DNA of 43,828 bases from Phycisphaerae bacterium (GTDB lineage: Bacteria; Planctomycetota; Phycisphaerae; UBA1845; Fen-1342). The stretch covers positions 1-43,828 of the forward strand of contig JANQNU010000017.1 in the NCBI GenBank assembly GCA_028279405.1, in the 5' to 3' direction. How positions within the stretch are numbered: position 1 is the first letter of the stretch; every line of letters begins with the position of its first letter. The notes under the pieces are model-generated. The model saw only the letters and a program-made list of their open reading frames with translations, ran no database searches and was not told where the DNA came from. Positions 1-43,828 of this stretch are shown piece after piece. The translations under genes and the position numbers were made by a program.

Positions 1-64
1 GTTGCTCCTTTTGAAGGCAACTTCAAAACTCCTCGGCTGGTCGTTATACCAGCCAAGGAGCAAC
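1..64. other. Nested inverted repeats able to fold as a three-way junction
   Basis: Bases 1-10 and 55-64 are perfect reverse complements (GTTGCTCCTT / AAGGAGCAAC). Inside lie a 6-bp hairpin at 11-26 (TTGAAG, loop GCAA, CTTCAA) and a 7-bp hairpin at 35-54 (GGCTGGT, loop CGTTAT, ACCAGCC). On paper the three helices form a closed three-way junction, one arm capped by a GNRA tetraloop on the plus strand. An alternative pairing exists between 29-33 (CTCCT) and 56-60 (AGGAG). There is no T-run, so it is not a standard terminator. It lies beyond the 3' end of mutL and touches the window edge, so the element may extend upstream. Function unknown; it could be a small mobile palindromic element or a structured RNA. 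Confidence 0.4.
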
Positions 65-86
65 GGACGTTCATCCCAATCTAGAA

Positions 87-213
87 GGGTGGGGCACCAA
101 GCGAGCGCGAGCAAGCGGTCAAGCCCGGGACGGTGATCCGGTCCTGCGAGTCGCCTGATCCCCTCGCTTGCGCTCGGGGCTCGTTGTGTTGAGCCTTTGG
201 TTCGCACTGGGGC
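87..213. repeat. Intergenic repeat, copy 1 (degenerate)
   Basis: This stretch contains GGGTGGGGCACCA (87-99). It then contains the block 157-190, which matches 13549-13582 with about four differences over 34 bases. Bases 181-213 (GCTCGTTGTGTT, then a TTTGGTTCGCACTGGGGC-like tail) match 28356-28389. It is a worn copy of the family seen intact at 22735 and 28216. No protein gene is visible between 65 and 234. Confidence 0.6.
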
Positions 214-234
214 TTGGAAGGGCGCGACGTGTGA

Positions 235-2199
235 TCAGCGCCGCTTGAACTGGCGTTCGAGATCGTGCAGCGTCAGGGTCAATGTTGTCGGTCGGCCGTG
301 CGGGCAGTGGCTCGAGCGTTCGGCGCTTTCGCGACGGGCCAGTAGAGCGGTGATCTCGTCGGGGGTGAGTGGATCGCCGGCCTTGACGGCGGCCTTGCAG
401 GCCATCATGTCGAGCAGTTCGTGAATCAACGACTCCGTATCACTGCGCGTGCCCTTCTCGCTCAGCATGTCGAGCAGGTCGCGGACGAATGCGCGCCGAT
501 CCAGCTTTTCGAGCAGCGTGGGAAACGCCTGGACTGCAACCGCCTGAGGTCCGGAGATCGTCAGCTCGACGCCGAGCCGGGTGAGCGTGTCCGCGTGGGA
601 CTCCAACACTTCCAGCCGATCCGCGGGTATGTCGACGATGTCCGGCAACAACAGCCGTTGCGACTCCAACGGTCGTTCGGTGATTCGCTGCCGAAACTCT
701 TCATAGAGCACCCGCTCATGCAGCGCATGCTGGTCGATAATCATCACCCCCTCATCCGTTTCGACCACGAGATACGTGTTGTGCAGCTGTAGCGCCCGGT
801 GGTCCGGCGGTGAGCCTTCACGCTGCTCGTCGCGCCACGGACCGCCATGTGGGGTCGACGGGTTTGTCGATCGATCGTTGATGGGCGGCGTTCCGCCGGG
901 GTCCGGGATCCTGGACGCGTCGCTTTGTGTCGGCGATTCAATCGAACTGCCCGGGTCGGAAACCGGTGGCGTGTCGAGCTGACCGTCGATCGGGTGGTTT
1001 GCCCCGGGCAGCGGTGCGTCCGCCGAAGTTCCGGGCTGCGGCCATTCGTAGCCGGTCGGCGTACCCGGTGCTGCGTCGGCTCGTGCGGTCGGCTGCGGCG
1101 GTGGTGCGGTCGCCCCTGCATGTCCCCGAGCGAAGAAATCGCTCATCGCGCCCCGGACGCGTTCGCGCCGATCGGTGTTCATCAACTCTCGACCGACCAG
1201 AGGGCGATCGAGGTTGGTCGTCAGGAATTTCTCGCGGATGCCGGCGAGCACCTGACCGTGAACGTAGTTGCCGTCGCGCCAGCGCACTTCGGTCTTGGTC
1301 GGATGCACATTGACGTCGATCGCGGCCGGGTCGATCTGGATATACAGGAAGGCCACCGGGTACTCATTCTGAATCAAGCTGCGATAGGCCTCGCGCACCG
1401 CGTGTGAAACGAATCGGTCGCGAACGTAGCGCCCGTTGACGAAGACGTATTCCCATTTGTTCGATCGGCGGCAATAAGCAGGCAGTGCGACGTATCCGTC
1501 GATGGCAACGTCCTGCCCCTCGCGACGAATCGACAGCAGCCCCTCGACCAGGTCAGCCCCATACAGGTCGCTGATGCGCTGGCGATGCGATTCGGCCGCG
1601 GGCAGGCGGTGTACGGCGCGGCCGTTGCTGAGCAGCGTGAACGCGATTTGGGGGTGGGCCAGCGCGATCCGGGCGATCTGCTCGGTAATGTGGCCGGACT
1701 CGGTCTGGTTGGTCCGCAGGAATTTGCGTCGCGCGGGAACGCAATAGAACAGGTCGCGCACTTCCACGGACGTTCCGGTCGGGCATCCGGTGGGGGTCGG
1801 GCCGTCCAGTTCGCCGGCATCGACGCGGATGATATGTCCGACGTCTTCTGTCGGCGGGCGCGAGGTGATCTTGATTCGCGCGACGGAGGCGATGCTGGGC
1901 AGGGCCTCGCCGCGGAAACCCATGGTCTGGATCGCGAACAGGTCCTCGTCGTGCCTGATCTTGCTGGTTGCGTGTGAGACCAGGCAGAGCTGGAGATCGT
2001 CTGCGTCCATGCCGCAGCCGTCGTCGGTGACCCGGATCAGGCTCCGGCCGCCGTCTTCGGTTTCGATCGTGATCTGGGTAGCGCCGGCATCGATGGCGTT
2101 CTCGGTCAGTTCCTTGACCACGCTGGCCGGCCGTTCGACGCACTCGCCGGCGGCGATGCGGTTGACGAGTCCCGGGGGTAACTGGCGAATTCGTCCCAT
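235..2199 (-). CDS. mutL: DNA mismatch repair protein MutL, endonuclease type
   Basis: MutL couples MutS mismatch recognition to strand incision and removal. The N-terminal GHKL ATPase motifs are present: ENAIDAGA (about residues 33-40, with E30 and N34), DDGCG (59-63) and GFRGEAL (94-100). A proline-rich, low-complexity linker of roughly 130 residues follows. The C-terminal domain has the metal-dependent nuclease motif DQHALHERVLYE (489-500, matching DQHA-x2-E-x4-E), ACKAA (600-604) and CPHGRP (632-637). This is therefore a nicking MutL, as found in organisms without MutH. A GTG at 2205 is in frame, but ATG at 2199 fits the family N-terminus and lies 8 bases after a -10-like hexamer. There is no Shine-Dalgarno sequence. 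It diverges from the radical SAM gene with a gap of about 60 bases. Confidence 0.96.
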   Translation of the reverse strand: MGRIRQLPPGLVNRIAAGECVERPASVVKELTENAIDAGATQITIETEDGGRSLIRVTDDGCGMDADDLQLCLVSHATSKIRHDEDLFAIQTMGFRGEALPSIASVARIKITSRPPTEDVGHIIRVDAGELDGPTPTGCPTGTSVEVRDLFYCVPARRKFLRTNQTESGHITEQIARIALAHPQIAFTLLSNGRAVHRLPAAESHRQRISDLYGADLVEGLLSIRREGQDVAIDGYVALPAYCRRSNKWEYVFVNGRYVRDRFVSHAVREAYRSLIQNEYPVAFLYIQIDPAAIDVNVHPTKTEVRWRDGNYVHGQVLAGIREKFLTTNLDRPLVGRELMNTDRRERVRGAMSDFFARGHAGATAPPPQPTARADAAPGTPTGYEWPQPGTSADAPLPGANHPIDGQLDTPPVSDPGSSIESPTQSDASRIPDPGGTPPINDRSTNPSTPHGGPWRDEQREGSPPDHRALQLHNTYLVVETDEGVMIIDQHALHERVLYEEFRQRITERPLESQRLLLPDIVDIPADRLEVLESHADTLTRLGVELTISGPQAVAVQAFPTLLEKLDRRAFVRDLLDMLSEKGTRSDTESLIHELLDMMACKAAVKAGDPLTPDEITALLARRESAERSSHCPHGRPTTLTLTLHDLERQFKRR

Positions 2200-2207
2200 A
2201 CCCACAG

Positions 2208-2213
2208 ATCATA
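2208..2213 (-). promoter_or_regulatory. Extended -10 element for mutL
   Basis: The minus strand reads TGGTATGAT, an extended -10 (TG-n-TATGAT), ending 8 bases before the ATG at 2199. Transcription would then begin about at the start codon. No good -35 box is seen 16-18 bases upstream. Confidence 0.4.
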
Positions 2214-2244
2214 CCAGCGATCCGCGACAGCACACCCGCAAGCG

Positions 2245-2253
2245 TGTTATCAT
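2245..2253 (+). promoter_or_regulatory. Extended -10 element for the radical SAM gene
   Basis: TGTTATCAT (TG-n-TATCAT) ends 6 bases before the ATG at 2260. This is the spacing expected when the transcript starts at the A of the start codon. The gene has no Shine-Dalgarno sequence, which agrees with a leaderless mRNA. A weak -35-like GCGACA lies at 2224-2229. Confidence 0.4.
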
Positions 2254-2259
2254 CCCGAC

Positions 2260-4239
2260 ATGAAAGCCGATTCGTTACGAGACCGGGTTCGTACCGAGCT
2301 GTTGCCGCACGTGCGCCAGCCGGCCCAATACATCGGGAACGAGGTTAACCAACTCGTGCAGCCCGGCGATTGGGAGCAGGCCGACGTGCGGGTCGTCATC
2401 GGCTTTCCGGACGCCTATACGATCGGCATGTCGCATCTCGGCTGCCAGATCCTCTACTGGCTCTGCAATCATACGCAGGGCGTTTGTGCCGAACGGACAT
2501 ACGCGCCCTGGATCGACGCCGAGCGGGTCATGCGGGCCCGTGGCATCCCGCTGTTTACCTGGGACACACGGCAGCCGGTGGGGGAGAGCGACATCTTCGC
2601 GCTCTCGCTGCAATACGAGCTATGTTTCACCACGCTGGTCAACATGTTGGACCTCGCGGGCATTCCAGTTTACGCACGAGACCGGACGGACGACCATCCG
2701 CTGATCATTGTCGGTGGTCCGCAGGCGGATAATCCCGAACCAGTGGCGGATTTTGTCGATCTGGTCGTCATCGGCGACGGCGAGGCCAGCTTGGCCGCGA
2801 TCCTCGACGAATACAAGAAGTGTCGGCGTGACGGAGTGTCGCGTCGAGCGATGATCCTGCGGATGGCGCAGCGGTTCCCGTGGATCTACGCACCGAATCT
2901 GTACGACGTTCACTATCACGCGGATGGGACGATCGACCGATTGCAGCCGTTGGCGGAAGGGCTGCCCCTGCGGATCGAGCGCTGTAAGACGCCGAACTTC
3001 GACGATGCACCTTTTCCGCGACGGCCGCTCGTACCGTGGACCGAGGTTGTCCACGATCGCATCGGCATCGAGATCATGCGCGGCTGCCCGCAGGTGTGTC
3101 GATTCTGCCACGCGGGCTACACCAAGCGCCCGTTGCAGTACCGAAGTGTCGAGCGCGTGATGGAGATCGCGCAGGAAGCTCGGCAAGCGACCGGCATCGA
3201 CGAGATCGGTCTGCTGTCCCTGTCGACGGCGGACTACCCGTTGCTGAAGGACCTGGCGCAGCGTGCCAATGAGGTCTTCGCACCGCAGCGCGTCAATCTC
3301 AGCTTCCCGTCGCTCCGGATCGACAAAATGTTGCAAAACATTCCCTGGATGGCCAACAGCGTCCGCAAGAGCGGGATCACGCTGGCGGTCGAGGCGGCGC
3401 GCGATGACATGCGCCGCGCGATCCGCAAGAAAGTGACCGATGGCAACCTGATGGACGGAGTTCGTGAGGTCTACCGCGCCGGTTGGCGTCGCGTGAAGCT
3501 CTATTTCATGTCCGGCTTTCCGGGTGAACGGGACGAGGACATCTTCGGTATCTGGGAATTGGCGAACGCCGTCAGTTTGGCGCGTCAGCAACTCGGCAAG
3601 CCGCCGGCGCAGGTGACCGCGAGCGTCGGCTGGCTGGTGCCGAAACCGTTTACGCCGATGCAGTGGATGGCGCAGCCGCGGGTCGAGTATTTCCGCGCGG
3701 TGCAGGAAAAGCTGAAGCGCTTGTCACGCCAAAGACGCGGCACAGCAGTCGTGAGCGGGCAGGGGGGCTACGGTTCCGCGTCCGCGATGGCCAGCGAGAA
3801 CGCGGTGTTCGACGATCGCGAGAACAGTGGCGGACGCTGGCAGGGGCGCAAGTCGCTGGTGAAGATCCAGATGCACGATCCCGAACGCTCCGTGCTCGAA
3901 GGCGTCTTCGCGCGCGGCGATCGTCGACTCGGCGCCGTCATTCACGAAGCCTGGCGCCGCGGCGCACGATTCGACGGCTGGGATGAAACGTACGATCCGA
4001 CGATCTGGACTGCAGCCTACGAAACGACCGGCATCGATCCGGACTGGTACGCGCATCGCGAGCGCAGTCCCGAGGAAGTGTTGCCGTGGGACCATATCGG
4101 TCTGCACATGAGCCGCGATTTTCTGGAGCGCGGCTACGACGACCTGTTCGCGCAAATCCGCGTTGCACGCCCCGCGGTCGGGACCAAGCCGCTCGATCAG
4201 GCGGCGGACGGCGCCGCGCCCCTGCCCGTGATCCAGTAG
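2260..4239 (+). CDS. B12-binding-domain radical SAM protein (TIGR03960-like)
   Basis: This 659-residue protein has a cobalamin-binding-like N-terminal domain (about 40-190, including IGFPDAYTIGMSHLG and the IVGGP-GDGE region). The radical SAM domain carries the cluster motif CPQVCRFC (C276, C280, C283), and a conserved C-terminal extension follows. It resembles the uncharacterised TIGR03960 family, whose members are often next to or fused to a DUF2344 partner near ribosomal protein L21 genes; no such partner is seen here. The reaction is unknown, and tRNA or ribosome modification is only a guess from that context elsewhere. The gene diverges from mutL. A perfect 13-base palindrome (CCAGCGACGCTGG, 4248-4260) follows the stop codon. 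Confidence 0.85.
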   Translation: MKADSLRDRVRTELLPHVRQPAQYIGNEVNQLVQPGDWEQADVRVVIGFPDAYTIGMSHLGCQILYWLCNHTQGVCAERTYAPWIDAERVMRARGIPLFTWDTRQPVGESDIFALSLQYELCFTTLVNMLDLAGIPVYARDRTDDHPLIIVGGPQADNPEPVADFVDLVVIGDGEASLAAILDEYKKCRRDGVSRRAMILRMAQRFPWIYAPNLYDVHYHADGTIDRLQPLAEGLPLRIERCKTPNFDDAPFPRRPLVPWTEVVHDRIGIEIMRGCPQVCRFCHAGYTKRPLQYRSVERVMEIAQEARQATGIDEIGLLSLSTADYPLLKDLAQRANEVFAPQRVNLSFPSLRIDKMLQNIPWMANSVRKSGITLAVEAARDDMRRAIRKKVTDGNLMDGVREVYRAGWRRVKLYFMSGFPGERDEDIFGIWELANAVSLARQQLGKPPAQVTASVGWLVPKPFTPMQWMAQPRVEYFRAVQEKLKRLSRQRRGTAVVSGQGGYGSASAMASENAVFDDRENSGGRWQGRKSLVKIQMHDPERSVLEGVFARGDRRLGAVIHEAWRRGARFDGWDETYDPTIWTAAYETTGIDPDWYAHRERSPEEVLPWDHIGLHMSRDFLERGYDDLFAQIRVARPAVGTKPLDQAADGAAPLPVIQ

Positions 4240-4350
4240 CGGGGAGACCAGCGACGCTGGCCAAAGCGCATCCCCAGGGATACACTTTCGACCTTCCGAA
4301 CGAGACGAGTCAGCGGCTCTCTGCCGCCAGCTAGCAGGAACAACGGCAAG

Positions 4351-5418
4351 ATGGCAAAACGCATCCGCACGTCGCAACGTTCTGACACTGGATTCGCACT
4401 GCTGAAACGCCTGACGGAGACGCCGGGAATACCGGGCCGTGAGGAGCGTGTCCGCGCTCTGGTCGAAAAGGAGGTCCGAGGACTGTTCGACGACGTCCGC
4501 ACGGACGCTCTCGGTAACCTGATCTGCTTCAAGCGGGCGGCCGGTCGGGCCCGGAAGGCGCCGAAGGTCATGCTCGCGTGCCACATGGACGAGATCGGGT
4601 TCTACGTCCGGTACGTCGACGACAATGGATTCATCCGCGTACACAATGCCGGTGGCTTCGACCCGCGCAACCTCTTCGCACGGCGGGTGCGGGTGCAGGG
4701 GCGCGAGGACATCATCGGGCTCATGAATGCCGGCGTCCGGCCGATTCATATCTCGTCCGCCGAGGAACGCAACAAGACGCCTGAGGTCAAGGACTTCTTC
4801 ATCGACATCGGCTTGCCCGCGAAAGCCGTTCGGAAGCTGGTTGAAGTCGGTGATCCGGTCACGCTGGAGCAGGAGACCGTTCAGGTTGGAGATGCGGTCA
4901 GCGGCAAGGCGATGGACAATCGTATTTCGCTGTGGGTCGCGATCAACGCCTGTCGGCGCGTGGCGGCCAAGAGCAAGTATGACGTCTACTTTGTCGCATG
5001 CACGCAGGAAGAGGTCGGGTTGCGCGGCGCGGAAACGGCCGCCTACGACATCAATCCCGACATCGGCATCGCGATTGACGTGACCCTGGCTTGTGACCAG
5101 CCGGGCGTAACCAAGGACGATGCGATCACGACCTTGGGCGGCGGGGTTGGCATCAAGGTCATGGACTCCTCGCTCATCTGTAATCGCGCGCTCGTCGACG
5201 AGTTCGTTGCGGTCGCGAAGCGGAAGAAGATTCCCTACCAGCTCGAGATCCTGCCGCGTGGCGGTACGGACGCGGGTGCTGTGCAACGGGCCCGTTCGGG
5301 CAGCCGGGCAATCACGCTCTCGGTTCCTTGCCGCAATATCCACACGGTGACGGAGATGCTGCATCGCGAGGATATGGATGCTGCTGTCGACCTGCTCGCC
5401 GCTTGGCTGACGACCTAG
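4351..5418 (+). CDS. M42 family metallo-aminopeptidase
   Basis: The product is a 355-residue co-catalytic dinuclear zinc aminopeptidase (FrvX/YsdC/CelM type), normally a cytosolic oligomer that trims peptides. Metal and catalytic residues are visible by family pattern: H78 (ACHMDEIG), D189 (KAMDNR, bridging ligand), E220/E221 (TQEEVGLRGA, base and ligand), D243 (AIDVT) and H331 (PCRNIHT). The GGTDAG motif near 304-309 is also present. Length is typical. An AGGA sequence lies about 13 bases before the ATG, a modest ribosome site. It lies 111 bases after the radical SAM gene on the same strand, so co-transcription is possible but not shown. Confidence 0.92.
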   Translation: MAKRIRTSQRSDTGFALLKRLTETPGIPGREERVRALVEKEVRGLFDDVRTDALGNLICFKRAAGRARKAPKVMLACHMDEIGFYVRYVDDNGFIRVHNAGGFDPRNLFARRVRVQGREDIIGLMNAGVRPIHISSAEERNKTPEVKDFFIDIGLPAKAVRKLVEVGDPVTLEQETVQVGDAVSGKAMDNRISLWVAINACRRVAAKSKYDVYFVACTQEEVGLRGAETAAYDINPDIGIAIDVTLACDQPGVTKDDAITTLGGGVGIKVMDSSLICNRALVDEFVAVAKRKKIPYQLEILPRGGTDAGAVQRARSGSRAITLSVPCRNIHTVTEMLHREDMDAAVDLLAAWLTT

Positions 5419-5575
5419 TCGTCAGCGCCCTAACATCTTGGGCGACGGCGCCCGTCGAGACCCAAGAATTTACATTTTCCAGCTTAAATTTGACGAACTA
5501 CACCGCATCGGTCAGGGTAGGCGCGTTCGTCTTGACTTGTGTCCGGCGCCGTTGCAGTGTCGGGGAGGTATGAAA

Positions 5576-6427
5576 ATGAATCCATCATCTAAGCCCACCA
5601 CTGACCTAAACATCGAGTTTCCCCGTGGCGCCGACAGGCTCGACCAGGATCAGGAGTGGTTCTCGTTCGCACACAACGGCGAGCGCCGACGCTTGCGGTT
5701 GCACGACTACGCGGAGATCTTCAGTGTACCGGGGCTTTATGAGGCGCTCATTTACGAGAAGCTCGAGTGCGATTCTCCGTCGCGCGTCGCAGATTTGCTG
5801 GCGACGGTGCTGGTGGATTGGCCACGATCGCCGACCGATTTGCGCGTACTCGATCTCGGTGCCGGCAATGGTATCGCCGGCGAGGCGTTGCGCAGCCATG
5901 AAGTCAGCCACATCGTTGGTCTCGATCTGCTCCCGGAGGCAGCTGAAGCAGCCCAGCGTGACCGACCGGAAATTTATGCCGATTACCTTGTTGCGAACTT
6001 GTGCCACCTCACGAAAGAAGAGGCCGTCCGTCTCGAGTCGCACCGCTTCAATTGTCTCGTGACGGTGGCGGCGCTCGGTTTCGGCGACATCCCGCCAACT
6101 GCGTTTGCGGAGGCTTTCGGATTCGTCTGTCACAACGGTTGGGTAGCGATGACGATCAAGGAAGACTTCCTCGATGCCTCGCGGGACGACAGCGGCTTCT
6201 CACGGTTCATTCGCTCCCTGCTTCGTTGTGGAATTCTTAGCGTTCAGGCCCACCATCGTTTTTGCCATCGCCGTTCGCTCACCGGCGATCAGCTCTTTTA
6301 CGTTGCGCTGGTGGCACGGAAGACCGCAGAGATCCCGGCGCAACTGGTCGAAGATCCGGATGGCTTTCAGCCTGATGGTGGGAGCGGTGGGAGTGTGCCG
6401 GAACTACTACTATCGACCAGCCGTTGA
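5576..6427 (+). CDS. Class I SAM-dependent methyltransferase
   Basis: The 283-residue product has a Rossmann-fold motif I, VLDLGAGNGIAGEAL, followed by an acidic motif II (IVGLDLLPEA). This is the standard SAM-binding pattern. The substrate cannot be told from sequence. GGAGGT at 5564-5569 sits 6 bases before the ATG at 5576 and only 0-1 base before the in-frame ATG at 5570, so 5576 is the likelier start. The 100 bases upstream are AT-rich for this window (around 5460-5500). The C-terminal 40 residues are Gly/Pro-rich and probably disordered. Neighbours give no clue to substrate. Confidence 0.8.
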   Translation: MNPSSKPTTDLNIEFPRGADRLDQDQEWFSFAHNGERRRLRLHDYAEIFSVPGLYEALIYEKLECDSPSRVADLLATVLVDWPRSPTDLRVLDLGAGNGIAGEALRSHEVSHIVGLDLLPEAAEAAQRDRPEIYADYLVANLCHLTKEEAVRLESHRFNCLVTVAALGFGDIPPTAFAEAFGFVCHNGWVAMTIKEDFLDASRDDSGFSRFIRSLLRCGILSVQAHHRFCHRRSLTGDQLFYVALVARKTAEIPAQLVEDPDGFQPDGGSGGSVPELLLSTSR

Positions 6428-6504
6428 GCCGGCCGGACCGGAGTGCTCCAGGAGCAGCCTGGTAAATATCGTTTTGGCTGCTACGAATCCGCCGAAAGCC
6501 CTCC

Positions 6505-6510
6505 TAGAAT
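6505..6510 (+). promoter_or_regulatory. Possible -10 element for the ABC transporter gene
   Basis: TAGAAT lies 9 bases before the ATG at 6520, and no Shine-Dalgarno sequence is present. It could drive a nearly leaderless transcript. No convincing -35 box is seen, so support is weak. Confidence 0.25.
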
Positions 6511-6519
6511 ACATGGTCT

Positions 6520-8475
6520 ATGGACTCATCCCGTCGACGTTATGCGCGCTTCCGACAGCAATCCCGTGAAAGTCGTCGGCGGAAAAGCCACGGCACCACG
6601 GCCAGCCATGCCGCGCCCACGACGAGCGATGCGGGGGCACGTCCCAAGAAACGCCGGGGCGGCTACTTTCGCGAGTACCTCAAGTGGCTCAAGCCCTTTT
6701 GGCGCGAGATTCTCAGTGTGCTGTTGTTGGCGCTGGTTGCCGCCGGGCTGAGTCTGATCCTCCCGCGGGCGACGATGCACATCGTCGACGTCGTATTGCC
6801 GCAACGTCAGGTCGGCGTGCTGCACACGATCGGGCTGGCGCTGCTTCTGATCATCACCGTTCAACAGGTATGCGACTGGTTCCGCAACTGGAAGATGGCC
6901 CGCCTGAACGCGCGCGTACTCTTTCGGCTGCGTCAACGGCTCTACAACCACATGCTCCGCTTGCCGTTGCATGAGCTGTTCGGCCTGAAGACCGGGGGCA
7001 TCACCTCGCGACTCTCGGGGGACGTCGACTCGGTGACGGGCATCGTCCAGATCGCGGTGATTACGCCTGCGGTCGCGACCGTCAAGGTCGTGCTGACGCT
7101 GATGATGCTCGTCTGGATCAACTGGCAGATGTGCATGGCGGCGGTGTTTCTGTTGCCGCCGTTGGTCGTGCTGAACCTGGTTTATATCCGCCGAATTCGA
7201 CCAATCTATCGCAGCATGCGCGATGATCGGCAGGAGATCGACGGTCGCGTCGTCGAGACCTTTGGCGGGATTCGTGTCGTGCGCGGTTTCGGTCGCGAGC
7301 GGTTCGAGGCGGCGTCATACGGCAAGCTGCACCATACCGTGATTCGCAAGCAACTGCTGGCGCGGGTCTACGAACATCTCGTCGGCAGCGGCTGGGGCTA
7401 CCTGATTCCGCTGTGTGCCCTGATCATCATCTGGTTCGGCGGCACGTTGGTGCTCAATGACCAAACAACCGTCGGGGGCATCATCGCGTTTCAGATGTAC
7501 GTCATGATGCTACTCGCGCCGGTCTCGACGATCGTGCAGTCGTATGGACAGACGCAGCAGGCACTGGCAGCGATGGAGCGGATCTTCGATGTGCTGAACC
7601 TGCCGCTGGACAAGCCGGACGCGCCCGGGGCCGAGCGCGCCCCGCGCCGTGTCGAGTCGATCCGTTTCGAGAACGTCTCGTTTGCCTACCCGCAAATGCC
7701 GGCCGCGCTTGCCGTGGGCGGTAGCGGTGAGGAGGGGGGTACCGACGCCCCACACCGAGACAATGTGCTGCACGACGTCAACCTCGACGTCCCCGGCGGC
7801 GCAACCGTCGCGCTCGTCGGCCCCAGCGGAGCGGGCAAGACTACGGTCACCAACCTCGTGGCTCGATTCTACGACCCGACGGTCGGCGTCATTCGCCTCA
7901 ACGGCGCCGACCTGCGCGATCTACAGTTGCGCAGCTTTCGGCGACTGCTCGGTATCGTGCAGCAGGACGTCTTCCTGTTCGACGGGTCCATTGCCGACAA
8001 TATCCGCTACGGCCGACCCAACGCCACGCGAGAGGAACTCCTGACCGCTGCCCGCCGAGCGAACGCACATGAATTCATCGAGGCCTTTCCCGACGGATAT
8101 GAAACCGTTATCGGGGAGCGCGGGGTGCGCCTTTCCGGCGGCCAGGCCCAACGTGTCAGCATCGCACGCGCCATCCTGGCCGACCCGCAGATCCTGATCC
8201 TCGACGAAGCGACCAGCAACCTCGACACGGAGAGCGAACAGCTCATTCAGGCATCGCTGGTCGAACTGATGGGCGGCCGGACGACCTTCGTCATCGCGCA
8301 CCGGCTCTCGACCGTGGTCAATGCCGACCTGATCGTTGTGCTGCACGAGGGGCGCGTGCTCGAAACGGGCACGCACGCCGACCTGATGGCCAGGGACAGC
8401 CGATACCGCGGTATGGTCGAGCGACAGCAGCAGTCCGCCGCTCGCCTTGATCAGGAGCCCAGCTGGTTCGGCTGA
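6520..8475 (+). CDS. ABC exporter half-transporter (MsbA/lipid A or drug exporter type)
   Basis: The 651-residue protein has an ABC transmembrane domain (about 60-350, six hydrophobic spans starting near ILSVLLLALVAAGLSLIL) fused to a nucleotide-binding domain. In the latter are Walker A GPSGAGKTT (434-442), Q-loop region VQQDVF, signature LSGGQ (538-542), Walker B ILILDEA (558-564) and the switch histidine H594 (AHRLS). It should work as a homodimer in the inner membrane. The first 45 residues are very basic and Ser/Arg-rich. A short Gly/acidic insert (GGSGEEGGTDAPH) interrupts the beta subdomain just before Walker A. Substrate is unknown. The start lacks a ribosome site, so the exact N-terminus is uncertain. 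Confidence 0.92.
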   Translation: MDSSRRRYARFRQQSRESRRRKSHGTTASHAAPTTSDAGARPKKRRGGYFREYLKWLKPFWREILSVLLLALVAAGLSLILPRATMHIVDVVLPQRQVGVLHTIGLALLLIITVQQVCDWFRNWKMARLNARVLFRLRQRLYNHMLRLPLHELFGLKTGGITSRLSGDVDSVTGIVQIAVITPAVATVKVVLTLMMLVWINWQMCMAAVFLLPPLVVLNLVYIRRIRPIYRSMRDDRQEIDGRVVETFGGIRVVRGFGRERFEAASYGKLHHTVIRKQLLARVYEHLVGSGWGYLIPLCALIIIWFGGTLVLNDQTTVGGIIAFQMYVMMLLAPVSTIVQSYGQTQQALAAMERIFDVLNLPLDKPDAPGAERAPRRVESIRFENVSFAYPQMPAALAVGGSGEEGGTDAPHRDNVLHDVNLDVPGGATVALVGPSGAGKTTVTNLVARFYDPTVGVIRLNGADLRDLQLRSFRRLLGIVQQDVFLFDGSIADNIRYGRPNATREELLTAARRANAHEFIEAFPDGYETVIGERGVRLSGGQAQRVSIARAILADPQILILDEATSNLDTESEQLIQASLVELMGGRTTFVIAHRLSTVVNADLIVVLHEGRVLETGTHADLMARDSRYRGMVERQQQSAARLDQEPSWFG

Positions 8476-8493
8476 TCTGGACCCGCGAAAGCG

Positions 8494-9429
8494 CTATGGG
8501 TTGAACTCAGCTACGACATTCGGTGCCACCTTGAGCTTCGTCTTGTTGCCGCCGTCCGTGTCGGACAACGTGATCTTCCCGGCGCCGAGATTGGTTTGGA
8601 CGTCGAGACATCCCTTGAGGATTTCGAACTCAACCGCAGTTGCGTTCGCGACAGCAGTTGATGCGTACTTGATCCCGCCGTTGTCGTCGGCAACCTTCAT
8701 CGTCCAATTGCACTTCGCGATGACGGGGAAGTTGGCGTCGCCGCCAGCGCTCGGATTGCCATTCAGGTTGGCCTTCCGAAACTCGACCGCGCCGGTCGTC
8801 ACGGTGACGACCGCCCGCGTCGCGCCGCCATTCCCGCCGACGAAGTAGGTGATATTGCCGGACGCGGGACCGAAGAAGATACCGTCGGTGTCGTCCGCCA
8901 CGAACTTTGCGTCCGACTTCAGGTTGACATGGAAAGCGAACGAACCGTCAAATGTAAAGTCCGAGCTTGTCGTTGCCAGATAATGGTCCTTATCAGTCAC
9001 GTGATAATGGGAAAACTCGAGCGGCTTGTCGGATTCGATTTTGCCGCCGCCGTCAATCGTGACATCATTGCGCAGGCGAATCTTGACGTTGCCGGCAACC
9101 GCGCTCTTGATCGTGCCGGTCACCTCGCTGGTCGTCGCCGCATCGTCGTCGCCAAGCGTTAACCGCGAATCCTGGCTGAACGCGAGCGTTCCGTGCACCT
9201 CAACGATTCGAGCAGCTCGCACATCGTTGTTCGGGAGCGTGCACGTCTTGCCGGTCGGAATGATCGCGGTATCGTTCCCGTCCGGAACTCCGGGAAAGTT
9301 GTCGATGTCTCGCCAGTTGTTCGCTACGCCCCAGTTGCCGTTCGTTTCTCGGAACGTAAACACTTCCGACCGAACTGGAGAGGCAACGATTGCAAGAATG
9401 ATCAGGGCAGTGCAGGCTTTCGGTATCAT
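8494..9429 (-). CDS. Secreted beta-rich protein of unknown function
   Basis: The 311-residue protein has a signal peptide (MIPKACTALIILAIVASP..RS) and a mature part rich in Asp, Thr and Gly. Its opening pattern (NGNWGVANNW then PGVPDGNDTAIIP) is typical of extracellular beta-solenoid or autotransporter-like passenger proteins. The rest reads as short beta strands, with no catalytic motif. The start at 9429 is chosen because GGAG lies 6 bases upstream; an ATG four codons earlier overlaps that site. It converges with the ABC transporter (18-base gap). The small protein at 10972-11421 has a comparable N-terminal layout, so the two may be distant relatives. No function can be assigned. Confidence 0.75.
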   Translation of the reverse strand: MIPKACTALIILAIVASPVRSEVFTFRETNGNWGVANNWRDIDNFPGVPDGNDTAIIPTGKTCTLPNNDVRAARIVEVHGTLAFSQDSRLTLGDDDAATTSEVTGTIKSAVAGNVKIRLRNDVTIDGGGKIESDKPLEFSHYHVTDKDHYLATTSSDFTFDGSFAFHVNLKSDAKFVADDTDGIFFGPASGNITYFVGGNGGATRAVVTVTTGAVEFRKANLNGNPSAGGDANFPVIAKCNWTMKVADDNGGIKYASTAVANATAVEFEILKGCLDVQTNLGAGKITLSDTDGGNKTKLKVAPNVVAEFNP

Positions 9430-9470
9430 CTGTAACTCCATTGCAATTGATATAGGTAATTAACTTTTTT

Positions 9471-9476
9471 ATTATA
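9471..9476 (-). promoter_or_regulatory. -10 box TATAAT upstream of the secreted protein gene
   Basis: A perfect TATAAT lies on the minus strand in an AT-rich island (9441-9480) that stands out from the GC-rich surroundings. The leader to the ATG at 9429 would be about 35 bases and contains the GGAG ribosome site. The -35 region (around TTCCCA, 17-18 bases upstream) is poor. Confidence 0.45.
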
Positions 9477-9586
9477 AACCGGCAGATCGTGATTGGGAAC
9501 GGAGGGGGGCGGCGCTGGCGCACCTTGCCCCGAGCAGACGCGATGCCCGGCTGGAGGTCGTTACTGGATTGGTGTTCGGTGCGTCG

Positions 9587-10960
9587 CTAAGGCGCTACCA
9601 TTGCTGCGACAAAGCCGTTGATGTCCGCGATCGTCAGCTGCCGGTCCCCGTTTGAATCCGCCAGCATCGGGTCACAGCCTGGAAAGACGTTTTCGTAATG
9701 GGAACGATCGGTCAGAGCCAGCACGAATGGATTGATGTCGGTGCCTGATACGTCACCATCACAGTCCAGATCGCCGATCGGCATGCGGCGAAGCAACTGA
9801 AGCTCGTCGTCGAATATATGCGGAAAGCCATACCAGTCGGTCCAGAGGATATCCCCATTCTGATTGATGTCTTGACCGGGCGCCGGCACATCGTCCGAGC
9901 CGGCGATAAAGTAATCCCGACCGTCGGAGAACAGGTAGATGCCGGTCGGCGTACGACCGTACAGGATCTGACCGCGGTCATTGATTCGGCCGGGGCGCCC
10001 GTATGGAAGCGCCGTTGTAATCACGCCGTCGCGCCAAAGTTGCAAGGGGCGCGTGCTGGGGCCGTCCGGATGCCGCTGCAGATAGCTCCAGGTGACCTCG
10101 GGAGTGTTGTTGATGAAGACGCCTTGCGCTTGATAATGGTCTTCGGTGAGCAGGACAAACTGGTCTGCTGCCGCAGGATCGTTCGGATAGAAGTAGATCT
10201 TCGAGGCCCAAGGCCACTGACAGAAGTCGTAGCGGGTCCACGCGATCTGCCCGCGGTCATTGATGTTGGCGGCTTGATTGGATTGCCCCAGATTGGTGAG
10301 CTGCCGCGCCTGGCCGTTTTCGTAGAGCCAGAGCTCCGCCGGCACATCGCCACATGCCGCGTACGTATCGATCTTGGACCAGACGATTGTCCCCTGGTTG
10401 TTGATCTTGGGGCCCGAGTTCTGGAAAAGGCTATCGACAGGATCGTTGGTAATGGCAATCGTTTCGCCGTTACGATATAGCATGACGTTTGAAGCGACGT
10501 CACCCAATTCCTGTTCCCAGACAATGTCGCCATCATCATTGATGTCCGGATGCCAGTCCGGAACCGAGTTGTGGGTGAGCTGCGTCACCTGTCCGTCTTC
10601 CCAGAGAAAGATCTCGAATGAGTCGAAATTGCCTTGTTCGGTCAGGGCGCCGTAAACGATCTGGCCGACGTTGTTGAGCGAAGCGCTGCTCAACTCTCCG
10701 CCGAAGGTGATCTGATGATGTTCATAGCCCGGGGGAACGAATGGCGCCCGCGGTCTTGGCGGGGCGGGAGCGCCGGCCGCGACCGAAAACGGATCAAGTT
10801 CGTCGAAGGAGAACCCGTGCTGGCGGAGGAGATAGTCGTGCGAGCGCCGGCGGTTGGCAACATCTTCCGGGAAGACCTGCGTGTACGCGGGAATTGCAAA
10901 CCCGATGAGGGCCAAAGCATAGACCGCGACGATGGGAATGCGCAGTGATAACTTGTGCAT
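9587..10960 (-). CDS. Secreted propeller-like protein with C-terminal dockerin-type repeats
   Basis: The 457-residue protein starts with a signal peptide (about 1-28, ending near AIPAYTQ). The middle part (about 80-390) repeats a unit of the form 'IND.G.IVW.......LY.NG....LT', like TolB-type beta-propeller blades. The C-terminus (about 395-457) has two calcium-loop repeats, GDLDCDGDVSGTDINPFV and DSNGDRQLTIADINGFV, separated by a conserved Cys pair. This is the dockerin-like tail common on planctomycete exported proteins. It follows the 10972-11421 gene by 11 bases and probably shares its promoter. A GGGG sequence lies upstream of the ATG. Ligand and role are unknown; no cohesin is seen in the window. 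Confidence 0.82.
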   Translation of the reverse strand: MHKLSLRIPIVAVYALALIGFAIPAYTQVFPEDVANRRRSHDYLLRQHGFSFDELDPFSVAAGAPAPPRPRAPFVPPGYEHHQITFGGELSSASLNNVGQIVYGALTEQGNFDSFEIFLWEDGQVTQLTHNSVPDWHPDINDDGDIVWEQELGDVASNVMLYRNGETIAITNDPVDSLFQNSGPKINNQGTIVWSKIDTYAACGDVPAELWLYENGQARQLTNLGQSNQAANINDRGQIAWTRYDFCQWPWASKIYFYPNDPAAADQFVLLTEDHYQAQGVFINNTPEVTWSYLQRHPDGPSTRPLQLWRDGVITTALPYGRPGRINDRGQILYGRTPTGIYLFSDGRDYFIAGSDDVPAPGQDINQNGDILWTDWYGFPHIFDDELQLLRRMPIGDLDCDGDVSGTDINPFVLALTDRSHYENVFPGCDPMLADSNGDRQLTIADINGFVAAMVAP

Positions 10961-10971
10961 CGACGAGCCCC

Positions 10972-11421
10972 CTATTCGGCCTTGATTTTGGCCTTGGACA
11001 GCTCAATCGTCACTCCGCATTTTCCGCCATCGATGTGCAGTTTTTCGCAGGTAACAGTCTCGCCCGTGCTTCCCAGAAACCACGTGTTGTCGAAGATGCT
11101 CAAATCGCCGATCGTCTCGTCGACCAAGTCGAGTTCCCACCTGAAGTCGCTCGCAAGATCATCGCATCCACCGCTCGTAAGCGACGGGAGCAATTCTGGA
11201 ACCTTGGCATCATCGAGACCGGAACTTGGATAAGGCTCGGAGCCTCCTGGAATGCCGACGTAGGTCCAGTCTAGCGGCTCGTCCCACTCCGCCACGACGG
11301 GTGGTGTCGAACCGGAGCCCGTGGGGGTTCCTACGAGGGTGAAGGTCGCTGCTGTCGACACGCATACGACCGCGAGAGAAAAGCCTGCTAACGTCGCCCT
11401 TTCGATTCCTTTGCCGGTCAT
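10972..11421 (-). CDS. Small secreted protein, unknown function
   Basis: The 149-residue protein has an N-terminal signal (TLAGFSLAVVCVSTAATF). The short acidic mature domain has four Cys residues (SGGCDD, VTCEKL, GKCGV and one in the signal region). GGGGAG lies 6 bases before the ATG at 11421, so this start is preferred over an in-frame ATG at 11454. The pattern W..P.DW..PGG...DDAKVPE recalls the N-terminus of the secreted protein at 8494-9429. It is the first gene of a probable two-gene unit with the propeller/dockerin gene. No family is recognised. Confidence 0.65.
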   Translation of the reverse strand: MTGKGIERATLAGFSLAVVCVSTAATFTLVGTPTGSGSTPPVVAEWDEPLDWTYVGIPGGSEPYPSSGLDDAKVPELLPSLTSGGCDDLASDFRWELDLVDETIGDLSIFDNTWFLGSTGETVTCEKLHIDGGKCGVTIELSKAKIKAE

Positions 11422-11522
11422 CGACCACTCCCCGCGCATAGGCGCGTGGGACACGATGATCGATCAAGTCCCTTGCACAAGACCAAAAAAACGAGACGTG
11501 TCCGTGTCCTGCTCCCCGACAG

Positions 11523-11535
11523 ATACGGCCCGTAT
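11523..11535. promoter_or_regulatory. Palindrome ATACGGCCCGTAT over a promoter -10, candidate operator
   Basis: ATACGG-C-CCGTAT is a perfect palindrome with a one-base centre. It overlaps the last bases of the TACTAT -10 box and the expected transcription start of the two-gene secreted-protein unit. This is the usual place for a repressor site. No regulator gene is adjacent. Confidence 0.35.
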
Positions 11536-11561
11536 AGTAGCACCCCGCGCCTGATTGTCAA
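11534..11561 (-). promoter_or_regulatory. Strong sigma70-type promoter for the 11421/10960 genes
   Basis: On the minus strand a consensus -35 TTGACA (11561-11556) is followed by 16 bases and a -10 TACTAT (11539-11534). Transcription would start near 11527, giving a leader of about 105 bases before the ATG at 11421. This is the closest match to consensus that I found in the window. Confidence 0.7.
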
Positions 11562-12007
11562 AGAAATTTGCTAGAAAATTATCAAGGTTACGAAGTCCTT
11601 GCAAACTTATGCTGCGGCGGCTCTTTCGATCAGCCCCGCGTTCGAAGGAGCAGATCGACGACAACTACAAAGCGTCGCGGGCGCGCTCAATCAGCAAAGT
11701 AGAAGTGCACTGGCCGATACAGACGGTGCGGTGCCTCGGTCATGAGGCACGCGGTCTTCCGTTACGTCTAGGAGCGAATGCTGCTGCGGCAGGGCAGCGT
11801 AGCGAGTTAGTTGTGGAAACAGGCATTGCTGGTCGCGCTTCGCAGATACGATTGGTGTGGGATGCCGCCGACGTTCTTGTTCCGACAACAAAGCCTGGCA
11901 GAATTCGAGCAGGTTCCGCGATGCGGTTCTGTGACCCAGTGCAGGTGGTCTCGCCCACGTTAGAAGTATCGGCTTGCGCAGCGAGCGTCCATCGACGACT
12001 TCGGCAT
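11562..12007. other. Gene-free gap of about 450 bases, content unknown
   Basis: This stretch lies between the secreted-protein promoter and the 3' end of guaB. Open frames cross it on both strands, but none has a ribosome site, a recognisable family or independent ends: the long plus-strand frame runs on antisense into guaB. I see no tRNA, tmRNA or RNase P signature. Its base composition looks somewhat less GC-rich than its neighbours. It may be decayed coding sequence or may hold an unrecognised RNA. Confidence 0.4.
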
Positions 12008-13480
12008 CTACTCGTCGCTGGCGTAGTCGACGGCGTAGTTGGATGGTTCCTTGGTGATCTGAATGTCGTGCGGGTGCGATTCCACGACTCCTGCATTGGT
12101 GACACGCGTGAAGCGAACGTCGCGGCGCATTTCCTCGATCGAGCACGAGCCGGCGTAACCCATTCCCTGCCGCAGTCCGCCGACGAGTTGATAAACATAC
12201 TCGCTCAACGCGCCGCGGTAGGGGACCCGGCCTTCAACGCCTTCCGGGACCATCTTCCGCGGCTGGTCCTTGGACTGGAAGTATCGATCGGCACTGCCCG
12301 CCTGCATGGCGCCGATCGAGCCCATTCCGCGGTATTCCTTGAATCGCCGACCCTTCCAGATGACAAGTTGACCAGGCGACTCGTCGAGCCCGGCGAAGAG
12401 CGATCCGAGCATGACAGTGTTGGCGCCGGCAGCAATCGCCTTGGCTACGTCGCCGCTGAATCGGATTCCGCCGTCGGCGATGATCGGAACCTCGGCGACC
12501 GACGCAGCCTCCATCACCGCCGTGATTTGCGGGACACCCGCACCGGTCACGATCCGCGTCGTGCAGATCGCGCCGGGACCGATGCCGATCTTGACCGCGT
12601 CGGCGCCCGCTTCCTGGAGATCCTTGACGCCCTGCGCCGATGCGACGTTTCCAGCGATGATCTGGATCGAGAACCGCTTGCGCAACTCGCGCACGGTCTC
12701 GATCACCGCATCGCTGTGCCCGTGAGCGGTGTCGACCGCGATCACGTCCGCGTCGGCCTTGATCAGTGCCGCCGCCCGCTCGAAGTCGTATACGCCGATG
12801 GCAGCGCCCACGCGCAATCGACCGCGTTCGTCCTTGCAGCGCTGGGGGAACTCGCGCGAACGGTCGATGTCGCGCATGGTGATCAGGCCGGCGAGTTTGC
12901 CGGCGTCGTCGACCAGCAACAGCTTCTCGACCTTGGCGCGGTTCAGGATTGCCTCGGCCTCGTCCAGCGTCGTGCTCGGCGACGCCTTCACGAGGTTCTC
13001 GCGGGTCATTACTTCTTCGATACGTTTGTCGTTCGACTCGAGAAACTTCAGGTCCCGGCGGGTGAGGATGCCGACGAGCGCGCCGTCCGGTTTCGTGATC
13101 GGTATACCGCTGACATTCTGGACGCGCATGGTCTCCTGGGCATACCGAACGGAGTCCTCGGGCCGTAGCGTGACCGGGTCGATGATGACGCCGCTTTCAG
13201 AGCGTTTGACCTTCTGCACCTCGCGCTGCTGGTCCTCGACAGTGAGGTTGCGATGGATGATGCCGATGCCGCCTTCCTGTGCGAGCGCAATCGCCAGGCT
13301 GCTTTCAGTCACCGTGTCCATCGGAGCGCTGATGAGTGGGATGTTGATGCGAATGGCGCGGGTGAGTTGAGTGCTGACATCGATGTCCCGCGGGTGCACG
13401 CGCGCCCGTCGCGGAATCAACAGCACGTCGTCAAATGTGAACCCCTCGCCGACGATTTTGGTGGTGGTATATTCTCCCAT
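12008..13480 (-). CDS. guaB: Inosine-5'-monophosphate dehydrogenase
   Basis: GuaB oxidises IMP to XMP with NAD+, the committed step of GMP synthesis, as a cytosolic tetramer. The TIM barrel is interrupted by two CBS domains at about 95-210. The catalytic loop GPGAICTTR carries Cys306. The IMP-binding DGGIRFSGD and the flap region (GMGSIGAMQ, then the RVPYRG region) are intact. At 490 residues the length is normal. The N-terminal GFTFDDVLL motif confirms the start. A promoter sits immediately upstream with its -10 only 6 bases from the ATG. The nearby 13973 gene also encodes CBS domains, but it is a separate protein. Confidence 0.97.
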
Positions 13481-13486
13481 TTCGCG

Positions 13487-13514
13487 ATCCTACACATTTG
13501 CCGGACGCCGTCAA
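13487..13514 (-). promoter_or_regulatory. guaB promoter, apparently leaderless
   Basis: On the minus strand TTGACG (13514-13509), a 16-base spacer and TAGGAT (13492-13487) form a good sigma70-type promoter. The -10 ends 6 bases before the ATG at 13480, so transcription should start at or next to the A of the start codon. The AGGA inside the -10 could also act as a ribosome site if a longer transcript exists. Confidence 0.6.
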
Positions 13515-13548
13515 GCCGTGAGGGGAGCAAGCGCGTCTCGCGCCCCTT

Positions 13549-13725
13549 GATCCCTTCGCTCGCGTTCGGGGCTTGTTGTGTTGGCGCTCTACCTTCTCTG
13601 GTGGATGGCACTGGCGGCTTGTCCGCCAGTGTTCGGAACGTGCGCTGGATCACGCGTCATTGTTGATCTAGCCTTCCTATCCTGGGCACCCTCTAGACAC
13701 TGGTAGCAAGCTACCAGTGCCACCC
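13549..13725. repeat. Intergenic repeats, copy 2 (three modules)
   Basis: Three modules shared with other gaps lie here. 13549-13582 matches 157-190. 13605-13643 (TGGCACTGGCGGCTTG, then TCCGCCAGTG) matches 28410-28449 and folds as CTGGCGG/CCGCCAG. 13698-13725 (CTGGTAGC-AA-GCTACCAG, then TGCCACCC) is identical in its core to 28496-28523. No gene is visible between 13481 and 13902. Further hairpin-rich sequence fills 13726-13902. Confidence 0.7.
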
Positions 13726-13904
13726 GACTTTATGGTAGATGGTGTAGGTGCCCCAAGAGGACAGCTACGCCTGCGACCCGAAACGCGTCCCCCCACCCTA
13801 AAGGCTGGGCACCTCGCTTTGCGCGCAGCGGTCCGCGCACCAGATGATGCGCCGTTGGGCCAGCGACACTCGCCCGCTGGTGAACGCGATTGCAATTGGT
13901 TCGT

Positions 13905-13949
13905 AAAAAATGACGCGCCCGCGGTCGCCGGGAAACGGCCGCGGGCGCG
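13905..13949 (-). terminator. Intrinsic terminator of the CBS-domain gene
   Basis: An 11-bp perfect GC stem (CGCGCCCGCGG at 13914-13924 with CCGCGGGCGCG at 13939-13949) has a 14-base loop. On the minus strand it is followed by TCATTTTTT. It lies 23 bases beyond the stop codon at 13973. Confidence 0.85.
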
Positions 13950-13972
13950 ATGGAGAGACGGAGCAATCGCGG

Positions 13973-14842
13973 TCAAGCGAAGCAGGAGAGCCGCGCTCCG
14001 TGCCGCAACAGATCCGTGGTGGTGACAATCCCGCACAACATTCCCTCGCGAATGATCGGTAACGCGTGAATGTTGTGCGCAAGAAAGGCGTCCAGCGCAT
14101 CGCGCACGTTTGCGTCCGCGGGGATCGTGACCGCGCCAGGCGACATGATCTCGCGAACGCGTTGCGGACCCACGTACATTTCCCCCGACTCCTCCGCCCG
14201 TTGGTCTTCGACGCACGCCTGCCCGATCGCCCGGCGAACGTCGCGGTCGGAGATCATGCCAATCAGCCGGCCCTCGTCGAGAACCGGGGCATGTTTGGTC
14301 CGCAGCCGCGTGAAGATGTGCAGTACGTCGCCGATCGTGTCCGTCGGTTTGACCGTGGCGACGGCGCTGCGCATCAACTCCGCAACCCCCTGTGCAAGAA
14401 ACGCCTCAGCCTCGGCGTTGGAATGGGCCATCTCACCGAGTTCCCGCAGCAGGTCCGTATCCGTGACGATCCCGAGCATGCGACCCCTGGCCACGACCGG
14501 CAATGCATGAAGCTGCCCGCTGATCATTAGACGGGCGGCATCCGCTTCCGTGTCATCCGCAGTGATCGTAATGACCGGACTCGACATAATCTCCCGAACC
14601 CGCTGCGGTCCGGCGACTTCCACCCCCTCCGAAACAAGCGACCGCTTGACCCGCTCCTTGGCCGAACGCCAACCGACCGAAAGCAGGAGGTCTCGGTCCG
14701 ACAAGATCCCGACGAGGTCGGTGCCACTCAGAACCGGCAAGTGGTGGATGCCATGCTCTTCCATCAGCGCGATCGCTTTGTCGATCGTATCCGTGCTCTC
14801 TATCGAAACGACTCGTTGCGACGCGGCTTTGACAGCTCGCAT
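13973..14842 (-). CDS. Four-CBS-domain protein
   Basis: The 289-residue protein consists almost wholly of four CBS motifs arranged as two Bateman modules. Each repeats the pattern 'I.A.D....A...M......LPV.....L.GI.TD.DLL'. The second and fourth are preceded by a near-identical GPQRVREIMS stretch, suggesting internal duplication. Such proteins bind adenine nucleotides and act as energy or redox sensors, but the partner here is unknown. GGAGGT sits 5 bases before the ATG at 14842, which rules out the longer frame from 14875. It lies between guaB, which also has CBS domains, and the divergent phosphofructokinase gene, so a link to nucleotide or energy status is plausible but unproven. Confidence 0.85.
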   Translation of the reverse strand: MRAVKAASQRVVSIESTDTIDKAIALMEEHGIHHLPVLSGTDLVGILSDRDLLLSVGWRSAKERVKRSLVSEGVEVAGPQRVREIMSSPVITITADDTEADAARLMISGQLHALPVVARGRMLGIVTDTDLLRELGEMAHSNAEAEAFLAQGVAELMRSAVATVKPTDTIGDVLHIFTRLRTKHAPVLDEGRLIGMISDRDVRRAIGQACVEDQRAEESGEMYVGPQRVREIMSPGAVTIPADANVRDALDAFLAHNIHALPIIREGMLCGIVTTTDLLRHGARLSCFA

Positions 14843-15126
14843 GGAACACCTCCAGATTCGCGGCGCCCCTTCCACCGGACACTCCGAGCAATGAGCGTGC
14901 CAGCCGGCAGACCGGTCCCAATCTCGCTAGAACCCGCGCCAGACCGCCTGTCACGGCCCGAGAAGACGCGGTGCGTGCGCCATTGCCCACAGAAATGGGT
15001 GAAATATCACACGGATCTGACTGCCAATTCCGGATAACTCCCGCAAAGCGGGCGACGATATCAAGATTGTGCCGATATCTCGTGGCGCCCGGGATTGAAC
15101 GAAAATCTAACATGGAAGCGGTTGCA
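14843..15126. other. Divergent intergenic region, CBS gene / phosphofructokinase
   Basis: About 280 bases contain no credible gene. Short frames here have no ribosome site. Both neighbours are transcribed outward, so this region must hold the CBS-gene promoter, but no clear -35/-10 pair is visible. The phosphofructokinase promoter begins just to the right. Confidence 0.4.
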
Positions 15127-15154
15127 TTTTCGTGGGGGTGGCCTAGGCTATACT
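15127..15154 (+). promoter_or_regulatory. Candidate promoter of the phosphofructokinase gene
   Basis: TATACT at 15149-15154 is a strong -10. TTTTCG at 15127-15132 gives a 16-base spacer but is a weak -35. The expected start is near 15161, leaving a leader of about 74 bases. Confidence 0.45.
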
Positions 15155-15162
15155 GATTGTTG

Positions 15163-15175
15163 CGCCAATTTGGCG
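15163..15175. promoter_or_regulatory. Palindrome CGCCAATTTGGCG at the phosphofructokinase start site
   Basis: CGCCAA-T-TTGGCG is a perfect palindrome immediately downstream of the predicted transcription start. It is a typical repressor position, and the sequence resembles two opposed TTGGCG half-sites. The regulator is unknown. Confidence 0.35.
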
Positions 15176-15234
15176 TAAGTCGTTTGCGGGTCGAGATTTA
15201 AGGATGAACGGGCGGACGTGCCCGCCAGGAACCT

Positions 15235-16593
15235 ATGATAATGCCTGCCAAGCGCCTTGGTATCGTTGTCGGCGGCGGACCTGCCCCGGGGATCAATGCG
15301 GTCATCGGTGCCGCGACCATTCAGGCCATCAATTGCGGCTTCCGTGTGTACGGGTTCTTCGATGGCTTCCGGTGGCTCTCCTCCGAGCGTTTTGACGCGC
15401 CCGAGCATTGTACGCGTCTGGAGATTGATCGCGTCGCGCGGATTCACTTCGACGGCGGCTCGATCCTGCGGACCGCACGCGCCAACCTGCTCGACAATGA
15501 GAGTCTGAAGACCAGCACGACCGTTTGCCCGGACGAGGTCAAGGTCAAGCAGGTGATTGCGAACCTGCGCGAACTGGGCGTCAACTGTCTTTTGACGATC
15601 GGCGGCGATGACACGGCGCTCAGTGCCCGGTTCATTGCCGACTATGCCGGCAAGAACATTCGCGTCGTCCATGTTCCGAAGACGATCGACAACGACGTTC
15701 CCTTGCCGCACAACATCGCGACGTTCGGCTTTTCGACGGCGCGCTACATCGGCGCAAACCTCGTCAAGAACCTGATGAGCGATTCGCAGACGACGAGTCG
15801 CTGGTACATTTGCACGGCCATGGGGCGCAGTGCAGGTTGGCTGGCGTTGTCGATCGGCATGTCCGCGGGCGCAACGCTCACGCTGGTGCCGGAGGAGTTC
15901 GAGGATCACAGCACCGTTCAGCAGATCGCCGACGTGCTCGAAGGCGCGATTCTGAAGCGTCGAGCGATGGGTCGGCAGGACGGCGTCGCCGTTATCGCCG
16001 AGGGCCTCGCGTACAAGCTCGGCGACCGTGAGGAGTTGGAGAAGCTGCTGGGGCGCCAAGTGCCGATGGACGCTGCGGGGCATCCGCGGCTTTCGGAAAT
16101 CCCGCTCGGGCGCTGGCTGCGCGATGAGATTCAAGAGCGCTTTCGGCAGCGCGGTGAGTCGGTATCGCTGGTCACGCACGATATCGGTTATGAGCTGCGA
16201 TCGGCGGATCCGACGCCCGCCGACGTCGCTTATTGTCGGAGCCTTGGGTACCACAGCATCCGTTTGTTCATGTCGTCCACGCAATACGCCGGCGGCGTGA
16301 TCGTGACGATGCACAACGGCAATCTGCTGCCGATTCCGCTCAATGACGTGATCGATCCCGACACGAACCGCATCCGTACGCGTCTGGTCGATGTCCGATC
16401 CGACAACTACGAGGTGGCGCGGGCCTATATGATTCGGCTGGAGCAACGCGACCTCGAGAACCCCGAGATGCTCCTCAAGCTCGCGAAGGAATCGCATTTG
16501 TCGCCGCAGGAGTTCAAGGAGCGCTATCAGCGGGCTGCGACGCGGTTGCATGAACCCGGTCCCGATGTCTGTGATATGGGCCAGGTAGGGTAA
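15235..16593 (+). CDS. 6-phosphofructokinase, probably pyrophosphate-dependent
   Basis: The 452-residue enzyme phosphorylates fructose 6-phosphate, the committed glycolytic step. The phosphoryl-donor loop reads GGGPAPGINAVI (13-24). The key discriminating sites are GGDDT (123-127), where ATP enzymes have GGDGS, and PKTIDND (148-154), with the lysine seen in PPi enzymes. Together they point to pyrophosphate as donor, so the step could be reversible. Length fits the long PPi or group-II class rather than the 320-residue bacterial ATP type. AGGA lies 4 bases before ATG 15235 (10 bases before the in-frame ATG at 15241). A small GC hairpin (GGCGG/CCGCC) precedes the ribosome site. Confidence 0.88.
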   Translation: MIMPAKRLGIVVGGGPAPGINAVIGAATIQAINCGFRVYGFFDGFRWLSSERFDAPEHCTRLEIDRVARIHFDGGSILRTARANLLDNESLKTSTTVCPDEVKVKQVIANLRELGVNCLLTIGGDDTALSARFIADYAGKNIRVVHVPKTIDNDVPLPHNIATFGFSTARYIGANLVKNLMSDSQTTSRWYICTAMGRSAGWLALSIGMSAGATLTLVPEEFEDHSTVQQIADVLEGAILKRRAMGRQDGVAVIAEGLAYKLGDREELEKLLGRQVPMDAAGHPRLSEIPLGRWLRDEIQERFRQRGESVSLVTHDIGYELRSADPTPADVAYCRSLGYHSIRLFMSSTQYAGGVIVTMHNGNLLPIPLNDVIDPDTNRIRTRLVDVRSDNYEVARAYMIRLEQRDLENPEMLLKLAKESHLSPQEFKERYQRAATRLHEPGPDVCDMGQVG

Positions 16594-16621
16594 CGCACGC
16601 TACTGTGGGGGATTTCGAACC

Positions 16622-16648
16622 GGGTGGCACTGGTCGCTTGCTACCAGT
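16622..16648. repeat. Intergenic repeat, copy 3 (single inverted hairpin module)
   Basis: GGGTGGCACTGG, TCGCTTGC, TACCAGT is the reverse complement of the module at 13698-13725, with one base changed. It lies between the convergent phosphofructokinase and kinase genes. Confidence 0.6.
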
Positions 16649-16653
16649 TGAGG

Positions 16654-16680
16654 GGGCTCGTGCAGAAACTCGCCGAGCCC
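16654..16680. terminator. Hairpin between convergent genes, possible terminator
   Basis: GGGCTCG (16654-16660) and CGAGCCC (16674-16680) form a 7-bp stem with a 13-base loop, exactly between the two convergent stop codons. There is no T-run on either side, so termination activity is uncertain. Confidence 0.3.
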
Positions 16681-16681
16681 G

Positions 16682-19516
16682 CTAGCGACCGCCGCGTCCG
16701 GTCTGTTTGGCGGCGGCTTCATAGCGGTCGCGGTCGGACTCCAGTTGCTTCCGTAGTGCCGTCATCTCGGCATCCGGTTCTTCAATCTCCGTCAGCAGCG
16801 TGGGGCCTTCTCGGGCCCACGCGATGGACCGCCGCCATGCATCTTCACGGGGCGTGCCTGATGTGTTTGCGGCGCGGTCCGCAAACTCCGTCGCGAGATG
16901 GCCGCAGGTCCGCGCGAGGTCAAGTTGGATGACGCGCGCGTCCGGCGCGATCAACGCGTCCCGGCGACGTTCGATTCCCTGCCGTAGTTGTTGCGCGGCG
17001 CGGTCCAGGTTGCCGTCGGCGCGATCCAGCTCGGCCAGACGCTGGCAGTTACGGGCCACGAGCCACGGCAGCGCGAGCTCCGTCACTCCACGGTCACGAA
17101 GGGCTTCAACCTCCGCGGTGCTTGTTTCGTAACTACTCCGGGCCTGGTCAGGCTGGCCGCTCTTGCGTTGCGCCTCCCCCAACATGAACCGACTGAGCGC
17201 GACGGGTATGCCGTAGCTAATGTTGTCCGGATCGATGGCGGCCAGGTCGGCATACACGGCGATGACCTCTTCGAAGCTCGCGGCCGCGGCGGCCAACTTC
17301 TCTGTCTCGAGCTGCAACCGTGCGATCCGGTACAGGCCGACCGCCACATCGCCGCGGGCGCTGATGTTCTCCGGATCGGTGTCCGCAAGCTGTTTGCGGA
17401 TTGCCTGACTACGAACGTATTGTTCCAACGCCTCGTCGGTGCGGTCCAGCTCCTGCAGCGCCTGGCCGATTCGACCATGATTGAAGCCCACATCGCGCTG
17501 CGCTTGCGCATTGTTCGGGTACTTCTTCGCGAGCGCCGCACGAATCCTGAGGCTTTCTCGGAAATTGGCGAGCGCATCGTCATGGTTGCCCATCAGCACC
17601 TGAATATCGGCGACCTTGTTGTAGCCGACGGTCAGCTCGCGCCGCCTCCGGTCGTTGTCCGGTTCGGCTTCGGAGAGCGACCTTCGTAGCCGGAGGCTCT
17701 CGGCATATGCTTTTTCGGCTTCGTCCAGTCGTCCCGTCGCCTTGTAGACATTGCCGAGTTGGTTATGGGCGAACGTCATGAACTGCTGATTGCCGCTATG
17801 GTCGGGCTGTTCGGCCAGCTTTGCGGCTGCGAAATCGTAGAACGTTTTGTACTGTGTCAGGGCCGCGTCCACGCGCCCCCGCGCGAGTTCGACCGCGCCA
17901 ATATAGGAGTGTGTGAGCGCCAGCAATCGTTGCTGCCTCTCGTCCTCCGGGGCCGTCGCACATATGCGCTGCCGAATGGCGAGGCTCTTCCGGTGGCTCG
18001 CCAACGCGCCCACCAGATCGCCGAGGTTTGCCTGATGCGGAGCACCCTGTACCTGCGCGATCTTGTTGTACGCGTCCGCCATCTCGCGCTGTAGCGCGGG
18101 GTCGTCGGGGTCCTCGCGAGCCAGGTCATCCAGGTACTTCAGCGCCGTCGATACCATGAACTCGCGCGTGGCGGTCGCCCCCGGCAGATTCTCAATCCGA
18201 TCGTGAAGGTCGAAGATAAAGGTATGCGCAAGTTGTCGGACCTGCTCGAATCGTCGAGATGCGCGTTCTGCTTCGAGTTTCGCGTTCTCCGCTTGCTCCC
18301 GCGCTTCGACCGCGTACTTGATCGAGAATACCAGCCCGATCAACAGCGACGCGAACGCCAGCATCAGACCAGCGACCAGGCCTCGATGACGCCGCGCGAA
18401 CTTGCGCAGATGATAGGCGGTGCTTTGGGGGCGCGCGATAATCGGCTCATGCGCCAGGTATCGGCGAATGTCGGCGCCGAGTTCCGCGGCGGATGAATAG
18501 CGCCGATCCTTCTCTTTTTCCAGCGCCTTTGCAACGATCGTCTCGACATCTCCGCGCAAGCGTGGATTGATCGAGCTCAACCGTGCGGCGTCCTCCTCGC
18601 GGATGATCCGGGCGGCCTCCGTTATCGGCGATCGTCGGAAATCGTGCGGCGGTTGATCGGCGAGCAGCTCGTAGGCCAATGCGCCCAGGCCGTACACGTC
18701 GGAGCGCGTGTCGAGCCCGGCCGCGTCGCCGGCCACCTGTTCGGGGCTCATATATGTCAGCGTGCCGATGATCTGCCCGACATCGGTGTGCATGGTGGTA
18801 AGCTGGACATCCAGGTCGGTCGCGCGGGCCACTCCGAAATCGATGACCTTGACCCGCCCGTTCCCGTCGACGAGCACGTTCGCCGGTTTCAGGTCGCGGT
18901 GGATGATGCCCTTCTGATGACCGTGATCGACAGCGTCGCACACATCCAGGAGCAGTTGCAGGCGGGCGCGCGTCGTGAGTTGGTGCGCGGCGGCATACTG
19001 AGTAATCGGCTGCGCGTCGCGGACATACTCCATCGCGAAGAAGGGCGTCCCGCCTGCGGCGCCGTGCACGTCAGCCTCGAAGATCTGCGCGATGCCGGGG
19101 TGTCGCAGCTCGCCCAGGATCTGGGCTTCGATCTCGAAGCGTCGCAGGCTCGAATCCGTGGCCAGCCCGCGCGACATCACTTTCAGCGCGACGGTACGGC
19201 GTGGCTCTTCTTGCGTCGCTTCATAAACGGTTCCCATTCCACCGGACGCGATTACCCGCTGGATCGTGTAGCGCCCGAGTCGTTGTCCGACCAGTGCGTC
19301 GCTGGTGCGAAGCAGCGTGGCGGCGACGCCGGACGATTCGGTCCGGTCGAGAATGCCGAGGTCCCGGTCGCTTGCGACCAGCAGCGACTCGACCTCTTCG
19401 CACAACGCCGCGTCGGTGGCGCGGAGGTCGTCGAGGTAGCGGATGCGCGCTTCGCGGTCGAGTTTTCGGGCTCGAATGAAGTGGTCGCCCACTTGCTCGT
19501 GCCGCGCCGTGCTCAT
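16682..19516 (-). CDS. Transmembrane Ser/Thr protein kinase with TPR domain
   Basis: The 944-residue protein has a Hanks-type kinase domain at about 83-355: glycine loop IASGGMGTVYEA, K112, catalytic HRDLKPAN (206-213), DFG (226-228) and SPE (257-259), all intact. A single membrane span follows at about 380-399. The remaining 540 residues are mostly TPR-like helices. By topology the TPR part would be outside the cytoplasm, as in receptor-type planctomycete kinases, but this is inference. GGAGAG lies upstream of the ATG at 19516; the longer frame would overlap the sigma factor gene. The gap to that gene is 53 bases, so the two are almost certainly co-transcribed and may form one signalling unit. 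Confidence 0.93.
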   Translation of the reverse strand: MSTARHEQVGDHFIRARKLDREARIRYLDDLRATDAALCEEVESLLVASDRDLGILDRTESSGVAATLLRTSDALVGQRLGRYTIQRVIASGGMGTVYEATQEEPRRTVALKVMSRGLATDSSLRRFEIEAQILGELRHPGIAQIFEADVHGAAGGTPFFAMEYVRDAQPITQYAAAHQLTTRARLQLLLDVCDAVDHGHQKGIIHRDLKPANVLVDGNGRVKVIDFGVARATDLDVQLTTMHTDVGQIIGTLTYMSPEQVAGDAAGLDTRSDVYGLGALAYELLADQPPHDFRRSPITEAARIIREEDAARLSSINPRLRGDVETIVAKALEKEKDRRYSSAAELGADIRRYLAHEPIIARPQSTAYHLRKFARRHRGLVAGLMLAFASLLIGLVFSIKYAVEAREQAENAKLEAERASRRFEQVRQLAHTFIFDLHDRIENLPGATATREFMVSTALKYLDDLAREDPDDPALQREMADAYNKIAQVQGAPHQANLGDLVGALASHRKSLAIRQRICATAPEDERQQRLLALTHSYIGAVELARGRVDAALTQYKTFYDFAAAKLAEQPDHSGNQQFMTFAHNQLGNVYKATGRLDEAEKAYAESLRLRRSLSEAEPDNDRRRRELTVGYNKVADIQVLMGNHDDALANFRESLRIRAALAKKYPNNAQAQRDVGFNHGRIGQALQELDRTDEALEQYVRSQAIRKQLADTDPENISARGDVAVGLYRIARLQLETEKLAAAAASFEEVIAVYADLAAIDPDNISYGIPVALSRFMLGEAQRKSGQPDQARSSYETSTAEVEALRDRGVTELALPWLVARNCQRLAELDRADGNLDRAAQQLRQGIERRRDALIAPDARVIQLDLARTCGHLATEFADRAANTSGTPREDAWRRSIAWAREGPTLLTEIEEPDAEMTALRKQLESDRDRYEAAAKQTGRGGR

Positions 19517-19569
19517 CGTTCTCTCCGTTGCCCGAGTTGGTCGCTGACACCCAGGCGGGTCTTGATGGG

Positions 19570-20148
19570 TCAGCGGGACGTGTCGCGCAGACACTCGCGC
19601 TTCAGCCAGGCCTTGCCGATCGCCCACTCGTCGCTGACCGTGCTGCGGGCCAGATCGAGGATTTCGCCGACCTCTTCAATCGTCAAACCACCGAAAACGC
19701 GGAGTTCTACCACGCGGGCCTGACGCGGGCTGACTTCGGCGAGGCGGCAGAGCGATTCCTCGAAGTCGATGATCTCCAACGTGTCGGATTGTGCGACTTC
19801 GAGCGCCCGATCCAGGGTGATTCGCTGCCAGTCCTGGCCGCCGCGCTTCTGGGCGTTTCGGCGGCGGGCGTGATCGATCAGAACTTGCCGCATGGCGCGG
19901 GCCGCGATCGCCAGAAAGTGCGCCCGTCCGCTCCAGGGCTCGTTTCGTTGCGCAATGAGCCGGAGGTAGGCTTCGTGAACGACCGCGGTGGGCTCTAACG
20001 TGTGGTGCGTGCGCTCGTCCTTGAAATAGTGACCGGCCAGCGCCCGCAGCTCGTCGTAGACGACGGGTAACAACTGGGCCGCCGCCGATTCGTCGCCAGC
20101 CTGCAATCGCTCGAGAATCGTCGTCGCATCGGGGCCGCTCGTGCTCAA
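19570..20148 (-). CDS. ECF sigma factor (TIGR02999 / planctomycete ECF type)
   Basis: The 192-residue protein has sigma region 2 (about 28-95, with EAYLRLI and AHFLAIAARAMRQVLIDHAR) and region 4 (about 130-185, LSPRQARVVELR-like, then GLTIEEVGEILDLARSTV as the helix-turn-helix). The DHARRRNAQKRGG stretch is typical of the TIGR02999 family. The start appears to be TTG at 20148, with AGAGGA 4 bases upstream; no in-frame ATG fits better. No anti-sigma factor gene is adjacent. Instead the next gene is a Ser/Thr kinase, matching ECF groups thought to be controlled by phosphorylation. Confidence 0.9.
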   Translation of the reverse strand: MSTSGPDATTILERLQAGDESAAAQLLPVVYDELRALAGHYFKDERTHHTLEPTAVVHEAYLRLIAQRNEPWSGRAHFLAIAARAMRQVLIDHARRRNAQKRGGQDWQRITLDRALEVAQSDTLEIIDFEESLCRLAEVSPRQARVVELRVFGGLTIEEVGEILDLARSTVSDEWAIGKAWLKRECLRDTSR

Positions 20149-20384
20149 TCGTTCCTCTCATACCCCGGATCGCTCGTCGTCGGATTCGCGCACCGTGCGC
20201 AGTTTTGGCGGTCTCCGGCGATCGTCCAGAACCGTGACAGAATACCGCATTTTGGGGGTGGACGGCAGTTTTTTCGCGCTCCGTCCGGGCGCTACATCGG
20301 CGATCCACGCCCTTCTGATCGGTAAGACGAGCCGCAATGCGGCGGCTGGTCCCAAACACGTCTGCCTAGCACGGAGAATCGGAA

Positions 20385-22676
20385 ATGGCTCGGAAATCAT
20401 GGCTACGATCGCTCACAATCGGAATCGCGCTCAACGCATCCGTCGCGCTGGCGGCGACCCCGCTGACGACGGGCATCACCTATCAAGGCCGACTGGCCGC
20501 TGCCGGCGAGGCCATCAACGGTACGGCGGACTTCGAGTTCACCCTTTGGGACAGCGACGTCGACGGTCTCATGATCGGCAACGTGCTGGTCGCGAACGAC
20601 GTCCCCGTCACCGACGGCGCCTTCACCGTCGAACTGGATTTCGGACCTTCGGCGTTCAACGGCGACGCGCGCTGGCTGGAGATCGACGTCCGCAGCCCGG
20701 CCGGCGGTGGGGCGTTCTCGACGCTGACGCCGCGACAGCCGGTGACGGCTTCGCCGTACGCCTTGAACGCACAGCGGGCCGCACGCGCCGACCGACTCGA
20801 CGGCGTGTTCGTTAGCCCGCAGGGGCGGGTCGGCATCGGAACGGAGTCGCCGTCGCAGCGGCTGAGCGTGGTCCGGGACGTCGGCGTACTGGGCGTGGGA
20901 GACCTGCCGGGCGCGTTGACCGTATTTGGGCCAAACGGCAACGAAAACGTACTGTTGACCGGCAACCCGCTCTTCGATGATGTCGGCGAACTCAAGCTGT
21001 TCAACAGTGCCGGCGAAGATCGGGTCATGGCGGTCGTCCGACCGGGAGTGTTCGGAGGCGGTGGCGCGGTAATGGTCAAGAACAGCGACGGTGATATCAC
21101 CGGCAGGATCGAAGGCGGCCTAGACTCTTTCATTACAGGCGGCAGTTTCGGCATCGGTACGACTACGCCGAGCCACAAGCTCGATGTCGTCGGCAACATC
21201 GCCGCCCGCAGCACCGGCGCCAACAGCAGCGGCCAGCTGTTCACGTACGGCCCCAACGGCAACCAGAACTTCCGCGTAACGTTCTTGAACGGCAACCCGG
21301 ACCACGGATTTCTCAGTCTCAAGAATGCCGATGGCGAGGATCGCGTTACGGCGGTGGTGGGCCCGGATGGTTCGGGCACGGTGAGCACGCGGGGAGTCAA
21401 TGGAAGCTCCAATGTGGTAATGCAGTTCCTGTCCGGCTTTCCCGATCACGGATTCCTGTCGATACGTGATGCAAACAGCGATTCGCGGGTGACTGCTTTC
21501 GTCAACGCGAGCGCGGCTGGCCAGCTCAATCTGCGAAGCTTCGACGGCGCGGTCAATGTCGTGGCGCGGGGCGCCGCCTCGGACGACAGCGCTGCCCAAC
21601 TGCTGCAAGTCCGCGGACCCTCCACACAGCACGTTGCGACGTTTCGGAACGAGAACCCGGACGGCAAGGGCATCGCGATTCGGATCGACAATCCGGACAC
21701 CAATACCACGAACAACTTTGTCACGTTTGTCGATGGAATGGGCCGAACGACCGGTCGCATCGAGGGCTGGGACGCGCAGGTCGACGATTGGATCACCGAT
21801 CCGCCGCCACTGCCGGAACTCGAGCTCGATATCAACTTCCCGACGCTGAGTTTCACGACCACCGTGATCGACATCCCGCTCGGGCCGACATTCACGATCA
21901 TCAACCCGACGTCGCTCGCGCTAAGTCTCCCGAGCAACCCCTTCAACCTGCCCTCCGACAACGACATCACCGGCGAGAGCGGGGCGTTGCGCGCGTATCT
22001 TACCTGGAGCATGGCGAACGGGCTGGGCAACGTCGTCTCGCTCGACCCAATGTCGATCGCAACGAACAGCGCCAAGCTGGCGCTGACCAAGGTCGCGAAC
22101 GATCGCGGCGTCATCTACGGCACCAAGGGCGCTGACTACGCCGAGTGGCTGCCGAAGGAAGATCCGAACCAACAGTTCAAGTTCGGCCAGATCGTCGGGA
22201 TCCGTGGCGGCCGGGTCAGCCTCGACACCGAGGGCGCAGAGCAGATCATGATCGTCTCGCAATCGCCGGCGGTAGTCGGCAACCAGCCCGCAGAGGGCGA
22301 GGAAGATGCGTACGTTGCCGTCGGCTTCATGGGCCAGCTCATGGCCGCCGTTCGTGGCGCGGTCCACGCCGGCGATTATATTGTCCCCTCCGGTCTGAAC
22401 GATGGCATTGCGATCGCGATCGCGCCCGAAGATCTCACGACGGAACACCTCGACCGCATTGTCGGCCGCGCCTGGACCGACTCGACCAATCCGGTCTTTG
22501 ACTTCGTCAACGTCGTCGTCGGCGTCGACCACCAGGCAGCGAAGCACGTGCTCGCACGGGTCGAGCTGGAAAACGGTCGGCTGGCACGCGAGCTGAGCGA
22601 GATTCGTGGACTCCTGAACACAGTGCTCGAAACGCGCGTTGACGACGCCGGACCGGTCGCCGTGACCAGCAACTAG
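20385..22676 (+). CDS. Secreted tail-spike-like protein with FTYQGRL-type N-domain (paralogue 1)
   Basis: The 763-residue protein has a signal peptide (about 1-23, ending VALA). The N-terminal domain (about 28-130) has the pattern ITYQGRL...DFEFTLWD...GAFTVELDFG...RWLEI.VRSP....TLTPRQPVTASPYA. A long beta-structured region has GIGT-x2-P-x2-[KR]L motifs, as in phage tail spikes and trimeric adhesins. Near residue 583 comes GADYAEWLPKED...GQIVGI, resembling the self-cleaving Peptidase_G2 intramolecular chaperone domain of phage appendages. This assignment is by eye and tentative. The end is a short helical stretch. GGAG lies 8 bases before the ATG. The sigma factor and kinase genes are divergent from it. 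Confidence 0.78.
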   Translation: MARKSWLRSLTIGIALNASVALAATPLTTGITYQGRLAAAGEAINGTADFEFTLWDSDVDGLMIGNVLVANDVPVTDGAFTVELDFGPSAFNGDARWLEIDVRSPAGGGAFSTLTPRQPVTASPYALNAQRAARADRLDGVFVSPQGRVGIGTESPSQRLSVVRDVGVLGVGDLPGALTVFGPNGNENVLLTGNPLFDDVGELKLFNSAGEDRVMAVVRPGVFGGGGAVMVKNSDGDITGRIEGGLDSFITGGSFGIGTTTPSHKLDVVGNIAARSTGANSSGQLFTYGPNGNQNFRVTFLNGNPDHGFLSLKNADGEDRVTAVVGPDGSGTVSTRGVNGSSNVVMQFLSGFPDHGFLSIRDANSDSRVTAFVNASAAGQLNLRSFDGAVNVVARGAASDDSAAQLLQVRGPSTQHVATFRNENPDGKGIAIRIDNPDTNTTNNFVTFVDGMGRTTGRIEGWDAQVDDWITDPPPLPELELDINFPTLSFTTTVIDIPLGPTFTIINPTSLALSLPSNPFNLPSDNDITGESGALRAYLTWSMANGLGNVVSLDPMSIATNSAKLALTKVANDRGVIYGTKGADYAEWLPKEDPNQQFKFGQIVGIRGGRVSLDTEGAEQIMIVSQSPAVVGNQPAEGEEDAYVAVGFMGQLMAAVRGAVHAGDYIVPSGLNDGIAIAIAPEDLTTEHLDRIVGRAWTDSTNPVFDFVNVVVGVDHQAAKHVLARVELENGRLARELSEIRGLLNTVLETRVDDAGPVAVTSN

Positions 22677-22734
22677 GCGAGTAAGGGCACGTGGGCGCCG
22701 TACCGGTGTCCTCTCCGGAGCCGGCGGCGCCAGT

Positions 22735-22861
22735 GCGAGCCCGGAGCGCAAGCGACGGGTCAGTCCCCCACCCCAAGATGGGGTGGGGCACCATGCGATA
22801 CAGGGTGGGGCGGGCGTCTCGCCCGCCATTGTCCGCTCGCGCGCGCTCGCGGCTCGTTGTG
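22735..22861. repeat. Intergenic repeat, copy 4 (near full length)
   Basis: The 127-base element begins GCGAGCCCGGAGCGC and carries three palindromic cores. These are CCCCACCCC-AAGAT-GGGGTGGGG, GGGCGGGCG-TCTCGCCCGCC, and an alternating CTCGCGCG block ending GGCTCGTTGTG. It matches 28216-28365 with few changes. It occupies much of the gap between the first and second tail-spike-like genes. Confidence 0.8.
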
Positions 22862-22942
22862 GGCGATTTGCGAGCCCCGCGTCTCCGTGCGTCGCTTTCC
22901 TCGTCGCTACTTTTTTCGAATTCCGTCGGGCGCGGCCGGGCG

Positions 22943-23025
22943 GTCTTACGCCTTACTGACTGTAGGGATCGATGGACCCTCGATTGTGGGCCCATTCGAC
23001 GTCCAATAACGAATCAGTCAGAGGG
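22943..23025 (+). ncRNA. Conserved 5' leader A, candidate structured UTR
   Basis: A 7-bp helix CTGACTG (22956-22962) / CAGTCAG (23015-23021) encloses 52 bases and ends at the GAGGG ribosome site of the next gene. An inner pairing ATGG (22972-22975) / CCAT (22992-22995) is possible. Leader B (26622-26704) has the same helix, the same 52-base enclosed length and the shared block TTCGACGTCCAATAACGA. The shared GTCYTACGCC box lies 13 bases before the helix in both and may be the -10 of an ECF-type promoter, which would put the start at the helix. Confidence 0.45.
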
Positions 23026-23032
23026 TTTCGCC

Positions 23033-24754
23033 ATGAGTAGCCGATACGGGGTGACGCTTCGTCCGAGGAACTTGACCGTCTACGTCGCGGCACTGGTTCT
23101 CGCGAGTACAGTCCACGGGCAGACGTCGTTTACCTATCAGGGCCAGCTGCGATCGGCTGGTCAAGTGGTCAACGGTGCGACCGACATCGAGTTCGCGCTT
23201 TGGGACAGCGAAACGGGTGGCAGCAGAATCGGCTCAGCGCTGATTGCCGACGACGTCGCGGTCACGAACGGCGTCTTCACCGTCGAAGTTGACTTCGGCG
23301 TCATGGCTTTCAACGGCGACCCCCGCTGGCTCGAGATCAGCGTCCGCAGTCCGGCGGGCGCCGGCGCGTTCGAAACGCTAAGCCCGCGACAGCTCGTCAC
23401 TGCAGCGCCGTACGCTGCCCAGGCCGGAGGGATCCGCGGCATCTTCGTCAACGGTTCGGAGCAGGTCGGAATCGGGACGATCACGCCGCAGCAACGGCTT
23501 ACGGTTCAGGGTAACGTCGGTGTGCGTGCACCATCGGGCGGTGTCGGCGAGATGATCGGTTTTGGGCCTTCCGGAACACAGAACTTCCGGGTGTTGGCGA
23601 ACGGCGCCGGCGTACTCGAGCTTTCGAACAATCTGGAACAGCGTCGGGTCACCGCCACAGCGATCCCGGGAGCCGGAGGCGTTCTGACGCTCTGGGACAA
23701 CGAGACGTTTCTCGGGATCCAACTGGATGGCGGCGTCGGGAAGCCGAGCTTTTTCAACAGCGGCAACTTCGGGATCGGAACGACATCGCCGACGAGCAAC
23801 CTGCATATCAGTGACGTCGGCCCCGTTGTGCTGACCATCGAAGCGGACACCGACAATACAAACGAGAGTGACAATGCGCGCATCGTTCTGAGACAAGACG
23901 ACGGTCTGGTCGCGGGGCGAATCGGCTATCGCACAGGCCAGAACAAACTCGAGATCGTCAACGAGTACAACGACATGCTCGTTCTGGGGACCAGCGACAA
24001 CGACGCTTTGAGCATTACCGCGTCGGGTCGTGTGGGCATCGGAACCGACACGCCCGCACAGCCGCTGGAAGTGATCGGTAATATCGCCGCCCGGAGCACC
24101 GGTGCAAACGACGCCGGCCGCCTGATCACATACGGCCCAAACGGCAGCGAGAACTTCCGCGCAACGAGCGTCAGTGGCAATCCGAACTACGGCCACGTTT
24201 CCGTGCGGGATGATTCCGGCATTGAGCGGGCGCGAATGTACGTGGATGACGATTCGAACAGTGAACCCTGTGGCACTATTTCGACGGACGTGCTGCTCAT
24301 CAACGGCGGCGCCGACATCGCCGAACCGTTTGACGTCAAATCGGGGCCCGGCGGTGACGAACGGCCAGCGACGGCTGTACAACCCGGCATGGTGGTCGCG
24401 ATCGATCCGGCGAATCCGGGCGCGTTGCGGCTCTGCACCGATGCCTACGATCGCACGGTCGCCGGCGTCATCAGCGGTGCCGGCGGCGTTCGGCCGGGGA
24501 TGATGTTGCGCCAGGAAAACACGATCGCTGACGGAACCCAGCCAGTCGCGCTCACCGGTCGCGTCTACTGCTACGTCGACGCCGACGCCGGCGGTCCCGT
24601 CCGGCCGGGGGACCTGTTGACGACGTCTGATACACCAGGGCACGCCATGAGAGTTTCCGACTACGGCCGCGCGACGGGGGCCACGATCGGCAAGGCAATG
24701 AGTGGAATCGAGAAGGGGCGCGGACTGGTCCTGGTCCTCGTCAACCTGCACTAG
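23033..24754 (+). CDS. Secreted tail-spike-like protein (paralogue 2)
   Basis: The 573-residue protein has a signal peptide ending near VHGQ. Its N-domain is the same as in the two neighbouring paralogues (TSFTYQGQL ... RWLEISVRSPAG ... LSPRQLVTAAPYAAQA). Middle repeats carry GIGT-x2-P motifs. Its region around GNIAARSTGAN and TYGPNG is nearly the same as in paralogue 1, showing module exchange. The C-terminal 150 residues begin GADIAEPFDV and continue G-V-VAID, then GDLLTTSDTPGHAM and IGKAM, a domain common at the end of secreted bacterial fibre proteins. ATG 23033 is preferred because GAGGG lies 7 bases upstream and the signal peptide follows. The metallophosphoesterase gene follows 44 bases later. 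Confidence 0.8.
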   Translation: MSSRYGVTLRPRNLTVYVAALVLASTVHGQTSFTYQGQLRSAGQVVNGATDIEFALWDSETGGSRIGSALIADDVAVTNGVFTVEVDFGVMAFNGDPRWLEISVRSPAGAGAFETLSPRQLVTAAPYAAQAGGIRGIFVNGSEQVGIGTITPQQRLTVQGNVGVRAPSGGVGEMIGFGPSGTQNFRVLANGAGVLELSNNLEQRRVTATAIPGAGGVLTLWDNETFLGIQLDGGVGKPSFFNSGNFGIGTTSPTSNLHISDVGPVVLTIEADTDNTNESDNARIVLRQDDGLVAGRIGYRTGQNKLEIVNEYNDMLVLGTSDNDALSITASGRVGIGTDTPAQPLEVIGNIAARSTGANDAGRLITYGPNGSENFRATSVSGNPNYGHVSVRDDSGIERARMYVDDDSNSEPCGTISTDVLLINGGADIAEPFDVKSGPGGDERPATAVQPGMVVAIDPANPGALRLCTDAYDRTVAGVISGAGGVRPGMMLRQENTIADGTQPVALTGRVYCYVDADAGGPVRPGDLLTTSDTPGHAMRVSDYGRATGATIGKAMSGIEKGRGLVLVLVNLH

Positions 24755-24798
24755 GGCAGCGTCCTTCTGGCCAGCCCCTTACTCGAGAGGATCATTTG

Positions 24799-26484
24799 AT
24801 GATGAAGACGACTTCTCATCCCGCGCCGGTTGGCGGTGCCTTTCTCCGCGGACTCGCGGCGGCGGTCTTCGCAAGCCTCGCAACCGGGCAGGTGTTCGGT
24901 TTCGCGATCTACAACAACACGCGCTACGCAGTTCGGGTCTGGGTACCGCAGGGCGAATATGAATCGGAGATTCCGCCAGGCGAGCACCGCGCCTGCAACT
25001 TCGCGAACACCGACTGCAATCCGTCCGGCTCTCGGACGTCGCAGCTGCTGTTGATCGTCGAGACGGTCGACAGCACGATCGACTACGAAGGCAAGGTGAT
25101 ACTCCAAGGCGGCGGCTATGCGACGATCGACGAGGTCTGGCGCGGCGGCATCGGCCTCGCGACCCGCCCGGACATCAAGATCGACTCCTGGACGTTCGAC
25201 CACCAGTCCCTGGATACGACGCGGACCGGACACGGCGACGGGAGTCTCGGGATGACTGTAGCCCGCGATGTGCGTTTCTTCGCGACCGCCGACTGCCAGT
25301 ACAGTGGCGGCGTCGATGGTACCGAATCTGACTTCAACGGCGGCGCCAATGGTGTCGCGAACGACGTCTACGCGCGGATGACCACGTTGATGGCGATCGA
25401 ACCCAAGATCCGCGGGATGTTGTACGCCGGCGACCTGACGCAGCGCAGCCGACGGGATGAATGGACTCACTACACGGCAAGGACTGCTGAGGCGTCTCGT
25501 TTCCTGTTCGACGGTCTCGGAAACCACGATCGGGCCTTCCCGACCGTTGGCCAGGTGTTCCAGTGTCTCGTCGACCCGACCCGCTGTCGTATTCCGGAAA
25601 CGCTCCGGGCCGATGTCCGCGATCGTGGACGTCAAACCGTAAAGACCAACAAAGGCGATCCGCACTACTCGTGGGACTGGCAGGACGTGCACTTCGTGCA
25701 GCTCCACGTCTTTCCAGCCGACGAACCCGCTTCGGACCTGAGGCCGAGCGGCGACCCGAACATCTATCCCGAACACGATCCGATGGAGAGCCTCGCGTTC
25801 CTGCAGCAGGACCTCGCGACCCGCGTCGGCAACACCGGCCGGCCCGTGGTCCTGGTTCACCATTACGGCTTCGACGATTTTTCGACCGGCCGGAACCTGG
25901 GCTGTGACGTGTTTGACCCGACACAGCCTCACAACATCTGGTGGACCGATGCGCAACGGGTCCGGTACTGGAACGCGCTCGCGCCGTATAACGTCGTCGC
26001 AATCATTACCGGCCACTTCCATACCCCCAGCGACTTGAGCGACTCCAACACGCGATGCCGATGGCACATCCCCTGGATTCGTCCCCCCGGCGGGGTCGGA
26101 GGTCCGCCGGAGATTCAGACGTTCATCGCGGGAGCGGCGCGCAATAACCTTTTCATCGACGTTCGGATCAATGCCTCGAACGAGGTCAGTGTGACCCAGC
26201 GAGACAGTGACGGCGTCGTTAACGAGGAGGTCTGTTACACGTTCAGCAACCGCTACTACGTCGAGGACATCGCCGCTACGCCCGGTTGGGGATCGGTCGG
26301 CTTGCCGTTTGCGACGATGGCGCAGGCGGTGAATAGCGTGTCGCGGCGCGATCCGAACTGCAGCACGGCTGCGTATCCGGAGATTCGCGTGGCTCCTGGA
26401 AGCTATCCCGAGTCGTTGACGATCGACCGGAAGACGAGGATTACCAACCCTGGCTCGGGCACGGCCCGCATCGGCCGACCGTAG
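24799..26484 (+). CDS. Secreted calcineurin-like metallophosphoesterase
   Basis: The 561-residue exported protein (signal region about 1-36) has the dimetal phosphoesterase motifs in order: D165-C-Q167, GDLTQ (D212), GNHD (N242, H243, D244), HH (354-355) and GHFH (H406, H408). The first motif is D-x-Q rather than D-x-H. A Cys-containing N-terminal domain of about 120 residues precedes the catalytic part. After it comes a piece like the start of a parallel beta-helix (GSVGLPFATMAQAV ... IRVAPGSYPESLTI). GAGAGG lies 8 bases before ATG 24799; a second ATG follows at once. The substrate is unknown and could be a nucleotide, phospholipid head group or phosphoprotein. It lies between two tail-spike-like paralogues and ends in a strong terminator. 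Confidence 0.85.
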   Translation: MMKTTSHPAPVGGAFLRGLAAAVFASLATGQVFGFAIYNNTRYAVRVWVPQGEYESEIPPGEHRACNFANTDCNPSGSRTSQLLLIVETVDSTIDYEGKVILQGGGYATIDEVWRGGIGLATRPDIKIDSWTFDHQSLDTTRTGHGDGSLGMTVARDVRFFATADCQYSGGVDGTESDFNGGANGVANDVYARMTTLMAIEPKIRGMLYAGDLTQRSRRDEWTHYTARTAEASRFLFDGLGNHDRAFPTVGQVFQCLVDPTRCRIPETLRADVRDRGRQTVKTNKGDPHYSWDWQDVHFVQLHVFPADEPASDLRPSGDPNIYPEHDPMESLAFLQQDLATRVGNTGRPVVLVHHYGFDDFSTGRNLGCDVFDPTQPHNIWWTDAQRVRYWNALAPYNVVAIITGHFHTPSDLSDSNTRCRWHIPWIRPPGGVGGPPEIQTFIAGAARNNLFIDVRINASNEVSVTQRDSDGVVNEEVCYTFSNRYYVEDIAATPGWGSVGLPFATMAQAVNSVSRRDPNCSTAAYPEIRVAPGSYPESLTIDRKTRITNPGSGTARIGRP

Positions 26485-26512
26485 CCGCTCCACGCGACAA
26501 TATTTGTCGGGA

Positions 26513-26549
26513 ATGGGTGGGCACCTGCTGGTGTCCGCCCATTTTTCTT
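26513..26549 (+). terminator. Intrinsic terminator after the metallophosphoesterase gene
   Basis: ATGGGTGGGCACC (26513-26525) and GGTGTCCGCCCAT (26530-26542) form a 13-bp stem with two G-U pairs and a 4-base loop, followed by TTTTCTT. It separates this gene from the next paralogue, which has its own leader. Confidence 0.88.
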
Positions 26550-26621
26550 CGGAGGTGAGAAAAGACGGTTCGTTCTCGCGGCCGCATCTTTTTCGTGGCT
26601 TTCATCGGGCGCAGCCGAACT

Positions 26622-26704
26622 GTCCTACGCCTTTCTGACTGTCAGGGTTAATGGGCCATTGATCGTGGTCCCGTTCGACGTCCAATAACGATTCAGTCAG
26701 AGGG
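26622..26704 (+). ncRNA. Conserved 5' leader B, candidate structured UTR
   Basis: CTGACTG (26635-26641) and CAGTCAG (26694-26700) enclose 52 bases, as in leader A. The inner pair ATGGG (26651-26655) / CCCGT (26670-26674) corresponds to the leader A inner helix and is retained through a wobble-compatible change. GTCCTACGCC (26622-26631) is the counterpart of GTCTTACGCC at 22943. The two leaders lie upstream of homologous genes, so recent duplication is an alternative explanation for the likeness. Confidence 0.45.
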
Positions 26705-26711
26705 TTTCATC

Positions 26712-28211
26712 ATGAGTAGTCAACACGGGGCGACGTATCGTCCGCGGACAATTGCCGTCTGTATCGCGGCGCTGGTTCTCGCGAGTACGGCCCAGGCGCA
26801 GACATCGTTCACCTATCAGGGGCAGCTTCGTTCCGCGGATGAGGCCGTCGAGGGCCTGGTGGACTTCGAGTTCGCTCTTTGGAACGACGCGGTCGGCGGC
26901 GCCCTGGTCGGGTCGGTGTTGCACGCGAATGATGTCGCGGTTGCGAACGGCGTCTTCACCGTCGAGCTGGACTTCGGCGCGCTCGCATTCAACGGCGCTG
27001 CCCGCTGGTTGGAAATCAGCGTTCGCAGCCCGGCGGGCGTCGGCGTGTTCGAAACGCTGAGCCCGCGACAGCTCGTCACGGGCGCACCCTACGCCGCCCA
27101 GGCCGGCGGTGTCCGTGGACTGTTCGTGGACGGGGCGGAGAACGTCGGTATCGGTACGGCCAGTCCGGACACGCGGCTGCATCTGGTCGGCGCGGACAAC
27201 AACGGGACGACCGCCGGGCTCAAGATCACGAACACGGCCAACGCGGACACCATGCTATTGGACGGTAACGAGATTGACTGCGTGTCGGGCGCGCTCTACC
27301 TCAACAACAACGGCGACGGCGACATTATCGTCGCACAGGGTGGTGGCCGTGTCGGCATCGGCGTCGATCAGCCGAACAACCGACTTTCTGTCGCCGGTGG
27401 CGCCGATTTCACCGAGAACGTCGGCATCGGCACGACCGACCCGTCCGCGCGGTTGCATGTCCTTGGGCCGGACAACAACGGCACGTCCGCCGGGCTCAAG
27501 ATCACGAACACGACCAGCGCCGACGTGATGCTGATGGACGGCAACGAAATCGATTGCACGTCCGGACCGCTCTACCTCAATCACAACAGCGACAACGACG
27601 TCTATCTGGCCAGCGGCGGCGGTAACGTCGGCATCGGCACGACCAATCCGGAGAGCGAATTGCACGTCGTATCCGCCGGCGGACGCGCCGTAACGATCGA
27701 GACCCCCGGCAGCTTGTGGGCCGGCGTCACGTCCCTGAACCAATATGTGGACTACTTCTCGGGTGTGTATACGGATACCTGGGTGTTGTTGGACAATCTC
27801 ACCGGCGAGTTCCGACTCGTCGTTCGGGAAGACAGCATCCTGATCTCGGCCGGACGTGATGCCTACGTCCGATTTAGCGACGCCGGGATCGAGCTTCCCC
27901 GCGGGAGCGGCGTCGTCTTTCCCGACGGGAGCACGATGGACCGCAATCCCGTCATCGATTCACGGACAGTGACGATTGACTTCGGCTCAATCGCCGCCGG
28001 TGGGCGCGCGTCGGGTGGGGGCCTTAGTCCGGGGGCGCTGCCCGGCGACGTCGTGGTCCTGACACCGACCGAAGATGTACCGTTCCCCTTCATGATCTTC
28101 GGGGCCTATTGCCCGACGCAGAATCAACACCGCTTCCTGCTCCAAAACATGGGTAACGCGGCCGTTGATCCGCCCCCGATCAGCGTGAAGGTGACGATCA
28201 TTCGACCCTAG
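26712..28211 (+). CDS. Secreted tail-spike-like protein with internal duplication (paralogue 3)
   Basis: The 499-residue protein's signal peptide and N-domain closely match paralogue 2 (MSSQHGATYRPRTIAV..., TSFTYQGQLRSADEAVEG). The middle has two tandem copies of a 92-residue unit starting NVGIGTASPDTRLHL and NVGIGTTDPSARLHV. Each contains DNNGT.AGLKITNT and DGNEIDC.SG.LYLN. A third GIGTTNP start follows. Unlike the other two, it lacks the GAD-x-AE C-terminal domain and ends in a different beta-rich domain (about 410-499). GAGGG lies 7 bases before the ATG. No terminator is seen; an intergenic repeat follows at once. Confidence 0.8.
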   Translation: MSSQHGATYRPRTIAVCIAALVLASTAQAQTSFTYQGQLRSADEAVEGLVDFEFALWNDAVGGALVGSVLHANDVAVANGVFTVELDFGALAFNGAARWLEISVRSPAGVGVFETLSPRQLVTGAPYAAQAGGVRGLFVDGAENVGIGTASPDTRLHLVGADNNGTTAGLKITNTANADTMLLDGNEIDCVSGALYLNNNGDGDIIVAQGGGRVGIGVDQPNNRLSVAGGADFTENVGIGTTDPSARLHVLGPDNNGTSAGLKITNTTSADVMLMDGNEIDCTSGPLYLNHNSDNDVYLASGGGNVGIGTTNPESELHVVSAGGRAVTIETPGSLWAGVTSLNQYVDYFSGVYTDTWVLLDNLTGEFRLVVREDSILISAGRDAYVRFSDAGIELPRGSGVVFPDGSTMDRNPVIDSRTVTIDFGSIAAGGRASGGGLSPGALPGDVVVLTPTEDVPFPFMIFGAYCPTQNQHRFLLQNMGNAAVDPPPISVKVTIIRP

Positions 28212-28215
28212 CCAA

Positions 28216-28392
28216 GCGAGCCCGGAGCGCGAGCGACGGGTCAGTCCCCCACCCCAAGATGGGGTGGGGCACCATGCGATACGGGGTGGGGCGCCATGCG
28301 ATACAGGGTGGGGCGGGCGTCTCGCCCGCCATTGACCGCTCGCTCGCGCTCGCGGCTCGTTGTGTTTGGCATCTGGTTCGTGCTGGGGCCCG
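28216..28392. repeat. Intergenic repeat, copy 5 (with internal tandem duplication)
   Basis: This is the best counterpart of copy 4. It carries the CCCCACCCC/GGGGTGGGG hairpin and the GGGCGGGCG-TCTCGCCCGCC hairpin. Within it a 22-base unit, CCATGCGATACGGGGTGGGG plus two bases, is present twice in tandem (about 28272-28314), whereas copy 4 has it once. It starts 4 bases after the paralogue 3 stop codon. Confidence 0.8.
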
Positions 28393-28407
28393 TGGCGTAG
28401 ACACGGC

Positions 28408-28564
28408 GGGTGGCACTGGCGGCTTGTCCGCCAGTGTTCGGGACGTGCGTTTAGTCAAGTCGCTTAGTGGATATAGCGAATACTCATCCTCTGGACACTG
28501 GTAGCAAGCTACCAGTGCCACCCAGTTCATGCGAAATCCTCCACTGGCGGGCAAGTTGCCAATG
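28408..28564. repeat. Intergenic hairpin modules downstream of copy 5
   Basis: 28408-28449 matches the module at 13605-13643, and 28496-28523 matches 13698-13725. A third, imperfect relative (CACTGGCGGGCAAGTTGCC, then AATGCCACCAC) lies at about 28540-28568. The order of modules is the same as in copy 2. There is no gene between 28212 and 28588. Confidence 0.7.
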
Positions 28565-28588
28565 CCACCACCTGTCGCGCGTTCGACC

Positions 28589-29941
28589 TCAGGTCGTCGT
28601 CGGCTGATGCAGCCAGACGTCGCGTTGTGGGAACGGGATCGAAATGCCCTCGGCGTCGAAACGCTTCTTGATCGCGGCGTGCACTTCCCAGTAGACCGCC
28701 CAGTAGTCGCTGGTCTTCGCCCACGGTCGCACGACGAAGTTCACGGACGAGTCCGCCAATTCGTGCATTCGAACGACGGGTGCAGGGTCTGCGAGCACCA
28801 GCTCTTCGTTCTGAAGAATCTCCTCGATGATGGTGCGGGCCTTGTCGATGTCGTCGGCGTAGCCGATCCCGAAGGTCATATCGACCCGCCGGGTGGGGTT
28901 CCCGGTGATGTTGGTGATGACGTCGCCCCAGATGGAGTTGTTTGGAATCACGACGGTCTGATTGTCGAACGTGCGAATCGTCGTCGAGACCAGGCTCATC
29001 GATTTGACGTTGCCGCTCACGCCCGCCACGGTGACCGCATCATCCACGTCAAAGGGGCGATACAGCAGAATCATCAACCCGCTCGCAAAGTTACTCAGGG
29101 TTCCCTGCAATGCGAAGCCGACCACGAAGGCGGCACCCGCAATCGCAGCGACCAACGGACCGATGTCGAACTCGAGTTGCGCGAGCGCCATGACCAGACC
29201 GACCATCACGATTCCGCGGCGCACCAGCTTGCGCAGGAAGTCTTTCAACAACGATGACAGATTCGTCAGTCGGAGCGCACGGCCGACCATGCTGGCGACA
29301 ATCGCGCCGGCGATCCAGAAAGCGATCAGGGTCAGCAAGAAGAGTCCGATGTTAGTCGCGACCCGGATTCCGCCTTCCTTCGAAGTCATCCAGCCGGTAA
29401 TCGCGAGCCACGCGGCCTGCATGTCGGACACGTCGACCTTGATACCAGAGACGGCGGTTACATACTGCTTGAAGGGGGCCGAGTCGCCGCCTTTTCGATC
29501 GAGCTCGGCGAGCACGACGTTCAGGCGGTCAATCGTCTTCTGTTGCATCTCGCGAAGCTTGGTGGCTTCGGTCAGCTTCTCGGCCGCTACATCCTGCGCT
29601 TCCTTCTTCACTTCCTCGGCTTCGTTCGCGTTGACGTTCTCGGCTTCCACCTTCGCCCCGGCGGCCTGCTTCGTCCGCTTGGCCTCGAGCTCGGCCTTGC
29701 TGATCTCCGTTACGACGCGTCGCAACTCATCGAGCCATGCCTGGGCCTCCACTTCCAACTCGGCCTGGGTCAGCGGCTTGAGCATGATCTCGAGCTGATC
29801 ACGCGGAAGCTCCGCGATCACGGTGTACTGAGCCCCTGGTGGGATCGTCGTTGTCGTGGCGGTGTAGTCGTCCTGACCGGAGGCCGGGATCATCAGCAGC
29901 CAGCCGATCGCCACCAACGGGGCCAGTCGGGCGGGTCGCAT
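28589..29941 (-). CDS. MscS-family mechanosensitive channel with N-terminal coiled coil
   Basis: The 450-residue protein starts with a signal peptide (about 1-24, ending PASGQ). A charged Glu/Ala/Lys-rich segment, probably coiled coil, spans about 65-150. Three or so membrane spans follow, then the MscS core: the pore helix region GAAFVVGFALQGTLSNFASGL, then RPFDVDDAV and IRTFDNQTVVIPNNSIWGDVI. These match the small-conductance mechanosensitive channel family, which opens on membrane tension to release solutes. AAGGAGAT lies 4 bases before the ATG at 29941, excluding the longer frame. hemW lies upstream on the same strand, about 130 bases away. Confidence 0.92.
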   Translation of the reverse strand: MRPARLAPLVAIGWLLMIPASGQDDYTATTTTIPPGAQYTVIAELPRDQLEIMLKPLTQAELEVEAQAWLDELRRVVTEISKAELEAKRTKQAAGAKVEAENVNANEAEEVKKEAQDVAAEKLTEATKLREMQQKTIDRLNVVLAELDRKGGDSAPFKQYVTAVSGIKVDVSDMQAAWLAITGWMTSKEGGIRVATNIGLFLLTLIAFWIAGAIVASMVGRALRLTNLSSLLKDFLRKLVRRGIVMVGLVMALAQLEFDIGPLVAAIAGAAFVVGFALQGTLSNFASGLMILLYRPFDVDDAVTVAGVSGNVKSMSLVSTTIRTFDNQTVVIPNNSIWGDVITNITGNPTRRVDMTFGIGYADDIDKARTIIEEILQNEELVLADPAPVVRMHELADSSVNFVVRPWAKTSDYWAVYWEVHAAIKKRFDAEGISIPFPQRDVWLHQPTTT

Positions 29942-29990
29942 GGTTATCTCCTTTCGACGGGGAAGACGTGAACGTGCCCAGCGCGGGGCG

Positions 29991-29996
29991 ATGATA
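29991..29996 (-). promoter_or_regulatory. Possible -10 element of the MscS gene
   Basis: TATCAT on the minus strand would start transcription near 29984, leaving a 43-base leader that contains the ribosome site. No clear -35 box is seen. Confidence 0.3.
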
Positions 29997-30071
29997 CCCT
30001 CAGCGGCGGTCGATTGCAGCGCCAAAAGAATCGGCGCGGCGCGATCGTGCCAGGGTCGCTGTTCGTCGTTC

Positions 30072-31250
30072 TTACAGGAAGTCGGCGATCACATGGTCGG
30101 CCAGCAACAGGCCGCGGTCGGTCAGGCGGATGTGGTCCGGACCGACGTCGAGCAGCCCGGCGTCTACATGCTGCCCGATGATCTCGGGGAACATGTCGAC
30201 GGGGTCGCTCCCGAACATGGACTGGAAACGTTCGCGTTCGACGCCGACCGTCAGACGAAGGCCCAGCAACATGGCATCGCGCGCCTGCTGGACGCGCGGC
30301 ACCCGTTCCTGCTCCAGCCGAGGTGATCGTCCGGCTCGCAGCGCTTCGGCGTAGGTGCGGGTGTCGGCGATGTTCTTGTAGCGCACTCCGTCGACAAACC
30401 CGGAGGCAGAGGGCCCGATCCCGATGTAGCCATCGTGCTGCCAGTAGTGCAAGTTGTGGCGGCATGCGCGGCCGGCGCGGGCAAAATTGCTGATCTCGTA
30501 TTGGGCGAAGCCCTGCCGTGCGAGGTGCGCGATCGTGAACTGGAACATCTCGGCCTCGAGGTCCTCGTCGACGCGCTCGATGCCGCCGGCCTCCAGGCGC
30601 TCGTGGAGCGGCGTTCCGGGCTCGTAGGTCAGTCCATAGCAGGAGAGATGGTCGGGCTGGAGCGCGAGTGCCGCATCCAGGTTTTGCTCCCAGGACGCGC
30701 GCGACTGGCCGGGAATCGCAAAAATCAGATCGAGGTTCACGTTGTCCAGCCCGGCCGCGCGGCAGATGCCGACGGTTTCGGCAACCTGTGCCGGGTCGTG
30801 GAGCCGGTCGAGGACGTTGAGTTCGTTCCGGTCGAACGACTGGGCGCCGACCGACACGCGGTTGACGCCGGCTGCGACGAGGGCCGCGGCCGTTTCCTCG
30901 GTTACGGTGGCCGGATTGGCTTCGCAGGTGAACTCGATGGTCGATGTCGGCGGGACGACGGCCCGAAACGCGCTCAGTAGCCGTTCCAGCGCCGGCGCGG
31001 CCAGCGTCGTGGGGGTTCCGCCGCCGAAGAAGATCGAGTCGACGTTTTCGAACGCAGCGGGCGGGTGCCCGTTCAACTCCTGGAGCAACGCGTCGACCAG
31101 CGGGTCGGCGAGTCGGCGATCGAAGACCTCGGAGTAGAAGTCACAGTAGCCGCAGATGGTGTGGCAGAAGGGCACGTGCACATAAACCGCGCGTACTTGC
31201 GGGTTTGTTGTCTGGCTGCGGGAGTTGGAGTACAGTTCCGCTCTCGGCAT
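30072..31250 (-). CDS. hemW: Radical SAM haem chaperone HemW (HemN-like)
   Basis: The 392-residue protein carries the cluster motif CHTICGYC (C29, C33, C36) followed by DFYS, the HemW pattern; true HemN enzymes have an additional Cys directly after (CxxxCxxCxC). GGGTPT (about 76-81), GAQSF and the IFAIPGQ region are conserved. A HemN C-terminal domain is present at about 300-385. HemW binds haem and SAM and is thought to insert haem into respiratory enzymes. There is no Shine-Dalgarno sequence; instead TATGAT lies 6 bases before the ATG. It diverges from the FHA gene. Confidence 0.9.
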   Translation of the reverse strand: MPRAELYSNSRSQTTNPQVRAVYVHVPFCHTICGYCDFYSEVFDRRLADPLVDALLQELNGHPPAAFENVDSIFFGGGTPTTLAAPALERLLSAFRAVVPPTSTIEFTCEANPATVTEETAAALVAAGVNRVSVGAQSFDRNELNVLDRLHDPAQVAETVGICRAAGLDNVNLDLIFAIPGQSRASWEQNLDAALALQPDHLSCYGLTYEPGTPLHERLEAGGIERVDEDLEAEMFQFTIAHLARQGFAQYEISNFARAGRACRHNLHYWQHDGYIGIGPSASGFVDGVRYKNIADTRTYAEALRAGRSPRLEQERVPRVQQARDAMLLGLRLTVGVERERFQSMFGSDPVDMFPEIIGQHVDAGLLDVGPDHIRLTDRGLLLADHVIADFL

Positions 31251-31256
31251 CGGGAC

Positions 31257-31262
31257 ATCATA
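31257..31262 (-). promoter_or_regulatory. -10 element of hemW, apparently leaderless
   Basis: TATGAT on the minus strand ends 6 bases before the ATG at 31250, the same spacing as at guaB and the radical SAM gene. The -35 region is poor. Confidence 0.35.
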
Positions 31263-31328
31263 GCCCGTGAAACACTGACGCGCCCAACGCGGCGCAGCAA
31301 TGATGGACGTCTCGAAGGAGCATGCACG

Positions 31329-31832
31329 ATGGAAGTCGTCCTGGTGATGTTCAAAGACGACGAACGGCGCGACTTCCCGCTCAAAAGCAAGACGGCAATC
31401 GTCGGTCGACGACTGGACTGCGATCTACGGATTCCGACGAAGGACGTTTCGCGCCAGCATTGCGAGATTCAGGTGAAGGGGGTGGAGGTCCTGATCAAGG
31501 ATCTCGGCAGTTCCAACGGTACGTTCATCAATGGGAAACGGGTCGCGGAGTCGTACGTGAAGCCCGGCGACCGCGTGACGGTAGGACCGGTAACATTTAT
31601 TGCGCGGATCGATGGCGAGCCGGCGAAGATCACCCCGCATGACGCACGGGTCGAGTTCGAGGAGCCGCCGACCCCGCCGAAGCCCAAGGCCGCCGCGAAG
31701 AAGCCCCCGCGTGAGGATGAGGAGACGGTGCTCGAGATCGGCGAGGACGAGATTTTCGACCTGACCGAGGACGAATTCGATCTTGACTCCATTGAGCTGC
31801 TGGAAGACGACGATGACGAGGATATGCCGTAG
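31329..31832 (+). CDS. FHA-domain protein with acidic tail
   Basis: The 167-residue protein has a forkhead-associated domain over about 1-95, with the phosphothreonine-binding residues GRR (26-28), SRQH (41-44) and SSNGT (61-65). These domains dock on proteins phosphorylated at Thr, usually by Ser/Thr kinases. A Lys/Pro linker follows and then a strongly acidic tail (residues about 125-165, mostly Glu and Asp). AAGGAG lies 8 bases before the ATG at 31329. A Ser/Thr kinase lies 12 kb away in the window, but no direct link is visible. The next gene on the same strand begins 54 bases on. Confidence 0.88.
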   Translation: MEVVLVMFKDDERRDFPLKSKTAIVGRRLDCDLRIPTKDVSRQHCEIQVKGVEVLIKDLGSSNGTFINGKRVAESYVKPGDRVTVGPVTFIARIDGEPAKITPHDARVEFEEPPTPPKPKAAAKKPPREDEETVLEIGEDEIFDLTEDEFDLDSIELLEDDDDEDMP

Positions 31833-31886
31833 CCGCGCCGGTGCGGGTGCGAACCGTCATTGATCGATGTGTAGCGGAGTTGTGCG

Positions 31887-32555
31887 ATGGCGTTGGAGCC
31901 GCGCCGCCGGCGGAAGGGGCTGTTGTTCTGGGGGTTCTGGGCGGGATTCCTGATGTTGATTACCGGGTGCTTCGGGCTCTTCCTGGGCCTGGTGTGCCGT
32001 CCGTCCTGGTACTTGCCGCCGGCGATCGACTACGAGCGGTTGGAGGAGGATAAGCGTGAGGTCGTGCACCTCTGGGAGGAAATCGGTCGATCGCTCAATG
32101 AGGGTCGTTCGATCACTATTGAGCTGGAGCCAGAACGCGTCAATCGCTGGCTTGCTGCTCGTGAGTTGATCTGGCCTGATGACGCTGTCCAGTTGCCGCC
32201 GTGGTGTAGTGAGCCGTTTATCCGGGTCAACGGCGATCATCTCTCGGGAGCCGCGCAGATCGAGTACGAGGGGCAGCGTGCCGTTGTGTCCGGGGAGGGA
32301 GCGATTCAGGTTGACGGAGACGTGATTCGGATTCACCCGAAGGACATTAGCATCGGCATGGTGCCGACGCCGTTGAAATGGAGCGAAACCTGGGTCCGTG
32401 ACGCGCTGGCGCGCGTCGACGGTGTCATTTCGGTGTCGGCGTCGGAGATCGTGGTCCGCAACGAGTTCCTTTGGAGGAACGGCAAGGTCCCTTGTCGCGT
32501 TGAGGACATCAACGTTGCCGGCGGTCGCGTACGCGTCAACGTCACGCCGCGCTGA
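31887..32555 (+). CDS. Membrane-anchored protein of unknown function
   Basis: The 222-residue protein has a basic N-terminus (RRRRK) and one long hydrophobic segment at about 11-37, ending with Cys at 37. The rest is soluble and would lie outside the membrane. A segment ITIELEPERVNRWLAARELIW resembles the 'lumenal' domain pattern of YpmS-like or DUF2140-like proteins, but the likeness is weak. GGAG lies 7 bases before the ATG. The 54-base gap after the FHA gene suggests co-transcription. No function can be assigned. Confidence 0.65.
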   Translation: MALEPRRRRKGLLFWGFWAGFLMLITGCFGLFLGLVCRPSWYLPPAIDYERLEEDKREVVHLWEEIGRSLNEGRSITIELEPERVNRWLAARELIWPDDAVQLPPWCSEPFIRVNGDHLSGAAQIEYEGQRAVVSGEGAIQVDGDVIRIHPKDISIGMVPTPLKWSETWVRDALARVDGVISVSASEIVVRNEFLWRNGKVPCRVEDINVAGGRVRVNVTPR

Positions 32556-32774
32556 AACGCCAGATCTACGGTCCGAGAAAACCTCAGCGATCGGGCCTCA
32601 GGTCGTCGGGTGCGAACTGGACAGTTGGTCTTGGGCAGCGACCACGCGTGTTTGACAGCTACCTGATACAACGCGGTGCACGTCCGCATTCCTGCGCCGG
32701 CGGCCGCCTCGGCATATCCCGATAAGTTCTTCTTTTACAATGAGTTCCGATTATGTGACCGGGCCAAAAACCGG
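32556..32774. other. Gene-free gap before the M6 protease promoter
   Basis: About 220 bases hold no credible gene, RNA or terminator hairpin with a T-run. An isolated TTGACA occurs near 32654 without a -10 at proper distance. Confidence 0.35.
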
Positions 32775-32803
32775 TTTCGCGAGCGGGCTTGTTGTGGTAT
32801 GAT
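32775..32803 (+). promoter_or_regulatory. Candidate promoter of the M6 protease gene
   Basis: TGGTATGAT (extended -10, hexamer at 32798-32803) with TTTCGC at 32775-32780 gives a 17-base spacer. The same TGGTATGAT occurs upstream of mutL. The leader to the ATG at 32987 would be about 177 bases and contains small hairpins (for example CGCGAT/ATCGCG), but no recognised riboswitch. Confidence 0.4.
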
Positions 32804-32986
32804 CCGGGCGGGAAGTGCGCGATTCGTGGGATCGCGACTGGCGCGAATTGATGAAGCGCCTATGATTGCGTTGGCGAGAGGTGCCACTGGCGCCATTGTC
32901 AGGTGAAGCCGACCGATCGGACACGCAAACAGTCTTTCCAGCAAGCGTTGAGGACTTGCCAAGCCCCAATTTGGAGGAATCGGCGA

Positions 32987-35900
32987 ATGACTCCGGGAAG
33001 TCGTCGTATCGTCGTCGGGTGGTTGCCGCTTTTCACGCTACTTGCGATCGTGCCGGGTGCATGGCTCGCGAGTGCGAATGCTGAAGAGCGCAAGCTCGTC
33101 GTCCTGCTCGCGAACATTCCGAAGGAGCGGCGCGACAATTCGCCGTTACCGAACCCGGCCGAGATCTGGGATCAGTACTTCGACAAATTCAAGAACGGCC
33201 AGAACGGCGGGCCGCGGGTCGACTCGCACGCCGAGTGGTGGGAGGAGATCTCCTACGGCGACGTCACCGTCAGTGGCGACGTCTTCGGCTGGGTCAACCT
33301 GCCGTGGCCGACCATTCCGTTGACGGGTGATCAGGGCCCGGCGGATCCCGGCGACCCCAATCCGCCAGCGGTCCCCACGGGCCGCGTACCGCACATCGAG
33401 CTGCGCGGCGGTAGCGACTACGAGCCGGGCATGGGCGAGTTCTTCCAGAGCTTCCGTTCGCGATTCCGGTTCGACCTCGACGGCGTGGGCGGCAACGCGG
33501 TCGGTCGCTTCGGCAACTTCTCGGTGGGCAACGGTCTTTTCAACTCCATCTTCGAGATTGATAACCGGTTCGGCGGTTCGGCCGCTACCGATGAATCGGG
33601 CGAGCAATTGTGGATGCCCGGTGAGCGCTTCCGGGATCTGAACGGGAATGGCATCTACGATGCCGGCGTATACGAGTGGGGGATCGACAAGAATGGCAAC
33701 GGGCGGATAGACGTGCAGCGGCAGGCCTCCAGTTGGGCGCAGCTGCTCGCGGTGAATATCCAGTTCCCGCCGGAAGAGGATCCGCCGGAGGGTGCCGTTC
33801 CGGAGTTCGTCAACTGGGCAAACGACACCGAGTGGTTCGACAGCAACGGTGACGGCCAGTGGGCCGCTTACGGCGCCGTCTTCGACGCGCGCTACGCGCC
33901 GATTCTCAATCCGCCGGAGCCCGGTGGTGAGCAGGAGCCGTTTTTCGAGCCGCTGATGGAGCCGCGCACGGTCATCGAGTCGTTCATGACGTCGGCCGGT
34001 CCGATCCCGGTCACGTTCTTCCGCGGCGACTGGGGTGGAACTGAGATTTGGATCGACCGCGACGGTAACTTCGATCTGGATGCGCGCGCCACGCAGGATG
34101 ACCGCGTCCGTGGCGAGGGGAACGCGGACACGAGTCGGCCGGCAAACTTCTGGGAGTTCCTGATTCAGTTGAACGACCCGGAGACGGAAGACGTCGAGTA
34201 CTACGACGAGCAGTGGAACGATACGCACGACTTCCCGGAGCCGTTCGAGGACTTCATGCGGCGTTGGGGCGGCTCGGATGGGACGCACAACTGGGTCGAG
34301 ATTGATCAGGCGTACGTCGACGCCAACTACCCTGGCGACGAAGCGACGATGGAGTGGCTTCGGAGTCGCACGGGGAATGGTCGTTACGATCCGCCGGACA
34401 ACTGGTCCAATTTCGGGTCGAATGGGCAGAACAGTACGAACAAGTATCAGGAAGTCGCGGCGGGCAACCTCGTCGATGGCGAAGAAGATGCCGAGTTGCA
34501 GCGTCGCCGACAGTTCCTGACGCCGGTACCGGAGACGTACCAGGGCGAGCAGGGCGGCTGGTCGCTGGACGAGTTCTGGCAGACACAATACGGATCGGAG
34601 CCGCCGGCATGGGTTTCGCAGATTCCGTTCATGCGGAAGTTCGATCCGTCCGAGCCCCGGCCATTGGTTCCGGGTGATGCGGCGGGTGACCGTTTGATCG
34701 CGTTTCGGCCGAATCGCGGCGGTCCTACGCACACGGGTATCGACTATGCGGGTAACCGCTACGGCAACAGTGAGGCGCAGGTGCTTCCGGCGCCGACGAA
34801 CACGGCGTTCGGTATGTATGACGGTCCGCGCGAGTTCCACGACCTGCCGTCGTCGATCTACCACAGTGCCGGTGATGGTCACCTCGGTGAGGTTACGTCG
34901 CCGCTTTCGATTGACTATTGGGGTGACGACCTTGGCACCCATGATCCGAACGGCGGCGGCGGTACGGGCGATCAGATCATCCCCGCGGCCGGTCCGTTGG
35001 CGTTCAACGTGCATGGCGATCAGGGCTGGGACGCCGGCAACCAATTCAACATCGAGTACATGACGTGGCGTCGCGATGGTCTTTCGTCGACCGACATCGT
35101 TGTTGAGCAGGACATCGATGGCGACGGCGAGCCGGACTTCACCTTTGCCGAGTACCACCGCGACATCAACCTCGACGGTATGCTCGACGTTGGCGAGTCG
35201 CTCGGCGACCAGGGCGAGGTGGGTCGGCCGGACGTGAATTCGTATCACAACTACGGAACCGACCCGGATCCGGGTACGCCGGTGAACGGCAACCCGATGA
35301 ACATGTATCCATTCAATCGGACGCGGGCCATTGAAGACGTCGTGGCGGCGTTGGACCAGACGGTCGACTGGGAGAACTTCCTCGGCGGTCCGGGGCCGTT
35401 CGGCAATCGGGTGATGGGCTTGATTCTGCTGCCGGAGGAGACAGGACCGAACGGTATGTTCACGCTCCCCGCGTCGAGCGCAACGGGTTTTCCGATTCGG
35501 ACGCGCGACATGGTCAACGCAGGTGCGATGGGCATCGAGCGTTACGTGCCGATCCCGTTTTTTGACGGTATGGGTATCACCATCGGCGGCATGGGCGAAG
35601 GCGGTGGTCTCCCCGCGGACGAAAACTATCAGATTGGTTTCGCAGGTCACGAGTACGGCCATGTCTGGGAAGGCTGGCCGGACCTCTACGACTATGACGT
35701 GCGTGCGGAGTTCCCGGTGGACATCCAGAACAACCCGGTCGCGCGTTGGTGCGTGATGGCGGGTGGCGGTCTGGTGCACCCGGTCGGTCCGCTGAAGGCC
35801 GACTCGGGCTGGATCCGGCCGGTGGACATTACGCGAGCGTTGCTCCCGGCCGGCACCAAGACGGTCACGTTGCGACCGTGGGAATTCAATCGAAACCAGA

Positions 35901-38293
35901 CCCTGTTCATGTACGAGAACCCGCTCTTCCCGCAGGAGCGCTTCTGGATTTGGCGTACAGCGGAGGCGAGTCAGGGTGAGTTGACCTTTGACCGGTTCAT
36001 GCCGGGCAATGGCGTGATCATTCTTCACACTGACTTCGGCGACAATCCCGAAGCACTTCCGCCGCAGCAACGTTTGGGTGCCGGTCGATTCACCTACCGG
36101 GTGATTCAGGCGGACGGTGAGCAGGCGTTGGAGGCGGGTCTTAGTGCGGGTGACGCTGGAGACCCCTGGCCGGGGACGAGCGGCGCGACGAAGTTCGACC
36201 GTACGACGGATCCGCGGAGTGCGTGGTATGTCGGTAGCCAACCCTCGGGTTTGGATATCGTCGAAATGCGCGAGTTCGAGGATCGCACGGAAGTCGACAT
36301 CAAGTGGTCGCCGCGCGAGTTGCCGACGTTCGAGTGGATTCGTCCGCGTCCGTTCGGTACGCCGACCAATGATCCGGGTAGCGAGGGTGTTTCCGTCGAT
36401 GGCGTGTACAACCTTCGCTGGCTGGGCTACGACCAGTTCGGCGGCACGACGCTCGAGTTCTTTGCGAACCGCAGCATTCCGGGCGAGCCGCTCGGGTTCG
36501 AGCAGGGCATTTTCCTGTCGAGCGACAACAAGGCGCCTGGTGAGGTGGACGGTACGACGGATGTGGACATCAGTACGCTTCCGGATGGAACGTACACGTT
36601 CTACGCACGGCTGGTGCCGGGTGTCGGGCAGGACAACAACGTCGAGAGTCCGTTCTCGCGTCCGCGTGCGAATCTGAACAACTTCGGCGACGGCACGATG
36701 GAAATCATCCAGGTGGACACGTCGATCTCCCAGTTCGAGCGCTGGAACGCGGTGTGTATCAATACGCAGCCGCCGGGAGCGGAGACGTGGCGGGTGACTG
36801 CATCGGCGACCGGGGAGCAGATCGGATTGGCGACGACTGGATCGCTTTACACTTCCGATCCGGACGTGTTCGGCCGCACTCCGGTGCAGTTCACGATCAA
36901 TCCGGGCCAGACGCGGAACTACCGTGTCGGTGACGAGTTCATTTTCGTGACGACGGGGCTTACGCCGCATAGTACGGCGGTCCTGATCCAGGAAGGTGAG
37001 GTCGTGGAGCCGGAGGTTCCGATTGCGATCGCGGACCTTGAGGGTGTCGCGGTTGGTTTGGCGCCGTTGAACCTGGTCTTCAAGCATGAGAACTCGTCGG
37101 ATCCGCGTGGTGCGGCGCTGTCGTTCTCGTGGGACTTTGGCGACGGAACGCCGGCTTTCGAGACGGAGCAGCTCGATCGGCCTGTGATGCATACTTACGA
37201 GCAGGCGGGCAATTACACCGCGACGTTGACCGTACGGAACGCGTTCGGCTTGACGGCTCAGGATCAAATTCAGATCCGCGTGAACGACGCGTTGCCGCCG
37301 ACCTTGCGGTCACAGGCGGCTCCGACAGGCGGTGCATCGCCGTTGCTGGTCGACTTCAACGCGGAGTTGACCACCGACCCGAACACGGGCACGCAGGGGC
37401 TCGATTTCGTCTGGGACTTCGGTGACGGGACGCCGCCGGCGTTGACGCCGCGGGTGCAGCATCTGTACGAGGATCCTGGTGTTTATGTTGCACGGGTGAC
37501 GGTGACCAATCGTCCGTTCAACAAGTCCGCCAGTCGTGTGTTCGAGATCCGCGTGGCCGGTACGACGGCGGATGATCTTCCGCCGGAGGCGATCATCGAG
37601 GTTGATCGAACGGTCGGTATGTCGCCGTTGTCGGTGATCTTCACCGGCACGAGTTCGAGTGATCCGGAGAACGGCGCATTGTCGTTCACCTGGGACTTTG
37701 GTGACAATTCGCCGATCGTTCGCGGTGCGAATGTCGTGGAGCACGTGTACACCCGTGTTGGTGATTTCAACGCGACCTTGATCGTTGAGGACCCGAGCGG
37801 ACAGCGTGACACGGCGACGATTGCCATCTCGGTGATTGGCGACACGTCGGTGAACAACCAGTCGCCGGTGGCGAAGATCGCGGTTTCGTCGACGCAGGGT
37901 CCGGCGCCGTTCACGGTGCGGTTCGACGCGAGTGATTCGCGCGATCCGGAGGGTGGCAACCTCGCGTATGCGTGGGACTTCGGCGATGGATCCGATCAGG
38001 CGATTGGGGCGGTCGTCGAGCACACGTACACCAAGCCGCGCGATTACAACGTCGTGCTGGTGGTGTCTGACAGTGGCGGCAAGACCGGCGCGACGACGGT
38101 ACGGATTACCGTGACGTCGCCGGTGGATACGAGTCAGCCCAACCAGAATACGCCGGGCGACGATGTGGCACCGACCACGATCGCGCCGACGTGTGGTGCG
38201 GGCTGCGGCCCGGTCGGGCTGATGCCGCTGGCCCTGACGTTGATCGGAATGGGTGGTCTCCGCCGGGCTGCCCGACGGTCGCTGCTGGGGTAG
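32987..38293 (+). CDS. Giant secreted M6-type metalloprotease with PKD repeats and C-terminal sorting tag
   Basis: The 1768-residue protein has a signal peptide (about 1-34, ending ASANA). The catalytic region includes HEYGH at 888-892 followed by GWPD (D899), the immune-inhibitor-A zinc motif. The first 900 residues also contain many Asp-rich calcium-loop sequences (DLNGNGIYD, DKNGNGRID, DSNGDGQW, DIDGDGEPD, DINLDGMLD). Four PKD domains follow at about 1345-1709, each with a WDFGD core. The end reads CGAGCGPVGLMPLALTLIG then GMGGLRRAARR: a Cys/Gly motif, a hydrophobic helix and a basic end, like MYXO-CTERM or related anchors. GGAGG precedes ATG 32987 by 9 bases. The gene stands alone between its own promoter and a strong terminator. 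The substrate is probably extracellular protein. Confidence 0.88.
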   Translation: MTPGSRRIVVGWLPLFTLLAIVPGAWLASANAEERKLVVLLANIPKERRDNSPLPNPAEIWDQYFDKFKNGQNGGPRVDSHAEWWEEISYGDVTVSGDVFGWVNLPWPTIPLTGDQGPADPGDPNPPAVPTGRVPHIELRGGSDYEPGMGEFFQSFRSRFRFDLDGVGGNAVGRFGNFSVGNGLFNSIFEIDNRFGGSAATDESGEQLWMPGERFRDLNGNGIYDAGVYEWGIDKNGNGRIDVQRQASSWAQLLAVNIQFPPEEDPPEGAVPEFVNWANDTEWFDSNGDGQWAAYGAVFDARYAPILNPPEPGGEQEPFFEPLMEPRTVIESFMTSAGPIPVTFFRGDWGGTEIWIDRDGNFDLDARATQDDRVRGEGNADTSRPANFWEFLIQLNDPETEDVEYYDEQWNDTHDFPEPFEDFMRRWGGSDGTHNWVEIDQAYVDANYPGDEATMEWLRSRTGNGRYDPPDNWSNFGSNGQNSTNKYQEVAAGNLVDGEEDAELQRRRQFLTPVPETYQGEQGGWSLDEFWQTQYGSEPPAWVSQIPFMRKFDPSEPRPLVPGDAAGDRLIAFRPNRGGPTHTGIDYAGNRYGNSEAQVLPAPTNTAFGMYDGPREFHDLPSSIYHSAGDGHLGEVTSPLSIDYWGDDLGTHDPNGGGGTGDQIIPAAGPLAFNVHGDQGWDAGNQFNIEYMTWRRDGLSSTDIVVEQDIDGDGEPDFTFAEYHRDINLDGMLDVGESLGDQGEVGRPDVNSYHNYGTDPDPGTPVNGNPMNMYPFNRTRAIEDVVAALDQTVDWENFLGGPGPFGNRVMGLILLPEETGPNGMFTLPASSATGFPIRTRDMVNAGAMGIERYVPIPFFDGMGITIGGMGEGGGLPADENYQIGFAGHEYGHVWEGWPDLYDYDVRAEFPVDIQNNPVARWCVMAGGGLVHPVGPLKADSGWIRPVDITRALLPAGTKTVTLRPWEFNRNQTLFMYENPLFPQERFWIWRTAEASQGELTFDRFMPGNGVIILHTDFGDNPEALPPQQRLGAGRFTYRVIQADGEQALEAGLSAGDAGDPWPGTSGATKFDRTTDPRSAWYVGSQPSGLDIVEMREFEDRTEVDIKWSPRELPTFEWIRPRPFGTPTNDPGSEGVSVDGVYNLRWLGYDQFGGTTLEFFANRSIPGEPLGFEQGIFLSSDNKAPGEVDGTTDVDISTLPDGTYTFYARLVPGVGQDNNVESPFSRPRANLNNFGDGTMEIIQVDTSISQFERWNAVCINTQPPGAETWRVTASATGEQIGLATTGSLYTSDPDVFGRTPVQFTINPGQTRNYRVGDEFIFVTTGLTPHSTAVLIQEGEVVEPEVPIAIADLEGVAVGLAPLNLVFKHENSSDPRGAALSFSWDFGDGTPAFETEQLDRPVMHTYEQAGNYTATLTVRNAFGLTAQDQIQIRVNDALPPTLRSQAAPTGGASPLLVDFNAELTTDPNTGTQGLDFVWDFGDGTPPALTPRVQHLYEDPGVYVARVTVTNRPFNKSASRVFEIRVAGTTADDLPPEAIIEVDRTVGMSPLSVIFTGTSSSDPENGALSFTWDFGDNSPIVRGANVVEHVYTRVGDFNATLIVEDPSGQRDTATIAISVIGDTSVNNQSPVAKIAVSSTQGPAPFTVRFDASDSRDPEGGNLAYAWDFGDGSDQAIGAVVEHTYTKPRDYNVVLVVSDSGGKTGATTVRITVTSPVDTSQPNQNTPGDDVAPTTIAPTCGAGCGPVGLMPLALTLIGMGGLRRAARRSLLG

Positions 38294-38327
38294 TGCGCCG
38301 CAGCGGGCGACATCTCTGACGCTTTAG

Positions 38328-38357
38328 ACGCCGGCCCTTCGGGGTCGGCGTTTTTTT
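38328..38357 (+). terminator. Intrinsic terminator of the M6 protease gene
   Basis: ACGCCGGCCC (38328-38337), TTCG loop and GGGTCGGCGT (38342-38351) form a 10-bp stem with a stable UUCG tetraloop, followed by a seven-base T run. Confidence 0.93.
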
Positions 38358-38500
38358 GTTTGCTCCGGCCTGATGCGGGGTGGGGTGCCTGGGGCCGTGA
38401 TCTCGGCTACCCTACTCGGCTTGGGACGCGGATCGGTCTGGCGTCCGGAGTTTGTGCGACCGGGCGGGGCGGGAGCGCGGTCGGATGTGAGGAATCCCGG

Positions 38501-39421
38501 ATGGGCTTGTTCGACATATTCAAGAAGGGCTTGAAGAAGACGCGTGAGAAGCTCGCTGCGGGCTTTCGGGCGATCCTGCCGTTCGGTCGCAAGATCGACG
38601 AGTCGCTCCTGACTGACCTCGAGGATGCGATGCTCGCCGGCGACATGGGGCCGCGCGCGGTGATGGCCCTGGTCGACGAAGTACGCGCGGCCTGGAAGGC
38701 GGGTCAGGTTAAGGAGGCTCAGGAGATCCTGCCCTTTCTGAAGTCGCGGATCGAGCAGACCTGGAGCGCAGCGGACCGTTCGCTGGCGCGTGCCGGGCAG
38801 CCGCCGACGGTCATTTTCGTGGTCGGGATCAACGGTTCGGGCAAGACGACGAGCGTCGCCAAGCTCGCGAACCACCTCAAGCAGCAGGGGCACTCTGTGC
38901 TGTTGGGCGCATGCGATACGTTTCGCGCTGCGGCAATCGATCAACTCGAGATCTGGGCCAAGCGGGCCGAGGTTGGCATCGTCCGGCACCAGCCCGGCAG
39001 TGACCCCGCGGCAGTGGCGTTCGACGCGTGTGAGGCTGCTATCGCCCGCGGTGTCGACTACCTGGTGATCGACACTGCCGGCCGGCTGCACACGCAGGAC
39101 CACCTGATGCGCGAGCTTGGCAAGACCCATAAAGTCATCCAGAAGAAAATCCCCGACGCGCCCCACGAAGTTCTCCTTGTGCTCGATGCGACCATCGGAC
39201 AGAACGCGATCAATCAGGCGAAGACGTTTGCCGAGATCGTGAATGTCACCGGCCTGTTCCTCGCGAAGCTCGATGGATCGGCCAAGGGTGGCATCGTGGT
39301 CGGGATCCGCGACCAACTCGATATTCCCGTCAAGTTCGTCGGGCTCGGCGAAACCATGGACGCGCTCCAACCGTTCGATCCGCAGTCGTTCGCTGAAGCG
39401 TTGTTCGAGGGCTGGGAATAG
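38501..39421 (+). CDS. ftsY: Signal recognition particle receptor FtsY
   Basis: FtsY is the GTPase that docks SRP-bound ribosomes at the inner membrane. The 306-residue protein has the short NG form, without the long acidic A domain of E. coli. The N domain is at about 1-95. The G domain has GINGSGKTT (109-117), the insertion-box region DTFRAAAIDQL (139-149), DTAGR (191-195), AKLDGSAKGG (255-264; usually TKLDG) and GLGE (281-284). GAGGA lies 7 bases before ATG 38501, so the longer upstream frame is not used. The Lys-rich start (GLFDIFKKGLKKTREK) matches the lipid-binding amphipathic helix of the family. Confidence 0.96.
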   Translation: MGLFDIFKKGLKKTREKLAAGFRAILPFGRKIDESLLTDLEDAMLAGDMGPRAVMALVDEVRAAWKAGQVKEAQEILPFLKSRIEQTWSAADRSLARAGQPPTVIFVVGINGSGKTTSVAKLANHLKQQGHSVLLGACDTFRAAAIDQLEIWAKRAEVGIVRHQPGSDPAAVAFDACEAAIARGVDYLVIDTAGRLHTQDHLMRELGKTHKVIQKKIPDAPHEVLLVLDATIGQNAINQAKTFAEIVNVTGLFLAKLDGSAKGGIVVGIRDQLDIPVKFVGLGETMDALQPFDPQSFAEALFEGWE

Positions 39422-39639
39422 CGATCTCTGGCGCCCTATAGAGCTTCGGGCGCGGTTTCGGGCGAACGACGATGGTCAGGTCATGACGATCGTTGTTGGG
39501 TCCGTATGCGACGGGGCGCGCCGCTTACCGTCGGTTTCGTGGGATCGGCGCCGAATCTTCCGGCGGCGCGCTTCCTTGACAGAAATGGAACGGCCCGGGA
39601 AGCTGGCGTGTTCGAGGCAACCTGATGAACGGAGGTTGA

Positions 39640-40665
<1,026 letters not shown>

Positions 40666-40701
40666 TCGACTCGGACGAAAGAATACGCTAATGAGATGAA
40701 C

Positions 40702-40738
40702 ACGCGGCCCATTGTCGGAATGGGCTGCGTTTCATTTG
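40702..40738 (+). terminator. Hairpin between gap and pgk, terminator or attenuator
   Basis: ACGCGGCCCATT (40702-40713) and AATGGGCTGCGT (40719-40730) form a 12-bp stem with one G-U pair and a 5-base loop, followed by TTCATTTG. The T-tract is interrupted, so read-through into pgk 19 bases later is likely. It could set the gap:pgk ratio or protect the gap mRNA 3' end. Confidence 0.6.
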
Positions 40739-40756
40739 ACTAGCAATGAGGGATTC

Positions 40757-42010
40757 ATGGCCAAACGAAGCGTCCGGGACCTTTCTGTGAGCGGGCGGAA
40801 TGTTCTCATCCGTGCCGACCTCAATGTCCCGTTGAGCGAAGATCGGCGGATCACCGACGATCGGCGCATCCGTATGTTTCTCCCGACCCTGCAACAGGTC
40901 GTGGAGTCTGGGGGCCGTGCGATCGTGATGTCGCACCTTGGCCGACCAAGCGGCAATACCCAGGAGGATCAAGCGGCGTTCTCATTGCGACCGGTTGCCG
41001 ATCGCATTCAGGAACTGCTCGGCAAATCGGTGGCCTTTGCACCGGATTGCGTGAGCGATGAAGCACGTCGGCAGGCGGAATCGTTGGCGGACGGCGGGGT
41101 GCTGTTGCTGGAGAACCTGCGGTTTCATGCGGCCGAGACGATCATCGATCGCCGGAAGAAGAACCCGGACGGCAAGCTGACGGCGGATCAGGACCGCGCA
41201 CGGACGGAATTTGCGTCGGCCCTGGCCGCGCTCGGCACGGCCTATGTCAACGACGCGTTCGGTGCCTGCCACCGCAATCACGTCAGCATGTACGACCTGC
41301 CGCAGCGAATGGAGCCGGGCAATCGTGTTGTCGGCCTGCTGGTCGAGAAGGAGCTTGCGTTCCTGGGCGACGCGCTCGAGGCGCCCACACGGCCGTTCGT
41401 CGCAATCCTCGGCGGCGCCAAGGTCAGCGACAAGATTGGCGTGATCCGTAACCTCGTCAAGCGGGTCGATCAGGTTCTCATCGGCGGCGCGATGGCGTAC
41501 ACCTTTCTCGCGGCCAAGGGGCACAAGATCGGGAACAGTCTTTGCGAGCAGGACCAACTGGAGACGGCGCGCGAGTTGATCCAGCTTGGTGGCGACAAGC
41601 TACATCTGCCGAGCGATTCGATCGTCGCGGCCGAGCTGCGGAGCGGAGCAGCGACGCAGACCGTCGGCCGTGATATTCCGGAGGGGTACCTCGGGCTCGA
41701 TATCGGCCCCGATACCAGTCAGCGGTACTGTCGGCTCATTGCGGAAGCGAAGACGATCGTCTGGAACGGGCCGATGGGGGTGTTCGAGAAGCCGCCCTTT
41801 GACCGGGGTACGCGAGAGATGGCCAAGGCGATTGCCCAGCAGACGGATGGTGGGGCAACGACGGTCATCGGAGGGGGAGACAGTGCCGCTGCGATCGAGC
41901 AGGCCGGTTTGGCCGATCGCGTCACGCACATCAGTACAGGCGGCGGGGCTTCGTTGAAGTTTCTCGAGGGCAAGAAGTTCGATTCGGTTGCTGTGCTGGA
42001 CGACGCTTGA
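40757..42010 (+). CDS. pgk: Phosphoglycerate kinase
   Basis: The enzyme transfers phosphate from 1,3-bisphosphoglycerate to ADP. The 417-residue protein has the substrate-binding RADLNVP and SHLGRP motifs, LLENLRFH, the YVNDAFGACHR helix, and the nucleotide-site motifs GGAKVSDK and GGGDSAAA. After LRFH there is a longer-than-usual charged insert (about residues 125-150, RRKKNPDGKLTADQ), compared with typical bacterial enzymes. GAGGGA lies 4 bases before the ATG at 40757, which excludes the longer upstream frame. Its stop codon overlaps the rpe start (TGATG). Confidence 0.97.
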   Translation: MAKRSVRDLSVSGRNVLIRADLNVPLSEDRRITDDRRIRMFLPTLQQVVESGGRAIVMSHLGRPSGNTQEDQAAFSLRPVADRIQELLGKSVAFAPDCVSDEARRQAESLADGGVLLLENLRFHAAETIIDRRKKNPDGKLTADQDRARTEFASALAALGTAYVNDAFGACHRNHVSMYDLPQRMEPGNRVVGLLVEKELAFLGDALEAPTRPFVAILGGAKVSDKIGVIRNLVKRVDQVLIGGAMAYTFLAAKGHKIGNSLCEQDQLETARELIQLGGDKLHLPSDSIVAAELRSGAATQTVGRDIPEGYLGLDIGPDTSQRYCRLIAEAKTIVWNGPMGVFEKPPFDRGTREMAKAIAQQTDGGATTVIGGGDSAAAIEQAGLADRVTHISTGGGASLKFLEGKKFDSVAVLDDA

Positions 42011-42705
42011 TGGAAAAATCTTCAACAGGACCCGACCTGCGGATCGCGCCATCGATCCTGTCGGCGGATTTCGGGCGACTCGCGGAACAGATCGAGTTGG
42101 TTGAATCGGCTGGTGCGGACGTCCTGCATATTGACGTCATGGATGGTCATTTCGTGCCGAACCTGTCGATTGGCGTGCCGGTTGTCGAGGCGGTGAAGCG
42201 GTGTACTGATCTGTTCCTCGACACGCACCTGATGATCACCAATCCCGAGAAGTACGCGGCGGCGTTCGTTGACGCGGGCGCCGACAGCATTACGTTTCAT
42301 ATTGAGGTCGCATCGGACCCGATGGCGTTGATCGAGCATATTCGCAATCTGGGTGCGAAGGTGGGCGTCGCGCTCAATCCCGGGACGGATGCGGCAACCG
42401 TACTCGATGTACTCCCGGCAGTGGACATTCTGCTGGTGATGACGGTTTGGCCGGGATTCGGCGGCCAATCCTTCATCGAGTCGTGTCTACGCAAGATCGA
42501 GCTGCTGTCCGGGCATCTGGGTGAAGAGCAGTGGCTCGAGGTGGATGGTGGCATCAACCTCGATACCATCGCACAGGCGGTGGAGGCTGGTGCGGACACG
42601 TTGGTGGCCGGGTCCGCGATTTTCGGCGGGCCCGACCCGGCAACGGCGCTCGAGCGACTGCGTTCGGCCGCCCTGCGGAGTCTCGATACGGAGCTCGAGG
42701 CATGA
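42010..42705 (+). CDS. rpe: Ribulose-phosphate 3-epimerase
   Basis: Rpe interconverts ribulose 5-phosphate and xylulose 5-phosphate in the pentose phosphate and Calvin pathways. The 231-residue TIM barrel has APSILSADF, the metal-site HIDVMDGHFVPN, DTHLMI and EVDGGI. The phosphate loop region reads MTVWPGFGGQ, where many family members have Asn or Glu in place of Trp. The ATG overlaps the pgk stop codon by one base and the next gene starts inside its stop region, so the three are translationally coupled. Confidence 0.95.
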   Translation: MEKSSTGPDLRIAPSILSADFGRLAEQIELVESAGADVLHIDVMDGHFVPNLSIGVPVVEAVKRCTDLFLDTHLMITNPEKYAAAFVDAGADSITFHIEVASDPMALIEHIRNLGAKVGVALNPGTDAATVLDVLPAVDILLVMTVWPGFGGQSFIESCLRKIELLSGHLGEEQWLEVDGGINLDTIAQAVEAGADTLVAGSAIFGGPDPATALERLRSAALRSLDTELEA

Positions 42706-43271
42706 AGGTCCTGCTGGTCCCCGCGGCAGCGTCCGAGTGGCAGCGCAGCGAGCGTCTGATCGGTCGGGTCGATCTCGACCCTGCCGCCGACTGGGAGCAG
42801 GAGGTTGCGGATTGGCAGGCGTTGCTGGCCTCGAATGACGTCGCGCGGATTCTCTACGGTCCGGATACACTCAGTCAGAAGATGGCTTCAGCGCTTACCC
42901 GCGGCCGAAAAGTGCCGCTCAAGAGCGTCGACGGGCTATTGGAGGTCGACCTCGGCCTCTGGGCGGGGCTGACCCGCGATGAGCTGAAGTCTCGCTTCGC
43001 GACGGCCCATGCCGCTCTTGTGGATTCGCCGATGAGCGTCAGTCCGCCGAGTGGGGAGCGGTTCGGTGAGGCCGTGGATCGGATACAGGCAGCTCTCCGC
43101 AAGCATCTGAAAAAGAACGCCCGCAAATCGGTTGCGTTCGTGTTAAGGCCGTTTACATTGGCGATTGTAAACGGAATTCTGTCGGGTCGCGGCCAGGATG
43201 AACTGTGGGAGACCGCTCGGCGGGCCACGGAACCATTCGTCCTCGAGTTTCACGGCGTCCCGGTATCCTAG
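42702..43271 (+). CDS. Histidine-phosphatase-like protein lacking catalytic residues
   Basis: The 189-residue protein follows the phosphoglycerate mutase/histidine phosphatase fold pattern: short strand, RLIGRVDLD, LLEVDLGLWAGLTRDEL, PPSGERFGEAVDRI and a late core strand. However, the catalytic R-H-G triad at the end of the first strand is P7-A8-A9. The second Arg position (SxLxRAxxT) reads GPDTLSQKMA. The late catalytic His is Arg149 (VAFVLRPF). Only Glu81 survives. It should therefore be inactive as a phosphatase or mutase and may bind or regulate instead. It overlaps rpe by 4 bases (ATGA) and lies between the glycolytic genes and accD. The reading frame is intact, so it is probably expressed. 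Confidence 0.75.
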   Translation: MKVLLVPAAASEWQRSERLIGRVDLDPAADWEQEVADWQALLASNDVARILYGPDTLSQKMASALTRGRKVPLKSVDGLLEVDLGLWAGLTRDELKSRFATAHAALVDSPMSVSPPSGERFGEAVDRIQAALRKHLKKNARKSVAFVLRPFTLAIVNGILSGRGQDELWETARRATEPFVLEFHGVPVS

Positions 43272-43317
43272 CCGCTGGCGGGCATGATCCCCGGCTGGCG
43301 TAGAGGCGAGAACATCG

Positions 43318-43828
43318 ATGGCTGACACCGCCGCACGGATTCGTCGTGGAATGGAGATTCCTGAGGGGCTGTGGATTCGCTGCACACGGTGCGGTTCGAT
43401 GATCTATCGTCGAATCCTCGAAGAGGAACTGTATGTCTGCCCGGACTGCGACTTTCACTACCGCGTCGATGCCCGGACGCGGATCGAGCAGTTGAACGAC
43501 CCGGGAACGTTTGAGGAGTTCCTGGCCGACCTGGAGTCGACCGATCCGCTCGAGTTCGCGGATCGTATCCCCTACGAGCAGCGCCTGGCCCAGGTCAAGA
43601 AATCGTCCGGCGAGAAGGAAGCGATCGTCGTCGGCAAGGGATTTATCAAGGGCCGCGCCGTGATCATGGGGGTGATGAACCCGAATTTTATCATGGGGTC
43701 GATGGGCTCGGTCGTGGGCGAGAAGGTCTCGGCCGCGGCCGAACGCGCTGCGGATGAGGGCCTGCCGCTGGTCATGGTTACGTGCAGCGGCGGGGCGCGA
43801 ATGATGGAGGGGATGGTCTCGCTCGTCC
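43318..43828 (+). CDS. accD: Acetyl-CoA carboxylase carboxyltransferase beta subunit, partial
   Basis: AccD is half of the carboxyltransferase that makes malonyl-CoA for fatty-acid synthesis. The window ends after 170 codons. The N-terminal zinc ribbon is present (WIRCTRCGSMIY with YVCPDC, four Cys). The start of the crotonase-like domain follows (GKGFIKGRAVIMGVMN, FIMGSMGSVVGEK, then VMVTCSGGARMMEG). GAGGCGAG lies 8 bases before the ATG. It begins 46 bases after the degenerate phosphatase gene and is probably in the same transcript. Confidence 0.95.
   Translation, partial: MADTAARIRRGMEIPEGLWIRCTRCGSMIYRRILEEELYVCPDCDFHYRVDARTRIEQLNDPGTFEEFLADLESTDPLEFADRIPYEQRLAQVKKSSGEKEAIVVGKGFIKGRAVIMGVMNPNFIMGSMGSVVGEKVSAAAERAADEGLPLVMVTCSGGARMMEGMVSLV

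Follow-up and report, generated by a model that had tools for sequence, protein, structure and literature searches.

Exported mosaic fibre genes divergent to ECF sigma factor/Hanks kinase pairs recur in a Phycisphaerae bacterium and its relatives

What might an ECF sigma factor and a transmembrane kinase be doing beside a cluster of genes for exported, tail-spike-like proteins? ECF sigma factors and Hanks kinases are unusually numerous in planctomycetes and their relatives and, to our knowledge, little has been described of what planctomycete pairs of this kind control. The question is raised by one contig (C64) of a Phycisphaerae bacterium whose genome of 5.63 Mb is available as a fragmented assembly of 92 contigs; the whole stretch of DNA analysed, 43,828 nucleotides, is referred to here as the window. 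A sequence-only reading had described a sigma factor and a transmembrane kinase with TPR repeats, divergent to three exported paralogues that share an N-terminal domain and to an exported metallophosphoesterase, and had proposed that the genes form a surface system expressed under a sigma factor that is itself controlled by the kinase. All these genes are present, and the starts given for the three paralogues (20385, 23033 and 26712) are correct.

The regulatory side of the locus lies on the reverse strand (start codons were assigned by rule). The gene for a Hanks-type Ser/Thr kinase (16682..19516, ATG at 19516) matches Pfam Pkinase (PF00069, 1.9e-39) and TPR models; as it runs from 19516 down to 16682, most of it falls outside the interval 19516-28211 in which the system had been placed. 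Its product comprises a cytosolic kinase domain with the motifs HRDLKPAN and DFGVA, one transmembrane helix and an extracytoplasmic TPR ectodomain of about 545 residues. Some 53 nt separate it from the gene for an ECF sigma factor of the Sig-70_X6/Sigma70_ECF family (19570..20148, reverse strand; PF07638, 5.8e-57; TIGR02999, 4.6e-62), which scores 209 bits against a TIGR02999 cut-off of 126.

On the forward strand, fibre 1 (20385..22676), fibre 2 (23033..24754) and fibre 3 (26712..28211) all begin with signal-peptide-like N-termini, followed by the shared N-domain (at about 20475-20762, 23129-23416 and 26808-27095, respectively), which is 63-74% identical among the three. The C-terminal parts differ. 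Fibre 1 carries GIGT shaft motifs, a weakly Peptidase_G2-like region and a C-terminal coiled coil; fibre 2 ends in a tip of a 10-member class with the pattern GKAM..LVLVLV; and fibre 3 has a shaft and a lectin/tailspike-like tip (27939-28208). The fibre 3 shaft contains an internal direct repeat of 186 nt (27138-27323 and 27414-27599, 78% identical). Further along the window (32903-38293), a secreted protein of 1796 residues is encoded, with PKD-like repeats, a zinc-protease-like HEYGH motif and a hydrophobic, sorting-like C-terminal tail.

The exported calcineurin-like phosphoesterase (24799..26484, forward strand, ATG at 24799; 21.8 bits with PF00149, whose cut-off is 21.5) starts 44 nt past the end of fibre 2, and both genes are probably carried on one transcript. 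No homologue of it was found in the 54 other host-genome stretches examined, nor any relative of solved structure by sequence; it is therefore accessory and, having been seen only at this locus, does not belong to the recurring module. Two copies of an intergenic repeat (22735..22861 and 28216..28364, 96-97% identical), equally accessory, lie just 3' of fibre 1 and of fibre 3 and thereby flank a 5.5 kb block that runs from fibre 2 through the phosphoesterase to fibre 3. In the host genome the core of this repeat occurs in these two copies and nowhere else, and they may be traces of duplication within the cluster or of exchange of the block.

The divergent arrangement recurs throughout the host genome. 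With the N-domain of the 26712 protein as the query, 54 copies of this domain were found; 43 sigma genes of the family score above the TIGR02999 cut-off and 45 are recovered by a custom profile, and 54 stretches around these fibre and sigma genes were fetched and examined. The kinase gene lies directly downstream of the sigma gene in 40 of the 45 cases. A fibre gene is found within 1 kb of 15 of the 45 sigma genes, and all 15 pairs are divergent, none being tandem or convergent. Random placement would give 0.2 such pairs (Poisson P between ~1e-20, when fibre clusters are counted, and 1e-22). This association is itself silent on the direction of control.

It could be argued that sigma/kinase pairs and fibre genes are neighbours through block duplication, the sigma factor controlling other genes and the fibres using ordinary promoters. 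This would agree with the 39 of 54 fibre genes that are not directly beside a sigma gene and with a weak co-divergence of the modules, as sigma distances correlate with kinase distances (Mantel r 0.45, P 0.0002) and with fibre distances (r 0.36, P 0.013); the same correlations also speak for a functional cassette. However, hitch-hiking alone does not account for 15 divergent pairs against none in other orientations, and the mean sigma distance within the set (0.54) is too large for a single recent burst of duplication.

The loci in which no fibre faces the sigma gene bear on a different proposal, namely that this sigma/kinase family is a generic surface-remodelling switch controlling assorted exported proteins, of which fibres are the commonest class. 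At 18 such loci the divergent ORF has at least 200 codons, and a crude rule picks out a signal-peptide-like N-terminus in 10 of them; at some others nothing clear lies opposite. Fibre-less sigma/kinase pairs often face a large exported protein with a dockerin-like C-terminus resembling TVGDINCFVALVTGG (L081, L117, L121, L126 and L133, among others). Since these sigma genes face other exported proteins, fibres may be the commonest but not the only targets. Nevertheless, one family dominates among the divergent genes, that of the fibres (15/45), and a generic switch, which we regard as decidedly unlikely to be the better description, is largely compatible with a cassette dedicated to fibres and differs from it in scope.

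Comparison of gene neighbourhoods in relatives had been put forward as a check on the original reading, and the divergent arrangement was found in related genera, so that the claim was not overturned. Five further genomes from the family were compared. A fibre gene is directly divergent to a sigma/kinase pair at eight of their loci, spread over four genera, and lies about 1.8 kb from the pair at two more, of which one adds a fifth genus. A search of public genomes with an alignment of nine N-domain sequences retrieved the domain from planctomycetes and also from Chloroflexota, Verrucomicrobia, Acidobacteriota and others. Linkage to a sigma gene was found at 9 of 30 testable planctomycete loci and at none of the 29 that came from Chloroflexota and other phyla (one-sided Fisher P ~0.001). 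The domain occurs in 27 of 40 genomes of the family and order and in 2 of 147 other planctomycete genomes sampled, and its 54 copies in the host compare with 18 in the next relative. At three planctomycete loci (L177, L182 and L183), a divergent kinase gene lies 1.2 kb upstream of the fibre gene, and the profile detects no sigma gene between them. In Herpetosiphon aurantiacus, which belongs to a predatory genus, the plasmid pHAU01 encodes a protein (Haur_5099, L134) with a fibre N-domain at 40% identity, beside glycosyltransferases.

If each sigma factor served its own fibres, traces of this might be expected upstream of the fibre genes. In the window, a common element is found on the forward strand ahead of fibre 1 (20286..20318), fibre 2 (22927..22959) and fibre 3 (26606..26638), with the pattern CGGGCGC-N16-ACGCCYTNCTGA, preceded by TTTTTTCG, and a spacing that fits -35/-10 elements. 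Fibres 2 and 3 (23033 and 26712) have duplicate upstream regions; the similarity of the 20385 upstream region to these two is confined to a block of 57 nt, TTTTTTCG...CGGGCGC-N16-ACGCCYTNCTGA. None of 500 shuffles matched the similarity between the 20385 and 23033 upstream regions, and the other comparison was better than 97% of shuffles. At this stringency the pattern has three matches in the 5.63 Mb of the genome, exactly those upstream of the three window fibres; it was derived from its own sites after the fact, two of them within the longer duplication, so that this uniqueness speaks for specificity and not for binding. Another block, CTGTCGTTTACNCNTTTGAAGC, likewise derived from its own sites, marks the three fibres of the C50 cluster and recurs at one duplicate fibre on C89 and at one weak site. 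A scan for generic promoters of the sigma-70 type and for terminators gave results at or below chance.

An EM motif search over the 15 divergent regions found nothing common to the clusters in the fibre direction, and a GCTATAAT-like -10 element upstream of the sigma genes only. There is hence no common promoter to point to, which counts in favour of block duplication; private promoters would also explain the absence of a motif common to the clusters. Taking into account that the upstream elements which were found are cluster-specific and restricted to the fibres of their own clusters, together with the orientation and the depth of sigma divergence, we consider mere neighbourhood by block duplication unlikely.

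How the kinase might act on its partner is suggested by region 2.2 of the sigma factors. Acidic residues of this region ordinarily keep the sigma factor bound to RNA polymerase. The host factors have Q-P-T-A (Q/E-P-T-A) where D-A-E-D is usual, the window factor reading EPTAVVHE, and the threonine is kept in 43 of 44 aligned sequences. HRDLKPxN is conserved in almost every partner kinase, alongside a single membrane helix and an ectodomain. The closest parallel is found in the phospho-activated pairs of ECF43 type, EcfP/PknT of Vibrio parahaemolyticus and EcfK/PknS of Xanthomonas citri, in which the acidic motif is replaced and a threonine at that place serves the partner kinase as phosphosite (PMC13147305, PMC8999054). 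Both these and the host pairs have an adjacent transmembrane Hanks kinase, lack DAED in region 2.2 and have a threonine at the phosphosite position, the motif being QPTA in the host, STTA in EcfP and QTTA in the ECF43 consensus. By this analogy, we infer that the host kinase phosphorylates, and so activates, its partner sigma factor. The phosphosite itself may differ, since the T51A variant of EcfK was functional and a second threonine, in the linker, mattered (PMC13147305).

The host pairs are set apart from the ECF43 type by their number, about 45 copies in one genome, and by their divergent partner, a surface fibre gene, whereas the partner genes of ECF43-type pairs concern T6SS or polymyxin resistance. 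It has to be noted that the host factors were classed by the TIGR02999 and PF07638 models only. In the planctomycete groups ECF59, ECF61, ECF62 and ECF217 the sigma gene also lies beside a Ser/Thr kinase gene and phospho-regulation has been proposed; groups other than ECF43 may nevertheless work differently, because DAED-like acidic residues are present (PMC8999054). The host factors, although also planctomycete and kinase-adjacent, lack these residues, and neither a target nor a divergent fibre partner is described for the four groups in open texts.

The fibres themselves are mosaics. The VGIGxxP shaft motif occurs in 38 of the 54, the S74 endosialidase chaperone (PF13884) in 14, an RCC1 propeller in six and a weak Peptidase_G2 match in two. 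When the last 170 residues are taken as the tip, at least eight classes are obtained besides singletons, and no two window fibres fall in the same class. N-domain identity is 68% between neighbouring fibres and 50% for unlinked pairs, yet in 20 of 25 neighbouring pairs the tips have no detectable similarity. Within cluster C55, one pair is 91% identical at the N-terminal end and has unrelated tips, and a second pair, of 61% identity, has tips that match at 2e-100. Such mismatch between N-domains and tips, seen at the level of sequence, is domain shuffling. The fibre clusters L088 (C55) and L082 (C13) combine very recent N-domain duplication with swapped tips.

Structural models give some indication of what these parts may be. 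The N-domain is confidently modelled (pLDDT ~97) as an Ig-like beta-sandwich, but its structural matches are generic only (Z ~7), with no informative relative, so that fold comparison yields no function. The model of the fibre 3 tip, built on four sequences and reaching a pLDDT of ~80 in the tip only, best matches C-terminal domains of phage tailspikes (Z 6 to 8.6; HK620 ~6.6); the GalNAc-binding Helix agglutinins, which are H-type lectins, follow at Z 5.8 and are the top Foldseek match (E 0.16). From this double resemblance, carbohydrate binding by the fibre 3 tip is a reasonable but unproven guess. The original designation of the proteins as tail-spike-like agrees with this model and with the phage tail-fibre profiles that match many members.

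These resemblances raise the possibility of domesticated or remnant tail fibres or spikes of phages, as parts of a prophage or a contractile particle. The host proteins share with S74/endosialidase-bearing phage fibres and tailspikes the shaft motif, the chaperone (14/54) and the tip fold, and one PHROG tail-fibre profile (phrog_9942) matches 28 of the 54. They differ in their signal peptides, in an N-domain not found in phages and in their chromosomal cassettes with regulators. Phage tail parts are assembled in the cytoplasm and have no signal peptides. The N-domain had no tblastn match at E 0.01 in 50,697 phage records, its structure gave marginal matches only in a viral library, and no other phage structural gene was seen in the window among the ORFs around the fibres. 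A phage remnant is therefore highly improbable.

A further counterpart is offered by the mosaic adhesive trimers (MAT) of Bdellovibrio bacteriovorus, described in a paper that does not mention planctomycetes (PMC10769870). Of these fibres, which the predator displays on its surface, 13 are S74 and 8 non-S74 members; their N-domain is invariant and their tips are swapped. Both sets are exported, have a conserved N-domain, exchanged tips, S74 and non-S74 members and a VGxG..P...L loop. The host set is larger (54 against 21 members) and is paired with dedicated sigma/kinase genes; surface display, published for the MAT of a predator, is predicted for the host fibres. The comparison was made through the NCBIfam model NF053851 (Bdello_MAT_N), whose ten matches genome-wide all fall on host fibre N-domains, eight in fibres already known and two in further fibres that the custom N-domain profile also finds. 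Every score is far under the curated cut-off of 60 bits (best 26.8; fibre 3, 16.9), and the host shaft has a weak sequence match to Bd2133. Distant homology to MAT is thus likely, and "MAT-like", rather than MAT, is the appropriate term. The sequence-only reading knew of no named system with this gene set. Its two halves do have named counterparts, ECF43-type kinase/sigma pairs and the Bdellovibrio trimers, and no description of their combination was found in the open-access papers searched.

Taken together, we think it probable that the locus is one instance of a cassette that recurs, in which the kinase phosphorylates the sigma factor and this transcribes a private, divergent fibre cluster. 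The membrane kinase would use its TPR ectodomain to sense something beyond the cytoplasmic membrane and would phosphorylate its partner on the conserved threonine of region 2.2, standing in for the acidic residues. The activated sigma factor would then transcribe its own set of divergent genes, in the window presumably through the shared upstream element. Their products would be exported fibres with the N-terminal beta-sandwich probably at the cell surface, a shaft predicted to be trimeric and, at the C-terminus, an exchangeable tip that may bind targets such as glycans. The earlier suggestion that a kinase-controlled sigma factor sets a surface system therefore stands in part: the divergent pairing seen 15 times and in related genera, the phospho-threonine signature and the exclusive upstream element speak for it, and control by the kinase and surface location are features that we infer.

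All this suggests that the bacterium turns on its surface fibres set by set, in response to different signals. A stronger version, of about 15 independently addressable fibre switches, each kinase having its own signal, each sigma factor a private promoter and each cluster a different set of interchangeable tips, is a tentative proposal that may well prove too strong. If it were true, the cell could choose its surface adhesins according to what it meets, and the kinase ectodomain could possibly sense engagement of the fibre itself. In any case, the divergent mosaic surface fibre is a concrete, repeated and testable candidate target of planctomycete sigma/kinase pairs. Moreover, MAT-like fibres, so far described in the predator Bdellovibrio, would be extended to planctomycetes, in a large repertoire, and also to Chloroflexota, Verrucomicrobia and Acidobacteriota, which raises the question of what the bacteria bearing them attach to.
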